Below, piece by piece: positions 1 through 45,841 of a stretch of DNA of 45,841 nucleotides. The stretch comes from Oscillospiraceae bacterium (lineage in GTDB: Bacteria; Bacillota; Clostridia; Oscillospirales; Oscillospiraceae). Made by a program: the position numbers and the translations under genes. Where the stretch lies: the NCBI GenBank assembly GCA_902798545.1, contig CADBWQ010000031.1, positions 1 through 45,841 of the forward strand. The letters run 5' to 3'. Position 1 is the first letter of the stretch. The number at the start of each line of letters is the position of its first letter. The notes beneath the pieces are model-generated. The model saw nothing but the letters and a program-made list of their open reading frames with translations. It ran no database searches and was not told where the DNA came from.

Positions 1-205
1 ATGTGCCCATTTCCGTGGTCGATTGCTTTTATCCAGTTATGCGATTGTCACTTTCCTTAAGCTTAATCGGAATAGTAGTCGCCGTCGTCAGTAAAGTATC
101 GCCTCTAAGTTCATCTGTAAAGGTCAGGCTGGCAGTAGATGCTATCCTCAAAAATTTCTTTCCGGTTTTTTTCTTCCGAAATATCTGATATGAGAGAGCT
201 TTTTT

Positions 206-967
206 TTGCTCTTCCCAGGTCAATACAATTACAATGCCAGCTTTGAACGGGTATGTATCAGCAACTGGCTGAAGAAAAAATATCCGAGGCAGATCAAAGA
301 GCATTACGACTTTGATGCGCACGGTGGCTTCCTCAATCCGGCAGCATGGCGCTGTGACATGGTGTGGGCGGCATACAACGGACTGCCGCTCGCCCTGGCA
401 CAGGTGGGGGCCGTCCTGAAGCTGGAGCAGCAGAAGATGAGCGAAGGAAGAACCCTGATCCGGTACTTCTGCACACCGACCATTGACGAGGATGGCAATT
501 GCCATTTTCACTCCCCCTCTGACGCACCGGAGAAATGGAAAGTCTTCAAGGCCTACAACAAGCGGGACGTGGAAGTCGAGATGGCCATTCAGGAAAAACT
601 GCGGAAGTACCCGTTGCCGGATTTTGTGTGGGACGAGTACCGCGGCGGCATGATGTTCATCCGGCTTCCGAGCGGAAGGAGCCTCGCCTATGCGATACCG
701 AGGATCTGCGAGAACCAGTTTGGCGGCGAAGGGATCTCCTACTATGGCATGACCGCTCAAAAAAGTTTGAGCGGATCGAGAGCTACGGTCCGAAGCTGGT
801 GGAAAACATCACGCAGGCCATCAGCCGCGACATTCTGGCCCACGCCATGAAGACGCTACGCCAGCGTTCAGGACATCTGCGAACAGATGGGCAGGACACC
901 GGCGTGGATTTCCGGGCTCGTGCTGCGGGCCGACGGGTATGAGTGCGAATACTACAGGAAGGACTAA
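206..967 (+). pseudogene. Remnant of phage-type family A DNA polymerase, copy 1
   Basis: The translation holds the 3'-5' exonuclease part of a phage DNA polymerase of the PolA family: NASFERVCISNWL, AAWRCDMVWAAYNGLPLAL, GRTLIRYFCTP and FKAYNKRDVEVE are family landmarks as I recall them. Near base 645 it jumps straight to the C-terminal part (MMFIRLPSGRSLAYAIPR, ENQFGGEGISYYG), so several hundred codons of palm and fingers are missing. The first ~100 residues are also absent. A run of six A at 759-764 shifts the frame (copy 2 has seven A and stays in frame). After about base 863 the frame changes again, and the real C-terminus EQMGRTPAWISGLVLRADGY...YYRKD ends at the TAA at 965-967. The gene cannot make an active polymerase. 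The family name comes from recall, without a search. Confidence 0.82.
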
Positions 968-1336
968 GGAAATGAATACAAACCAAAAAGGCACTGATTA
1001 CTAAAAAAACTGCCCTAGCAGAAAGACAGGGTCCCCTTTATCGTGCACGTAACATGAGGTATCAGTTTCAGTGAAGTCTTCTTTTTTATGCTTCAGCATC
1101 CACACCAATCTCAACATACCCCTTCAGCCTCGTATCATTTTGCTCAAGAAAGCGACAGTCTCCACGTGGCACGGAGAAAAAATCCATGCCCAGGACAGCA
1201 AATCAGTTGTTCACAGAAAAAACACAGAATTTTGTAAATTGCGCCACAAATAAGCTATACAATTTTTAATTGGAAAAACGATAAGGCTTCCGGGCGGGAA
1301 ATATCCGGGAAGCAAAAAGAAAGAAGGCCAAATATC
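968..1336. other. Intergenic stretch with a possible minus-strand ORF remnant
   Basis: No convincing gene is present. After the polymerase remnant a short reading frame (MNTNQKGTDY) starts at 972 and stops at once, perhaps the head of the next phage gene. On the minus strand, bases 1187-1086 encode 33 residues with protein-like composition (MDFFSVPRGDCRFLEQ, then LKGYVEIGVDAEA, then stop). It has no obvious start context, and I do not recognise it. The right end holds the promoter and leader of the following operon, including a hairpin GCTTCCGG/CCGGGAAGC at about 1288-1315. Confidence 0.5.
1232..1261 (+). promoter_or_regulatory. Putative sigma-70 promoter of the NEW3-ABC operon
   Basis: TTGTAA at 1232-1237 and TATACA at 1256-1261 are spaced by 18 bases. 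They lie about 75 bases before the ATG of the first gene. A GC-rich hairpin lies in the leader between them and the AAGAAGG ribosome-binding site. Confidence 0.45.
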
Positions 1337-2590
1337 ATGAAAAAGACTGCAGGGATGTTGCGGAAAAGGGTTGTTCGGTCCGTGTTCGGACTGCTGGCGG
1401 CAGGTTTGCTGACCGTGACGGCAATGCCGATGCAGGCTGCTGCAGATGAAGAAGAAGCTCAGCCAAAGATGATTACGGAAGCTGAAACGGGGAAAGTAAC
1501 GTTCAGTACGGATTATCCCGGGGTTACTGTCAAACCCGGCGGGACCTCGACATTTACTCTTTATATTACAAATACCGGTTCGGAAGAAGCCACTGTCGAA
1601 CTTGGCGCCGAAGATCTTCCGGAAGGGTGGGAAGGAAGATTTAAAGGCAGTTCCAATGAAATTTCCATGGTTCATGTGGGTGCGTACCAGACAAAGGAGG
1701 ATTCTCCTTCTCTGAGCTATTCGCTGACTGTTCCGGAAGATACGAAGGAAGATACTTACACCGTCAGCCTCAGTGCGAAAGGCGGAAACATTGATGAGGT
1801 ACTGGCGCTGACCGTAAAAGTGGATGCGGAAGAAAAAAAGATCGGCGCAGGTAAGTTCACAACAGACTATGCGCAGCAGGAAGGCGTTGCCGGCACGAAG
1901 TTCAGTTACACCACCACATTGACCAATAACAGCGGTGAGAACATGACCTATTCGCTGTCTGCAGAGGGAGCTCCGGAGGGCTGGAACGTGACATTTACGC
2001 CATCTGGCACAACCACCACCACTTCTTCCGTACCCGTGGATGCCGGTGCAAGTTCTACAATCAAGGCTGCCGTTGTTCCCGCACAGAATGTGACGGCCGG
2101 TGAGTATCCGATCACATTTGTCGCAGCCTGCGCAGGTGAGACACTCGAACTTCCGGTCACGGTCAGGATTACAGGAACATACAGCCTGACGACTACGACA
2201 CCAACCGGCAATCTTTCCGCCAGCGCTTACGCGGGTGAGCCCAAAGATATAGTTCTTTCCATACAGAACACGGGGAATATCGATCTGACAGCCATCAGTC
2301 TGAAAGCACAGGCTTCTACGAACTGGGAGGTCACCTTTGACCAGGATACGATTAACAGCATTCCTGCAGGAGGGAATGTAGAAGTGACTGCACATATTAC
2401 GCCGGCAAAGGATGCGATCCTCGGCGATTATGTGACTGTGATAACAGCGTTTAATGACGCAGTTTCGTCGGATTGCGCGCTCAGAATATCCGTGCAGAAC
2501 CATACAGGCTGGGGAATCGCGGCAGTTGCCATCGTTGCGTTCCTGGTTCTCGGACTGGTGCAGATCATTCGCAAATTTGGCAGGAGATGA
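1337..2590 (+). CDS. Secreted, membrane-anchored NEW3-domain protein
   Basis: This 417-residue exported protein has a signal peptide with basic N-terminus MLRKRVVRS, a hydrophobic core and cleavage near MQAAADEEE. Two to three Ig-like repeats follow. Each carries a phrase such as VKPGGTSTFTLYITNTGSEE or YAGEPKDIVLSIQNTGNIDL and a LPEGWE or APEGWN turn, which is the pattern of NEW3 (NPCBM-associated) domains. A single C-terminal membrane helix (GIAAVAIVAFLVLGLVQII) and a basic tail KFGRR fix it outside the cell. It is the first gene of an operon with an ABC ATPase and an ABC-2 permease, whose start overlaps its stop. I infer that it is an extracytoplasmic partner of that exporter. The substrate is unknown. 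Confidence 0.85.
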   Translation: MKKTAGMLRKRVVRSVFGLLAAGLLTVTAMPMQAAADEEEAQPKMITEAETGKVTFSTDYPGVTVKPGGTSTFTLYITNTGSEEATVELGAEDLPEGWEGRFKGSSNEISMVHVGAYQTKEDSPSLSYSLTVPEDTKEDTYTVSLSAKGGNIDEVLALTVKVDAEEKKIGAGKFTTDYAQQEGVAGTKFSYTTTLTNNSGENMTYSLSAEGAPEGWNVTFTPSGTTTTTSSVPVDAGASSTIKAAVVPAQNVTAGEYPITFVAACAGETLELPVTVRITGTYSLTTTTPTGNLSASAYAGEPKDIVLSIQNTGNIDLTAISLKAQASTNWEVTFDQDTINSIPAGGNVEVTAHITPAKDAILGDYVTVITAFNDAVSSDCALRISVQNHTGWGIAAVAIVAFLVLGLVQIIRKFGRR

Positions 2591-2595
2591 GAATC

Positions 2596-3603
2596 ATGAC
2601 GGATTCAACCATTATCCGTACCGAAGATCTGACCAAAGCCTACGGCAAAAAGGTAGCTGTCAACCACCTCAGCCTTGAGATCAGGCGGGGGGAGATATTC
2701 GGGCTGCTTGGACCAAATGGTGCAGGAAAAACAACAACGATACTGATGCTTCTGGGTCTGACCGAGCCTACGCAGGGCAGGGCACTGATCGACGGATATG
2801 ACTGCACAAGGCAATCCATGCAGGTCAAGCGAATCACCGGATATATGCCGGACAACGTCGGCTTTTACAGTGACATGACAGGCCGGGAAAACCTCCGCTT
2901 TACGGCAAGACTGAACGGAATTCCGGAAAAAGAGATTGATCCGCTGATTGACAGACTGATTGAAAAAGTCGGAATGACATACGCAGCAAACCAGAAAACA
3001 GGAACCTATTCGAAAGGCATGCGCCAGAGACTTGGTATTGCAGATGTCCTGATCAAGGATCCGGCGGTCATTATTATGGATGAGCCGACAGCAGGACTTG
3101 ATCCGGAAGGAATGCGCGAGTTTTTAAGCCTGATCAAACAGCTGAGTGTGGAGGATGGAAAAACGATCCTGGTCTCCAGCCATCAACTTTACCAGATCCA
3201 GCAGATCTGCGACAGGGTCGGCATCTTTGTGGATGGAAGTCTGATCGCGTGCGGCGGAATCAGCGAACTGGGATCACAGATTGCGGCACAGGGTCATTAT
3301 ACACTGGAGATTTCAGCGGAACCTTGTGATGAGAGATTCCTGGGATTTTTAAAAGAACAGGATGGGATTACCGGAATATCCATGGAAGGCAGTACTTTTT
3401 TGATCAGTTCTTCCAAAGATCTGCGCACCGATATCACAAGGTTCCTCGGAACACATGAATATAAACTGCTGCATATGCATCAGAAAGGCGGAGATCTGGA
3501 CGAAATCTACCGTGTGTATTTTGAGGAAGCTGAAAAAGAAGGAGATGAGAACCATGACAAGAGCGGCAGCAGGAAGCACCGTTTCAGAAACAGAGGAGCA
3601 TAA
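2596..3603 (+). CDS. ABC transporter ATP-binding protein (ABC-2 export type)
   Basis: This is the nucleotide-binding subunit of an ABC exporter, 335 residues. It has Walker A GPNGAGKTT, the Q-loop region GYMPDNVGFY, signature YSKGMRQRLGIA, Walker B VIIMDEPTAGLD and the switch histidine in VSSHQL. A C-terminal domain of about 100 residues follows, as in CcmA-type exporters. An ATG at 2587 overlaps the upstream stop as ATGA, but the CAGGAG ribosome-binding site at 2581-2586 touches it and sits 9 bases before the ATG at 2596, so I prefer 2596. It overlaps the permease gene by 50 bases, so translation is coupled. It energises export with the next gene product. Confidence 0.92.
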   Translation: MTDSTIIRTEDLTKAYGKKVAVNHLSLEIRRGEIFGLLGPNGAGKTTTILMLLGLTEPTQGRALIDGYDCTRQSMQVKRITGYMPDNVGFYSDMTGRENLRFTARLNGIPEKEIDPLIDRLIEKVGMTYAANQKTGTYSKGMRQRLGIADVLIKDPAVIIMDEPTAGLDPEGMREFLSLIKQLSVEDGKTILVSSHQLYQIQQICDRVGIFVDGSLIACGGISELGSQIAAQGHYTLEISAEPCDERFLGFLKEQDGITGISMEGSTFLISSSKDLRTDITRFLGTHEYKLLHMHQKGGDLDEIYRVYFEEAEKEGDENHDKSGSRKHRFRNRGA

Positions 3604-4588
3604 GTGCAGGAGCATCCGCTACCACAGTCTGAAGGCGCTCTATCGGAAGGAAATGGCGGATCATGTGACCAGCAAAAGGTTCATCATTATTCTGATCCTC
3701 GTGATTGCGATGACGATCGCAAGCGTATACGGCGCGGTTACGGGAATTAAAAGTGCGATTATGAATGCTGCCATAGATAAGAATGCTTCATTTGATGCAA
3801 GCTACATGTTCCTCAAACTGTTTACCACCGGCGGCAGTTCCATCCCGTCATATATGTCACTGATCGCGTTGATCGGTCCGTTCATCGGGCTGATCCTCGG
3901 ATTTGACTCGATCAACGCCGAGAAAAACAACGGGACACTGAACCGGCTGGTATCTCAGCCAATTTACAGAGATGCCATCATCATCGGCAAGTTTCTGGCA
4001 TCCTCGACACTGGTCGTGGTTATGGTCCTGAGCACAGGTATTGCAGTCGGATGCGCAGGTTTCCTGGCGTCCGGTATACGGCCGTCAGGCGAGGAGGCTG
4101 TCAGGGTTCTGATCTATCTGCTTTATACAATCGTGTATATCTGCTTTTGGCTGGCGATGGCACTGCTGTTTTCGGTCTTCACCAGGCATGCGGCAACGTC
4201 GGCACTTGCTTCGATCGCACTCTGGCTATTTTTTGCAATCTTCATGAGCCTTCTGGCAGGCATTATGGCGAATGCGGTCTACCCGGTCAATACAGAGTAT
4301 GAACAGGCGGTCAACGCGCTGAACAATTACAATCTGAACCTGAATCTGAACAGAATCTCTCCCTACTATCTGTATTCAGAAGCCAGTTCCGTTCTGATGA
4401 ACCCGGCAACCCGGGCGATCAACGCTGTGTCATATGCACAGCTGGTCGGCGCACTGAGCAGCTATCTGTCTCTTGGGCAGAGCCTGCTTCTGGTCTGGCC
4501 GCATCTGGTTGGTCTGCTTGCCCTTTCCTTCGCGGCATTTACGATCTCGTACGTCGGCTTCATGAGACAGGAAATCCGGGGGAACTAA
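3554..4588 (+). CDS. ABC-2 type permease
   Basis: A 344-residue membrane protein that pairs with the preceding ATPase. After a cytoplasmic head it has a first helix (FIIILILVIAMTIASVYGAV), a long extracytoplasmic loop, and about five further helices, including SLIALIGPFIGLILGF, VVVMVLSTGIAVGCAGF and ALASIALWLFFAIFMSLLAG. The motif FDSINAEKNNGTLNRLVSQP before helix 3 is typical of ABC-2 permeases. Two start codons (3545, 3554) follow the AAGGAG at 3539-3544; the second has the better spacing. The same double-ATG arrangement precedes the ATPase. The gene ends the operon, and a strong terminator follows at 4686. The substrate cannot be told from sequence. Confidence 0.88.
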   Translation: MTRAAAGSTVSETEEHKCRSIRYHSLKALYRKEMADHVTSKRFIIILILVIAMTIASVYGAVTGIKSAIMNAAIDKNASFDASYMFLKLFTTGGSSIPSYMSLIALIGPFIGLILGFDSINAEKNNGTLNRLVSQPIYRDAIIIGKFLASSTLVVVMVLSTGIAVGCAGFLASGIRPSGEEAVRVLIYLLYTIVYICFWLAMALLFSVFTRHAATSALASIALWLFFAIFMSLLAGIMANAVYPVNTEYEQAVNALNNYNLNLNLNRISPYYLYSEASSVLMNPATRAINAVSYAQLVGALSSYLSLGQSLLLVWPHLVGLLALSFAAFTISYVGFMRQEIRGN

Positions 4589-4685
4589 AGAGCAAGACGT
4601 AAAACATGAGGGGAAACGGTTTCGCATAGACGTCAGCTGCGCAGCAAGACAGGCCTGTGTCCTGGTTCTGACTGCGATATCCGGG

Positions 4686-4720
4686 AAAAAGCCGGCAGAG
4701 CATACCTGCCGGCTTTTTCT
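4686..4720 (+). terminator. Intrinsic terminator of the NEW3-ABC operon
   Basis: A perfect 13-bp stem, AAAAAGCCGGCAG (4686-4698) with CTGCCGGCTTTTT (4706-4718), has a 7-base loop and a T tract. It lies about 100 bases after the permease stop. Confidence 0.9.
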
Positions 4721-4754
4721 CGTACAAATTCATCGACAAGGTTCGCGTAACAGA

Positions 4755-5003
4755 GATGCGATACCGAGGATCTGCGAAAACCAGTTTGGCGGCGAAGGGA
4801 TCTCCTACTATGGCATGACCGCTCAAAAAAAGTTTGAGCGGATCGAGAGCTACGGTCCGAAGCTGGTGGAAAACATCACGCAGGCCATCAGCCGCGACAT
4901 TCTGGCCCACGCCATGGAACAGATGGGCAGGACACCGGCGTAGATTTCCGGGCTCGTGCTGCGGGCCGACGGATATGAGTGTGATTATTACAGAAAGGAC
5001 TAA
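4755..5003 (+). pseudogene. Duplicated 3' end of the phage DNA polymerase, copy 2
   Basis: Over the first ~170 bases it differs from copy 1 at only two places that I can find by eye: one G/A change and one A in the poly-A run. Here the run at 4825-4831 has seven A and keeps the frame (QKKFERIESYGPKLVENIT). About 32 bases present in copy 1 after GCCATG are missing. The C-terminus EQMGRTPA reads into an in-frame TAG where copy 1 has TGG (Trp), then ISGLVLRADGYECDYYRKD to the TAA at 5001-5003. The left edge against unrelated sequence is abrupt. It looks like a partial gene copy left by recombination or element insertion, not an expressed gene. Confidence 0.8.
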
Positions 5004-5365
5004 AAATGCGGCTCTATAGAACAGAGCTAACGATGTTAATTGAAAGAACGGGGGTAATACCATGTTTGAGTGATCCATTTGGACCTTCTGAACCGATTTC
5101 GCCTGTAGCGCCGGCGGAGCCAGAGCCTGAAACGGCGGCTCCCACTGGCCATCAGGTAAGTTTCGGAAATGAGTTAAACACGCTTCATTAACCTCCACAA
5201 TTCCAGAAGATAATCGGTGAGACTCTCTCCTCATCTGCCTCCAACATGCATCGGTGCAATTGGTACCGGTAATATCAGAAGGCCGAGGACAATCCCCGAC
5301 CTTCTTTTTCACTATTCAAGATTTTCCTCACAGAGTTGATGTACTCCTGAGTAATTCCGTCGTGT
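5004..5365. other. Gene-poor stretch after polymerase copy 2
   Basis: Plus-strand bases 5006-5191 can encode 61 residues with a Pro/Glu-rich middle (DPFGPSEPISPVAPAEPEPE). It starts just after the polymerase remnant, but has no clear ribosome-binding site and no family that I recognise. It may be another decayed phage fragment. The rest shows nothing apart from the hairpin at 5277-5309. Confidence 0.35.
5277..5309 (+). terminator. Probable intrinsic terminator
   Basis: AGAAGGCCGAGG (5277-5288) pairs with CCCCGACCTTCT (5294-5305), with two mismatches and a 5-base loop. A T tract (5305-5309) follows. It would stop rightward read-through from the remnants before the convergent oxidoreductase gene. 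Confidence 0.6.
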
Positions 5366-6970
5366 TTAGCCTATTTCTTCTGTTATTGTGCGGGCTGCAA
5401 TAATGCTCTCTTCCATTCCCTGCCCAACTTGTCCAGTATACACTCCAAGGTTTTTGTAATCAACACTTCCTGTAACCTCACCTGCGGCATACAAACCGGG
5501 TATGATTTCATCTGAAGAGTTCAGTACATGTCCTTTTTCATCAATATCAATTCCGCCATAGGTAGAATAAGCATAAGGTTTTACCGGGCAGACATAGTAG
5601 GTATCTTCCGCCGAATAACCGAGTCCACTCATGGTTTCCTCAAGATTCGGCAGATTGTATGCTTCCGCAATCTCTGCAACGGAATGAAACTCAAATACAG
5701 ATCCGGAGGACAAACCATGCGCAACCTCTTCTTCATTCATCGTTGCTGCAACATCTGCCGGTGACTGAATCTGGTAGAAAGTGTCGTTTCCGTTTTGTTT
5801 AAAGGCATCTCTAGCACAGTCGCTATAGAAATAACCATCATTAATGGTATTCCCTTCCTGGTTGACGTAGACCATAGGCCCTCCATTTGCGGAGCCAAGA
5901 GAATGAGCCGCCAGAGCAGCCGAGGCAGGGAACCATTGGAAACCGGCATCCATGTTGATCAGCTTACCATCCAGCTCAGAAACCCATTCGACAGCTTCGC
6001 CAAGGGCGCCCGGCAGATTGCAGTTTCTGGCTTCAGCATACTGCGGCATATATTGATTCACCAGGTCGTGGTTTCTGGCGAAACCACCCGTGGCAAGGAT
6101 AACAGCCTTTGCGGAAACAGAAAAACTCTCTTGCCCGCGTGGAGCAGCTGTTACACCCGTAACAGTGCCATCTTCCACAATCAGCCCTGTCACGCTGGTG
6201 TCTTTCAGAATGGTTACGTTGTGCTCAGCCGCATATTTCTCAAGGTAGGCCATCGCAGTGCCCATAATGGAGCGTCCTTCATCCGGCTGTGCGGCAATCA
6301 TATTGAAAGGCAAGCCGCCAAATTCTACTCCGACCTTGGTGCTCTGGATGCCGGCGCTCTTAAAGAGATTCTCTAATGGCTCCTCCGCCGTTCTCATATA
6401 TTCTATCGGCGTCTCAAAGATGACGGCATCACAAACAAGAGATGTTCCGCCCAAAAAAGCGTTTCTTTCAATCAGTACAACATTCAGGCCATAGGTACCG
6501 GCCTGTGCGGCTGCAGCCAAGCCCGCAGATCCGCCTCCTACAACGACGACGTCTGCTTGCATATCGCTCTGGGCGGCTGCTTTGTATTCTATCTTCTCAT
6601 TCAAACCACTCACGTCATCTGTGGCTTTCTTAACCGCATCTGTTATCGCATTCCTGAGGAAAAGCGAAGTTAATGTTGCACCGGAGACCGCATCCACATT
6701 CAAACTCTGATTCTCCAGGATCTGGGCTGGAATTCTTTCCAGCGGTACATTTTTGATTCCATCCGTATCATTGCAACGGACAATCTCAATACTCTCAATG
6801 GCATGATCTGAGACAGTAACCGAAACGATCAGCTCCCCACCGGTACTGGTGGCTTTCCCTTCATATGTTCCGGGTGTGAATGCGACCTCGGCAGCTTCTG
6901 CAACCGCTGTTGCTCCGAAGCATGCTGCAAGAATTGCTAAGACCAGTAACAGTGAAAATGCTTTTTTCAT
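5366..6970 (-). CDS. Exported FMN-binding/FAD-dependent oxidoreductase (fumarate reductase-like)
   Basis: This 534-residue protein has an export signal (LLLVLAILAACFGATAVAEA; ILAAC could be a lipobox). An FMN-binding domain (about residues 30-115) follows, with the flavinylation motif SGATLTS. Then comes a FAD_binding_2 domain with the dinucleotide motif VVVGGGSAGLAAAAQAG, the ATGGFARN stretch and the C-terminal IIPGLYAAGEVTGSVDYKNLG. It resembles extracellular flavin reductases fed by extracytoplasmic electron transfer. The usual substrate-site residues seem altered: the His before TxGG is Tyr (YSTYGG), and the NRLGGNSL segment near the end is NLGVYTGQ. The acceptor is therefore probably not fumarate (inference). 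The ATG at 6970 has an AGGAAG site. It is divergent from a TetR gene. Confidence 0.85.
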   Translation of the reverse strand: MKKAFSLLLVLAILAACFGATAVAEAAEVAFTPGTYEGKATSTGGELIVSVTVSDHAIESIEIVRCNDTDGIKNVPLERIPAQILENQSLNVDAVSGATLTSLFLRNAITDAVKKATDDVSGLNEKIEYKAAAQSDMQADVVVVGGGSAGLAAAAQAGTYGLNVVLIERNAFLGGTSLVCDAVIFETPIEYMRTAEEPLENLFKSAGIQSTKVGVEFGGLPFNMIAAQPDEGRSIMGTAMAYLEKYAAEHNVTILKDTSVTGLIVEDGTVTGVTAAPRGQESFSVSAKAVILATGGFARNHDLVNQYMPQYAEARNCNLPGALGEAVEWVSELDGKLINMDAGFQWFPASAALAAHSLGSANGGPMVYVNQEGNTINDGYFYSDCARDAFKQNGNDTFYQIQSPADVAATMNEEEVAHGLSSGSVFEFHSVAEIAEAYNLPNLEETMSGLGYSAEDTYYVCPVKPYAYSTYGGIDIDEKGHVLNSSDEIIPGLYAAGEVTGSVDYKNLGVYTGQVGQGMEESIIAARTITEEIG

Positions 6971-7018
6971 TGAGCTCTTCCTTTCTTTTCTCTTGATTTT
7001 TATTTGCAAAACGCTATA

Positions 7019-7068
7019 ATTATAAGTGTAATCATCGGCGAACTTAATTTCGTAATTAATTACGAAAT
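7019..7068 (-). promoter_or_regulatory. Oxidoreductase promoter with 22-bp palindromic operator
   Basis: On the minus strand TATAAT lies at 7024-7019, with a weak -35 (TTAAGT, 7047-7042) 17 bases upstream. Directly against it, bases 7047-7068 form a perfect 22-bp palindrome whose core is TTTCGTAATTAATTACGAAA (7048-7067). A site of this size between a TetR gene and its divergent neighbour is the classical arrangement of an autoregulated TetR operator. Confidence 0.8.
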
Positions 7069-7129
7069 CGATTATATGACATCTTTCTGAGAATGTCAAG
7101 CTCTATTATTATATTTTGTTGGTGGTCTT

Positions 7130-7732
7130 ATGCTCAAATCTACAGAAGAGAAGAGAAGAATTAAAAAAGCAGAAGTAGCTAATTCTATCATTGAAGCCGC
7201 AATTCCCATGATCCATGATCGTTCTTTTACCCAGATATCGATCCAGGAATTCTGCGAGAAAATAGGTATTACCACGGGGATGTTCTATCGCTCCTTTAAG
7301 ACAAAAAACGATATTCTGGCTGTAGTATATTCCAGAGAAAGCAAGCAGGCTCTGGCAGAATTGCTCGAGAGAGTAAAAGATCTTCCCTTGGCAGAACAGC
7401 TGAATGAACTCGGAATGACTTTATGCAGTTGCAGTCTGATGTTTGGACCGAACGGACTTCTTATGTGTCTGCATACTGAGAAGGGCGGCTTTGACTGTGA
7501 AGATTTCCGAAATGACCTGGAACAGGCAATTCAGAGAATCGTAGAGAATTCAGTAAAGAATGGTGAATTGCTGCCCCGCGGAAAAACAGCAAAGGCAATT
7601 AGCGATGATATCGCTATTCTCCTGAAAGGGATTTTATTTGAGTGGTATTCCTGGGGAGATTCCTTTGATTTTGAAACACGAAGCAAAGACTTGTTTGAGA
7701 GATTTGTTCCAACAATCATCGGCAGTAATTAG
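7130..7732 (+). CDS. TetR family transcriptional regulator
   Basis: A 200-residue regulator. The N-terminal helix-turn-helix covers about residues 12-60 (AEVANSIIEAAIPMI, then FTQISIQEFCEKIGITTGMF and YRSFKTKNDIL), matching the TetR pattern with the YxxFxxKxxL signature. The remaining all-helical part is the ligand and dimer domain. It is divergent from the flavin oxidoreductase, with a 159-base shared region that contains the 22-bp palindrome, so it most likely represses that gene and itself until an unknown ligand binds. The start is the ATG at 7130 after a GGTGG stretch. The family call is secure; ligand and target are inferred. Confidence 0.9.
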   Translation: MLKSTEEKRRIKKAEVANSIIEAAIPMIHDRSFTQISIQEFCEKIGITTGMFYRSFKTKNDILAVVYSRESKQALAELLERVKDLPLAEQLNELGMTLCSCSLMFGPNGLLMCLHTEKGGFDCEDFRNDLEQAIQRIVENSVKNGELLPRGKTAKAISDDIAILLKGILFEWYSWGDSFDFETRSKDLFERFVPTIIGSN

Positions 7733-7788
7733 GCCATGCTCAAGACATGATAGTCTTACAATCAATTCCAGGTTATCAAGATCTCATA

Positions 7789-7824
7789 CGTCCAGGGAAA
7801 TACTCCCCGGGCGTTTTCTTTTTA
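7789..7824 (+). terminator. Intrinsic terminator after the TetR gene
   Basis: CGTCCAGGG (7789-7797) pairs with CCCCGGGCG (7805-7813), with one A-C mismatch and a 7-base loop. TTTTCTTTTT follows. Confidence 0.75.
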
Positions 7825-7991
7825 CCCGTGTGCCGGTTCTCCAATTCATAATTGTCCTCATTTGGGGCTTGACTAGGGATGGGCAAGGTCTTTGATATGG
7901 CAAACGAGATATACGGAAAGGACTTTTACCGTTACGAATAGTGGAAAGGCACGTAAGAAGCAGAAAGCCCCATCCCCTGATACGTACTGGA

Positions 7992-8040
7992 CGTACTGCG
8001 GGCCGACGGATATGAATGTAGATATTACAGAAAGGACTAA
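7992..8040 (+). pseudogene. Last 16 codons of the phage DNA polymerase, copy 3
   Basis: The bases read VLRADGYECRYYRKD then TAA. This is the same C-terminal tail as in copies 1 and 2, with small substitutions. The sequence on its left is unrelated to the polymerase. The tail alone is retained, which makes this the shortest of three scars. Confidence 0.75.
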
Positions 8041-8042
8041 AA

Positions 8043-8090
8043 CCCAACAAGGGATGCAGTGGTCAGAAGCCACTGCCCCCCCTTGTTGGG
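8043..8090. repeat. Two-part perfect inverted repeat
   Basis: The outer arms CCCAACAAGGG (8043-8053) and CCCTTGTTGGG (8080-8090) are perfectly complementary. Inside them GCAGTGG (8056-8062) pairs with CCACTGC (8070-8076) around a 7-base loop. No T tract follows, so it is not a typical terminator. It starts three bases after the polymerase stop. Confidence 0.75.
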
Positions 8091-8193
8091 GATGCTGGGA
8101 AGTGTGTCAAAAGGCGCATGGTGTGTAGCGCAAGATCACCTGTTAAGTTTTTTTTATATTCATACAAGTCTTTATCCAAATCGCTGGACTTTA

Positions 8194-8775
8194 TCAATCA
8201 ATACACTCTGCAATCCGGCGGATTTTCTGCAGCATACGGTAAAGTGTTGTACGCGGGATGTTGAGACGTTTTGATATCTCATCAAGCGTCAGGCCGTCTG
8301 CACGCAGATAGACTATATCCAGAAAGACAGGATTTTCTTCCCGCAGATGACGGAGTACATCGTCAAGATACAAGGAAGACACCACCGGATCGGCAGTCGT
8401 ATCATCACTTCCCTCTTCATAGCCATCCTACAGCAGGCTGTCCAGACTGACCACTTTACTACTACGGTCATCAGCATTCATACCATAGGGGCAGCAATCA
8501 CAATGATTCTTCGCCGGGCAAGTAACAGGACGATTGTACTTGCCAGGCACCTGGCAGCGTGTCTCACGGCTACGATTCACATACTTCCGACGCAGATCCT
8601 GAATCAGGAAATCACGCGTCTCCTGATCAGCCGGTACCAGAATCACTTTTACAGGTGTCACACCGATTCTCCAGGTCTTGCAGTCCTCCCAGGTGGCGCC
8701 GAGGGCGTGGAGCTGATCAGCGGATTCGATTTCGATGGGTGCATAGATGATTTCTTCATTGGCAATGGTTGTCAT
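8194..8775 (-). pseudogene. Small sigma-70-like/HTH protein interrupted by an in-frame TAG
   Basis: Two open stretches on the minus strand are in the same frame, separated by a single TAG at 8430-8428. The first (ATG at 8775, GGAGG site 7 bases upstream) holds RCQVPGKYNRPVTCPAKNHC and CCPYG, a Cys cluster known to me from small sigma-like proteins of clostridial mobile elements. After the TAG it continues DGYEEGSDDT, then a region 4-like helix-turn-helix, ADGLTLDEISKRLNIPRTTL, to the TGA-equivalent end at 8194. Homologues I recall run straight through this point. I call it a nonsense-mutated gene of phage or ICE origin. A truncated product without the DNA-binding part is the likely outcome. 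Confidence 0.75.
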
Positions 8776-9094
8776 TGGTTTTTCCTCCATTTCGTTTTTC
8801 GGAGGAAAAGCCGATGACAGTAAAAATGGGCGCGACTGACCGACAAGGCATTTCCTCCTTGTTTCGGACGTCTCCGATGGCATAAACGAAAGTGTGAACG
8901 CCTCAGGCGCTCAGAGAAACCCGACTTGGAAGAGGCAGGCTTCTCTCAGAGTCTGAAATAAAAGAAAAAACAAACTCTATTCATGTGACAGATCTGTGAT
9001 ACTCAACATGCTATACTCCGCATGTGCTCAGGAAGAGCAGATCAAAAACAAAAAACAAATCAAACAAATATAGAATTAAAGGAAATATAAAAAA
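8776..9094. other. Divergent intergenic region
   Basis: The region separates the interrupted sigma-like gene from the acidic secreted protein. It holds the ribosome-binding site of the former and an imperfect inverted repeat at about 8910-8955 (CTCAGAGAAACC against GGCTTCTCTCAGAG). An extended -10 element for the latter lies at 9009-9017. No reading frame looks real. Confidence 0.45.
9009..9017 (+). promoter_or_regulatory. Extended -10 element
   Basis: TGCTATACT (TGN plus TATACT) lies 78 bases before the ATG at 9095. I see no well-placed -35, which is common for extended -10 promoters. The leader carries an AAAGGAAAT ribosome-binding site. Confidence 0.45.
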
Positions 9095-9805
9095 ATGAAA
9101 AAACTGATCTCTATTGTACTGATTCTTGTTCTGGTTCTCTCTGTCGGAACCATGGCATTCGCAGACAGCAACGCCTTTACTATCACAAAGAACCCAACCG
9201 ATGAGGTACGGTTTGTCGGCGACAACGCGATCTTCAAGACCGCCGCAACCGGATACAGCAAGTTTGCCTGGAACTTCCAGAGCCCCGACGGCAGGACCTA
9301 TACGGTTCAGGACTTCCGGAACATGTTCCCCTATGCGCGTGTTGAGGGCGAGGATACCGCAACTCTGACGATAAAGAACGTGAGCACCGCCATGAGCGGC
9401 TGGGCCGTCTACTGCGCCTTCTTCAACGGTGATACCGAAGTCGACACCACTCTGGCTTACATCTATGTCACCGTTCGCAGCACCGCAAATCCTGCTTCGG
9501 AAGCTTACACCACCTACTGCACCTACACGCTGCTGTACAGCGACGAATACGGTTATTACTACATCCCGGACGATGATGATGTGATCCTGTATGCAGACGA
9601 ATACGGCACCTTCACCCCGGCGCACCCCGACGCCTACGACCATGACGAGTATGACTACGGATACAACTACGACGATGGCACCTGGGAAGATGAGTACGGC
9701 ACCTTCACCCCGGCGCACCCCGATGCTGACGACTACGACTATGACGATTTCCTGTATGAGGACGATTTCGGCTACTTCATGCCGGCTCATCCGGATGCTT
9801 TCTAA
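9095..9805 (+). CDS. Secreted acidic protein with Ig-like domain and DEYGTFTPAHPDA repeats
   Basis: This 236-residue protein has a clear signal peptide (ISIVLILVLVLSVGTMAFA, cut near residue 23). Residues about 25-128 look like an Ig-like beta domain with a closing TLTIKNVSTAMSGWAVYCAF pattern. The C-terminal 90 residues are extremely acidic and Tyr-rich. They contain DEYGTFTPAHPDA at 168-180 and 199-211, DDFGYFMPAHPDA at 223-235 and a degenerate first unit, DEYGYYYIPDDDD, near 150. No lipobox, sortase motif or membrane anchor is visible, so it is probably released or held by charge or metal ions. I do not recognise a family. The acidic repeats suggest cation binding or adhesion, which is only a guess. 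Confidence 0.8.
   Translation: MKKLISIVLILVLVLSVGTMAFADSNAFTITKNPTDEVRFVGDNAIFKTAATGYSKFAWNFQSPDGRTYTVQDFRNMFPYARVEGEDTATLTIKNVSTAMSGWAVYCAFFNGDTEVDTTLAYIYVTVRSTANPASEAYTTYCTYTLLYSDEYGYYYIPDDDDVILYADEYGTFTPAHPDAYDHDEYDYGYNYDDGTWEDEYGTFTPAHPDADDYDYDDFLYEDDFGYFMPAHPDAF
9596..9799 (+). repeat. Tandem 39-bp coding repeats in the acidic protein
   Basis: Bases 9596-9634 and 9689-9727 encode the same 13 residues and are nearly identical in DNA, sharing for example TACGGCACCTTCACCCCGGC. A third, more diverged unit lies at 9761-9799. The spacers are Asp/Tyr codons of variable length. Confidence 0.85.
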
Positions 9806-9837
9806 ACTGACAGATTAAACTTCATAAAAACAAAAAA

Positions 9838-9895
9838 GGCCGGACACAGTGATCCGGGATTCTTCAGAAGAATCTCAGATTCAAAGTGTCCGGCC
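9838..9895 (-). terminator. Long hairpin with minus-strand T tract
   Basis: GGCCGGACAC (9838-9847) and GTGTCCGGCC (9886-9895) form a perfect 10-bp stem. Inside is the palindrome GATTCTTC-A-GAAGAATC (9858-9874). Read on the minus strand it is followed by TTTTTTGTTTTT, so it can stop leftward transcription. On the plus strand it may also mark the 3' end of the acidic protein mRNA. Confidence 0.6.
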
Positions 9896-10385
9896 ATTTG
9901 GTGACGATGGAAAACCATCGACCCGTTGCACGGTACGACTTAAAAGGAGGCAGCAGAAGCGCCCGCTTTCAGCCCGATTCAGTTGTCAAAAAAGCTCAGA
10001 ACCCGGAGACGGGAAGAAAACTCCGATCAGAGCAGCGATGAGACATCCGCAAAGCAAGATTAGTCAATCGCGAAGGATTTTTCCTATCATCTTTTTCTCA
10101 CGATTTTCGCAGGATTTTCGCAGAATGGGATATAAAAACCGCCCCGGCGGCGGTGAAAAAGGGGCATCAGAGGAAGCGCTCTCGCCGTTGAAACGGAGAG
10201 AGGTCGGGCGTCACGCGAAAAACGAAACGAACAGACATATGCCTAAATTCACTGGGCTTTCAGACGAAGAGAAATCATTCGTGTGATGGTCGTGATACTC
10301 TCTTATATAACTTTCCTTATAGAACAAAATAATGAGATAAAGAGGATATATAGAATAGAGATGCAAGAGCTTCACACGTCAGCGA
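9896..10385. other. Non-coding stretch before the hairpin array
   Basis: A frame of 145 codons on the plus strand (9849-10286) overlaps the 9838-9895 hairpin, is rich in Arg/Ser/Lys, and has no convincing start context; I do not accept it. The stretch holds a tandem 11-base repeat GATTTTCGCAG (10102-10112, 10113-10123), the terminator-like hairpin at 10133-10154 and an AT-rich island at 10300-10370. Nothing else is visible. Confidence 0.5.
10133..10154 (-). terminator. Candidate minus-strand terminator
   Basis: On the minus strand ACCGCC (10154-10149) pairs with GGCGGT (10143-10138) around a 5-base loop, followed by TTTTTAT. No minus-strand coding gene precedes it, so it would serve a non-coding transcript, if any. 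Confidence 0.45.
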
Positions 10386-10850
10386 CCGGAGGAAATCACT
10401 GCGCGACTGCAGGCGAGGAACGAGCCAAAGAAACGCAGTGATTTCCGGAGGGCGAAGGAGCAGAATATCATCCTGACGGAGCCCGCGGAGACAGAATGAT
10501 ATTCTGTGACAGATCAGCAGCGGCTTTTATTCGGGCAGAGCGAGGCACGAGCAAAGCGCGAATAAAAGCCGTGAGAGGAAGAACCGGCTGCCCGCTTCGG
10601 AGCTTGCGACGAAGCTGGCTGCCGGTGATGGTGCCTGGTGATGTATTAGAGGCAGATTCTGCTTTGGCCGGAGCCTGCGAAGGACAAAAGAGAATCTGCC
10701 GGCAGGTCGGGAAAAAAGGCTCCTGTGATTGTTCTCCCTGGCGACGCAGGAGCGCGAGAACAGTCACAGAAGCCGGCAAGCGACTTGGAACGCTGTGATG
10801 ATCAGAGCTGCTGCAGATTCTTTGCGGGCGAAGCACGCATAGAATCTGCC
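10386..10850. repeat. Array of six to seven long hairpins (non-coding)
   Basis: Successive inverted repeats with different arms fill this stretch. Arms: 10391-10403/10434-10446 (13 bp, GGAAATCACTGCG); 10461-10471/10496-10506 (11 bp, CAGAATATCAT); 10521-10533/10559-10571 (13 bp, CGGCTTTTATTCG); 10583-10599/10610-10626 (17 bp, two mismatches); 10651-10660/10691-10700 (GGCAGATTCT, extended by CTTTG/CAAAG with bulges); 10718-10736/10756-10774 (19 bp, one mismatch, one wobble); 10813-10821/10841-10849 (GCAGATTCT plus inner TGCG/CGCA). The fifth and last share their arms. Loops are alike in style (GGCGAGGAACGAGC, AGCGAGGCACGAGC, GGGCGAAGCACGC). None has a T tract. No protein-coding frame is credible here. 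Confidence 0.8.
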
Positions 10851-10866
10851 CGTTTGAAGGATCCGC

Positions 10867-10895
10867 TTGTGTTATGTGCCTGGTTATGATAAAAT
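10867..10895 (+). promoter_or_regulatory. Putative promoter of the double-glycine peptide gene
   Basis: TTGTGT (10867-10872) and TAAAAT (10890-10895) are spaced by 17 bases. They lie about 56 bases before the ATG at 10952. Confidence 0.55.
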
Positions 10896-10951
10896 GCAAT
10901 GCAGAGACAGGTTATCACACAATATAAGCAAAGTCACAGGAGGGTTACCGG

Positions 10952-11170
10952 ATGGAAAACAAAAAAGCGCAGGCACTTGATGACGATCTGCTTGAAAACA
11001 TCATCGGCGGGATCAGCCTCCGAGGGGTTTTCGATGCGGAAGCGCGAATACCAATTCGTGGCCGTCATAATTTACGCTACGCAATAGAAAAGCCCTGGGT
11101 TGAACAGAACCCGGGGCTTTTCTATTGCCGGTGGTTGGGATTGGTCAGATGTCGAGGTATCTTCACCTGA
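10952..11170 (+). CDS. Putative peptide with double-glycine-type leader
   Basis: The N-terminus MENKKAQALDDDLLENIIGG is a textbook leader for peptides cut after Gly-Gly by C39-type ABC transporters: acidic, with Leu/Leu/Ile spaced before GG. An AGGAGGG site (10938-10944) is ideally placed. After GG the core reads ISLRGVFDAEARIPIRG and ends, in this frame, at residue 72. The last third runs through a 20-bp hairpin (11082-11127) that looks like the gene's own terminator, so the true end may lie before it and the frame may have shifted; another frame stops with TAG at 11085-11087. No processing enzyme or transporter is near. The leader is well supported, the C-terminal part is not. Confidence 0.6.
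   Translation: MENKKAQALDDDLLENIIGGISLRGVFDAEARIPIRGRHNLRYAIEKPWVEQNPGLFYCRWLGLVRCRGIFT
11082..11127 (+). terminator. 20-bp hairpin terminator overlapping the peptide ORF
   Basis: Arms 11082-11101 and 11108-11127 pair over 20 bases with one G-T wobble (CAATAGAAAAGCCC against GGGCTTTTCTATTG) around the loop GAACAG. The T-rich part lies inside the 3' arm, so it can act on both strands. Confidence 0.75.
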
Positions 11171-11276
11171 ACGGACGGACAAAAGTATGAACCAATAAGT
11201 TAATGAAAACGGAGCCGGTTCACACCGACTCCTTCATAGTATCACGCATTGTACTATATATGAGCAATCTGCGTAC

Positions 11277-11304
11277 TTGATTTGATTTCGAAACTCAGTA
11301 TAAT
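11277..11304 (+). promoter_or_regulatory. Promoter of the esterase-like gene
   Basis: TTGATT (11277-11282) and TATAAT (11299-11304) are spaced by 16 bases. They lie about 30 bases before the ATG at 11336. Confidence 0.7.
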
Positions 11305-11335
11305 AACTGTACAGTGAATGATGCAGGAGGAAATT

Positions 11336-12013
11336 ATGGAGAAAACAGCCTTTGCCGGCGGAGGGAAGAAAGCCACCTTGTACGGCAGCGAGCAGCCTGC
11401 CGCGCCGCTGATCATACTGAACAATTACTCGGATGACGGGGAATCCGTTGTCAGGGCCATGCAAGAGATCGACGCGCCGGACTGCAGCCTGCTTGTTGTA
11501 GGGAATCTCAACTGGAATCACGACATGACACCCTGGTACTGCCCGCCGCTTTCAAAAAACGATGAACCCTGCACAGGTGGCGCAGATGCGTATTTGGACC
11601 TTCTGTTGACGGAGATCCTGCCAAAAGCAAAGGAAACGATAAATGGCACACCATGCTTCATCGGGATCGCAGGATATTCCCTCGCAGGTTTGTTTGCGCT
11701 GTATTCGGCTTACCGATGTGATGCTTTTGACCGGGTCGCGAGCATGTCCGGATCACTGTGGTTTCCGGATTTTAAGGAGTATGCGCTGACTCATGAAATA
11801 CAAAAGCGTCCTGCGAAGCTCTACCTCTCCCTCGGTGACCGGGAGGCGCATACAAGAAACAGCGTTCTCATGACCGTGCAGAGAAACACCGAAGAGCTGG
11901 TGGATCACTATAAAAGCCTTGGCCTCGAGGTGACCTGGGAATTGAACCCGGGGAACCATTTCAAGGATGCTGCGCTGCGGAGCGCAAAAGGCATCAAGGC
12001 GATTTTGGAATAA
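11336..12013 (+). CDS. Alpha/beta hydrolase, esterase-like (COG2819 type)
   Basis: A 225-residue cytoplasmic serine hydrolase of the enterochelin-esterase-like group. The nucleophile elbow is GYSLAG (about residue 113), preceded by FIGIA and followed by LFALYSAYR. SMSGSLWFPDF matches the strand after the elbow, LYLSLGDREAHTRN carries the likely acid, and NPGNHFKD the catalytic His. The ATG at 11336 has AGGAGGAA 5 bases upstream; an earlier ATG at 11321 overlaps that site and is rejected. The gene is monocistronic with its own promoter. No siderophore genes are near, so the substrate is open. Confidence 0.8.
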   Translation: MEKTAFAGGGKKATLYGSEQPAAPLIILNNYSDDGESVVRAMQEIDAPDCSLLVVGNLNWNHDMTPWYCPPLSKNDEPCTGGADAYLDLLLTEILPKAKETINGTPCFIGIAGYSLAGLFALYSAYRCDAFDRVASMSGSLWFPDFKEYALTHEIQKRPAKLYLSLGDREAHTRNSVLMTVQRNTEELVDHYKSLGLEVTWELNPGNHFKDAALRSAKGIKAILE

Positions 12014-12103
12014 TACGGGCTCCCGGTTCTCGCCAACAGAAAGCAGACGGCCGAGAGGCAGGCCGCCCGATCTGGCTGAGCTTTCAGGGAAAACCCCTCG
12101 AGT

Positions 12104-13681
12104 TCAGGCTGTCTGTGCCGCCTGCTCATAGAGCGCGGCCAGCATCTCCGGTGTGACAGACCCCTTCTGGTTGTAGATTACGATACCGTTTCTGTCCAGC
12201 ACAATGGTCTGCGGCATGGTGGAAGACCCGTTCACGACGCCCCAGATCATGTCGTCATCCGTATCCACCGCGAATGGGATCGTCCAGTCCTTCGTCGCCA
12301 GATATTCGCCCGGATCGTCCACGACGATGGAGGAATGCACCGCAAGCATCGCGATGTCTCCCTCATGCTCATGGTAGAGTTCGTTGAAGTGAGGCAGTTC
12401 CTGTACGCACGGCGTGCAGTAGGTTGCCCAGAGATTGATGATGGTCGGTTTTCCGCGGGTGTCCGCGAGGTGGAACTCGCTCCCGTCCAGACAGGTGATC
12501 GTGAAGTCCGCAAGCTGCATGCCGACATCGTAGCCCACCGGCACTGCGGGTGCGGTGTTTTCCGCCGCAGTGGATGGCTCTGCTTCCGTTCCGTCCCCGG
12601 CCTGCGGTGTCTCCATGACCGCAGAGCTTTCAGCTGACGTCGAATTACCGGCCGGCTTCCTCGCGTTCTTCACTGCGGGATCCAGGAGGTTGAACCACAG
12701 CAGGGCAAAGCACAGAACCGCCAGCGCGATTCCCCACGCAATCTTTCCGGCATTCCGCCGTCTGGACGATGCGTTCTCCGGCTCGCCGGGAACACCGCCC
12801 TCCGTGGCTTTCAGTGTAACCTTCCCTGCCTTCAGACTGATTGCCTTCTGCGCACAGACATCCATGCATTTGGAGCAGTGGATGCACTCATGATCACCCA
12901 CATGCCGCACATCCATGCCGCAGTTGCGTACACATGCGCCGCAGCCGTTGCAGCGGCTCTCATCCACGCGGACTCCGACCAGGCAGAAGCGGTTGAAGAG
13001 GCCGTAGATGGCACCCAGCGGGCATATAAAGCGGCAGAAGCTGCGATAGCAGAAGACACAGGCCAGTCCGATGATCAGCATGATGACAAACTTGCGTGTG
13101 AAGAGAATGTTCAGCATACTGAACAGATCGGCGTTGCCCGGATTGGCGAGCAGTCCGATGGCGCCTTCAAAGGTACCCGCCGGGCAGATATACTTGCAGA
13201 AGCCGGGCAGAGGCATATCATGCGCAAGTCCGTACCACAGCGGAATTGCAATGACGAACACTGCGAGCAGCACATACTTCAGCCAGGACAGCGCCCTGGT
13301 AATCCGGCTCTTTTTGAGCTTGAACGTGGGAATTTTGTTGAGCAGTTCCTGAATCAGCCCCAGCGGACAGAGCCAGCCGCAGATCGTGCGTCCGAGAATC
13401 ACACCAAAAAGCAGAATGATGCCCATCACATACCACCCGGCGCGGTGTCCGGCAGATGCCAGCGCATTCTGAATAGCGCCAAGCGGACAGGCACCGACTG
13501 CTCCCGGGCAGGAATAGCAGTTGAAGCCCGGAACACAGGCGTATTTTACGTTTCCCTGATAGATTTCGCCGTCAATAAAGCCTTTTATGTGTGCGTTGTG
13601 CAACAGCGCACTGTAAAGCTGAATCAGCCTTCTGGTCGACGGGCGGTTCGCCTGCCGCCATGTTGTTTTACTATTATCCAA
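12104..13681 (-). CDS. NapH-like polyferredoxin membrane protein fused to TlpA thioredoxin
   Basis: About 525 residues. The N-terminal half is a membrane iron-sulfur protein of the NapH/YccM kind with four CxxxCP-type motifs (CYSCPGAVGACPLG, CGWLCPLG, CKYICPAG, CRFICPLG) between about five helices. Two 4Fe-4S clusters follow (CNGCGACVRNC, CIHCSKCMDVC). After a further helix (WGIALAVLCFALLWFNLL) and a Ser/Glu/Ala linker comes an extracytoplasmic TlpA/ResA-type thioredoxin domain with WATYCTPC. The layout suggests electrons passed across the membrane to a thioredoxin. A TTG at 13681 overlaps the upstream stop by 8 bases and has GGAG 10 bases before it; a GTG at 13690 is the alternative. It is cotranscribed with the CXXC protein. 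Confidence 0.85.
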   Translation of the reverse strand: MDNSKTTWRQANRPSTRRLIQLYSALLHNAHIKGFIDGEIYQGNVKYACVPGFNCYSCPGAVGACPLGAIQNALASAGHRAGWYVMGIILLFGVILGRTICGWLCPLGLIQELLNKIPTFKLKKSRITRALSWLKYVLLAVFVIAIPLWYGLAHDMPLPGFCKYICPAGTFEGAIGLLANPGNADLFSMLNILFTRKFVIMLIIGLACVFCYRSFCRFICPLGAIYGLFNRFCLVGVRVDESRCNGCGACVRNCGMDVRHVGDHECIHCSKCMDVCAQKAISLKAGKVTLKATEGGVPGEPENASSRRRNAGKIAWGIALAVLCFALLWFNLLDPAVKNARKPAGNSTSAESSAVMETPQAGDGTEAEPSTAAENTAPAVPVGYDVGMQLADFTITCLDGSEFHLADTRGKPTIINLWATYCTPCVQELPHFNELYHEHEGDIAMLAVHSSIVVDDPGEYLATKDWTIPFAVDTDDDMIWGVVNGSSTMPQTIVLDRNGIVIYNQKGSVTPEMLAALYEQAAQTA

Positions 13682-14444
13682 GGCCCACACACTCCGTACA
13701 GATTTTTACTGCTTTTCCGAATACATCTCTTGCGCTTCCGTTGAATACGCCAGCAACGATCAGGCAGACTGCCAATGCGAACACCGCAAGTCTCAGCAGG
13801 CGAATCCGCTTGTCCGGCTGACTCACGGGCTTCTTTGCCTCGGCTTTGACACCGCCGGCCTTCTCCGATTTGATCTGCTCCTGCGCAGCGTCGATCTCTT
13901 TCTGCATGCTTTTTTCCTGCAGAACGGTGGAAATCATCAGCGCGGCCAGGCCAATGGCGATCCATGGGACAATGTGTCCGATCAATGCCAAAAAGACCGG
14001 CTCCAGGTTTCCGTTCGGGAAGTGTTCCCCGTTTGTCATATAGAGCAGCACCGGAACCATGCACAGTGCGAAAGCACCCCATCCACCCCAGAGGAGTTTT
14101 TTCTGCCGGGCGCGCTCTGCATTCATCGCTTCATTCGGCACCGCAACACGGCGTACGGTCAGGTCGCGCAGACATTCCGTGTCTTTCACCGGCTTTCCGG
14201 CATTCTCATCCCGGATTCCCAGAACAAGCCCCAGAACCGTCATCACCAGACCGGCGATAAGCAGCGGCAGGATCGGCCGAAGGCTCTCCCCCACTTTTTC
14301 CCGGCTGTAAATCCAGTTCAGGGGATTTTCCGCCTTCAGAACGACGCCTTCTCGATAGATGCTGATTGCCGCCGAGGCCAGCAGCACAATCAGTACAACG
14401 CAAAGAACCGATTGTACAATCAGAAACAATTTTTTCTTATCCAA
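13674..14444 (-). CDS. Membrane protein ending in a CD1871A-type CXXC segment
   Basis: 256 residues with about five hydrophobic segments (SVLCVVLIVLLASAAISIY, LPLLIAGLVMTVLGLVLGI, GGWGAFALCMVPVLLYM, HIVPWIAIGLAALMI, RLAVFALAVCLIVAGVF). The tail NGSARDVFGKAVKICTECVG matches the small clostridial CD1871A family CXXC proteins, which I know as free peptides of about 40 residues. Here that unit closes a longer membrane protein. The downstream partner (NapH-TlpA fusion) overlaps it, so both belong to one redox operon. The start is TTG (TTGGATAAG) after AAGGAG; the partner also begins TTGGATAA. The exact role is unknown; thiol redox exchange is an inference from the CXXC and the partner. Confidence 0.8.
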   Translation of the reverse strand: MDKKKLFLIVQSVLCVVLIVLLASAAISIYREGVVLKAENPLNWIYSREKVGESLRPILPLLIAGLVMTVLGLVLGIRDENAGKPVKDTECLRDLTVRRVAVPNEAMNAERARQKKLLWGGWGAFALCMVPVLLYMTNGEHFPNGNLEPVFLALIGHIVPWIAIGLAALMISTVLQEKSMQKEIDAAQEQIKSEKAGGVKAEAKKPVSQPDKRIRLLRLAVFALAVCLIVAGVFNGSARDVFGKAVKICTECVGLG

Positions 14445-14791
14445 TGTCTGATTCTCCTTTTCCTCCGCCGAATGGAAGCGGATCCGGGCGCAGAGGCCGT
14501 TTTATTTGATCTCGTCGATATCGATCGTCAGCCGCTCAAATGTACAGAAAGGAGCTGTGCTGCTGAAGAGCCGCAGGAATGTATAGATATCAATTCTACA
14601 GGTATTTTATTATAGTACACGATCGGTTCCATTTCCAGTTCCCAGTTCCCAATTTCCAATTCTATTATTTCCCTGTTTCTGCTTTCCGTCATCCTGTCCC
14701 ATTTTCGGGTCAGGTTTTTTGTTATTATATACTCATAACAGGCCGGAATGAAAAACGAGACCTGTACTTAATGCGCTTCCGGAGGTGTTTT
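14445..14791. other. Leader of the redox operon and low-complexity stretch
   Basis: Bases 14445-14608 form the ~160-base leader of the minus-strand redox operon. I see no known riboswitch in it. Bases 14629-14668 are a run of near-repeats of TTCCCAGTTCCCAATTTCC. An open plus-strand frame of 47 codons (14473-14615) is antisense to the leader and is not supported by any start signal. Confidence 0.4.
14609..14637 (-). promoter_or_regulatory. Putative promoter of the CXXC/NapH-TlpA operon
   Basis: On the minus strand TGGAAA (14637-14632) and TATAAT (14614-14609) are spaced by 17 bases. The -10 is exact and the -35 is weak. The -35 lies in the low-complexity stretch. Confidence 0.5.
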
Positions 14792-14989
14792 ATGATCGGT
14801 GATATGTCCATGCCGGACGATTTCCGGCATCGTGATCTGTTCTGTGCGGGACCTCCCGTACACGAAAGGCATGACGAATTCTGGTTACGCCATCCGCCCA
14901 TGAATCCTGGCCGCAGGGCGAAGCTCTTTGCTCCTTTTGACGCACTGAGAGGGTTCTCAGAGGCTTTGGAGCTTGTCCGGCAGACATGA
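14792..14989 (+). CDS. Small YolD-like protein
   Basis: 65 residues after a GGAGG site (14781-14785). The segment MNPGRRAKLFAPFDALRGF matches the core (R-A-K-x-F-x-P-F-x-A-L-x-G-F/Y) of small YolD-like proteins, which in Bacillota often sit beside Y-family DNA polymerase genes. No such polymerase is in the window. The usual homologue goes on for about 40 more residues after this core; here the frame ends soon after, at TGA, overlapping the next small gene by ATGA. That could be a frameshifted longer gene or a genuine pair. Confidence 0.6.
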   Translation: MIGDMSMPDDFRHRDLFCAGPPVHERHDEFWLRHPPMNPGRRAKLFAPFDALRGFSEALELVRQT

Positions 14990-15111
14990 CAGAAGAAAAA
15001 GAAGTCCTGGAGATTCCCTGGCTGACCCAGCGCCTGAAGAGTGAGAAGAACCTCGGCGCTTTGGATGATATCGACTTTGCCGTCATGCTGGAAGAGCTGG
15101 AGTTTAAGTAG
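14986..15111 (+). CDS. Tiny acidic protein overlapping the YolD-like gene
   Basis: 41 residues, starting at an ATG that overlaps the upstream stop (ATGA). The middle LKSEKNLGALDDIDFAVMLE and the end ELEFK are acidic and helix-prone. No family is recognised. Translational coupling favours expression. Alternatively it is the displaced C-terminus of the preceding gene. Confidence 0.45.
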   Translation: MTEEKEVLEIPWLTQRLKSEKNLGALDDIDFAVMLEELEFK

Positions 15112-15149
15112 GGGTTGGTTTTCTCTGTGGTCAGGCGGTACTTGACGCA

Positions 15150-15184
15150 TAAAAGACTCGGCGGGAGACACGGATCCCGTCGAG
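15150..15184 (-). terminator. Hairpin between convergent small genes and GIY-YIG gene
   Basis: CTCGGCGGGA (15157-15166) pairs with TCCCGTCGAG (15175-15184), with one G-T wobble and an 8-base loop. On the minus strand TCTTTTATG follows, serving the GIY-YIG gene; it may also slow plus-strand transcription. Confidence 0.65.
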
Positions 15185-15199
15185 TACATATACATGCGC

Positions 15200-15457
15200 C
15201 TATTTTTCGTTTGCTTTGTATTCTTCGATCAGCCGCAGCTTTTCCTGCCGGCTCAGTCGCTTGAGGTGCCATTCCCGGCTCAGCGCTTTCTGCTTATCGG
15301 TATATTCTTCGGAATAAACCAGCGTTACCGGTCTCCGGCTGTGGGTATATTTGGCTCCATTCTCACCATTGTGCGCTTTGACCCTCTTCTGCAGATCCGT
15401 GGTCCAACCGCAGTAGAGTGTCCCGTCTGCGCACTGGAGCAGATAGACATAGTGCAT
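15200..15457 (-). CDS. GIY-YIG endonuclease-superfamily protein
   Basis: 85 residues, the typical size of the stand-alone UPF0213/YhbQ-type GIY-YIG proteins. HYVYLLQCADGTLYCGWTTDL carries the double-Tyr strand pair (here YVY...YCG). The helix with KRVKAHNGENGAKYT supplies the conserved Arg/His/Asn/Gly, and LVYSEEYTDKQKALSREWHL the metal-binding Glu. The ATG at 15457 lies two bases after the EFR1 stop, so the two are cotranscribed. The cellular role of the family is not settled; DNA processing is assumed. Confidence 0.88.
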   Translation of the reverse strand: MHYVYLLQCADGTLYCGWTTDLQKRVKAHNGENGAKYTHSRRPVTLVYSEEYTDKQKALSREWHLKRLSRQEKLRLIEEYKANEK

Positions 15458-15459
15458 CT

Positions 15460-16242
15460 TCAGTCGAAGTGGATTACTTTCTCCATCAGGTCTGTCGCTT
15501 TCACGTTGGGATTGTGGTAATGCTCGCGCTTATCCGTGATGCTGCCGAGAGAGATGGCACCGGTCGGACAGAACTGCAGGCAGCCCAGGCATTGTGCGCA
15601 GTTCGTACCGATCACAGCTTTGCCGTTTTCCAGCCGGATGTTCCCTCTGGGACACAGTTTCACACACTGGCCGCAGGCGATGCAGCTGTCACTCACCCGG
15701 AAGCCCTCGGCTTTTTTCTTTGCGATCATAGGCCAGCCCTTGTTCTCTGCCGCGTTCAGGATATTTCTGCGTGGCTTTTTTTCAGTCTTTGCCATAATCA
15801 ACACTTCATGCGCGATTTCCGTCGCCAGTTTTTCACTGCGCTTCTGTGCCTCTTCCGGTGTGCATGGCGGCATCATAAGGGTATGCGGAAACAGCCAGAT
15901 GCAGGAGCATTGGTGTGTCACAGTCCTCCAGTAGTCCAGCGGAACAATCCGGTTGAGCTCTGCTAGGCCGGTTCCGGCATAGCTTGCCGACTGACTGACA
16001 GCAAAAGTATAGGTGCCCGGCCGGATGTGGATATGCCGGGCGTACACCAGCACGTCCGCCGGTGCTCCGCCGCCGAAACACGGGAAAATGAATCCCACTC
16101 TCTTTGCTTCGCTCGCATCGGTCACCGCCGGGAAAGAACGCATCATGACCACGTCGGTATCTCCGAGCTCTCTTGCAATATTCTTCGCCATATCCAGACA
16201 GTTGCCTGTTCCGGAGTAACAATAGATGATATTGGTACTCAT
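15460..16242 (-). CDS. EFR1 family ferredoxin (flavodoxin-like plus 2x 4Fe-4S)
   Basis: 260 residues. The N-terminal half is a flavodoxin-like domain opening with IIYCYSGTGNCLDMAKNIA (phosphate loop SGTGN). The C-terminal part has two 4Fe-4S motifs, CIACGQCVKLCPRGNI and CAQCLGCLQFCPTGAI. This is the layout of the EFR1 ferredoxins common in Clostridia, cytoplasmic electron carriers of unknown partner. GGAGG lies upstream of the ATG at 16242. It is followed immediately by the GIY-YIG gene and preceded by DUF1294. Confidence 0.9.
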   Translation of the reverse strand: MSTNIIYCYSGTGNCLDMAKNIARELGDTDVVMMRSFPAVTDASEAKRVGFIFPCFGGGAPADVLVYARHIHIRPGTYTFAVSQSASYAGTGLAELNRIVPLDYWRTVTHQCSCIWLFPHTLMMPPCTPEEAQKRSEKLATEIAHEVLIMAKTEKKPRRNILNAAENKGWPMIAKKKAEGFRVSDSCIACGQCVKLCPRGNIRLENGKAVIGTNCAQCLGCLQFCPTGAISLGSITDKREHYHNPNVKATDLMEKVIHFD

Positions 16243-16345
16243 ATTGGTTTGGATCCTCCTGTTCTAATCCGTCGTTTTTATCAATAAGGGTTTTTCATCA
16301 TATTTGTCTGTACAGTGCAGTTGGCAGATTGATCAAGCTGTATGG

Positions 16346-16684
16346 TCAGATTCCTCTCACTGCGACCCATGCGATGAGCAGCTGTGCAAGAAGAATGAGC
16401 GGCATTCCGTATACGAAATACCAATGCTGAGTTTTATGGCGGCAGATCCACATGCCCGCGATCGATCCGATGCTGCCGCCGATGGCCGCCGTCACAAACA
16501 GTGTTTTCTCCGGAATACGGCGCTTCATCGGTCTGGATGCCTCCGGCTTTCTTCTCCGTTTCGCCTTTTCGATCTCCCCGTTATAGACCGCTCTTTTCTT
16601 GTCCGCGGCAAAAAACACGAAAGCTATCAGATTGACGATCGCAAGATAGACGAAAAAGATGAGGAAATATCGATTCATTGTCAT
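16346..16684 (-). CDS. DUF1294 family membrane protein
   Basis: 112 residues with helices at about 7-27, 62-80 and 90-108. The cytoplasmic motif FFAADKKRA, the RIPEKTLF segment, the glycine-rich GGSIGSIAGMWICRHKTQ and a final helix are the hallmarks of DUF1294. The function is unknown. Two ATG codons (16684, 16678) are close together; either is possible. It sits in a minus-strand run between an esterase-like gene and the EFR1 ferredoxin. Confidence 0.88.
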   Translation of the reverse strand: MTMNRYFLIFFVYLAIVNLIAFVFFAADKKRAVYNGEIEKAKRRRKPEASRPMKRRIPEKTLFVTAAIGGSIGSIAGMWICRHKTQHWYFVYGMPLILLAQLLIAWVAVRGI

Positions 16685-16738
16685 TTCACCCGCTTTTCTC
16701 TTCTGTTGATCCTGCCTCTGCCCGAATGGCTTTTATTT

Positions 16739-17905
16739 TCAGGCTGCGCTCTCATCCCTGAAGAACATCTGCAGCGTATTGAACAAACCGACCAGATAAC
16801 TGTGGTCCTCATGGCCCCAGCCGTTTACAAGGGTAAACCGGACGTTCTCCTCGCCAAATGCGCCTCCGGCATTCCTGAGCCATGTATAGGACATCTCCGG
16901 TCCCGCGCGGTCATCATATTCGCCCTCACAGATATAGAGCATTTTCAGGGGGAGGTCATCCGTCCCTCTCTGGGTCCAGGCATTGGTCAGGTAACCCGGG
17001 TCGATCTCTCCGCCGCCGCAGAAAGTATACCAGGCCGCCTTATCGAAGTTGTCCCCAATGACGCTGGCATATGCCGCATATGCGCCAAAGCTGGCCCCCA
17101 GCACCCCGAAATGTTCTCTTGCCGCCTTCAGGGTTTCACGTTCTCCATCGGCGGCCCATGTGGCATAGTTCTCCACCACCCACGGCAGGAAATCCTTTCC
17201 GAATTCCAGCGCAAACTGGGAGTAATCATATCCATTGCCCGCTCGGCTGGGCTGCCGGTCATAGAGATAGATGCAGGGGCTCACCACGATCAACGGTCTG
17301 CAGTATCCTTCTTCAATCATCCGATCCAGGAGGTTCGGCACTGCAACCGGCACCGGCTGCGCCTCGGTCCCGTAGTTTCGGTCCTGCCCCAGCCAGAAGC
17401 GGTGATCCGCCCAGGCACAGTGCAGCAGGACAAGCACATCATATTTCTCTTCCGGGTCATACCCGTAGGGCAGATAGACCATGACGTCCTTGTTGATTCT
17501 GTCCGGCACATCCGAGACCATATCTCTTGTTGGATAGTCGTCCTCTTCGACGGTTCCGCAATGTGTCGCCGGCAGAAGCAGCTCCTCAGGGAGATCTCTG
17601 TCTGTGAGGCAGATCGGTCGAAGCGGGTGTGGGGTCGCCGCCGGTTCCGGAGTCTGTCCCGAATCAGGTGCTGGCATCAGGTCTGCCGTCTCCTCCGGGC
17701 TGGGCGTTTCCATTCCCTCTGTTTCCGAGGGGAGCTGTGTATGTTGGTTGTTCTTCTCCCGGACAGCCGATATCGGCTCTTCCGCTTCCGTTGTCTCTCT
17801 CTGTGCCGCCGTGCTCTCCGCATGCCGCGTTCTCACAACCAGAACCCCCGCAAGAAGCAGCATCAGTAACAGCAGGACTGTGGCTCCCGTCGATGTCTTT
17901 TTCAT
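16739..17905 (-). CDS. Exported esterase (CE1/feruloyl-esterase-like)
   Basis: 388 residues. After KKTSTGA a hydrophobic segment (TVLLLLMLLLAGVLVV) serves as signal anchor or signal peptide. An ~80-residue Glu/Thr/Pro-rich linker leads to an alpha/beta hydrolase domain: DVMVYLPYGYDPEEKYDVLV, LLHCAWADH, nucleophile GASFGAYAAY (about residue 273), and catalytic His in NGWGHEDHSY. This order matches the esterase D/CE1 group acting on acylated glycans. The ATG at 17905 follows AGGAAC; an in-frame GTG upstream at 17965 would overlap the GT gene and is less likely. It lies just after the glycosyltransferase, so a surface-glycan substrate is plausible (inference). Confidence 0.82.
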   Translation of the reverse strand: MKKTSTGATVLLLLMLLLAGVLVVRTRHAESTAAQRETTEAEEPISAVREKNNQHTQLPSETEGMETPSPEETADLMPAPDSGQTPEPAATPHPLRPICLTDRDLPEELLLPATHCGTVEEDDYPTRDMVSDVPDRINKDVMVYLPYGYDPEEKYDVLVLLHCAWADHRFWLGQDRNYGTEAQPVPVAVPNLLDRMIEEGYCRPLIVVSPCIYLYDRQPSRAGNGYDYSQFALEFGKDFLPWVVENYATWAADGERETLKAAREHFGVLGASFGAYAAYASVIGDNFDKAAWYTFCGGGEIDPGYLTNAWTQRGTDDLPLKMLYICEGEYDDRAGPEMSYTWLRNAGGAFGEENVRFTLVNGWGHEDHSYLVGLFNTLQMFFRDESAA

Positions 17906-17924
17906 TGTTCCTGTTCTCGCCGGG

Positions 17925-19424
17925 TCACAGGAAGATATCATAGAACTCCTGGAGTCCTTCTTCAATGGATTCCTTCATCTCATTGCTTCGCCGGATTCCC
18001 TCTGCGCGGCGATCGGAGAAGTCAGATCCGATTCCCTTCTTCCACTCCGCCAGTCCGCTCTTCGCAGTGCGGAATACTGCGTCGGTCACATCCGGGCCGA
18101 ACGGGTGCAGCCATTCTGTGCCCGGCCGCTTCTCCATCACCGCCCTGAGGTGATCCCGGATCTCTTTCCGTCGGCGCTCGTTGGTTCCGATCACGTTCAT
18201 GAGTTCGCCGATCCAGTTCAGAAATTCATCCTGCGGTCTTTCATGGGTCGGATACCTGCCGGCCCTGTAATTTTCGATCACGGTGCCGTATCGTTCCACG
18301 GCACCTTTCACCGCAGTGTCCCATGAGATATAGATATCGCGCTGTGCACCTTCCCCGATCTCCTGCATCTTCTCCGGGTTGGCGCAGACCTCGTTCAGGC
18401 AGGCAGCCATGGACTCTGCGTTTTCCTCAATCTCGAATCCGTCCACGCCGTCGGTTACGTCCTCTGCCGCGCAGCTTCCCTTGACCAGGACGCTTCCCAG
18501 GCCGCAGGCCGATGCCTCCCTCACCACAAGTCCGTTTGTGTCAAATGTCGATGGGAACAGAAAAAGATCCGCTCTGCAGTACCAGGCGCGGATCCGGTTG
18601 CGGTCATGGATCGGATCCACAAAAAAGACCTTTTTCTCCAGGCCCAGCTGACGGCTGTAGGAGACGATGTCCTCCTTTTCGGTTCCGCCGCCCACGAATA
18701 CCATCCGGAAATCTCTGCCCGCATCAAGCAGTCTCTTCAGGGCGTCCAGCGTGATACGGATCCCCTTGTACCACATCATTCTGCCCACGAAGAGGAACAG
18801 CGGTATTCCTCTGGGGAGATCATAGGCTCCGGTCACTTCATCGATCAGTGTCTCCGGCACCCGTTCCTTCGGAATATCAACGCCGTTCGGCATGACAATA
18901 TAATCACCCTGATAACCGAGTTTCCGCAGATTCTCTCCGGCTCCTTTGGATACGGTCCATACCTCATCACAGGAGGAGATGTTCTCGACGAGGATCTTTG
19001 CCGCTTCTTCCTGCAGGCGTCGGGAACGGATGGCCTTGGTGATCTCGATATCAAACTTGGTGTGATACGTGAACACCACCGGCACCTTCAGCCGCTCCCG
19101 CACGGAACGGGCCAGGATTGTGGATGTGATCGGGCAGTGACTGTGGAGGATGTCAAAGCGGGATGCTTCGAGCCTTGCCGTGATTTCCGGAGAAAAGGGC
19201 AGGCCGGCGCGGTATCCCACCAGCTTGGTCATGTCCACGCTGGGGTATCGAATCACCGGGAAATTAAAAACAGAGTCGTCCGCGTCCGGGTAATAGGGCG
19301 TTACCACAGTAGGAGAACCATAGTCCCGGGCAATGATTCTGGCATAGTTGGTCACGGCGTTTGCCACACCGTCGATGGCCGGCGGGAACGAGTCATTGAT
19401 AAGGCATACGTTCAGTTTTTCCAT
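17925..19424 (-). CDS. Glycosyltransferase family 4 protein
   Basis: 499 residues with a GT-B fold. The N-terminal acceptor domain opens INDSFPPAIDGVANAVTNYA and has the LHSHCPITS stretch. The donor domain has FVGRMMWYKGIRI, VGGGTEK and the nucleotide-sugar site around TFDTNGLVVREASACGLGS. It resembles diacylglycerol glucosyltransferase and PimA-like enzymes that glycosylate membrane lipids, but the acceptor cannot be told. About 110 residues follow the usual GT end (from the HERPQDEFLNW region on), an added helical tail rich in charged residues. The start overlaps the end of the Nudix gene by 13 bases. Confidence 0.88.
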   Translation of the reverse strand: MEKLNVCLINDSFPPAIDGVANAVTNYARIIARDYGSPTVVTPYYPDADDSVFNFPVIRYPSVDMTKLVGYRAGLPFSPEITARLEASRFDILHSHCPITSTILARSVRERLKVPVVFTYHTKFDIEITKAIRSRRLQEEAAKILVENISSCDEVWTVSKGAGENLRKLGYQGDYIVMPNGVDIPKERVPETLIDEVTGAYDLPRGIPLFLFVGRMMWYKGIRITLDALKRLLDAGRDFRMVFVGGGTEKEDIVSYSRQLGLEKKVFFVDPIHDRNRIRAWYCRADLFLFPSTFDTNGLVVREASACGLGSVLVKGSCAAEDVTDGVDGFEIEENAESMAACLNEVCANPEKMQEIGEGAQRDIYISWDTAVKGAVERYGTVIENYRAGRYPTHERPQDEFLNWIGELMNVIGTNERRRKEIRDHLRAVMEKRPGTEWLHPFGPDVTDAVFRTAKSGLAEWKKGIGSDFSDRRAEGIRRSNEMKESIEEGLQEFYDIFL

Positions 19425-19993
19425 CTCGCCTGCTCCGCCTGTCCCTGTCTCTTCAGCAGCATGGCGGCTTTGAGGATCGCCACCTGGGTTTTCCCATCCG
19501 TGAGCTTCCCTGTAAGAATCTCTTCGATCAGATCTTCGATCGGTACAAATTCCACATTCAGGAACTCATCCGGATCAAGATGCTGTTCTCCCATGTGCAG
19601 CCCCTGAGCAAGATACATCGTGATCTTCTCGTCGGAATATGCCGGAGCACCGTAATAGAGTCCCATATCGGTCCAGATGTCTGCCGTAATCCCTGTCTCT
19701 TCCATCAGCTCGCGCTTTGCCGCGCTGAGGCGCTCCTCTTCTTTGCTGTCCAGCTTTCCGGCAGGGATCTCCGTGATTACCTGATCAATGGGATAGCGAT
19801 ACTGACGCTCAACAACGACCCTGCCGTCCTCCGTAACAGGCACCACGCACACCGCGCCAACATGCCGGATTACTTCGCGCACGCTCTGGTGCCCGTTCGG
19901 CAGGCGGACCTGATCCCGCTTGACATTCAGGATCACACCATCAAAGATATCTTCCGTTCCGGTCTGGATCTCTCTCAGTTTCTTTTCTTCCAT
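19412..19993 (-). CDS. nudF: Nudix hydrolase, ADP-ribose pyrophosphatase type
   Basis: 193 residues. The Nudix box GKLDSKEEERLSAAKRELME, followed by ETG, is present with one residue more than the GX5EX7REUXEEXGU consensus between the Gly and the Arg-Glu pair. The flanking AGKLD, VVERQYRYPIDQVITEIPAG and a late acidic segment LDPDEFLNVEFVPIEDL are typical of ADP-ribose pyrophosphatases, which hydrolyse ADP-ribose to AMP and ribose 5-phosphate with Mg2+. It heads the minus-strand run with the glycosyltransferase. The ATG at 19993 follows a GGGGG stretch at longer than ideal spacing. Confidence 0.85.
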   Translation of the reverse strand: MEEKKLREIQTGTEDIFDGVILNVKRDQVRLPNGHQSVREVIRHVGAVCVVPVTEDGRVVVERQYRYPIDQVITEIPAGKLDSKEEERLSAAKRELMEETGITADIWTDMGLYYGAPAYSDEKITMYLAQGLHMGEQHLDPDEFLNVEFVPIEDLIEEILTGKLTDGKTQVAILKAAMLLKRQGQAEQARWKN

Positions 19994-20088
19994 CTATGTT
20001 ATAACCCCCTGGTTTGAAGCTTTAGTTTCTTTATCGTGTTATCTTATCATAAGCTCCGCTTTCCTGCAAGGCGGGAATTATACTGCTC

Positions 20089-20127
20089 TTGCCGCTCTCC
20101 CGGAACTGTGGTACAATTTTATACCAC
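20089..20127 (+). promoter_or_regulatory. Promoter of the CCA-adding enzyme gene with overlapping inverted repeat
   Basis: TTGCCG (20089-20094) and TACAAT (20112-20117) have a 17-base spacer. GTGGTA (20108-20113) and TACCAC (20122-20127) form an inverted repeat across the -10. It could be a start-site hairpin or an operator. Confidence 0.6.
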
Positions 20128-20149
20128 CATATCATCGGGAGACGACGCC

Positions 20150-21523
20150 ATGACTGATCTGGAAATGGCCAGGGAAATCGCGCTGCTGGTCCAGGCTGCT
20201 GGCGGACATGCCTATTTCGTCGGCGGCTATGTGCGCGATCTCCTGCTGGGCCGTAAAAACAAGGATATTGATATTGAGGTCCACGGCATCACGCCGGAAG
20301 CTCTGACAGGGATTCTCTCCACACTTGGAGAGATGACGGCTTTTGGGGAGAGTTTCGGTATTTTCGGTCTTCGTCACAGCAGCCTGGATATCGCCATGCC
20401 GCGTTCTGAGCGGGCTGTTGGTCCCAGGCACAGGGACTTTGTGTGTACGATGGACCCGTTCATCGGGACGTATCAGGCCGCGCTGCGCCGCGATTTCACA
20501 ATCAACGCGCTGATGCAGGACATTTTGAGTGGGGAAATCATCGATCATTTCGGCGGTGTCGAAGATCTGCACCGTGGTCTGATCCGTCATATGGACGACC
20601 TGCGTTTTGCAGAAGATCCCCTCCGGGTCCTTCGCGGCGCGCAGTTTGCCTCCCGCTTTGAATTTACTCTTGTCCCCGAGACGGTCGAAGTGTGTCGACG
20701 GATGGATCTCTCCGCTCTGGCACCGGAGCGGGTCTTCGGTGAACTCGAAAAAGCCCTCATGAAAGCTCCGCGCCCCTCCCGATTTTTTGCGGAATTGCGC
20801 AGGATGGACCAGCTGAACCTCTGGTTTCCGGAAGTTCAGGCTCTTATCGATGTTCCCCAGCCGGCGCGGTACCACCCCGAGGGCGATGTCTGGAACCACA
20901 CCATGATGGTACTGGATGAGGCAGCCGCGCTGCGGGATCGGGCGGAGTACCCTCTTGGGCTGATGTTCTCTGCACTCTGCCATGACCTCGGGAAAGTCAG
21001 CACGACCGCGATCGAAGAAGACGGCCAGCTGCACGCCTTCGGGCATGATAAGGCCGGCGTTCCCATTGCGGAGGCATTCCTCTCCCGCATCTCTCATGAA
21101 AAGCGTCTGATCCGGTATGTGAAGAACCTGGTGGAACTCCATATGCTCCCCAATATGCTCGCGGCCCAGCACGCCGGAGAGAAGGCCTGCTGCAGGCTGT
21201 TTGACCGTGCGCTCTCCCCTGCGGATCTGCTTCTTCTCTCCAGAGCGGACGCACTTGGCAGCGGCGTTTCTCCGGAGACATATTCCCTGACAGAGGAAAC
21301 CCTGAAGGAACACTATGCCGTTTTTCGGGCGCGCATCGCTGCTCCGTCGGTAACCGGCTCGGATCTCATTAACGCCGGCTTTCAACCGGGGACAGCGTTC
21401 CACGAGGCTCTGGAATATGCCCATAAACTGCAGCTCGCCGGTGTCGACCGTAAAAACGCACTTGCACAGACAGTCGCATTTCTCCGCAAGCGGGCAGAAG
21501 CGTCCTCCGGCCGGATTCCATGA
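20150..21523 (+). CDS. cca: CCA tRNA nucleotidyltransferase with HD domain
   Basis: 457 residues. The class II nucleotidyltransferase head has VGGYVRDLLLGR and the metal-binding DIDIEVHG, then RRDFTINALMQDI, DHFGGVEDLHRGLIRH and the RFAEDPLRVLRGAQFASRF segment for tRNA CCA-end synthesis. A C-terminal HD domain follows (WNHTMMVLDEA, ALCHDLGK, FGHDKAGV), as in bacterial versions with added phosphohydrolase activity. The enzyme adds or repairs the tRNA 3' CCA. The ATG at 20150 follows GGGAG. Single gene with its own promoter. Confidence 0.93.
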   Translation: MTDLEMAREIALLVQAAGGHAYFVGGYVRDLLLGRKNKDIDIEVHGITPEALTGILSTLGEMTAFGESFGIFGLRHSSLDIAMPRSERAVGPRHRDFVCTMDPFIGTYQAALRRDFTINALMQDILSGEIIDHFGGVEDLHRGLIRHMDDLRFAEDPLRVLRGAQFASRFEFTLVPETVEVCRRMDLSALAPERVFGELEKALMKAPRPSRFFAELRRMDQLNLWFPEVQALIDVPQPARYHPEGDVWNHTMMVLDEAAALRDRAEYPLGLMFSALCHDLGKVSTTAIEEDGQLHAFGHDKAGVPIAEAFLSRISHEKRLIRYVKNLVELHMLPNMLAAQHAGEKACCRLFDRALSPADLLLLSRADALGSGVSPETYSLTEETLKEHYAVFRARIAAPSVTGSDLINAGFQPGTAFHEALEYAHKLQLAGVDRKNALAQTVAFLRKRAEASSGRIP

Positions 21524-21594
21524 CAGGATCCTGTATTCTTATCTGATCAAATCAATACATTTCGGGTACTTTTTATATTCTGTTTAGAAAATGT

Positions 21595-21623
21595 TTGCCT
21601 TTTTGTGTTCTCTCAACTATAAT
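21595..21623 (+). promoter_or_regulatory. Promoter of the MntR-like gene
   Basis: TTGCCT (21595-21600) and an exact TATAAT (21618-21623) are spaced by 17 bases. The 5' leader of about 100 bases shows no structure that I recognise. Confidence 0.7.
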
Positions 21624-21733
21624 AACAGGTGTTATATTGTAACGTTCACCCTGGTTGATCACGAACGATGATTAACGATTGGAATGAATGCTTCAGCTTT
21701 CAATGTGTAAAAAGGTCAAAGAGGACGTGACTT

Positions 21734-22126
21734 ATGAGTCAGAGAACTTTTCGAAACGAATCCCGGGATGATTACCTGGAAGCGATCCTCCTCATTACCG
21801 GCAGGAAGGGGTATTGCCGTTCTACGGATATTGCCACGGAACTGGGAATCTCCAGACCTTCTGTCAGTGTGGAACTCGGCAAGCTGATGGACCAGGGATT
21901 GCTCTGCTTTGATGATGAGAAGTTACTCCATCTAACCGAAAGCGGAAAAGCCCTGGCTGAGATGACCTATGCCAAGCACATGTTCTTCAAAAAATGCCTT
22001 CAGACCGTCGGTGTTGATGAGGACACTGCAGAACGGGAGGCCTGCGCCATTGAGCACACCATCAGCGATACATCCTTTCAGAAGATTCAGGCGTACGTCT
22101 CGGAAGGCGGCTCTTTCACCCCCTGA
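21734..22126 (+). CDS. MntR/DtxR-like metal-dependent repressor
   Basis: 130 residues, the size of the short MntR form without the SH3-like tail. The winged helix (STDIATELGISRPSVSVELG, KLMDQGLL) is followed by the dimer and metal part. The residues that bind Mn2+ in Bacillus MntR appear kept: Asp and Glu in DDYLEAILL, His in YAKHMFF, and Glu/Glu/His in EREACAIEH. It should repress Mn or Fe uptake genes when metal is plentiful. No metal transporter is in the window, so it acts on distant targets. A GAGGACGTG stretch precedes the ATG. A terminator follows. Confidence 0.88.
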   Translation: MSQRTFRNESRDDYLEAILLITGRKGYCRSTDIATELGISRPSVSVELGKLMDQGLLCFDDEKLLHLTESGKALAEMTYAKHMFFKKCLQTVGVDEDTAEREACAIEHTISDTSFQKIQAYVSEGGSFTP

Positions 22127-22164
22127 AACCGGCTGAACAAACCGGATAACAGATAACAAATGAT

Positions 22165-22201
22165 AACTTCCTGTTCTCCACACGGAAAACAGGAAGTTTT
22201 T
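22165..22201 (+). terminator. Intrinsic terminator of the MntR-like gene
   Basis: AACTTCCTGTT (22165-22175) pairs perfectly with AACAGGAAGTT (22188-22198), with a T tract after. It lies between convergent genes. Confidence 0.85.
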
Positions 22202-22234
22202 CTGTCTCTTTGATGTCGTGATCGTCTGACTCTC

Positions 22235-22807
22235 TTATCTGGCAAACTCGATGCTGTCGTCGGTCATGCTGGCGATCCGTGCCAGTGATTCCACTCTCAT
22301 TCCGGCCTGCCGCAGCGCGTCTCCGCCCCCCTGAAATACCTTTTCGATGGCGATCCCGGCGCCGACCACCGTACCGCCCGCCTGCTCTACCAGAGCCTTG
22401 AGGCCTTTGAGCGCCGCACCTGTCGCCAGGAAGTCATCGACGATCAGGATCTTGTCCTCCGGACCCAGATACTGTTTGGAAACGATGACCGTGTTGGTGT
22501 TGCCGTGGGTGAAGGACTCCACCTCCACCGACCACACATCATCGGCAATGTTCTTCGTCTTGCTTTTTTTTGCAAATACAAGGGGACAGCTGAAGACAAA
22601 GGCTGCCATGACGCCCATGGCAATTCCGGACGCCTCGATGGTCAGGACCTTGTTGATCTCGCAGCCCTCATAAATGCGCTTCAGCTCCATCGCCATTTCA
22701 TAGCTCAGCTGTGGGTCGATCCGGTGATTCAGGAATCCGTCCACCTTCAGGATTCCACCCGGGCGGAGTTCTCCCTCTTTCAGGATCCGCTGTTCCAGTT
22801 TTTCCAT
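22235..22807 (-). CDS. xpt: Xanthine phosphoribosyltransferase
   Basis: 190 residues, full family length. The N-terminal LEQRILKEGELRPGGILKVD and HRIDPQL, the VLTIEASGIAMGVMAA segment and the PRPP-binding motif KILIVDDFLATGAAL identify Xpt, which makes XMP from xanthine and PRPP for purine salvage. The ATG at 22807 has a GGGAGG site. In Bacilli the gene is often under a purine riboswitch; here only 58 bases separate it from the rpmB terminator. No riboswitch fits there, so expression probably comes from read-through past rpmB. Confidence 0.93.
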   Translation of the reverse strand: MEKLEQRILKEGELRPGGILKVDGFLNHRIDPQLSYEMAMELKRIYEGCEINKVLTIEASGIAMGVMAAFVFSCPLVFAKKSKTKNIADDVWSVEVESFTHGNTNTVIVSKQYLGPEDKILIVDDFLATGAALKGLKALVEQAGGTVVGAGIAIEKVFQGGGDALRQAGMRVESLARIASMTDDSIEFAR

Positions 22808-22865
22808 CTTTCTGTCCTCCCTGAAAATCTGCCTCTGCTTCTTCTGCAGGTTTTCCTGAATACCG

Positions 22866-22900
22866 AAAAAGCCCGTCGCGGAAAATCTACGACAGGCTTT
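22866..22900 (-). terminator. Terminator/attenuator between rpmB and xpt
   Basis: On the minus strand AAAGCCTGTCG (22900-22890) pairs with CGACGGGCTTT (22878-22868) with one wobble, followed by a T tract (22870-22866). It ends rpmB transcripts and may let a fraction pass into xpt. Confidence 0.85.
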
Positions 22901-22916
22901 ATCGGGTAATGTTCAA

Positions 22917-23105
22917 TTACACAGCGCGGGTGACCTTTCCGCTGCGCAGGCAGCGAGTGCAGACGTAAACATGCGTGGGCTTTCCGTCTACAATGGCCTT
23001 GACGCGCTTCACATTCGGCTTCCAAGTACGGTTGGAGCGTCTATGAGAGTGGCTGACCTGAATGCCGAAAGCCACATCCTTGTCACAGAACTGGCACTTT
23101 GCCAT
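22917..23105 (-). CDS. rpmB: 50S ribosomal protein L28
   Basis: 62 residues, full length. MAKCQFCDKDVAFG and CTRCLRSGKV supply two CXXC pairs, the zinc-binding form of L28. SHSHRRSNRTWKPN is the conserved core. The protein joins the large subunit near the tRNA exit site. An AAGGAGGTGC site precedes the ATG at 23105. It is divergent from the hprK operon. Confidence 0.97.
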   Translation of the reverse strand: MAKCQFCDKDVAFGIQVSHSHRRSNRTWKPNVKRVKAIVDGKPTHVYVCTRCLRSGKVTRAV

Positions 23106-23212
23106 AGCTGAAGCACCTCCTTGCTTGTGTTTGCTGAGACCGCGCCCAGAAAAGCAAGCTCTTTTTTACGGATTTGTTTACTTTTTACGCCCGGGTGCGT
23201 GTAAATTTCTGC

Positions 23213-23241
23213 TTGCCAAATACCCCGCTGAATTCTATAAT
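23213..23241 (+). promoter_or_regulatory. Promoter of the hprK-murB-rapZ-whiA-dnaE operon
   Basis: TTGCCA (23213-23218) and an exact TATAAT (23236-23241) have a 17-base spacer. They lie 45 bases before the hprK ATG. Confidence 0.8.
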
Positions 23242-23286
23242 AAGATTTATAACAGATCATCGGTATTTCGAACAGGAGGATGTATT

Positions 23287-24225
23287 ATGCGCAGCAAGTA
23301 TACCGTTCCGCTCAAGACCATCGTGAAGGATATGAACCTGCAGCCGCTCCACCTATCCAAGGATTACGAGACCACTGTTTTGACCATGGCCGATGTCAAC
23401 CGCCCTGCCATGCAGCTGACCGGCTTCTACAACTACTTTGACCCCAAGCGCATGCAGGCCATCGGCATGGTTGAATCAACCTATCTCGACACGCTCAGCC
23501 ATGAGGCGCGTCTGAATGCTTTTGAGCGTTTTATGGCCTATGACGTTCCCGCTCTGGTCATCTGCCACAGGTGCGAACCCTTCCCGGAGTGTCTTGAGAT
23601 GGCCGAGAAGTACGACAGAAATGTTTTCTATACCAATACGGACACGAACGACTTCCAGGCCCGGGCGATTTTCCTTCTGCATGACTATCTGGCGCCCCGT
23701 CTTACGACCCACGGCGTACTTGTGGACGTCTACGGCGAAGGTCTTCTCCTCATGGGCGACAGCGGCATTGGCAAGAGCGAGACTGCGCTCGAACTCATCA
23801 AGCGCGGCCACCGTCTGGTGGCCGACGACGCTGTGGAGATCAAGCTGATCGGCGAGAATATGCTGATCGGCTCCGCGCCGGAGATCATCCGTTATTATAT
23901 GGAGCTGCGCGGAATCGGCGTTATTAACGTCCGGTATCTCTACGGCGTTGGCGCGGTCCTTCCCCATTCCAGCATTGACCTCGTCGTCTTTATGGAACAT
24001 TGGGTCAACGGCAAGGCCTATGACCGTCTCGGTCTGGTCAGCGAAACGGAGGAGATTCTCGGCGTCAAGCTTCCCCGGGTCACGATCCCTGTGACTCCCG
24101 GCAGAAACCTCGCCGTCATTCTGGAACTCGCCGCTATGAATAACCGGCAGAAAAAGATGGGTTATAACGCCGCAGAAATGCTGACCGCCGCGCATGATCA
24201 CGCCATCGATAACAACATGTTTTAA
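23287..24225 (+). CDS. hprK: HPr kinase/phosphorylase
   Basis: 312 residues. The N-terminal domain is followed by HGVLVDVYGEG with the conserved His, the P-loop GDSGIGKSETALELIKRGH, the VADDAVEIK segment and the family signature MELRGIGVINVRYLYG. The enzyme phosphorylates and dephosphorylates HPr at Ser-46 in response to glycolytic intermediates, the switch of carbon catabolite control in Bacillota. AGGAGG precedes the ATG at 23287. It is first in a five-gene operon with short gaps. Confidence 0.96.
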   Translation: MRSKYTVPLKTIVKDMNLQPLHLSKDYETTVLTMADVNRPAMQLTGFYNYFDPKRMQAIGMVESTYLDTLSHEARLNAFERFMAYDVPALVICHRCEPFPECLEMAEKYDRNVFYTNTDTNDFQARAIFLLHDYLAPRLTTHGVLVDVYGEGLLLMGDSGIGKSETALELIKRGHRLVADDAVEIKLIGENMLIGSAPEIIRYYMELRGIGVINVRYLYGVGAVLPHSSIDLVVFMEHWVNGKAYDRLGLVSETEEILGVKLPRVTIPVTPGRNLAVILELAAMNNRQKKMGYNAAEMLTAAHDHAIDNNMF

Positions 24226-24234
24226 GGAGTATTC

Positions 24235-25233
24235 ATGGAAAACCTCGAACAGGCCATAGCCGCTGTCAAAGAACAGTTTCCCGGTATGAAGCTGCTGGAG
24301 AACGAGCCGATGAAGGCGCATTCTTCCTTCCGCATCGGTGGTCCGGTACGCGCGCTGGCCAGTCCTTCGGATGTCACAAGCCTCACAAAGCTCTGTGACG
24401 TTCTGAAGCAGCATCATATTGCTCCCTTCATTCTCGGCAACGGAACCAATATTCTGTTCCCCGATGAAGGTCTGAACGATCTGTTTATCATCAGCACCGA
24501 GAAACTGCAGAAGCTCTTTCTGCTGCCGGATGGCGCCATCTACGCCGAGGCGGGCGTTTCACTGGCGCGGCTCGCTGCATTTGCCCAGGAGAGCGGGCTC
24601 AAAGGTCTCGAATTTGCCGGCGGCATTCCCGGAACGCTGGGCGGCGGCTGTATCATGAATGCCGGCGCCTACGGCGGCGAGCTCAAGGATGCCATTGAAA
24701 GCGTTGTCTTTCTCTTCATCCCGGACCAGTCTCTCTATGAACTGTCCAATGCCGACTGTGCGTTCAGCTACCGGCAAAGCTACTTTCAGAAGACCCCCGG
24801 CTGCGTCGTACTCAGCGCGGTATTCCGTCTGGAGCAGGACGATCCCCAGACCATCGCTGCACGCATGCAGGAGCTGTCCGAAAAGCGCCGTTCCAAGCAG
24901 CCGCTCGATCTCCCCTCCGCGGGGAGCGCCTTTCGCCGCCCGGAGGGCCACTACGCCGCTGCCCTGATTGAAGAGGCAGGGCTGAAAGGCTATACGATTG
25001 GCGGCGCACAGGTCTCTGAGAAGCACTCCGGCTTTGTTGTAAACCGCGGCGACGCCACCTCTCATGATGTCTATGACCTCATGATGCATGTGCGCAATAC
25101 CGTTTATCGGCAGACCGGCGTCTTTCTCGAGCCGGAAATCATGATTCTTCCTCCAGACTACAGATTGGAGGACAACGGCCCCCAGGTTCCGCGCAATCGA
25201 ATCTCCTGTGCGTCGGAGCCGGCCGGAGAATAG
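24235..25233 (+). CDS. murB: UDP-N-acetylenolpyruvoylglucosamine reductase
   Basis: 332 residues. The FAD-binding domain shows HSSFRIGGPVRALASP, LGNGTNILF, GLEFAGGIPGTLGGG and MNAGAYGGE. The catalytic residues appear kept: Tyr-Arg in FSYRQSYF, Ser in LPSAGSAFRRP and the final Glu in FLEPEI. It reduces enolpyruvyl-UDP-GlcNAc to UDP-MurNAc with NADPH. AAGGAG lies in the 9-base gap after hprK. Confidence 0.95.
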   Translation: MENLEQAIAAVKEQFPGMKLLENEPMKAHSSFRIGGPVRALASPSDVTSLTKLCDVLKQHHIAPFILGNGTNILFPDEGLNDLFIISTEKLQKLFLLPDGAIYAEAGVSLARLAAFAQESGLKGLEFAGGIPGTLGGGCIMNAGAYGGELKDAIESVVFLFIPDQSLYELSNADCAFSYRQSYFQKTPGCVVLSAVFRLEQDDPQTIAARMQELSEKRRSKQPLDLPSAGSAFRRPEGHYAAALIEEAGLKGYTIGGAQVSEKHSGFVVNRGDATSHDVYDLMMHVRNTVYRQTGVFLEPEIMILPPDYRLEDNGPQVPRNRISCASEPAGE

Positions 25234-25242
25234 GAGCCGAAT

Positions 25243-26100
25243 ATGGAATTTCTGATCATTACCGGGCTCTCCGGGGCGGGAAAGACCCGCGCCGCGGATG
25301 TGCTGGAGGACCTGGATTACTACTGCGTCGATAACCTGCCTGTCGCCCTCATGACCCGTTTTGCCGAGCTCTGTCTGGATACCCGCGGCCGCTATGAAAA
25401 GGTTGCCCTGGTGACGGACATCCGCGACCGTGAGGGCTTTGGCGAGCTGCCCAACACCATCGAAGAACTGCGCAAGATGGAATGCGACGTCCGGATCCTG
25501 TATATGGACGCCGATGTCCAGACGCTGGTCCGTCGCTACAAGGAGTCCCGCCGCCCGCATCCGCTGGCGGAGAAGGGCATGACCACCGAAGAGGCCGTTG
25601 CGAAGGAGGAAGAGCTTCTCGCCCCCATCAAGCGCAGTGCTGACTATGTGGTGAACAGTTCCTCCATGACTCTCGGGGTCCTGCAGAACCGTCTCTTTGC
25701 TCTCTTTGCCGGAGAGGGGCGCAAACGGGAGCTCGCGGTTACGGTGATGTCCTTCGGTTTCAAGCACGGGATCCCGCTGGATGCGGATCTGGTATTTGAT
25801 GCCCGTTTCCTGCCCAATCCCTTCTATGTGGATTCACTCCGCACGATGTCCGGGCTGGACCGCCCGGTCGCCGAGTTCGTGTTCAGCCACCAGCAGACCC
25901 GTACCTTCCTTGAAAAGCTTGAGGAGATGATTGCGTTCCTCCTGCCGTATTATATTGAAGAGGGCAAGGTCGCGCTCACCATTGCCATTGGCTGCACCGG
26001 TGGCCGTCACCGCAGCGTGGCCCTCGCCGATGCCCTGCACAAGCATCTGCTTGCCAATAATATCAACTCTGTCAACATCAACCGGGATATCGACAAGTAA
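25243..26100 (+). CDS. rapZ: RNase adapter/nucleotide-binding protein RapZ (YvcJ)
   Basis: 285 residues, family length. P-loop TGLSGAGKTRAADVLEDL, then YYCVDNLPVAL, DIRDREGF, RRYKESRRPHPLAE and the C-terminal core IAIGCTGGRHRSV are diagnostic. In Bacillus YvcJ binds and hydrolyses nucleotides and affects competence; in E. coli RapZ steers small-RNA decay and GlcN6P synthesis. AGGAG precedes the ATG, 9 bases after murB. The link to cell-wall sugar supply fits its place next to murB (inference). Confidence 0.95.
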   Translation: MEFLIITGLSGAGKTRAADVLEDLDYYCVDNLPVALMTRFAELCLDTRGRYEKVALVTDIRDREGFGELPNTIEELRKMECDVRILYMDADVQTLVRRYKESRRPHPLAEKGMTTEEAVAKEEELLAPIKRSADYVVNSSSMTLGVLQNRLFALFAGEGRKRELAVTVMSFGFKHGIPLDADLVFDARFLPNPFYVDSLRTMSGLDRPVAEFVFSHQQTRTFLEKLEEMIAFLLPYYIEEGKVALTIAIGCTGGRHRSVALADALHKHLLANNINSVNINRDIDK

Positions 26101-26110
26101 GGAGCCTGCC

Positions 26111-27016
26111 ATGTCCTTTTCCTCAGACACAAAAGCAGAGCTCTGCGGCAGCCGGCTGGACCGGCGCACTCTTGCCGTCGCCGAATGCTATGGCGTCCTT
26201 CTCTACTGCAATACTTTCCGCGCCTCTGAGATCCGCATCATCACCGCTTCCGCGCCATTCGCCGAGCTGCTCCCCCGCCTGTTCAAAAAGGCCTTCTCTG
26301 TCAGCTTCGATCTGCTGCCTCCGGAGGATGCCAAAGGGAAGCGCAGTTTCTGCATCCATGAGCCGGAGAAGATTGCCCGGATTCTGGAGAGTTTCGGCGG
26401 TGACGCCGCCGGTCCCATCTCCCATCATGTGAATCTCGGTGTTCTGGAAGAACCGGGCTGCCCGGAGGCTTTTGCCAGGGGTGCCTTTCTCGCCGGCGGC
26501 AGCGTCACCGATCCGGAAAAGCGTTTTCATCTCGAACTCGCCACCAGTCATCACAGCGTCAGCCGGGAACTCCGCTCCATGCTCCTGGAGATGGATCTTG
26601 AGCCAAAGGAGGCTGACCGCGGCGCTCATTCCCTGCTTTATTTCAAGAAAGCGGATCAGATCTCCGATTTCCTCACCCGGATCGGTGCACACGTCGCTGC
26701 CATGAACATTCTGACCGCCAAGGTCGACAAGGAGATGCGCAATACTGTCACCCGGCAGATCAACTGCGATTCCGCAAACGCCGACAAGACGGTCTCTGCC
26801 GCCATCCGCCAGACTGAAGCCATCCGCCGCCTGATAAAGCGAGAAGGGCTGGATGCTCTGCCGGAAGCGCTCCGGGATGCCGCACTGCTGCGCCTGGCCA
26901 ATCCCGAAGCCAGCCTCGCGGACCTTGCTCTGCTCTCCAATCCCCCTGTGACCAAGAGCTGTCTGTCTCACCGTCTGAACAAGATCATTCTTCTCGCTGC
27001 AGAGGAGCCAACATGA
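26111..27016 (+). CDS. whiA: DNA-binding protein WhiA
   Basis: 301 residues. A LAGLIDADG-like fold opens with SFSSDTKAELC and includes ARGAFLAGGSVTDPEKRFHL. The C-terminal helix-turn-helix has ANADKTVSAAIRQTEAIRRL, LADLALLSNPPVTKSCLSHR and a final LNKI. WhiA controls division and chromosome-related genes in Gram-positives. AAGGAG lies upstream of the ATG at 26111. The stop overlaps the dnaE ATG (ATGA). The HPr/Crh-type gene sometimes found after whiA is absent here. Confidence 0.95.
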   Translation: MSFSSDTKAELCGSRLDRRTLAVAECYGVLLYCNTFRASEIRIITASAPFAELLPRLFKKAFSVSFDLLPPEDAKGKRSFCIHEPEKIARILESFGGDAAGPISHHVNLGVLEEPGCPEAFARGAFLAGGSVTDPEKRFHLELATSHHSVSRELRSMLLEMDLEPKEADRGAHSLLYFKKADQISDFLTRIGAHVAAMNILTAKVDKEMRNTVTRQINCDSANADKTVSAAIRQTEAIRRLIKREGLDALPEALRDAALLRLANPEASLADLALLSNPPVTKSCLSHRLNKIILLAAEEPT

Positions 27017-30000
27017 GTTTCGTTCACCTCCATGTGCATACCGAATATTCCCTGCTGGATGGCTTCTGCCGCATTGACCAGATTGCAAAGAAGGCAAAGT
27101 CTCTCGGCCAAAATGCCATTGCTATCACTGACCATGGTGTCATGTACGGTGCCGTGGCGTTTTACCGCGCCTGCATCAGGGAGGGTATCCGTCCCATCAT
27201 CGGCTGTGAAGTCTATGTCGCTCCGCGCACCCGTTTCCAGAAAGAGCACGGCATCGACAACAACTATTCTCATCTGATTCTGCTCTGTAAGGACGAGACC
27301 GGCTACCGCAATCTCTGTGCTTTGGTCAGCGCCGGCTTCACAGAGGGCTTCTACATCCGTCCCCGGATCGACTGGGAGCTGCTGAGCGCCCATGCCGAAG
27401 GCCTCATCTGTCTCTCCGGCTGCCTCGCGGGAGAGATTCCCCAGGCGATTCTGAACGGCAACGCTGCCAAGGCCAGAGAGCGTGCACTGAAGTTAAAGGA
27501 ACTCTTTGGTGAGGACTTCTTCCTGGAAATCCAGAACCATGACATTCCCGAGGAGCAGCGCGTCACCGAGGGGCTGGTGGCTCTCAGCCGGGAGACCGGA
27601 ATTCCTCTTGCGATGACCAATGACGCCCATTATCTGGAGAAGAGCGACGCCTATTACCAGGATGTCCTCATGTGCATCCAGACCGGCAAAACGGTCGATG
27701 AACCGAACCGCATGCGCTTTGAAACCCAGGAGTTCTACCTGAAGAGTGAGGCGGAGATGCGCAGTCTCTTCCCCGGCCTCTCCGAGGCTGCCGACAACAC
27801 CGTTGTCATCGCCGACCGCTGCCACTATGACTTTGAATTCGGCCACTATCACCTGCCCCGTTTCCGGCTTCCGAAGGGCGAGAGCGACAGCGCCGCCTAC
27901 CTCCGAAAGCTCTGCGAGCAGGGCTTTGCCGTGCGTTACCCTGATCGGCCTGAGGTTCACAGGCAGCTGGACTATGAGCTGGGAGTCATAGAAAAGATGG
28001 GCTTTGTGGACTACTTCCTCATCGTTTCCGACTTTATCGGCTATGCCAAGCGCAACGGCATCCCTGTCGGGCCCGGCCGCGGCAGTGCCGCCGGCAGTGT
28101 TGTGGCCTACTGTCTCTACATCACCGATGTTGATCCAATCAAGTATTCCCTGTTTTTTGAGCGCTTCCTGAATCCAGAGCGCGTCTCCATGCCCGATATC
28201 GACGTGGACTTCTGCGTCAACCGCCGCGGTGAGGTCATCGACTACGTCAACCGCTTCTATGGTGAGGACCACGTCGCTCAGATCGTTACCTTCGGAACCA
28301 TGGCGGCCCGTGCTGCCATCCGCGATGTCGGCCGTGTCCTGAACATCAGCTATGCCGAAACCGACGCTGTCGCCAAACAGGTTCCCACATCTCTGAACAT
28401 GACGCTGGACGAGGCCCTCCGTCTCTCCAAACCGCTGAAGGAATTCTACGACACCAACGAGAAGCTTCACACACTCATCGACGTCGCCCGCGCGCTGGAG
28501 GGCATGCCCCGGCACGCCTCGACTCACGCTGCCGGCGTCGTTATCACCGAGCGCCCGGTCAAGGATTACGTCCCCCTCGCCAAAAACGATGAGTCTGTCG
28601 TCTGCCAGTATCCCATGACCACTCTGGAGGAATTGGGCTTACTGAAAATGGACTTCCTTGGCCTGCGGAACCTCACCGTACTCGAGGACGCCGCCCAGCT
28701 GGTCCGCCAGAAAGAGCCTGGTTTCCGTGTGGAAGACATCCCCGAGGACGATCCAACGGTCTTTGAAATGCTGTCTGCCGGCCAGACGGAGGGTGTCTTC
28801 CAGATGGAGAGTGCCGGCATGACCGGCGTGTGTGTTCAGCTCCGGCCGAAGAGCATCGAAGACATCACCGCCATTGTCGCCCTGTACCGTCCCGGTCCCA
28901 TGGACAGCATCCCCCGGTTTATCGAATGCTCCCAGCATCCGGAGCATGTCACCTATAAGCATTCCCTGCTCCGTCCGATCCTTGAGGTCACCTATGGCTG
29001 CATTGTCTATCAGGAGCAGGTTATTGAGATTTTTCGCCAGCTGGCGGGCTTCTCCCTCGGGCAGGCGGATATGATCCGCCGTGCCATGAGCAAGAAAAAG
29101 CACGCCGTCATTGATGCAGAACGGGTGGCTTTTGTCCACGGGGACCCGAAGCGTGGGATTGCCGGCGCGGTGGCTAACGGCGTTCCGGAGGCGGTTGCCA
29201 ACAGCATCTATGACGAGATTCTGGACTTTGCGAGCTATGCCTTCAACAAGGCCCATGCCGTCTGCTACGCCATTGTCGCCTATCGCACCGCCTATATGAA
29301 GAAGCACTACCCCGGCGAGTATATGGCGGCGCTTCTCTCCTCTGTTCTCGACAATGGGCAGAAGATTGCCGAATACACTGCCGAGTGCCGGGAGCTCGGG
29401 CTCTCGCTCCTGCCTCCGGATGTTAATGAGTCCCGGTCCGGCTTCTCCGTCTCCGGTGGGAACATCCGCTTCGGTCTCGCCGCCATCAAGGGCATCGGCC
29501 GAAGTGCTGTGGCCCAGCTTGAAGCCGAGCGCAGGACTGCCGGTCCCTTCCGCAGCTTTGAAGATTTTCTTCGCCGTATGAACGACAAGGACTTCAACCG
29601 TCGCGCGGTGGAAAATCTGATCCGGGCAGGCGGTTTCGACTCCTTCGGCTACAAGCGTAAGGCGCTGGTCTCAGTCGCCGGCTCCATGATCGACAGCATC
29701 AGTCGTGAAAAACGTGACAACATCTCCGGGCAGATTGACCTCTTCGGCGGCTGGGGCGACGAAGAAGCAGAGGACAGCGGGGACAGTCTCCCGATCCCGG
29801 ATATGGAGGACTATTCTCCCCGGGAACGCATGGCCATGGAAAAGGAGATGACCGGCCTTTATCTCAGCGGTCATCCCATGGATGAATACCGCACCGCCGT
29901 GCGGCGGGTGGGTGCGGTCCCCCTCGGGGCAATCCTTTCGGATTTTGCCTCTGAAGAAGGACCTCAGGCCTTCTCAGACAACCAGACCGTCACCGTCGCC

Positions 30001-30531
30001 GGCGTTATTGATTCCCATCGAACGCGTACCACCAAGAACAACTCCCTTATGTGCTATGTCCAGCTGGAGGACGACAGCGGCACCCTGGAACTTATCGTTT
30101 TCCAGAAGGCATTGGATCTGTGCGGCTCGTACATTGTCGACAACCAGGCTGTTCTTGTCCGCGGAAAGATCTCTGTCCGGGACGAAAAAGAAGCCCAGAT
30201 CATGGTCGATTCCATCCGTCCTCTCTCCGATCTGAACGCTCCCGGCAGTGTGCCTGCACAGGAGCAGTCTTCCCGGAGTCATACGCCTGTTTCTCCCGTA
30301 TCCCGCCCCGCTCCCACCCCGGCGCAGAAGCTTTATATCAAGGTTCCTTCCAAGGATGACCCTGTGTTCAGACGCATCACGCTGATCCTTACCATGTTTC
30401 CCGGCAACGGCTCCCTGATCATCTGGTGTGAGAAGGAGAAAAAGAAACTCGGCACCCGCTGCCTGCTGCACGAAGGTCTGATTCTCGAGCTGCAGGAGCT
30501 CCTGGGTGAAGAAAACGTCGTCCTGAAGTAG
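27013..30531 (+). CDS. dnaE: DNA polymerase III subunit alpha
   Basis: 1172 residues, normal length. The PHP domain opens VHLHVHTEYSLLDGFCRIDQ. The polymerase core shows GPGRGSAAGSVVAYCL, the catalytic pair in MPDIDVDFC, LLKMDFLGLRNLTVLED and ALYRPGPMDSIPRFIE. Helix-hairpin-helix motifs follow, then an OB-fold near residue 1000 (QTVTVAGVIDSHRTRTTKNN, YVQLEDDSGTLELIVF). It elongates DNA in the replisome; Bacillota also carry PolC, which is not in this window. The start overlaps the whiA stop. Confidence 0.97.
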   Translation: MSFVHLHVHTEYSLLDGFCRIDQIAKKAKSLGQNAIAITDHGVMYGAVAFYRACIREGIRPIIGCEVYVAPRTRFQKEHGIDNNYSHLILLCKDETGYRNLCALVSAGFTEGFYIRPRIDWELLSAHAEGLICLSGCLAGEIPQAILNGNAAKARERALKLKELFGEDFFLEIQNHDIPEEQRVTEGLVALSRETGIPLAMTNDAHYLEKSDAYYQDVLMCIQTGKTVDEPNRMRFETQEFYLKSEAEMRSLFPGLSEAADNTVVIADRCHYDFEFGHYHLPRFRLPKGESDSAAYLRKLCEQGFAVRYPDRPEVHRQLDYELGVIEKMGFVDYFLIVSDFIGYAKRNGIPVGPGRGSAAGSVVAYCLYITDVDPIKYSLFFERFLNPERVSMPDIDVDFCVNRRGEVIDYVNRFYGEDHVAQIVTFGTMAARAAIRDVGRVLNISYAETDAVAKQVPTSLNMTLDEALRLSKPLKEFYDTNEKLHTLIDVARALEGMPRHASTHAAGVVITERPVKDYVPLAKNDESVVCQYPMTTLEELGLLKMDFLGLRNLTVLEDAAQLVRQKEPGFRVEDIPEDDPTVFEMLSAGQTEGVFQMESAGMTGVCVQLRPKSIEDITAIVALYRPGPMDSIPRFIECSQHPEHVTYKHSLLRPILEVTYGCIVYQEQVIEIFRQLAGFSLGQADMIRRAMSKKKHAVIDAERVAFVHGDPKRGIAGAVANGVPEAVANSIYDEILDFASYAFNKAHAVCYAIVAYRTAYMKKHYPGEYMAALLSSVLDNGQKIAEYTAECRELGLSLLPPDVNESRSGFSVSGGNIRFGLAAIKGIGRSAVAQLEAERRTAGPFRSFEDFLRRMNDKDFNRRAVENLIRAGGFDSFGYKRKALVSVAGSMIDSISREKRDNISGQIDLFGGWGDEEAEDSGDSLPIPDMEDYSPRERMAMEKEMTGLYLSGHPMDEYRTAVRRVGAVPLGAILSDFASEEGPQAFSDNQTVTVAGVIDSHRTRTTKNNSLMCYVQLEDDSGTLELIVFQKALDLCGSYIVDNQAVLVRGKISVRDEKEAQIMVDSIRPLSDLNAPGSVPAQEQSSRSHTPVSPVSRPAPTPAQKLYIKVPSKDDPVFRRITLILTMFPGNGSLIIWCEKEKKKLGTRCLLHEGLILELQELLGEENVVLK

Positions 30532-30546
30532 GCTGCCCGCAGAACA

Positions 30547-30592
30547 TACACATCCCCCGATCCTGAAACCTGCCAGGATCGGGGGATGTGTA
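30547..30592. terminator. Bidirectional hairpin between dnaE and the convergent dehydrogenase
   Basis: Arms 30547-30565 and 30574-30592 pair perfectly over 19 bases (TACACATCCCCCGATCCTG) with an 8-base loop. T tracts are weak on both sides, but the stem is very strong. Confidence 0.8.
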
Positions 30593-30602
30593 CTGTTTCG
30601 TG

Positions 30603-31958
30603 TTATGGTTCAAATGCGCGTTCGATAATCTGCGCTGAGAGTTTCTCCGTCAGACCGAGATCATAGACCAGCTGCAGCAGCGTATACCGGTCGCGTGTCT
30701 CCTTGGCATAGAACAGGGTATCTCTCAGGAGCGCTCTGTCGATGCCGATTTCCGCCGGCGTGCAGGGGCTGCCCACCTTTCTGAGGAGGCTCTGCAATTC
30801 TCCGGCTTTCGGGAGTGTCTCCAGCTGCTTCAGAATCTCATTCCAGTGCGCTTCAATCCGATCGATGCGCTCAAGGCGCTCCGGCACGGCGTTCTTCCGC
30901 GCTTTCTTCTCCAGGTCCAGGACTTCCTGCGCCGCACTGCCGTAGCAGCGGTGGATCTCCTGTTCCCATGCCGCCTCGTCGAAGCTTTTGGCAATCGCTC
31001 TTGCCGCATCGAAGTCGACCGCCGTCTTCTTCAGTGCCTCTGCCAGCATCAGGACAAGCACCGTCCCGACCGCGACCTGTTCGCCGTGCATGGCACCCTG
31101 GGTTCCGCGTTCCTCGTTCACCACCTCCCAGAAGTGGGACATGTGATGCTCCGCGCCCGAAGCCGGCCGGGAGGAACCGTAGAGACTGATGGCCGCACCG
31201 GAGAGGACCAGGCCCTCCATAACGCTGCCAAGGACTTCCGGATCGCGCTCGGCGATCCGCGGTGCCTTCTTCAGCACGCTGTCCAGACAGTTTTCTGTCA
31301 GCGCCACGATGTTGGCGCAGTAGTGCTCCCCGTTGATGATTCTTGCCAGCTTCCAGTCGTTCAGACAGGTGACTTTTCCGATCAGGTCACCAAAGCCCGC
31401 CACCGTCATGCGGTATGGCGCGTTCTTCAGGATGTCTGTGTCTCCAATGATGAGTTCCGTGCAGTGGGCCGGCATGGTTTTCTTGAGTCCGCCGACGTTC
31501 ATGATGCCGACGCTCGCGGCGAAACCATCCATTGGCGCTCCCGTCGCGATTGTAAAGCAGGGCAGCCCGAGACGGAAGCTGGAGTATCGGGTCATATCCG
31601 TGATGGAACCGGTGCCGACCCCGATCATGAGATCCGCATCACCCGGGACACTCACGACGATCTCTCCCAGCGTGGCCTCATCAAAGCCGGTATGCTGCAG
31701 CACATGAGTATACGGCTCGATCCCCGCCCCGGTCAGGGCTTCGGCACAGCGCTGCCCGGCAATCTTCCATGTGATCTCATCACAGAGAATATAGGGTCTG
31801 CGGTACGCAAAACGCTGTACATACGCTGGCAGGGTATCAAGCACGCCGGAACCGATCTCCACCGCACGGATTGGCACATAGTGCCGCCGTCCGCAGTCAC
31901 AGTCCAGTTCGACGCCGAGATACTTCTCCAGGGGCTGCGGTTGCTGATACATTTTCAA
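30603..31958 (-). CDS. sn-glycerol-1-phosphate dehydrogenase (AraM type), paralogue 1
   Basis: 451 residues, the iron-containing-alcohol-dehydrogenase-like fold of AraM/EgsA. An N-terminal CDCGRRH motif is followed by IEPYTH. The NAD site is GVGTGSITDMTRYSS, then TGAPMDGFAASVG. Metal ligands are Asp in VAGFGDLIGKVTCLND, His in ASGAEHHMSHFWE and His in AMHGEQVAVGT. The reaction is G1P + NAD(P)+ to dihydroxyacetone phosphate. The TTG at 31958 sits 8 bases after a GGAGG (31971-31967); the ATG at 31952 is 14 bases away, so TTG is preferred. It is the last gene of the cluster, after a terminator-like hairpin downstream of the binding-protein gene. About 100 C-terminal residues exceed paralogue 2 in spacing. 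Confidence 0.87.
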   Translation of the reverse strand: MKMYQQPQPLEKYLGVELDCDCGRRHYVPIRAVEIGSGVLDTLPAYVQRFAYRRPYILCDEITWKIAGQRCAEALTGAGIEPYTHVLQHTGFDEATLGEIVVSVPGDADLMIGVGTGSITDMTRYSSFRLGLPCFTIATGAPMDGFAASVGIMNVGGLKKTMPAHCTELIIGDTDILKNAPYRMTVAGFGDLIGKVTCLNDWKLARIINGEHYCANIVALTENCLDSVLKKAPRIAERDPEVLGSVMEGLVLSGAAISLYGSSRPASGAEHHMSHFWEVVNEERGTQGAMHGEQVAVGTVLVLMLAEALKKTAVDFDAARAIAKSFDEAAWEQEIHRCYGSAAQEVLDLEKKARKNAVPERLERIDRIEAHWNEILKQLETLPKAGELQSLLRKVGSPCTPAEIGIDRALLRDTLFYAKETRDRYTLLQLVYDLGLTEKLSAQIIERAFEP

Positions 31959-31971
31959 TATTTATTCCTCC

Positions 31972-32002
31972 AAAAAACGTAAGGCCGCAGAAGCGGCCTT
32001 AC
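31972..32002 (-). terminator. Hairpin with T tract between binding protein and dehydrogenase genes
   Basis: GTAAGGCCGC (31979-31988) and GCGGCCTTAC (31993-32002) are perfect arms with an AGAA loop. On the minus strand TTTTTTGG follows, immediately joined to the GGAGG of the dehydrogenase gene. It probably attenuates, leaving more binding-protein mRNA than enzyme mRNA. Confidence 0.8.
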
Positions 32003-32025
32003 AGGAATCGTTATGCTGCGGGAAA

Positions 32026-33063
32026 TTATCCCTGGATCTGACCGACGAGCTCGTTCCAGTGCTCAAGCAGCTCGGCCTTTCTCTCGATCAGCTCATTGAC
32101 AGGACGGGGAACCCAGGTCATGTCGGCGGAAGCCTCGAGCCATGCGCCTTCGGGAACGACATAGTTGGCATTGGTGAGGCGCAGCGTGCCTTCTTCGTAC
32201 TCGGCGATGGCGGTCTGGCCTTCGGCGGAGGTCATGAAGTTGACCAGGGCTTCAGCAGCGGCGCGGTGCGGGCAGTTCTTCACGATGGCCATGCCGTAAG
32301 CCGCAGCGGAAGTGCCCTCGGTGGGATAACGGACCTCGGTGGTGGTAGAGCCGTTCTGGTTCAGCTTGATGGCGCCGTCTTCGTAGGTGAGACCGACGAC
32401 ATACTCACCGTCATAGACGGAGTTGAAGCAGACAGAGGACTTCTCAACAACAACCATGTTCTCCAGGAGCTTGCTGATATAGTCCCAGGCTTCATCGGTG
32501 CCGACACCGAAGACGGAAAAGATGTTGCAGAGGTTGTTCCATGCGGCGGAGGAGCTGTTCGGGTCGGAGATGACGATCTTGCCCTTCAGAGCCGGATCCA
32601 GCAGGTCTGCATAGGAACGGATGTCGAGGCCCAGCTCTTCCTCGAGTTCGGTGTTGACGCAGAAGCAGACGGTGGACAGGTGGTCCATGCTGTAGAATCC
32701 GTTCGGAGTGGAGTAGCCTTCCATGGCCTCGTCGTTGTGGATGGAAACCCATTTCTCGAAGAGGGCCTCATGGGTCATGCCGTCGCTGTCGCAGAGGCCG
32801 CCCCAGGTCACGTCGCCCTGCGGGTTGTCGGCTTCAGCGGCGATACGGGAGGTATACTCACCGACGCTGCCGGAAACGACTTCGATCTCAACATCAGGAT
32901 AGACTTCGTTGAAGCAGGTCTCGAGCGCTTCCAGGTCGAACTCCGTCATGGAAGAGTAGAGGACCAGCGGGCCGCTGACTTCTTCGTCATCCGCGGCGTA
33001 GGCGGGCACGGCCAGTGCGAAGGCCATGCACAGTGCGAGAATCAGTGCGAGTACTTTTTTCAT
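32026..33063 (-). CDS. Extracellular substrate-binding protein of AfuA/FbpA-like importer
   Basis: 345 residues. Signal peptide KKVLALILALCMAFALAVPA, cleaved near AYAADDEE; LALC does not meet the lipobox rule. The mature part opens LVLYSSMTEFDLEALETCF and has the hinge and ligand-loop patterns GDVTWGG, YADLLDPALKGKIVISDP, EYVVGLTYEDGA and VRYPTEGTSAAAYGMAIVKN of the family that includes iron, hexose-phosphate (AfuA) and aminoethylphosphonate binders. The Tyr-Tyr pair that holds ferric iron in FbpA is not visible, which argues for a non-iron ligand. AAGGAG precedes the ATG at 33063. It lies downstream of its permease. Confidence 0.88.
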   Translation of the reverse strand: MKKVLALILALCMAFALAVPAYAADDEEVSGPLVLYSSMTEFDLEALETCFNEVYPDVEIEVVSGSVGEYTSRIAAEADNPQGDVTWGGLCDSDGMTHEALFEKWVSIHNDEAMEGYSTPNGFYSMDHLSTVCFCVNTELEEELGLDIRSYADLLDPALKGKIVISDPNSSSAAWNNLCNIFSVFGVGTDEAWDYISKLLENMVVVEKSSVCFNSVYDGEYVVGLTYEDGAIKLNQNGSTTTEVRYPTEGTSAAAYGMAIVKNCPHRAAAEALVNFMTSAEGQTAIAEYEEGTLRLTNANYVVPEGAWLEASADMTWVPRPVNELIERKAELLEHWNELVGQIQG

Positions 33064-33160
33064 GCTTTTTCTCCTTGTATGAAATATTTATTTCTTAAAT
33101 CCCCGCAGGGATAATAAGACGAAAAGAGATTTCTGCAGTGTGGAGGTCACCCGTGCAGAA

Positions 33161-34813
33161 TCAAAGCTGGATATCGTCCTCCGACTTGCTGATGGCCATG
33201 TACAGGAAGAGGGAAATGGCCGTGATCACCGTCAGGATGGCAGCGAAGGCGGCGGCAGTTCCGTACTCACCGCGGCCGATGTAAATATAGGCCTGCATGG
33301 TCAGCGTCGCGGTCTTGTTGCTGTACAGGATGACAGAGCTGGAGAGTTCGGTCACGATGGCAACCCAGCTGAGGATGGCGCCGGAGATAATGCCGTTGGA
33401 CATCATGGGGACGGTGATTTTTGTAAAGGTCTTCAGCTTGGAGGCGCCGAGGCTGACGGCGGCCTCTTCAATGCTGATGGGGATCTGCATCAGTGTTGCC
33501 GTCGCCGAACGGATCGTATACGGCATTCTTCGTATGGCAAATGACATGATCATGATGGTCATGGTACCGGTCAGAGCAAAGGGCTTGGCGCCGTAGGCGA
33601 TCAGCAGTGCGATACCGATGACGGCACCGGGCATGATGTAGGGCAGCATGGAGATGGTGTCCAGCGTGTGGTTCAGGGCACTGCTGCGGCGCACCACCAG
33701 ATAGGCGAGGATGACGGCGATCACGATGATGATGAGAAGCGCCAGGACGCCCATCACCACAGTGTTCTTAGAGGCCATCCATAGCTTTTTCTTAATGGCC
33801 TGCTGGTAGTTGCCGAGGGAGAAACCGGGGCTGAATACCGCGCCTCTGCACTTGCGGAAGGACAGATAGATGATGTAGATCTGCGGCAGGAACGCAATCG
33901 CGCAGAGCAGATAGCAGTAGAGGTGCATCAGAAATCCGCCGAAGCCCTTGGCGGGCTTCTTCTCCACGGGGTGCAGGGCGTTGATGGAGAACTTGAAGCG
34001 GCTGGTCGCCCACTTCTGCAGGAAGAAAATGACGGCGGTCACAATGACGGCGATTACGGCCAGGGCCGCGGCGAAGTTGTAATCGCTGCCGTTTTCACCC
34101 AGGTACTCATTGTAGAGGAGCACCGGGAAGGTCTTGAAGCCTTCGCCCAGAACAGTCGGCGTACCGAAGTCTGCGAACGCCTGCATGAAAACCATCAGGG
34201 AGGCCGCAAGGATTGTCGGCATGGTCAGATTCAGGACAATGTTGAACAGCCGCTTCACACCGACGCAGCCCATGTTGGAAGAGGCCTCCATCAGGGTGTT
34301 GTCGATGCTCTTGAAAGCGCCGTTCATGTAGATGAACACCAGCGGGAAGAACTTCAGTGTCTGGGACAGGGCAATACCGCCGAAGCCGTAGATGCTGGGC
34401 AGGCGGATGCCGAATGCGGACTTGAAGAATTTCGTGATGACGCCGGCGCGGCCCAGAAGCATGACCCAGGAATATGCGCCCAGGAACGGGGCGGACATGC
34501 AGCAGAGAATGCTGATGACAAAGAGGATCTTCGCACCCTTCAGGCGGTAAAATGCATAGAAATAGGCAAAGGGGATTCCGATGAGCAGGGTCATGAAGGT
34601 CACGAAAAAGGTGATCTTAAAGCTGTTGACAATCGTCTTGGAGTAATAGCTCTGGCCGAAGAACTTCTGGAACTGGGACCAGGAGAAGCTGCCGTCCGGC
34701 ATGATGACCGACTGCTTGATGATGCCGAACATCGGGTAAATCAGAACCGCGATGAACAGCAGAAGCATTACGATGGATACGATGAACCATCCGTCAAAGC
34801 GTTTCTTTACCAT
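33161..34813 (-). CDS. Two-domain ABC permease (AfuB/FbpB-like)
   Basis: 550 residues forming two fused permease halves of about six helices each. Each has an EAA coupling loop: EASSNMGCVGVKRLFNIVLN in the first half and EEAAVSLGASKLKTFTKITV in the second. Fused permeases of this form serve Fe3+, hexose-phosphate and aminoethylphosphonate importers. GGGGGAAAC precedes the ATG at 34813, 14 bases after the ATPase stop. It forms the membrane channel with the binding protein and ATPase encoded on either side. Confidence 0.92.
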   Translation of the reverse strand: MVKKRFDGWFIVSIVMLLLFIAVLIYPMFGIIKQSVIMPDGSFSWSQFQKFFGQSYYSKTIVNSFKITFFVTFMTLLIGIPFAYFYAFYRLKGAKILFVISILCCMSAPFLGAYSWVMLLGRAGVITKFFKSAFGIRLPSIYGFGGIALSQTLKFFPLVFIYMNGAFKSIDNTLMEASSNMGCVGVKRLFNIVLNLTMPTILAASLMVFMQAFADFGTPTVLGEGFKTFPVLLYNEYLGENGSDYNFAAALAVIAVIVTAVIFFLQKWATSRFKFSINALHPVEKKPAKGFGGFLMHLYCYLLCAIAFLPQIYIIYLSFRKCRGAVFSPGFSLGNYQQAIKKKLWMASKNTVVMGVLALLIIIVIAVILAYLVVRRSSALNHTLDTISMLPYIMPGAVIGIALLIAYGAKPFALTGTMTIMIMSFAIRRMPYTIRSATATLMQIPISIEEAAVSLGASKLKTFTKITVPMMSNGIISGAILSWVAIVTELSSSVILYSNKTATLTMQAYIYIGRGEYGTAAAFAAILTVITAISLFLYMAISKSEDDIQL

Positions 34814-34827
34814 GGCGTTTCCCCCGC

Positions 34828-35943
34828 TCAGTCCTCAGGACGGTCGTTGTGAACACCGGTCAGAATGTTCTCGCTGCCGTCCTCAGTGAAGACGTTGACC
34901 TTTTCCGTGTTCAGTGTCAGCATGATCTTGGAACCTGGTTCGATGATGCTGTCAATGGAGGACTCCTGGATAATCTCCACTTCCTCGCCCGAAGTCAGAT
35001 GGACGAAGTAGTGAGTGTTCAGGCCGAGGAACACACAGTCATCCACGACGGCCTCGATGCCTTGTGTCGCGTCGCGGTCCAGCAGGAACTCTTCCGGTCG
35101 GATGGAGAGAACCACATTCTGGTTCTTCCTGTGTTCCTCGCGTACGCCCTTAATCTCAGCCCTGTAACCGCTCTTGGTCACGATAAAGGTCTTGCCGTTT
35201 TCGACCTGGAGGGTACCATTGAGGATGTTGGAGCGGCCGATAAAGGTGGAGACAAAGAGGTTGGCCGGCCGCTGATAGATGGCCTTCGGCGTTCCAATCT
35301 GCTGGATCACTCCGGCGTTCATAACGGCGATGCGGTCGGAGACCGCCATGGCCTCTTCCTGGTCATGAGTGACATAGACCGTGGTAATGCCGACGTTGTG
35401 CTGGATATTCTTGATAACGGTACGCATCTCCACGCGGAGCTTGGCGTCCAGGTTGGAGAGCGGTTCATCCATCAGAAGCACGTCTGGCTCAATGCAGAGC
35501 GCACGGGCCAGAGCGACACGCTGCTGCTGGCCGCCGGAGAGCCGCTCCGGCATGCGGTCGGCGTACTGGTCGATCTGCATCAGCTTCATGAATTTCTCAG
35601 ACTGTTCCTTGATCTTCTCCTTGGGGAACTTCTTGTTCTTCAGGCCGAATTCCACGTTCTTGCGCACGGTATAGTGCGGGAAGATGGCGTAGTTCTGGAA
35701 AACCATACCGATGTTGCGCTTGGACGGGTCAAGGTCGTTGATTCTCTTGTCCCCGAAATAGAAATCGCCGCCCTCAATGCTGTTGAACCCTGCGATCATG
35801 CGCAGCAGTGTGGTCTTCCCGCAGCCGGAGGGTCCCAGAAGGGTGAAGAACTCACCTTCCTTGATCTCTACGCTCAGGTCGGGAATCACGACGTTTTCTC
35901 CGTATTTCTTGACTGCTTTTCTAATAGAAATGTTGTTGCTCAC
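34828..35943 (-). CDS. ABC importer ATP-binding protein (PotA/FbpC/UgpC-like)
   Basis: 371 residues. Walker A GPSGCGKTTLLRMIAG, signature LSGGQQQRVALARALCIEP, Walker B VLLMDEPLSNLDAKLRVEMR and His in YVTHDQEEAM. A C-terminal TOBE/OB domain of about 130 residues (SIRPEEFLLD) is typical of importers of the MalK/PotA branch. The start is GTG at 35943 with GAGGAG 9 bases upstream. It is the second gene of the operon after dehydrogenase paralogue 2. Confidence 0.93.
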   Translation of the reverse strand: MSNNISIRKAVKKYGENVVIPDLSVEIKEGEFFTLLGPSGCGKTTLLRMIAGFNSIEGGDFYFGDKRINDLDPSKRNIGMVFQNYAIFPHYTVRKNVEFGLKNKKFPKEKIKEQSEKFMKLMQIDQYADRMPERLSGGQQQRVALARALCIEPDVLLMDEPLSNLDAKLRVEMRTVIKNIQHNVGITTVYVTHDQEEAMAVSDRIAVMNAGVIQQIGTPKAIYQRPANLFVSTFIGRSNILNGTLQVENGKTFIVTKSGYRAEIKGVREEHRKNQNVVLSIRPEEFLLDRDATQGIEAVVDDCVFLGLNTHYFVHLTSGEEVEIIQESSIDSIIEPGSKIMLTLNTEKVNVFTEDGSENILTGVHNDRPED

Positions 35944-35985
35944 GACACTCGCTCCTCTATATCTTCATTTTCCGTTACCTGGAAT

Positions 35986-37242
35986 TCAGGACAGCTTGAG
36001 CATGCGCCTCGTGCGCATGAGGGTGAGCCGGTTTCGGACCGACGGGGAATGTTGGACGAGGACCGGGAGCAGTTCTTCCGGCACCCCGATATCTGAGAGG
36101 GATCTTTTTGCCCCAAGCTTTTCAAACTTTTCGTATATTTCTTCTTCCGAAGGGATTTCCGCGATGATTTCCCGGATTTTCGGCCAGGCCTTCACAATGG
36201 CCTCCGGCGTGACTGCGGCAAGGCAGTCGTTTCTGTTCTCCTCCACGGCTGTCGGATAGAGCCTCTCGCCGTAGAAGCTCCGGATCCATCCGTCGTCCAG
36301 GGGCTCATAACCCTTTACCAGATCAGAGATGTCTTCGATCTCCGCCATCTGGTGGTAAACCCGGGAGGCGATCAGCGTGCCGACGCCAACCTTCTCTCCG
36401 TGCAGGGCAGGGCTGTTCACACCGCCGAGCCCGTCAGGTCTCATCTCGATGAGGTGCGAAATGTGGTGTTCCGCACCGGAGGCAGGGCGTGAATTGCCCA
36501 TCATCTGCATGGCCAGGCCGCTCATCAGCAGCCCGTACATCACCGACTCAAACGCGTCCACATCCCCGTCCAGCGTATCCAGACAGGAATCCCAGATCTT
36601 CGCCACGGCATCCTTCATAATGTCGTAGATCACCGGGCAGACGGCTTCTCCCGTGAGTTCGTGCGCGATTCTCCAGTCGGACAGCGCAATGAACTTGCCG
36701 AGGACATCTCCGACACCGCTGGCAGTGAGATACGCCGGTGCCCTGGAGATCACGTCAAGGTCCGCGACCACGATCAGCGGTGCAACAGCATTGATGGTTT
36801 TCTTATACCCCTTCCAGGTCATGGCGGCCACTGCCGAGCAGAATCCGTCCACACTCGCTGCCGTCGGCAGTGCCACGAAGGGGATTCCCCGCTCTGCAGC
36901 GCAGTAGCGGACCGTGTCGTGGATTGAGCCGCTGCCGCAGGCCAAGAGCAGCTCCACATTGCTGTCGAGCTGCCGGAGGACTTCTGCCGTAGAGTTTTCG
37001 TCTGCATGCAGTCCTTCTGACTGCAGGATGATCTCCTGTTCCGCTTTCGGATGGGTAAAAAGCGGATTGCTCCAGGTGTTGCTGCCATAGACGGCACAGC
37101 GTTTTCCGTCGATGCCCTCCTGTTCGAGGATCTCGTCCAGGCGTTTCAATATGCCGGATTCGATGATACAGGTCCGGGTGGCCATGTGATGTTCTTTTCC
37201 GCACTTGCAGAGTCCGCCGTATTTCCCGCTGTCAATCCGCAT
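35986..37242 (-). CDS. sn-glycerol-1-phosphate dehydrogenase (AraM type), paralogue 2
   Basis: 418 residues. N-terminal CKCGKEHHMATRTCIIESG, NAD-site ACGSGSIHDTVRYCAAERG, then PTAASVDGFCS. The metal ligands of the fold are present: Asp in ASGVGDVLGKFIALSD, His in ASGAEHHISHLIE and His in ALHGEKVGVGT. The three metal residues and the CxCGxxH head match paralogue 1, but the rest is well diverged, so this is not a recent duplicate. It is the first gene of the operon, behind an exact consensus promoter, followed by the importer genes. A role in oxidising the imported compound or its product is inferred. Other polyol phosphates cannot be excluded. Confidence 0.86.
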   Translation of the reverse strand: MRIDSGKYGGLCKCGKEHHMATRTCIIESGILKRLDEILEQEGIDGKRCAVYGSNTWSNPLFTHPKAEQEIILQSEGLHADENSTAEVLRQLDSNVELLLACGSGSIHDTVRYCAAERGIPFVALPTAASVDGFCSAVAAMTWKGYKKTINAVAPLIVVADLDVISRAPAYLTASGVGDVLGKFIALSDWRIAHELTGEAVCPVIYDIMKDAVAKIWDSCLDTLDGDVDAFESVMYGLLMSGLAMQMMGNSRPASGAEHHISHLIEMRPDGLGGVNSPALHGEKVGVGTLIASRVYHQMAEIEDISDLVKGYEPLDDGWIRSFYGERLYPTAVEENRNDCLAAVTPEAIVKAWPKIREIIAEIPSEEEIYEKFEKLGAKRSLSDIGVPEELLPVLVQHSPSVRNRLTLMRTRRMLKLS

Positions 37243-37295
37243 AGATCAGAGCCTCTTTTTGTTCAGTTTGTATAAATAGTTCAAATTATGAATAG

Positions 37296-37324
37296 ATTAT
37301 AAATGATACTTTCGTTGGTGTCAA
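37296..37324 (-). promoter_or_regulatory. Exact-consensus sigma-70 promoter of the dehydrogenase-importer operon
   Basis: On the minus strand TTGACA (37324-37319), a 17-base spacer and TATAAT (37301-37296) match the consensus at all twelve positions. Transcription would start about 45 bases before the ATG at 37242. An imperfect inverted repeat (TATAAATAGTTC against GAATAGATTATA, 37271-37301) overlaps the -10 and could bind a regulator. Confidence 0.85.
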
Positions 37325-37403
37325 CCAAAAACGCATGAATCTCGGATGCGAGTTCTGTTCAGGTGTGAAACCGCTTGTTTCTGCATCTTCGATCCTTTTC
37401 CGG

Positions 37404-38111
37404 TCACAGATCTCTCAGCAGTTCCGAAACCCGACGATAGTCCGGGACTACGCGGAAAGCGAAGTCCGAACGGTACACCGCCTCATCGTTTCCGCCGTGG
37501 CCGTAGTCATCCCCTGCATAAAGGATCTCTTCATGGCTGTATCCCTCGTTCTGGCAGAATTGGTCCAGTGCGTAGTACTTGTTGTAGGGCAGAGGCGCAA
37601 AGTCGAAGGACGAAGACCCGCCCACAAACACCGTGTACTCCGGGAAAAGCTCACATACCTCGTCATAGAATACGAGGCGTTTCTTTCTGTCTGGGTCGAA
37701 GGCGAGTTTATCCCGGATATCCGCCTTTGTCCCCAGCAGTGGGAAGGTCACGCAGCCTGAATCGTGAAACTCCACCCCATCACCGGTGAATTCAGTATAC
37801 CCGTGTTTCTCCCGGAGCCTGGCAATTCGCTCTGCAACGCTTTTCCGGTCTGCGGGGACGCGATTGTCGAACACCGCCCTGTGTGACTGTGTGCCCGGGT
37901 CATAGCGGTAGTATTGCATGCCATAGTTCCCGATCACGTCGATCGGGAAGTTCTCGATCTGCCGCAGGATCCGCGGGCAGTTGCCCGCCCCGACAATCAC
38001 AACTCTGTATTTCCGGCGCAGCCGGTCCAGCAGCTCCCTGCTCGCCTCCGGCAGAGGTGTCCGGTGCTGGGTAAGAGTTCCGTCCAGATCAAATCCGATG
38101 ACCTTCAGCAT
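37404..38111 (-). CDS. HAD family phosphatase (HAD-IIB/phosphomannomutase-like)
   Basis: 235 residues. Motif I FDLDGTLTQHR gives the nucleophile and acid Asp pair. VVIVGAGNCPRILRQIENFP carries the second motif region, the cap lies in the middle (IDVIGNYGMQYYRYDPG), and AGDDYGHGGNDEAVY is motif IV for Mg2+. The cap type and length resemble Cof or phosphomannomutase-like sugar phosphatases. AGGAGG precedes the ATG at 38111. It lies upstream of, and is separated by about 160 bases from, the strong promoter of the dehydrogenase-importer operon, so it is probably a neighbour transcription unit. Action on a sugar or polyol phosphate is inferred. Confidence 0.85.
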   Translation of the reverse strand: MLKVIGFDLDGTLTQHRTPLPEASRELLDRLRRKYRVVIVGAGNCPRILRQIENFPIDVIGNYGMQYYRYDPGTQSHRAVFDNRVPADRKSVAERIARLREKHGYTEFTGDGVEFHDSGCVTFPLLGTKADIRDKLAFDPDRKKRLVFYDEVCELFPEYTVFVGGSSSFDFAPLPYNKYYALDQFCQNEGYSHEEILYAGDDYGHGGNDEAVYRSDFAFRVVPDYRRVSELLRDL

Positions 38112-38138
38112 TGTCGAAATCCTCCTGTCCGTGTTTTG

Positions 38139-38531
38139 TCAATATACTTCCTGCTCCACGACGCATTCGCTCTTGATCGTTCCGACGAGCGCCTGCAGCG
38201 CATCGATCACATGCGGACGGATATCGCCGCCCACCAGGACATACATGATGTCGTCCCCGAGGCTGAGTTCTCCCTCGTTGAGCCAGACCCGGATATAGAA
38301 GATGCCTTCCATCTGTCTGACCGCTTCGACGGCCCGGTCGACCTTCTCCGCATCATAGCGGAAAATCATGCCCGTAACGGTTTCTGTGGCCTGCTTTCCC
38401 TGCCGGACCTTCGCCCTTGCCGTCTGTCGGACCGTTCCGTTGTGAACCAGAAACATGCCGCAGTCCGCTGCCGCAGGATCCGCTTTTGCCTCTTTCAGCC
38501 ACTGATCCATGGATGGAGATTCCTTTTTCAT
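38139..38531 (-). CDS. MoaE-like protein (molybdopterin synthase large-subunit family)
   Basis: 130 residues. SPSMDQWLKEAKADPAAADC, GMFLVHNGTVRQTARAKVRQ, VTGMIFRYDAEKVD, IFYIRVWLNEGELSLGDD and VLVGGDIRPHVIDAL follow the MoaE fold as found in clostridial genomes. MoaE proper transfers sulfur to precursor Z in molybdopterin synthesis. No other molybdenum cofactor gene is in the window, so this stand-alone member may have another role. The ATG at 38531 is followed 27 bases after its stop by the HAD gene, suggesting co-transcription. Confidence 0.75.
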   Translation of the reverse strand: MKKESPSMDQWLKEAKADPAAADCGMFLVHNGTVRQTARAKVRQGKQATETVTGMIFRYDAEKVDRAVEAVRQMEGIFYIRVWLNEGELSLGDDIMYVLVGGDIRPHVIDALQALVGTIKSECVVEQEVY

Positions 38532-38706
38532 ATCTGTCTGCCTCCGTTTTTCATGATTTCCTGTATTCAGTATACACGGAAAACAGTCGATTCACAAGCG
38601 TATTATTCCCTTGACACAGCGCCGCAGACTGATGTATTCTTGCAGGCGGACGGCAGCTCTTCCTGCCGTGCCATTACTCTGCAGCTGATACCGGAAGTGA
38701 TATGAT

Positions 38707-39606
38707 ATGCCAAAAAAAGGATCCCCTGCCCTCGGCCCTGCGCTCATCATCCTGGCCGGCATTTTTTGGGGCAGCATGGGCATCTTTGTCCGCAGGCTCA
38801 GTACCTTCGGCTTTAATTCCATCCAGATCGTGTGCATCCGTGTTACAATCGCTGCCCTGGTTTTCTGTCTTGTCCTGCTTCTGAAGGACCCGACCGGTTT
38901 CCGGATTTCTCTGGGGGATCTGCCGCTCTTCCTCGGTCTCGGCCTCGGGAGCGTTCTGGTCTTCACTGTCTGCTATTTTACTGCCATCTCGATGATGTCC
39001 CTTTCCACCGCGGCAATCCTGCTCTACACCTCTCCGATCTGGATTATGCTGATGTCGGTCCTGTTCTTCCATGAGAAGCTGACCTCGCGGAAACTCCTTG
39101 CACTGGTCTTGGCCTTTGGCGGCTGTGTGCTGGTCTCCGGCATTTCCGGCGGCGGACTCACCCCCGCCGGACTTCTCATCGGTCTCGGCTCGGGCATCGG
39201 TTACGGGCTCTACAGTATTCTTGGCACCGTTGCCCTGCGGCGCTATTCCCCATATACTGTCACGACCTGGACATTTCTGTTCGCCGCCATTGGTTCTCTG
39301 CTCATCAGCCATCCGGCGGACATCGCCGCGAAGATTTCCGCCGCCCCATCCGTGGGCGGGCTGTTGCTCTTCTGTCTGCTGACCGCGCTGGTGACAGCTG
39401 TTGTGCCCTTCCTCGCCTACACGCTCGGCCTGCGTTCCGTCGAGGCCAGCAAAGCCGGTATTCTCGCCACCATCGAACCCATGGTTGCCACCCTGATCGG
39501 TATTCTTGTCTTTTCCGAGCCCATGACGCTTTCTTCGGGCATCGGCATGCTTATGATCCTCATCGCTGTCATTTTGCTGAATATGCCCTCAAAAGCCTCG
39601 GTTTAA
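38707..39606 (+). CDS. EamA (DMT) family transporter
   Basis: 299 residues with ten predicted helices in two EamA repeats, from ALIILAGIFWGSMGIFVRRL to SSGIGMLMILIAVILLN. The end of the second repeat has EASKAGILATIEPMVATLIG, the usual EamA phrase. Members export metabolites such as amino acids or act as antiporters. The substrate is unknown. GGAAG precedes the ATG at 38707. It is divergent from the MoaE-like gene. Confidence 0.92.
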   Translation: MPKKGSPALGPALIILAGIFWGSMGIFVRRLSTFGFNSIQIVCIRVTIAALVFCLVLLLKDPTGFRISLGDLPLFLGLGLGSVLVFTVCYFTAISMMSLSTAAILLYTSPIWIMLMSVLFFHEKLTSRKLLALVLAFGGCVLVSGISGGGLTPAGLLIGLGSGIGYGLYSILGTVALRRYSPYTVTTWTFLFAAIGSLLISHPADIAAKISAAPSVGGLLLFCLLTALVTAVVPFLAYTLGLRSVEASKAGILATIEPMVATLIGILVFSEPMTLSSGIGMLMILIAVILLNMPSKASV

Positions 39607-39712
39607 TTCTTTTTCGGCGAGCAGCGCTTATTTTTGTGCAGCTCTCCAATTGACTTCTCCCTCGCTTCGTGGTATTTCTTACGCGCATTACCGGACATAG
39701 AAAGGATGCTTT

Positions 39713-41665
39713 ATGAGATCTGAAGCGGTTGAACAATACAACGTTGCCCTGAAACTGGGCCAGAAATATATGAAGAACGCCATCCTCCACGGTGAGTATC
39801 CGTACCCGCTGGTACTGGATGAGATCGTTCAGGAATCCGCTGTCGCCGGGTATTCCGACCTCGGCGTCATTAACATCCCCACGGATCACATTGTCGGCAC
39901 CAAGTCTGCCGGCCGTATCAATGCCTTTGCCGGCAACTTCATGCCTCTGCTGGAACCCGGTACGGAATTTGCCGCCAAATGGATCAGCCTCTGTGAAGCC
40001 AACCTCAGCGAAGAGGGTATCCGTGACCCGATCCAGTGCTATGAATTTCTCGGTCGTTTTTATGTTCAGGAGGGGAACAAGCGCCTCAGCGTTCTGAAGA
40101 GCTACCTCTCCCCAAGGATCTCCGCCCATGTCACCCGGGTAATCCCCCAGTGGACGGAGGACCACACTGTACAGGTTTATTATGAGTTCATGCACTTCTA
40201 TTCCCTCTCCGGACTCTATGGCATCGGGTTCCGCCATCGCGGCGATTATGCCAGGCTGCAGGCAGCACTCGGCTTTGAGCCGGAGCATGTCTGGACAGAG
40301 AATGAGCGCCGCAGCTTCTCCGCGGGTTTCAGTCGTTTCTGTGACGCACTGAAGAAGCATGATCTGGAAAAAGACCAGGTCACCCCGGCTGAAGTTCTGC
40401 TGATCTGGCTGCAGGTTTTCTCCTTCTCCGACATCAAGGATCTGACCCAGCCGGAGCTTGCCAAGCGCATTGATACGCTCTGGCCGGACGTTCTCGCCCG
40501 GGATCAGGACACCGCCATTGAGCTGCGCACCGAGCCTCTGGAGAAGGAAAAGAATGTCATCTCAAAGATCATCGGTATCGCCCATCCCGACCATCTGAAT
40601 ATTGCTTTTCTGTATGACGCCTCCCCTGAGGAAAGCACCTGGGTCCGGGCTCACGAAGACGGGCGCCAGTATCTGGAGGATCAGATGGTCTCTCAGGTCA
40701 CCGTCCGCACCTATATCCGTGAGCAGGAACAACAGGATTATACCGAACTGCTGGAGGCGGCCATTGCTGACGGTGCGGAACTCATCTTCGCTACCGACGC
40801 CGCCATGGTCAGCGCCTGTCGCAAGGCGGCCGCGCTGCACAAGAACGTCCGCTTTCTGACCTGCGCGCTCTTTCAGCCCTATACCGGCGTCCGCATGTAC
40901 AACGGCCGCACCTATGAGTGCAAGTTCATTACCGGTGCCATCGCCGGCATCATGACCGAGACCGACACCATCGGCTATGTAGCCAACAACCCAATCTTCG
41001 GCACCCCGGCCAGTGTCAATGCCTTTGCTCTCGGAGCCCGCATGACGAACCCGAAGGCCCGTATCCGTCTTGACTGGGGTTGTCTGCCCGGTGACCCGGT
41101 GCAGCGCCTTCTTGACAGCGGCGTTTCTGTCATCTCGAATCGCGAGATCATGAGTCCCAGTACACTGTGGCGTGATTTTGAGATGGGCACCTTCAAGCTT
41201 CAGGCCGACGGATCTCTCATTCCTCTCGCAACGCCTTTCTGGGACTGGGGCAAGCTGTATGAAAAGATCGTCCGCAGCATCTTTACCGGTGCCTGGAACG
41301 ACATTTCCTCCAGCAAAGCCATCAACTACTGGTGGGGCATGGCCAGTGGCGTCCTCGACGTCCACCTGAGCGAGTTCCTCCCCGACGGTGTGAGCGGGCT
41401 TGGCCGGATCCTGAAAGCCGGCATCTGCAGCGGCAGTCTCCAGCCCTTCCGGATGCGCATGTATGACCAGAACGGCGTCCTGCGCAATGACGGGTCCCTC
41501 TCCTTCCTGCCGGAAGAGATCATCTCCATGGACTGGTTCTGTGACAACGTTGACGGCCGAATCCCCGATTACGAAGAGCTCCGCCCCGAATACGCGGAGA
41601 CCATGCGCATCCTCGGCCTGTACAGAAAAAAACTGCTCCCGGAGGCAGAAGGAGGCCAGCTGTGA
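39713..41665 (+). CDS. Cytoplasmic fusion: ParB-like N-terminal part and BMP-type binding domain
   Basis: 650 residues without signal peptide or membrane helix. The first ~290 residues hold GVINIPTDHIVGTKSAGRIN and FYVQEGNKRLSVLKSYLS, the latter like the ParB/sulfiredoxin-type box (E-G-N-K-R). From about residue 300 (LNIAFLYDASPEESTWVRAH) a Bmp/Med-like periplasmic-binding fold follows: ELIFATDAAMVSACRKAA, ECKFITGAIAGIMTETDTIG, NPIFGTPASVNAFALGARM, VSVISNREIM, NYWWGMASGVLDV. Bmp domains normally bind nucleosides outside the cell; here the protein must be cytoplasmic. I recall similar uncharacterised proteins in other Clostridia, also beside a phosphoesterase. AAAGGA precedes the ATG. The stop overlaps the next start (GTGA). 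Confidence 0.8.
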   Translation: MRSEAVEQYNVALKLGQKYMKNAILHGEYPYPLVLDEIVQESAVAGYSDLGVINIPTDHIVGTKSAGRINAFAGNFMPLLEPGTEFAAKWISLCEANLSEEGIRDPIQCYEFLGRFYVQEGNKRLSVLKSYLSPRISAHVTRVIPQWTEDHTVQVYYEFMHFYSLSGLYGIGFRHRGDYARLQAALGFEPEHVWTENERRSFSAGFSRFCDALKKHDLEKDQVTPAEVLLIWLQVFSFSDIKDLTQPELAKRIDTLWPDVLARDQDTAIELRTEPLEKEKNVISKIIGIAHPDHLNIAFLYDASPEESTWVRAHEDGRQYLEDQMVSQVTVRTYIREQEQQDYTELLEAAIADGAELIFATDAAMVSACRKAAALHKNVRFLTCALFQPYTGVRMYNGRTYECKFITGAIAGIMTETDTIGYVANNPIFGTPASVNAFALGARMTNPKARIRLDWGCLPGDPVQRLLDSGVSVISNREIMSPSTLWRDFEMGTFKLQADGSLIPLATPFWDWGKLYEKIVRSIFTGAWNDISSSKAINYWWGMASGVLDVHLSEFLPDGVSGLGRILKAGICSGSLQPFRMRMYDQNGVLRNDGSLSFLPEEIISMDWFCDNVDGRIPDYEELRPEYAETMRILGLYRKKLLPEAEGGQL

Positions 41666-42258
41666 AGCTGCTGCTCATCTCAGATGAGGAAGACAAATAT
41701 CTTTGGGATTACTACCGGCCCGGCAATCTTGACGGGGTGGATCTCATTCTGTCCGCAGGTGACCTGAAAGCAAGCTACCTCAGCTTTCTCGTTACGGTGA
41801 CCAACCGCCCGCTGCTCTATGTCCACGGCAATCACGACGGCGCCTATGACCGTCAGCCGCCGGAGGGCTGTGACTGCGTCGACGATAAGCTCGTCGTAGT
41901 GAACGGTCTGCGGATCCTCGGTCTCGGCGGCTGCGTGAAGTACAACGGCGGACCGTATCAGTATTCCGAGCGCCAGATGCGCATGCGCATTCTGAAGCTC
42001 CAGTGGAAGATCATGCGGGCGGGCGGGGTCGACATCGTTCTGACTCATGCCCCGGTCGCCGGCTACGGTGACGCGGAGAACATCACGCATCGGGGCTTTG
42101 AGGCCTTTCTTCCCCTGCTGGACCGCTGGCAGCCCTCGTACCTGATCCACGGTCATGTTCACAAGCGCTATGACCCGCGTCAGGAACGTGTTCTGCAGTA
42201 CAGGAATACGACCATCATCAACGCAAACGGGAAATACTATCTGGAACTTGAAAAATGA
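41662..42258 (+). CDS. Calcineurin-like metallophosphoesterase
   Basis: 198 residues. Metal motifs in order: ISDEEDKYLWD (Asp; the usual DxH is altered to DEE), LILSAGDLK, VHGNHDGAYD, VLTHAPVAGYGD and LIHGHVHKRYD. These are the five blocks of the YfcE/MPP type. The missing His in the first block is odd and may change metal use or substrate. The start is GTG at 41662, overlapping the upstream stop by 4 bases, so it is made together with the ParB/Bmp fusion and probably acts on a ligand linked to it. A terminator follows at 42276. Confidence 0.86.
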   Translation: MKLLLISDEEDKYLWDYYRPGNLDGVDLILSAGDLKASYLSFLVTVTNRPLLYVHGNHDGAYDRQPPEGCDCVDDKLVVVNGLRILGLGGCVKYNGGPYQYSERQMRMRILKLQWKIMRAGGVDIVLTHAPVAGYGDAENITHRGFEAFLPLLDRWQPSYLIHGHVHKRYDPRQERVLQYRNTTIINANGKYYLELEK

Positions 42259-42275
42259 AATACATGGAAAGATTG

Positions 42276-42323
42276 AACCGGAACAGAAACGGGCTTTGAC
42301 CTGCCCGATCTGTTCCGGTTTTT
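42276..42323 (+). terminator. Terminator of the Bmp-fusion/phosphoesterase pair
   Basis: AACCGGAACAG (42276-42286) pairs with CTGTTCCGGTT (42310-42320). Inside, CGGGC (42290-42294) pairs with GCCCG (42303-42307). A T tract follows. Confidence 0.88.
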
Positions 42324-42697
42324 GTTGCTGATTATATGCCGCCTGATACGCAGGATTTCAACAGCTTCTCTTTATGACTGCCAGATGTCAGAATCAAGCA
42401 TCTATCGAGAGATTTGGATAGATTCTTTTGGTGTTGTCCGGCGCCTGAGGAAAGCGTTCTTTTGTTCTTTCCATGTGACCGTCCTGTGAGGGTCGATCCT
42501 CTATCATATCAGTAAGCTTTTTGTCTGGAGCATTATTTCCGAAAGCTGATACTCCCTGCTGATACCTCCCGATAAAGACAGGTCGGGCCCGCTGATTAAA
42601 ACAGCGTCGCCTGACCTGTCTTTGTATGAAGAGTGAAGCTCGATACCGATGCCGTTGTGAACGTACTCCGGCAGTGGCCGCTTTGTTGTTAATTGGA
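42324..42697. other. Intergenic stretch between two terminators
   Basis: No supported gene. A minus-strand frame of 86 codons (42764-42504) runs through the hairpin at 42574-42623 and is rejected. Downstream on the minus strand a 38-codon frame (MIEDRPSQDGHMERTKERF, about 42508-42395) is protein-like, but has no ribosome-binding site and follows the terminator. Confidence 0.45.
42571..42623 (-). terminator. Terminator of the M13 peptidase transcript
   Basis: AAAGACAGGTC (minus, 42623-42613) pairs perfectly with GACCTGTCTTT (42584-42574). Inside, CGCTG and CAGCG pair around TTTTAAT. The minus strand continues TTTATC. Confidence 0.75.
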
Positions 42698-42877
42698 TTA
42701 ATTCTGTATTTTCAGTCTGGTGGCGGAGGTCTTCACACCGAGGTCCAGCAGAGCAAGGGTGCACTCATTGATGATCCTCAGTTTGCTCCAGTTGGACAGT
42801 CCGCTGTCCTCTTCCGTTTTTTTCATGATTCCCGTGATTCCGTCCACATCTCCGTCCACGAAACAGGCATCAATCAT
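42698..42877 (-). CDS. Possible 59-residue protein just after the M13 peptidase gene
   Basis: It begins with an ATG four bases after the peptidase stop, inside the same transcript, and ends before the terminator at 42623. The middle DGITGIMKKTEEDSGLSNWS and the next KLRIINECTLALLDLGVKTS look like a folded, helix-rich chain. No ribosome-binding site is visible, so it would depend on coupling to the peptidase. No family is recognised; it may be a decayed fragment. Confidence 0.35.
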   Translation of the reverse strand: MIDACFVDGDVDGITGIMKKTEEDSGLSNWSKLRIINECTLALLDLGVKTSATRLKIQN

Positions 42878-42881
42878 GATA

Positions 42882-44933
42882 TTACCAGACCAGGCTCCGG
42901 TCCGCGGGATCGAGGTACATTCCGTCGCCCTCCCGGATGTCGTAAGCCTCCAGGAACTGGTCAAACTGCTGTACGGTGACGTTGGTCCGCAGATAATGCA
43001 GCGGATGCGAATCCTGCATCAGGCATAAGTATTCCATTTCGCGCGTATTGAGACGCGCCCATACTTTCGCATAGGACTCGAAGAAATCTCGGTAATTCAC
43101 TTCGCCCTTTTCCTCCAGCAGCCCCAGCATGCACTTGAGACCCGCCATGTCGGCAATCGCTTCGGTCTGGATGTTCTGGCCCTGCACCTGATAGCCGCCG
43201 AAAGCCGTCATTGAGTTAAAGAAGTCGATCAGTTTCTGGTCGCGGCTGAGGAAGGCGTTGTAATCCGCCTCGGTCCACCAGTTGTTCAGGGCGCCGGATG
43301 CGTCGAACTGAGCACCTTTGGTGTCAAAAGCGTGGGAAATCTCGTGTCCGATCACAGAGCCGATGCCGGCGTAAAGCTCCTCCCTGCTCATATTCTCCTG
43401 ATAGAACACGCCGCCCAGAATGCCACGGATGATGTTGATGGAGTTTTCCTGGGGGTTGTAGTAGGCGTTGGTCTCCAGAATGTCAAAATCCCAGATCTTG
43501 TGGTCTTTCTTCGTATTGGGCAGACTGCGGTTGTACTCCTCCATGAAATCGCTGATAGCCATGACGCTGTCGAAATAGTCCAGCCCTTCCAGTGACAGAC
43601 CGCTGTAATCGCGCCACTTGTCGGGGTAAACGGCATTGATGGTGATGGCATCCAGCTTTTCAATCGCCTTCTGGCGCGTCTCGGCCGAGAGCCATTCCTC
43701 CTCGTTGAGCATTCTGCGGTAGAAGTCAATGCACTCCTGGCAGATGCGGGTGATATCTTCCTTCATCTGCGTTGCGTCGTACTTGGCAAGGAATGCGCGG
43801 TCCATGGGCGTTGTCAGTGTGCCGCGTACCAGCTGGTACGCGACCTCTTCATCCGGCTCGGCACCCGTGCTTCCGTTTACCATGTTGCTGACAGCAATGG
43901 AGACCTCATAGCTGTCCCGATCCAGAAGGCCCATGTTATCTATCGCCGCGCAGACGATCAGATAGTTCTTCAGATCCTCCAGGCGCTCTTCCGTGTAGAC
44001 CTCATCCAGTTTCTCAAAATACGCCGGTTCCGTCACAATGCAGCGCTCCGCCACATCGAAGCCCCAGCCTTTTATAATGGTGGACAGGGGGAAGTTCCTG
44101 CAGGTCGCGAGGGCTTCGTCCAGGCTCATCTCGTTGTTGATCCGCTGAATATAGTCCGGCGACATCTGCTCAGCCGAGGTCATGATCGCGCCGGCAAGCT
44201 CAGTTTCCAGCCCAAGGGCCCGGTCCACCATGTCTTCCGCCTCTTCTTCGGTATAGCCGAACCTGGGCAGCATTCTTCCGGCCGCCATCCTGTAGGCCGC
44301 CTCCAGGCGCTCACCCATCTCGGTGCGTTCGGCATATTCCGCGGAGTCGCCCAGCAGCAGACCCATTGTGCTGAGCACGAGCAGATAGGTCTCGGGATCG
44401 TTAAACCCGGTGCTGCTTGAAAAAGCAAAGAACTGTCCCGCATGTGCGTCCCTGTCGCAGAACAGGGCTGTCAGCCCGTCCAGATCCGAAACGTCCCGGA
44501 TCCTGTCAATGATTTTCTGTATCGGCTCTACACCTGCTGCGTTGCGCGCATCCCAGTCAAGGAACGCGCTGTACAGTCCCTGTACCAGCTCGGCGTCCTC
44601 GCCCTCCAGGCTCTCGTCCGTCAGCACGGCCATGCTCATTTCCCGGATCTCGTCGGCTACCATGTTGAAAGATGATTCCGAACGGTACCCGGGACGGATT
44701 TCCGTTGTCTTTGCCCAGTCATAATTGGCATAAAGGTACAGATCGTCCCTAGGCGTCTCCGGTCTTGCCTCTACGGTCTGAATATTCTCCCGCAGCACAT
44801 AGTCCACCCAGGGGCTGCCGTCATCCAGAGCCTCCTCGTCGGCAAACGCCGTTGCCGTCAGCGCCGACAGCAGCGTCAGTGCCAGCAGCAGAGCGGCTGC
44901 CCGTTTCAAACTGTTTCGTGTCTGTTTTTTCAT
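42882..44933 (-). CDS. Secreted M13 family metallopeptidase (PepO/neprilysin-like)
   Basis: 683 residues with a signal peptide (SLKRAAALLLALTLLSALTATAFA). An N-terminal M13 domain (DDLYLYANYDWAKTTEI) is followed by INAVYPDKW and NSINIIRGILGGVFY. The zinc site HEISHAFDTKGAQFD is in GSVIGHEISH, and the third ligand Glu in EAIADMAGLK, close to the ENxAD rule. A typical C-terminal block has HPLHYLRTNVTVQQFDQFLE. Such zinc endopeptidases cut small peptides outside the cell. The ATG at 44933 is chosen over the upstream in-frame codon at 44999, because the signal peptide follows directly. Confidence 0.93.
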   Translation of the reverse strand: MKKQTRNSLKRAAALLLALTLLSALTATAFADEEALDDGSPWVDYVLRENIQTVEARPETPRDDLYLYANYDWAKTTEIRPGYRSESSFNMVADEIREMSMAVLTDESLEGEDAELVQGLYSAFLDWDARNAAGVEPIQKIIDRIRDVSDLDGLTALFCDRDAHAGQFFAFSSSTGFNDPETYLLVLSTMGLLLGDSAEYAERTEMGERLEAAYRMAAGRMLPRFGYTEEEAEDMVDRALGLETELAGAIMTSAEQMSPDYIQRINNEMSLDEALATCRNFPLSTIIKGWGFDVAERCIVTEPAYFEKLDEVYTEERLEDLKNYLIVCAAIDNMGLLDRDSYEVSIAVSNMVNGSTGAEPDEEVAYQLVRGTLTTPMDRAFLAKYDATQMKEDITRICQECIDFYRRMLNEEEWLSAETRQKAIEKLDAITINAVYPDKWRDYSGLSLEGLDYFDSVMAISDFMEEYNRSLPNTKKDHKIWDFDILETNAYYNPQENSINIIRGILGGVFYQENMSREELYAGIGSVIGHEISHAFDTKGAQFDASGALNNWWTEADYNAFLSRDQKLIDFFNSMTAFGGYQVQGQNIQTEAIADMAGLKCMLGLLEEKGEVNYRDFFESYAKVWARLNTREMEYLCLMQDSHPLHYLRTNVTVQQFDQFLEAYDIREGDGMYLDPADRSLVW

Positions 44934-45007
44934 CCTGCTTTCTCCAATCCAAGAACTGTAATCCTTTTGTATTTTACCAGATTTATCCCCTTCTGACAAC
45001 CGGCTGA

Positions 45008-45232
45008 TTATGCTCTTGCAGAGAGGAGAGATCGGCGTTTTTCCAGAGTCATAAGGCCGAGCTCAATTGCACTTTGCTGATCAAAAGAAAAACTGGGGTT
45101 GTAAAGCTCCCCGGTATTGTTAAAGACCCAGTGCTTTCCTGTATCGTTGTCATATACGATAATTCCACCGTTGATATGATCCAGTTCCTCGTCGCTGAGT
45201 TTTGTTCTTACTTCATTCATCATTGTACGCAT
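45008..45232 (-). CDS. Second putative peptide with double-glycine-type leader
   Basis: 74 residues. MNEVRTKLSDEELDHINGG fits the double-glycine/nif11-like leader pattern (LSDEEL, hydrophobic spacing, GG). The core after GG is IIVYDNDTGKHWVFNNTGEL and a tail ending in KRRSLLSARA. No Cys is present, so lanthionine or disulfide chemistry is unlikely. ATG codons at 45232 and 45223/45220 are possible; the ribosome-binding site is weak. No peptidase-transporter or modification enzyme is adjacent. Confidence 0.6.
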   Translation of the reverse strand: MRTMMNEVRTKLSDEELDHINGGIIVYDNDTGKHWVFNNTGELYNPSFSFDQQSAIELGLMTLEKRRSLLSARA

Positions 45233-45378
45233 TTTCTATCTCTGCTTTTCTTTTTTATTTTTGGGCCTGTCACCTCTGTTTTTGTTTACGAGCGCAGTAT
45301 AGCATAGACGCAATCACAGAAATGCAACAATAAAATTCGGAATGCAGTATAGAATCTCCGGTTATGGTCATGCATTGT

Positions 45379-45403
45379 AAAACCGGCCGTATTTCAGGCC
45401 GGT
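45379..45403 (-). terminator. Terminator of the nuclease-like gene
   Basis: On the minus strand ACCGGCC (45403-45397) and GGCCGGT (45388-45382) pair around an 8-base loop, followed by TTTTAC. It lies 11 bases after the gene's stop. Confidence 0.8.
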
Positions 45404-45413
45404 CAAAAGAATC

Positions 45414-45812
45414 TCATTTATCAAAGAATCCTGTCCCCCAGAAACCGGAGCTGCCTTCCCTGGCTTCTTTCTCAATCATTTCAAAATGGTGTTGATATCT
45501 GGTGTTCGGTTCCATCACCAATGTCCGTGCCATGCCCATCCCCAGCATCACATCCTGGAGCATCATACCGTCCATATAGACATAAGCCAGAGTACGGTCA
45601 TACTTGTCTTTTAATTCCTGGTCGTACTCAAGCGTGACTCGCCTGCCATCGACATACTGCTTCAGGAATAGTGAAGCTCGCTCTCCTTCTGGTGTGTTCT
45701 TCTCTGCATCCGGATGAACACTCTCCGGCGCATCAATTCCGGTTAAAGACTCAGTTTTCCTAAAACCATTGATATTACAAGGCATTTCGCCTGTCCAATG
45801 CTCGGTTTTCAT
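45414..45812 (-). CDS. Staphylococcal-nuclease-like protein, N-terminus missing
   Basis: 132 residues. GIDAPESVHP is the SNase active-site loop (Asp-40/Glu-43 equivalents). LEYDQELKDKYDRTLAYVYM has the Arg-87 equivalent, and GMMLQDVMLGMGMARTLVM and GSSGFWG complete the C-terminal half. The first beta strands with the DGDT motif are absent, and the position of Arg-35, normally before GID, is Ser. The 30 residues before GIDAPE do not look like the family. It is probably a truncated, inactive gene. The ATG at 45812 is close to the window edge, so upstream context is unseen. Confidence 0.65.
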   Translation of the reverse strand: MKTEHWTGEMPCNINGFRKTESLTGIDAPESVHPDAEKNTPEGERASLFLKQYVDGRRVTLEYDQELKDKYDRTLAYVYMDGMMLQDVMLGMGMARTLVMEPNTRYQHHFEMIEKEAREGSSGFWGTGFFDK

Positions 45813-45841
45813 GTATTTTCCCTTGTTTTTGCCCTTACGAG

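Follow-up and report, generated by a model that had tools for sequence, protein, structure and literature searches.

A conserved gene cluster of an Oscillospiraceae bacterium that likely takes up and oxidizes a phosphorylated polyol

Introduction

sn-Glycerol-1-phosphate (G1P) forms the backbone of archaeal lipids and is also the building unit of lipoteichoic acid in bacteria. In an Oscillospiraceae bacterium of the gut, genes for dehydrogenases of the AraM/EgsA type (the G1P dehydrogenase family) occur next to those of an ABC importer, which raises the question of what solute is imported and what the enzymes do with it. A sequence-only reading of the window (the whole 45,841-nucleotide stretch of DNA analyzed here) proposed that a G1P-type solute, possibly derived from archaeal lipids, is taken up and oxidized to DHAP. 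Our analysis indicates that the cluster likely takes up a small phosphorylated polyol, possibly glycerol phosphate released from membranes, and oxidizes it to gain energy. We found no published description of this gene combination in the open-licence literature; the kinds of component are known.

Results

Organization of the cluster

All six genes of the cluster lie on the minus strand as open reading frames, each backed by Pfam or NCBIfam, and are transcribed in the order HAD, DH1, ATPase, fused permease, binding protein, and DH2 (Table 1). As described in the sequence-only reading, two diverged AraM-type dehydrogenases thus surround a full importer in one orientation, with the HAD gene upstream. 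An alternative ATG for DH2 lies two codons inside the listed TTG.

Table 1. Features of the cluster.
Feature	Position	Strand	Details
19-pair hairpin between convergent ends of dnaE and DH2	30547..30592	.	possibly shared terminator
DH2, second diverged AraM-type dehydrogenase	30603..31958	-	451 aa from listed TTG; PF13685
Terminator-like hairpin + TTTTTT, between binding protein and DH2	31978..32003	-	motif scan
Substrate-binding protein	32026..33063	-	345 aa; SBP_bac_8, 6, 11, 1 matches; AxA-type signal peptide
Fused ABC permease	33161..34813	-	550 aa; two BPD_transp_1 halves
ABC transporter ATPase	34828..35943	-	371 aa; ABC_tran + TOBE_2
DH1, AraM/EgsA-type (G1P dehydrogenase family) dehydrogenase	35986..37242	-	418 aa; PF13685
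Sigma-70-type promoter match upstream of DH1	37296..37324	-	TTGACA-17-TATAAT, 12/12
HAD-IIB protein, phosphomannomutase / alpha-phosphoglucomutase type	37404..38111	-	235 aa

Promoter-like sites numbered 6 (3.3 expected in shuffles), and the one upstream of DH1 is the only 12/12 match; this perfect match suggests that DH1, ATPase, permease, and binding protein form a single transcription unit. Terminator-like sites numbered 10 (6.9 expected). Expression of DH2 may depend on read-through past the hairpin that precedes it, and the hairpin beyond its end is possibly a terminator common to dnaE and DH2. Rfam gave no matches at gathering scores within positions 30400–38800.

Conservation of the cluster

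Among 91 genomes of the same genus, a sample in which counts and p-values ignore kinship, the binding protein and the HAD protein occur in the identical 12. DH2 is present in all 12 of these and in 3 of the remaining 79. DH1 is present in 8 of the 12 as compared to 3 of the 79; the other four genomes with importer and HAD lack any DH1 relative at or above 51%. The arrangement recurs in other species with the gene order shuffled. The importer is therefore truly linked to the HAD and the AraM-type dehydrogenases, and this linkage, on which the earlier proposal had been made to depend, is conserved.

The binding protein

Sequence and fold searches agree that the binding protein has its closest solved relatives among binders of sugar phosphates or PLP, namely the organophosphate binders AfuA, VcA0625, and P5PA, with phosphonate and iron binders behind. 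In the fold search with the predicted model (pLDDT 92.7), AfuA and its solved kin took ranks 1–8; the phosphate-ester binders were followed by 4r6y (deposited as AEP-binding), with ferric binders below. By sequence and predicted model, its nearest group is the organophosphate binders, rather than the iron or phosphonate binders.

The names attached to its relatives could be taken to indicate an importer of iron or 2-aminoethylphosphonate (AEP) whose AraM neighbors are incidental: PhnS2 and PhnU2 are the top NCBIfam names for the importer parts, and several solved relatives carry iron-transporter names. We consider this highly improbable. The scores fall far below the cut-offs of the AEP binder models (TIGR03261 for PhnS2, 125 bits against 393; TIGR03227, 53 against 395), the order of folds points elsewhere, and the importer co-occurs with the HAD protein. 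Ferric binders of the FbpA type have a Tyr-Tyr pair for iron. The window protein has a single Tyr in the segment GLTYEDG and no such pair (in an alignment that holds no FbpA), in agreement with the sequence-only reading. Pfam matches are limited to SBP_bac_8, 6, 11, and 1 (E up to 0.001), placing the protein outside the PhnD-type family of GpxB, with GpxB itself not being part of the alignment.

The AfuA pocket is retained only in part. On the phosphate side, Ser148 and Gly38 are conserved in all 33 aligned binding-protein rows, while Gly149 and Gly185 are replaced by Ser in all 33; the phosphate contacts Ser37, Thr60, and Thr150 are lost in the window protein. Of the sugar residues, His205 and Glu229 are lost in both alignments and Asp206 is matched in one of the two, such that at most one of three is kept.

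The HAD protein

The HAD protein scores 55.5 bits on TIGR01484 (HAD-IIB; cut-off 41.8) and has the DxD and GDD motifs, with D8, D10, G200, D201, and D202 invariant across 37 rows. It was previously taken to be a phosphatase. However, its closest solved relatives by sequence and fold are Lactococcus alpha-phosphoglucomutase (4bnd) and, next, eukaryotic phosphomannomutases (PMM). It scores 31.5 bits on the PMM model PF03332 (cut-off 22.4) and has a GxKA..K.A.DPD..KR block in common with 4bnd and PMM1/2. In sequence and predicted fold it thus resembles phosphomutases more closely than phosphatases.

These relatives, along with the closeness of the binding-protein fold to binders of G6P and F6P, would be expected of an AfuABC-like system for hexose or heptose phosphates, with a phosphoglucomutase-like HAD and the dehydrogenases as side activities. 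Such a system appears improbable: His205 and Glu229, both lost here, are required for sugar binding in AfuA (PMC4546632), Asp206 is matched in only one alignment, and the repeated linkage to AraM genes is left unexplained.

The dehydrogenases

DH1 and DH2 score 94.0 and 84.3 bits, respectively, on PF13685 (cut-off 28), and are 28% identical to each other over 434 columns. Both fall below the cut-off of 413 of the NCBIfam equivalog for G1P dehydrogenase, NF002022 (172 and 203 bits, respectively), which seems to be an archaeal-type model and is nevertheless the top-scoring NCBIfam family for DH1. Alignment with solved G1P dehydrogenases bears out the earlier statement that both enzymes retain the Asp/His/His positions, presumably the metal ligands; this holds for 17 of 17 DH2 rows. 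In addition, T127, S130, D132, S136, R252, S255, E258, H259, H263, and H281 of the solved enzymes are conserved in 15 of 15 DH1 rows, and the listed columns of their SRPASGxEH block are invariant in these rows except for P253 (0.93).

The two enzymes differ two residues ahead of the metal Asp. A Ser occupies this position in 4rgq, 5fb3, 9h4x, and 3ce9, as well as in all DH1, DH1p, DH3, and DH4 rows (10 unplaced rows excluded), whereas all 17 DH2 rows have Pro. Over the 43 columns common to three solved G1P dehydrogenases, DH1 agrees with the majority residue in 33 and DH2 in 32, and so only single residues separate DH1 from DH2. In the AraM tree, in which the positions of 9h4x and 3ce9 on long branches were disregarded, the AraM partner of the HAD away from the importer falls in a clade of its own (DH3, with support of 100/100), distinct from that of DH1 (87/92). 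The HAD therefore pairs with two different AraM clades.

Gene neighborhoods of relatives

Neighboring genes were called by codon use, by which some were missed (for example, a DeoR gene in locus L132), and counts may therefore be low. Neighbor names were checked by example for AraA, AraD, ribulokinase, GlpK, NagD, GatZ, RhaB, 6-phosphogluconate dehydrogenase, GmhA, and, by Pfam, DeoR and GDPD (glycerophosphodiesterase); the labels AKR, sulfatase, EamA, UlaE, and Ldh2 come from reading of the sequence. Chance estimates for HAD neighbors likewise ignore kinship; they assume that a genome has 2100 genes, with 2 of the AraM type, and that 28 genomes have 84 GDPD genes, where the count itself gives 83.

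The HAD is linked to AraM-type genes, and sometimes to GDPD, in other families of the class Clostridia. At 26 HAD loci away from the importer, an AraM-type gene lies within three genes in 18 and was not seen within that distance in 8; a DeoR regulator is found at 13 and GDPD at five (from three families). This linkage to AraM-type genes, DeoR, and GDPD is new here, and favors glycerol phosphate. One such locus (L186) also has a NagD-like gene and one for a flavoprotein resembling GlpA or type-2 glycerol-3-phosphate oxidase, and a DH1 relative (54%) adjoins GDPD in L132. GDPD was seen at none of the 14 importer-type loci; the two GDPD genes of the window's own genome are both on contigs other than that of the cluster.

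The enzymes could instead work in the reducing direction, making G1P from DHAP for mixed-chirality lipids or, with the HAD as a phosphatase, for glycerol and NAD regeneration. Bacillus AraM has G1P dehydrogenase activity (PMC5059525), and PlsY and PlsC take both stereo-forms of glycerol phosphate (PMC13400652). We regard this direction as very unlikely, as it leaves the linked importer, the DeoR-type regulators, and the GDPD neighbors unaccounted for. The sequence-only reading had seen no PcrB in the window; there is likewise no match to PcrB in the genome that holds the window or in the other 36 same-genus genomes searched, and hence nothing that points to synthesis of ether lipids.

Other neighbors point to pentoses. 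DH1 relatives (51–54%) lie beside genes for AraA and a sugar kinase in two genomes (L133 and L134), and another (L135) has one next to ribulokinase. AraD is nearby in L067, L068, L132, and L133. AraA and ribulokinase (L134, L135) are above curated cut-offs, as is the L067 AraD for L-ribulose-5-phosphate 4-epimerase (407 against 389 bits). The L132 AraD scores 372 against 389 on TIGR00760 but passes a subfamily model; the L133 gene labeled XylB scores 94 against 380 and is thus a sugar kinase only. At 16 DH2 loci (identity at least 50%), a gene like KpsF/GutQ (arabinose-5-phosphate-isomerase-like) lies within three genes in six (L076, L078, L145, L205, L208, and L209) and one like MtlD (mannitol-1-phosphate-dehydrogenase-like) in two (L206 and L209).

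These neighbors, together with the Pro in DH2 at the Ser position of solved G1P dehydrogenases, make it possible that the imported solute is a pentitol phosphate, such as that of ribitol or arabinitol, with teichoic acids or nucleotide debris as its source. DH1 and DH2 would then yield pentulose phosphates for the pentose phosphate pathway, via AraD where present. Against this, the called genes of the 14 importer-type loci include none like AraA, ribulokinase, or XylB, and AraD follows the importer in only two (L067 and L068). At the HAD loci away from the importer, GDPD (5) and NagD (2) exceed AraD (1) and ribulokinase (1). Importers of spirochaetes beside 6-phosphogluconate dehydrogenase (L023, L025, L029, and L031) were also considered as evidence for pentoses and dropped for the window, because the pocket is changed in the binding proteins of L023–L026 and L029 (His to Gly, Glu-Asp to Asp-Asn). 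Loci L024 and L026 end too early to show neighbors, and L031 is frame-split and was left out of the alignment.

Discussion

Proposed function

We tentatively favor catabolic uptake of glycerol phosphate, which as the ligand stands narrowly ahead of pentitol phosphate. The direction of transport, the reactions, the role of the HAD protein, and the division of labor between DH1 and DH2 would then be as follows. The binding protein would catch a small monoester of phosphate, which the ABC importer would deliver with its phosphate intact. In the cytoplasm, DH1, as an NAD(P)-linked and metal-dependent enzyme, would turn a secondary alcohol into a keto-phosphate. The likeliest ligand would be a glycerol phosphate, either G1P or, as for GpxB and UgpB, both G1P and G3P with no distinction of chirality, and its oxidation would give DHAP for glycolysis. 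The PMM-type HAD would act, either as a phosphatase or as a phosphomutase, on this phosphate ester or one close to it, and DH2 would oxidize a second, related polyol phosphate.

The original proposal is thus upheld in its linkage and in the kinship of the binding protein to organophosphate binders, but not in naming G1P as the ligand, in giving both dehydrogenases one substrate, or in calling the HAD a phosphatase. The occurrence of DH1 relatives near L-arabinose genes and AraD, the isomerase-like and MtlD-like neighbors of DH2 relatives, and the loss of the DH2 serine all speak against G1P. The loss of three AfuA phosphate contacts and the L067 AraD above its cut-off slightly weaken the glycerol-phosphate reading and slightly raise the pentitol and hexose alternatives. 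Archaeal lipids could contribute to the supply alongside bacterial phosphatidylglycerol and lipoteichoic acid. They are unnecessary as a source, since sn-glycerol-1-phosphate is present in lipoteichoic acid and in the head group of phosphatidylglycerol (PMC7086022).

A broader scheme is rather unlikely: that salvage of G1P by an AraM-type dehydrogenase and a PMM-type HAD (as glycerol-phosphate phosphatase or mutase), with GDPD in some lineages, is widespread and so far undescribed in Clostridia, and that in this genus an importer of the AfuA type, which would be an independent, third class for G1P in bacteria, feeds on gut lipoteichoic acid, phosphatidylglycerol, and archaeal lipids. If glycerol phosphates are the ligand, the cluster would provide a third importer family for them, a catabolic role for AraM-type enzymes, and a named PMM-type HAD partner; if a pentitol phosphate is, it would give the AraM family a new use.

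Comparison with known systems

The binding protein is closest in fold to AfuA of Actinobacillus AfuABC and to VcA0625 and HptA (6lkg and 6lki), both of which bind G6P. It shares with AfuA the phosphate-site Ser148 and Gly38, and differs in having lost Ser37, Thr60, Thr150, and two or more of the three sugar residues. ABC import of an intact phosphate ester, as proposed here, is described for AfuABC (PMC4546632), but the importer of the window differs in being linked to genes for AraM-type dehydrogenases and an HAD of the PMM type. P5PA, the pyridoxal-5'-phosphate importer of Pasteurellaceae, shares the subgroup of the window's binding protein, with 24% identity in the fold search, but has different neighboring genes. 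Its Tyr103 and His203 (PMC8427247), mapped by way of AfuA, correspond to His and to Asp or Glu in the window protein.

Marine GpxB and UgpB, which take up G1P and G3P, possibly have the same ligand and purpose as the window importer. According to a December 2025 paper (PMC12718374), bacteria with these systems take up and grow on G1P, and no earlier transporter of G1P was on record. GpxB falls in family 3.A.1.9 and UgpB in 3.A.1.1, whereas the window protein matches SBP_bac_8/6/11/1 and AfuA folds. AraM and EgsA are absent from the main text of that paper.

The Bacillus subtilis ara operon, whose AraM is a G1P dehydrogenase, likewise has an AraM-type dehydrogenase close to a HAD, and relatives of DH1 adjoin arabinose genes in related genomes. 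The order in that operon is araABDLMNPQ, with AraL being a NagD-type HAD phosphatase. In contrast, the window HAD is of the PMM type, the cluster has no ara genes, and the importer is of a different family. Lactococcus alpha-phosphoglucomutase (4bnd) and PMM1/2, the top sequence and fold matches of the HAD (24% identity in the fold search), differ from it in that the window HAD is tied to dehydrogenase genes.

Organization of the cassette

The cassette lies in a 3.0-Mb draft genome (50 contigs, completeness 91.8%), whose close named relatives include uncultured Clostridia of ruminant guts. It encodes an importer, its binding protein (SBP, 345 amino acids), a HAD-IIB protein (HAD, 235 amino acids) and two diverged AraM/EgsA-type dehydrogenases (DH1 and DH2). 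Pattern scans placed a promoter match before DH1 and a hairpin between SBP and DH2, so DH1 and the importer probably form one transcript, from which DH2 is probably partly uncoupled. A same-strand MoaE-domain gene (130 amino acids, 38139-38531) lies 27 bases upstream of HAD; no such gene was seen at the 13 further importer-type loci.

Features of the cassette, in order of transcription where applicable
Feature	Coordinates	Strand	Placement	Basis
HAD	38111-37404	minus	first in transcription order	
sigma-70-type promoter match, 12/12	37324-37296		53 bases before DH1	pattern scan
DH1	37242-35986	minus	after HAD	
ATPase	35943-34828	minus	after DH1	
fused permease	34813-33161	minus	after ATPase	
binding protein (SBP)	33063-32026	minus	after permease	
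terminator-like hairpin			between SBP and DH2	pattern scan
DH2	31958-30603	minus	last in transcription order	
19-pair hairpin			between DH2 and convergent dnaE	

Such relatives come from goat reticulum (L011) and roe deer abomasum (L009, a sister species). Compared with window positions 27013-38111, the cassette of L009 (1-10671) is inverted next to dnaE. Identity between the two is uneven (permease 99%, SBP 98%, ATPase 94%, DH1 84%, HAD 82%, DH2 80%), which suggests that the importer core recombined.

Linkage within the genus

The sequence-only reading had named conserved linkage of importer and dehydrogenases in relatives as a check, and such linkage is found. Among 91 same-genus genomes, scored for orthologues at set identity cut-offs only and as drafts in which absences are soft, SBP and HAD occur in the same 12. 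DH2 is present in all 12 and DH1 in eight, each being found in 3 of the 79 others (Fisher 3e-15 for HAD, 1e-12 for DH2 and 8e-7 for DH1 against SBP, uncorrected for kinship). Gene order varies across species: HAD-DH1-ATPase-permease-SBP-DH2, DH2-HAD-DH1-importer, or HAD-importer alone. In the four importer genomes, all drafts, where no DH1 orthologue was found, DH2 adjoins a paralogous importer (G001, G024, G088) or lies elsewhere (G056).

A paralogous importer (SBP 34-35%) is linked to DH2 in L076, L077 and L078; L076 and L078 each also carry a KpsF/GutQ-like isomerase, joined in L076 by a GmhA-like gene. In Treponema parvum (L014:9283-16144), the neighbors of the importer, as named by eye, are a distant AraM-type gene, SDR-like fragments and sugar-kinase-like, sulfatase-like and TctA-like genes. 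In four spirochaete MAGs (L023, L025, L029, L031), a related importer is flanked by a DeoR regulator on one side and 6-phosphogluconate dehydrogenase on the other; three of the four also have a Cof-type HAD. Since the SBP pocket is changed in L023, L025 and L029, this importer probably carries another phosphate ester.

The binding protein

Among solved proteins, sequence comparison places SBP closest to AfuA (E 7e-26), 8x1a (titled as a Vibrio G6P-binding protein), 6lki/6lkg, which we take to be HptA, and P5PA, ahead of 4r6y, an entry deposited as an AEP binder, and of iron and citrate binders. A search with the predicted structure (33-row alignment, pLDDT 92.7) agreed, with AfuA, VcA0625, P5PA and 6lkg occupying ranks 1-8, 4r6y rank 9, and ferric binders lower still. 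The residues surrounding phosphate in AfuA, as described in the accessible parts of PMC4546632 and PMC8427247, served as reference. They are conserved in part: across all 33 rows Ser148 and Gly38 are unchanged and Ser takes the place of Gly149 and Gly185, while the contacts Ser37, Thr60 and Thr150 are replaced in the window by Val, Leu and Ala. Of the three sugar-binding residues, neither His205 nor Glu229 is kept in either alignment, and Asp206 has a counterpart in one of the two. The most natural reading, short of proof, is that SBP would bind a phosphate ester whose tail is unlike that of AfuA ligands.

The signal type, judged by eye, is an AxA-type peptide in the window and a lipobox-like Cys in L011, L012, L013, L068 and L071, so anchoring differs among relatives.

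The dehydrogenases

DH1 and DH2 both belong to PF13685, are 28% identical to each other and have G1P (sn-glycerol-1-phosphate) dehydrogenases as nearest solved proteins; their scores of 172 and 203 bits miss the NCBIfam G1P dehydrogenase cut-off (413). In a 78-row tree of AraM-type proteins, DH2 (support 100/100, 16 rows), DH1 (87/92, 15 rows), DH3 (100/100, 17 rows), DH4 and DH1p (100/98), a paralogue carried by most genomes of the genus, form separate clades. At 43 columns common to three solved G1P dehydrogenases, DH1 agrees with the majority residue at 33 and DH2 at 32, a total that does not separate them. Near the metal site, DH1 retains S130 and S136; the DH2 clade has Pro at the first position (17/17 rows) and Ala at the second (94%). 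In our interpretation G1P is a compatible substrate for DH1, and DH2 has probably shifted to another.

DH1p adjoins glycerol kinase and HAD-IIA (NagD-like) genes in three of six loci examined (L139, L140, L223), a hint that it may act in the oxidation of glycerol phosphate. The loci of DH4 (L141, L142, L210) carry GatZ-like and aldo-keto-reductase-like genes and, depending on the locus, PfkB-type kinase or rhamnulokinase genes.

Genomic neighbors and the transported solute

A HAD search of 391 genomes of the class gave matches in 27, of which 23, own genome included, were at least 53%. We surveyed 26 loci: 22 of the 23 non-own loci at this level (the G347 locus was omitted) and four from the same-genus HAD search. 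Within three genes of HAD, none has an importer of this kind, 18 have an AraM-type gene, 13 a DeoR regulator, five a glycerophosphodiesterase (GDPD, from three families) and two a NagD-like gene; rough chance expectations per locus are 0.6% for AraM and 0.9% for GDPD. L186 additionally encodes two flavoproteins, one of which has type 2 glycerol-3-phosphate oxidase and GlpA as nearest relatives and scores below both cut-offs. The AraM partner is of clade DH3 away from the importer and DH1 in this genus. The HAD-AraM association speaks for a single pathway, and the neighboring GDPD, NagD-like and GlpA-like genes speak for glycerol phosphate. HAD does stand upstream of DH1 as first described, but its phosphatase label is in doubt: its nearest relatives are alpha-phosphoglucomutase 4bnd and phosphomannomutases, so it may be a mutase.

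Uptake and oxidation of glycerol phosphate (G1P or G3P) is our leading reading, held tentatively. No GDPD gene was seen at any of the 14 importer-type loci, which counts against it. The neighbors of DH1 and DH2 orthologues instead favor, most strongly for DH2, pentitol or pentulose phosphates. Outside importer clusters, DH1 orthologues occur with sugar kinase, AraA and AraD (L133), with ribulokinase and AraA (L134), beside ribulokinase (L135), and between GDPD and AraD (L132). The importer is followed by AraD in L067, where it exceeds the curated cut-off, and in L068. Of 16 loci with DH2 orthologues, six carry a GutQ/KpsF-like isomerase and two an MtlD-like gene. We regard these substrates as only slightly less likely than glycerol phosphate.

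Were glycerol phosphate the solute, the archaeal lipids first proposed as its source would not be needed, since sn-glycerol-1-phosphate also occurs in lipoteichoic acid and in the head group of phosphatidylglycerol, according to the accessible part of PMC7086022. The reported absence of a PcrB-like synthase extends beyond the window, with no match in the own genome and the 36 other same-genus genomes searched; over all 60 genomes searched, seven matched, two above cut-off, all outside the genus.

Comparison with known systems

Our search of the open-licence literature turned up no description of the HAD-AraM pair, nor of AraM-type dehydrogenases together with an AfuA-type importer. AfuA-type importers are known for hexose phosphates, heptose phosphates and PLP (accessible parts of PMC4546632 and PMC8427247). 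Bacterial uptake of G1P is likewise known, through marine GpxB and UgpB, which, as far as the available portion of PMC12718374 describes them, belong to binding-protein families other than that of the window SBP.
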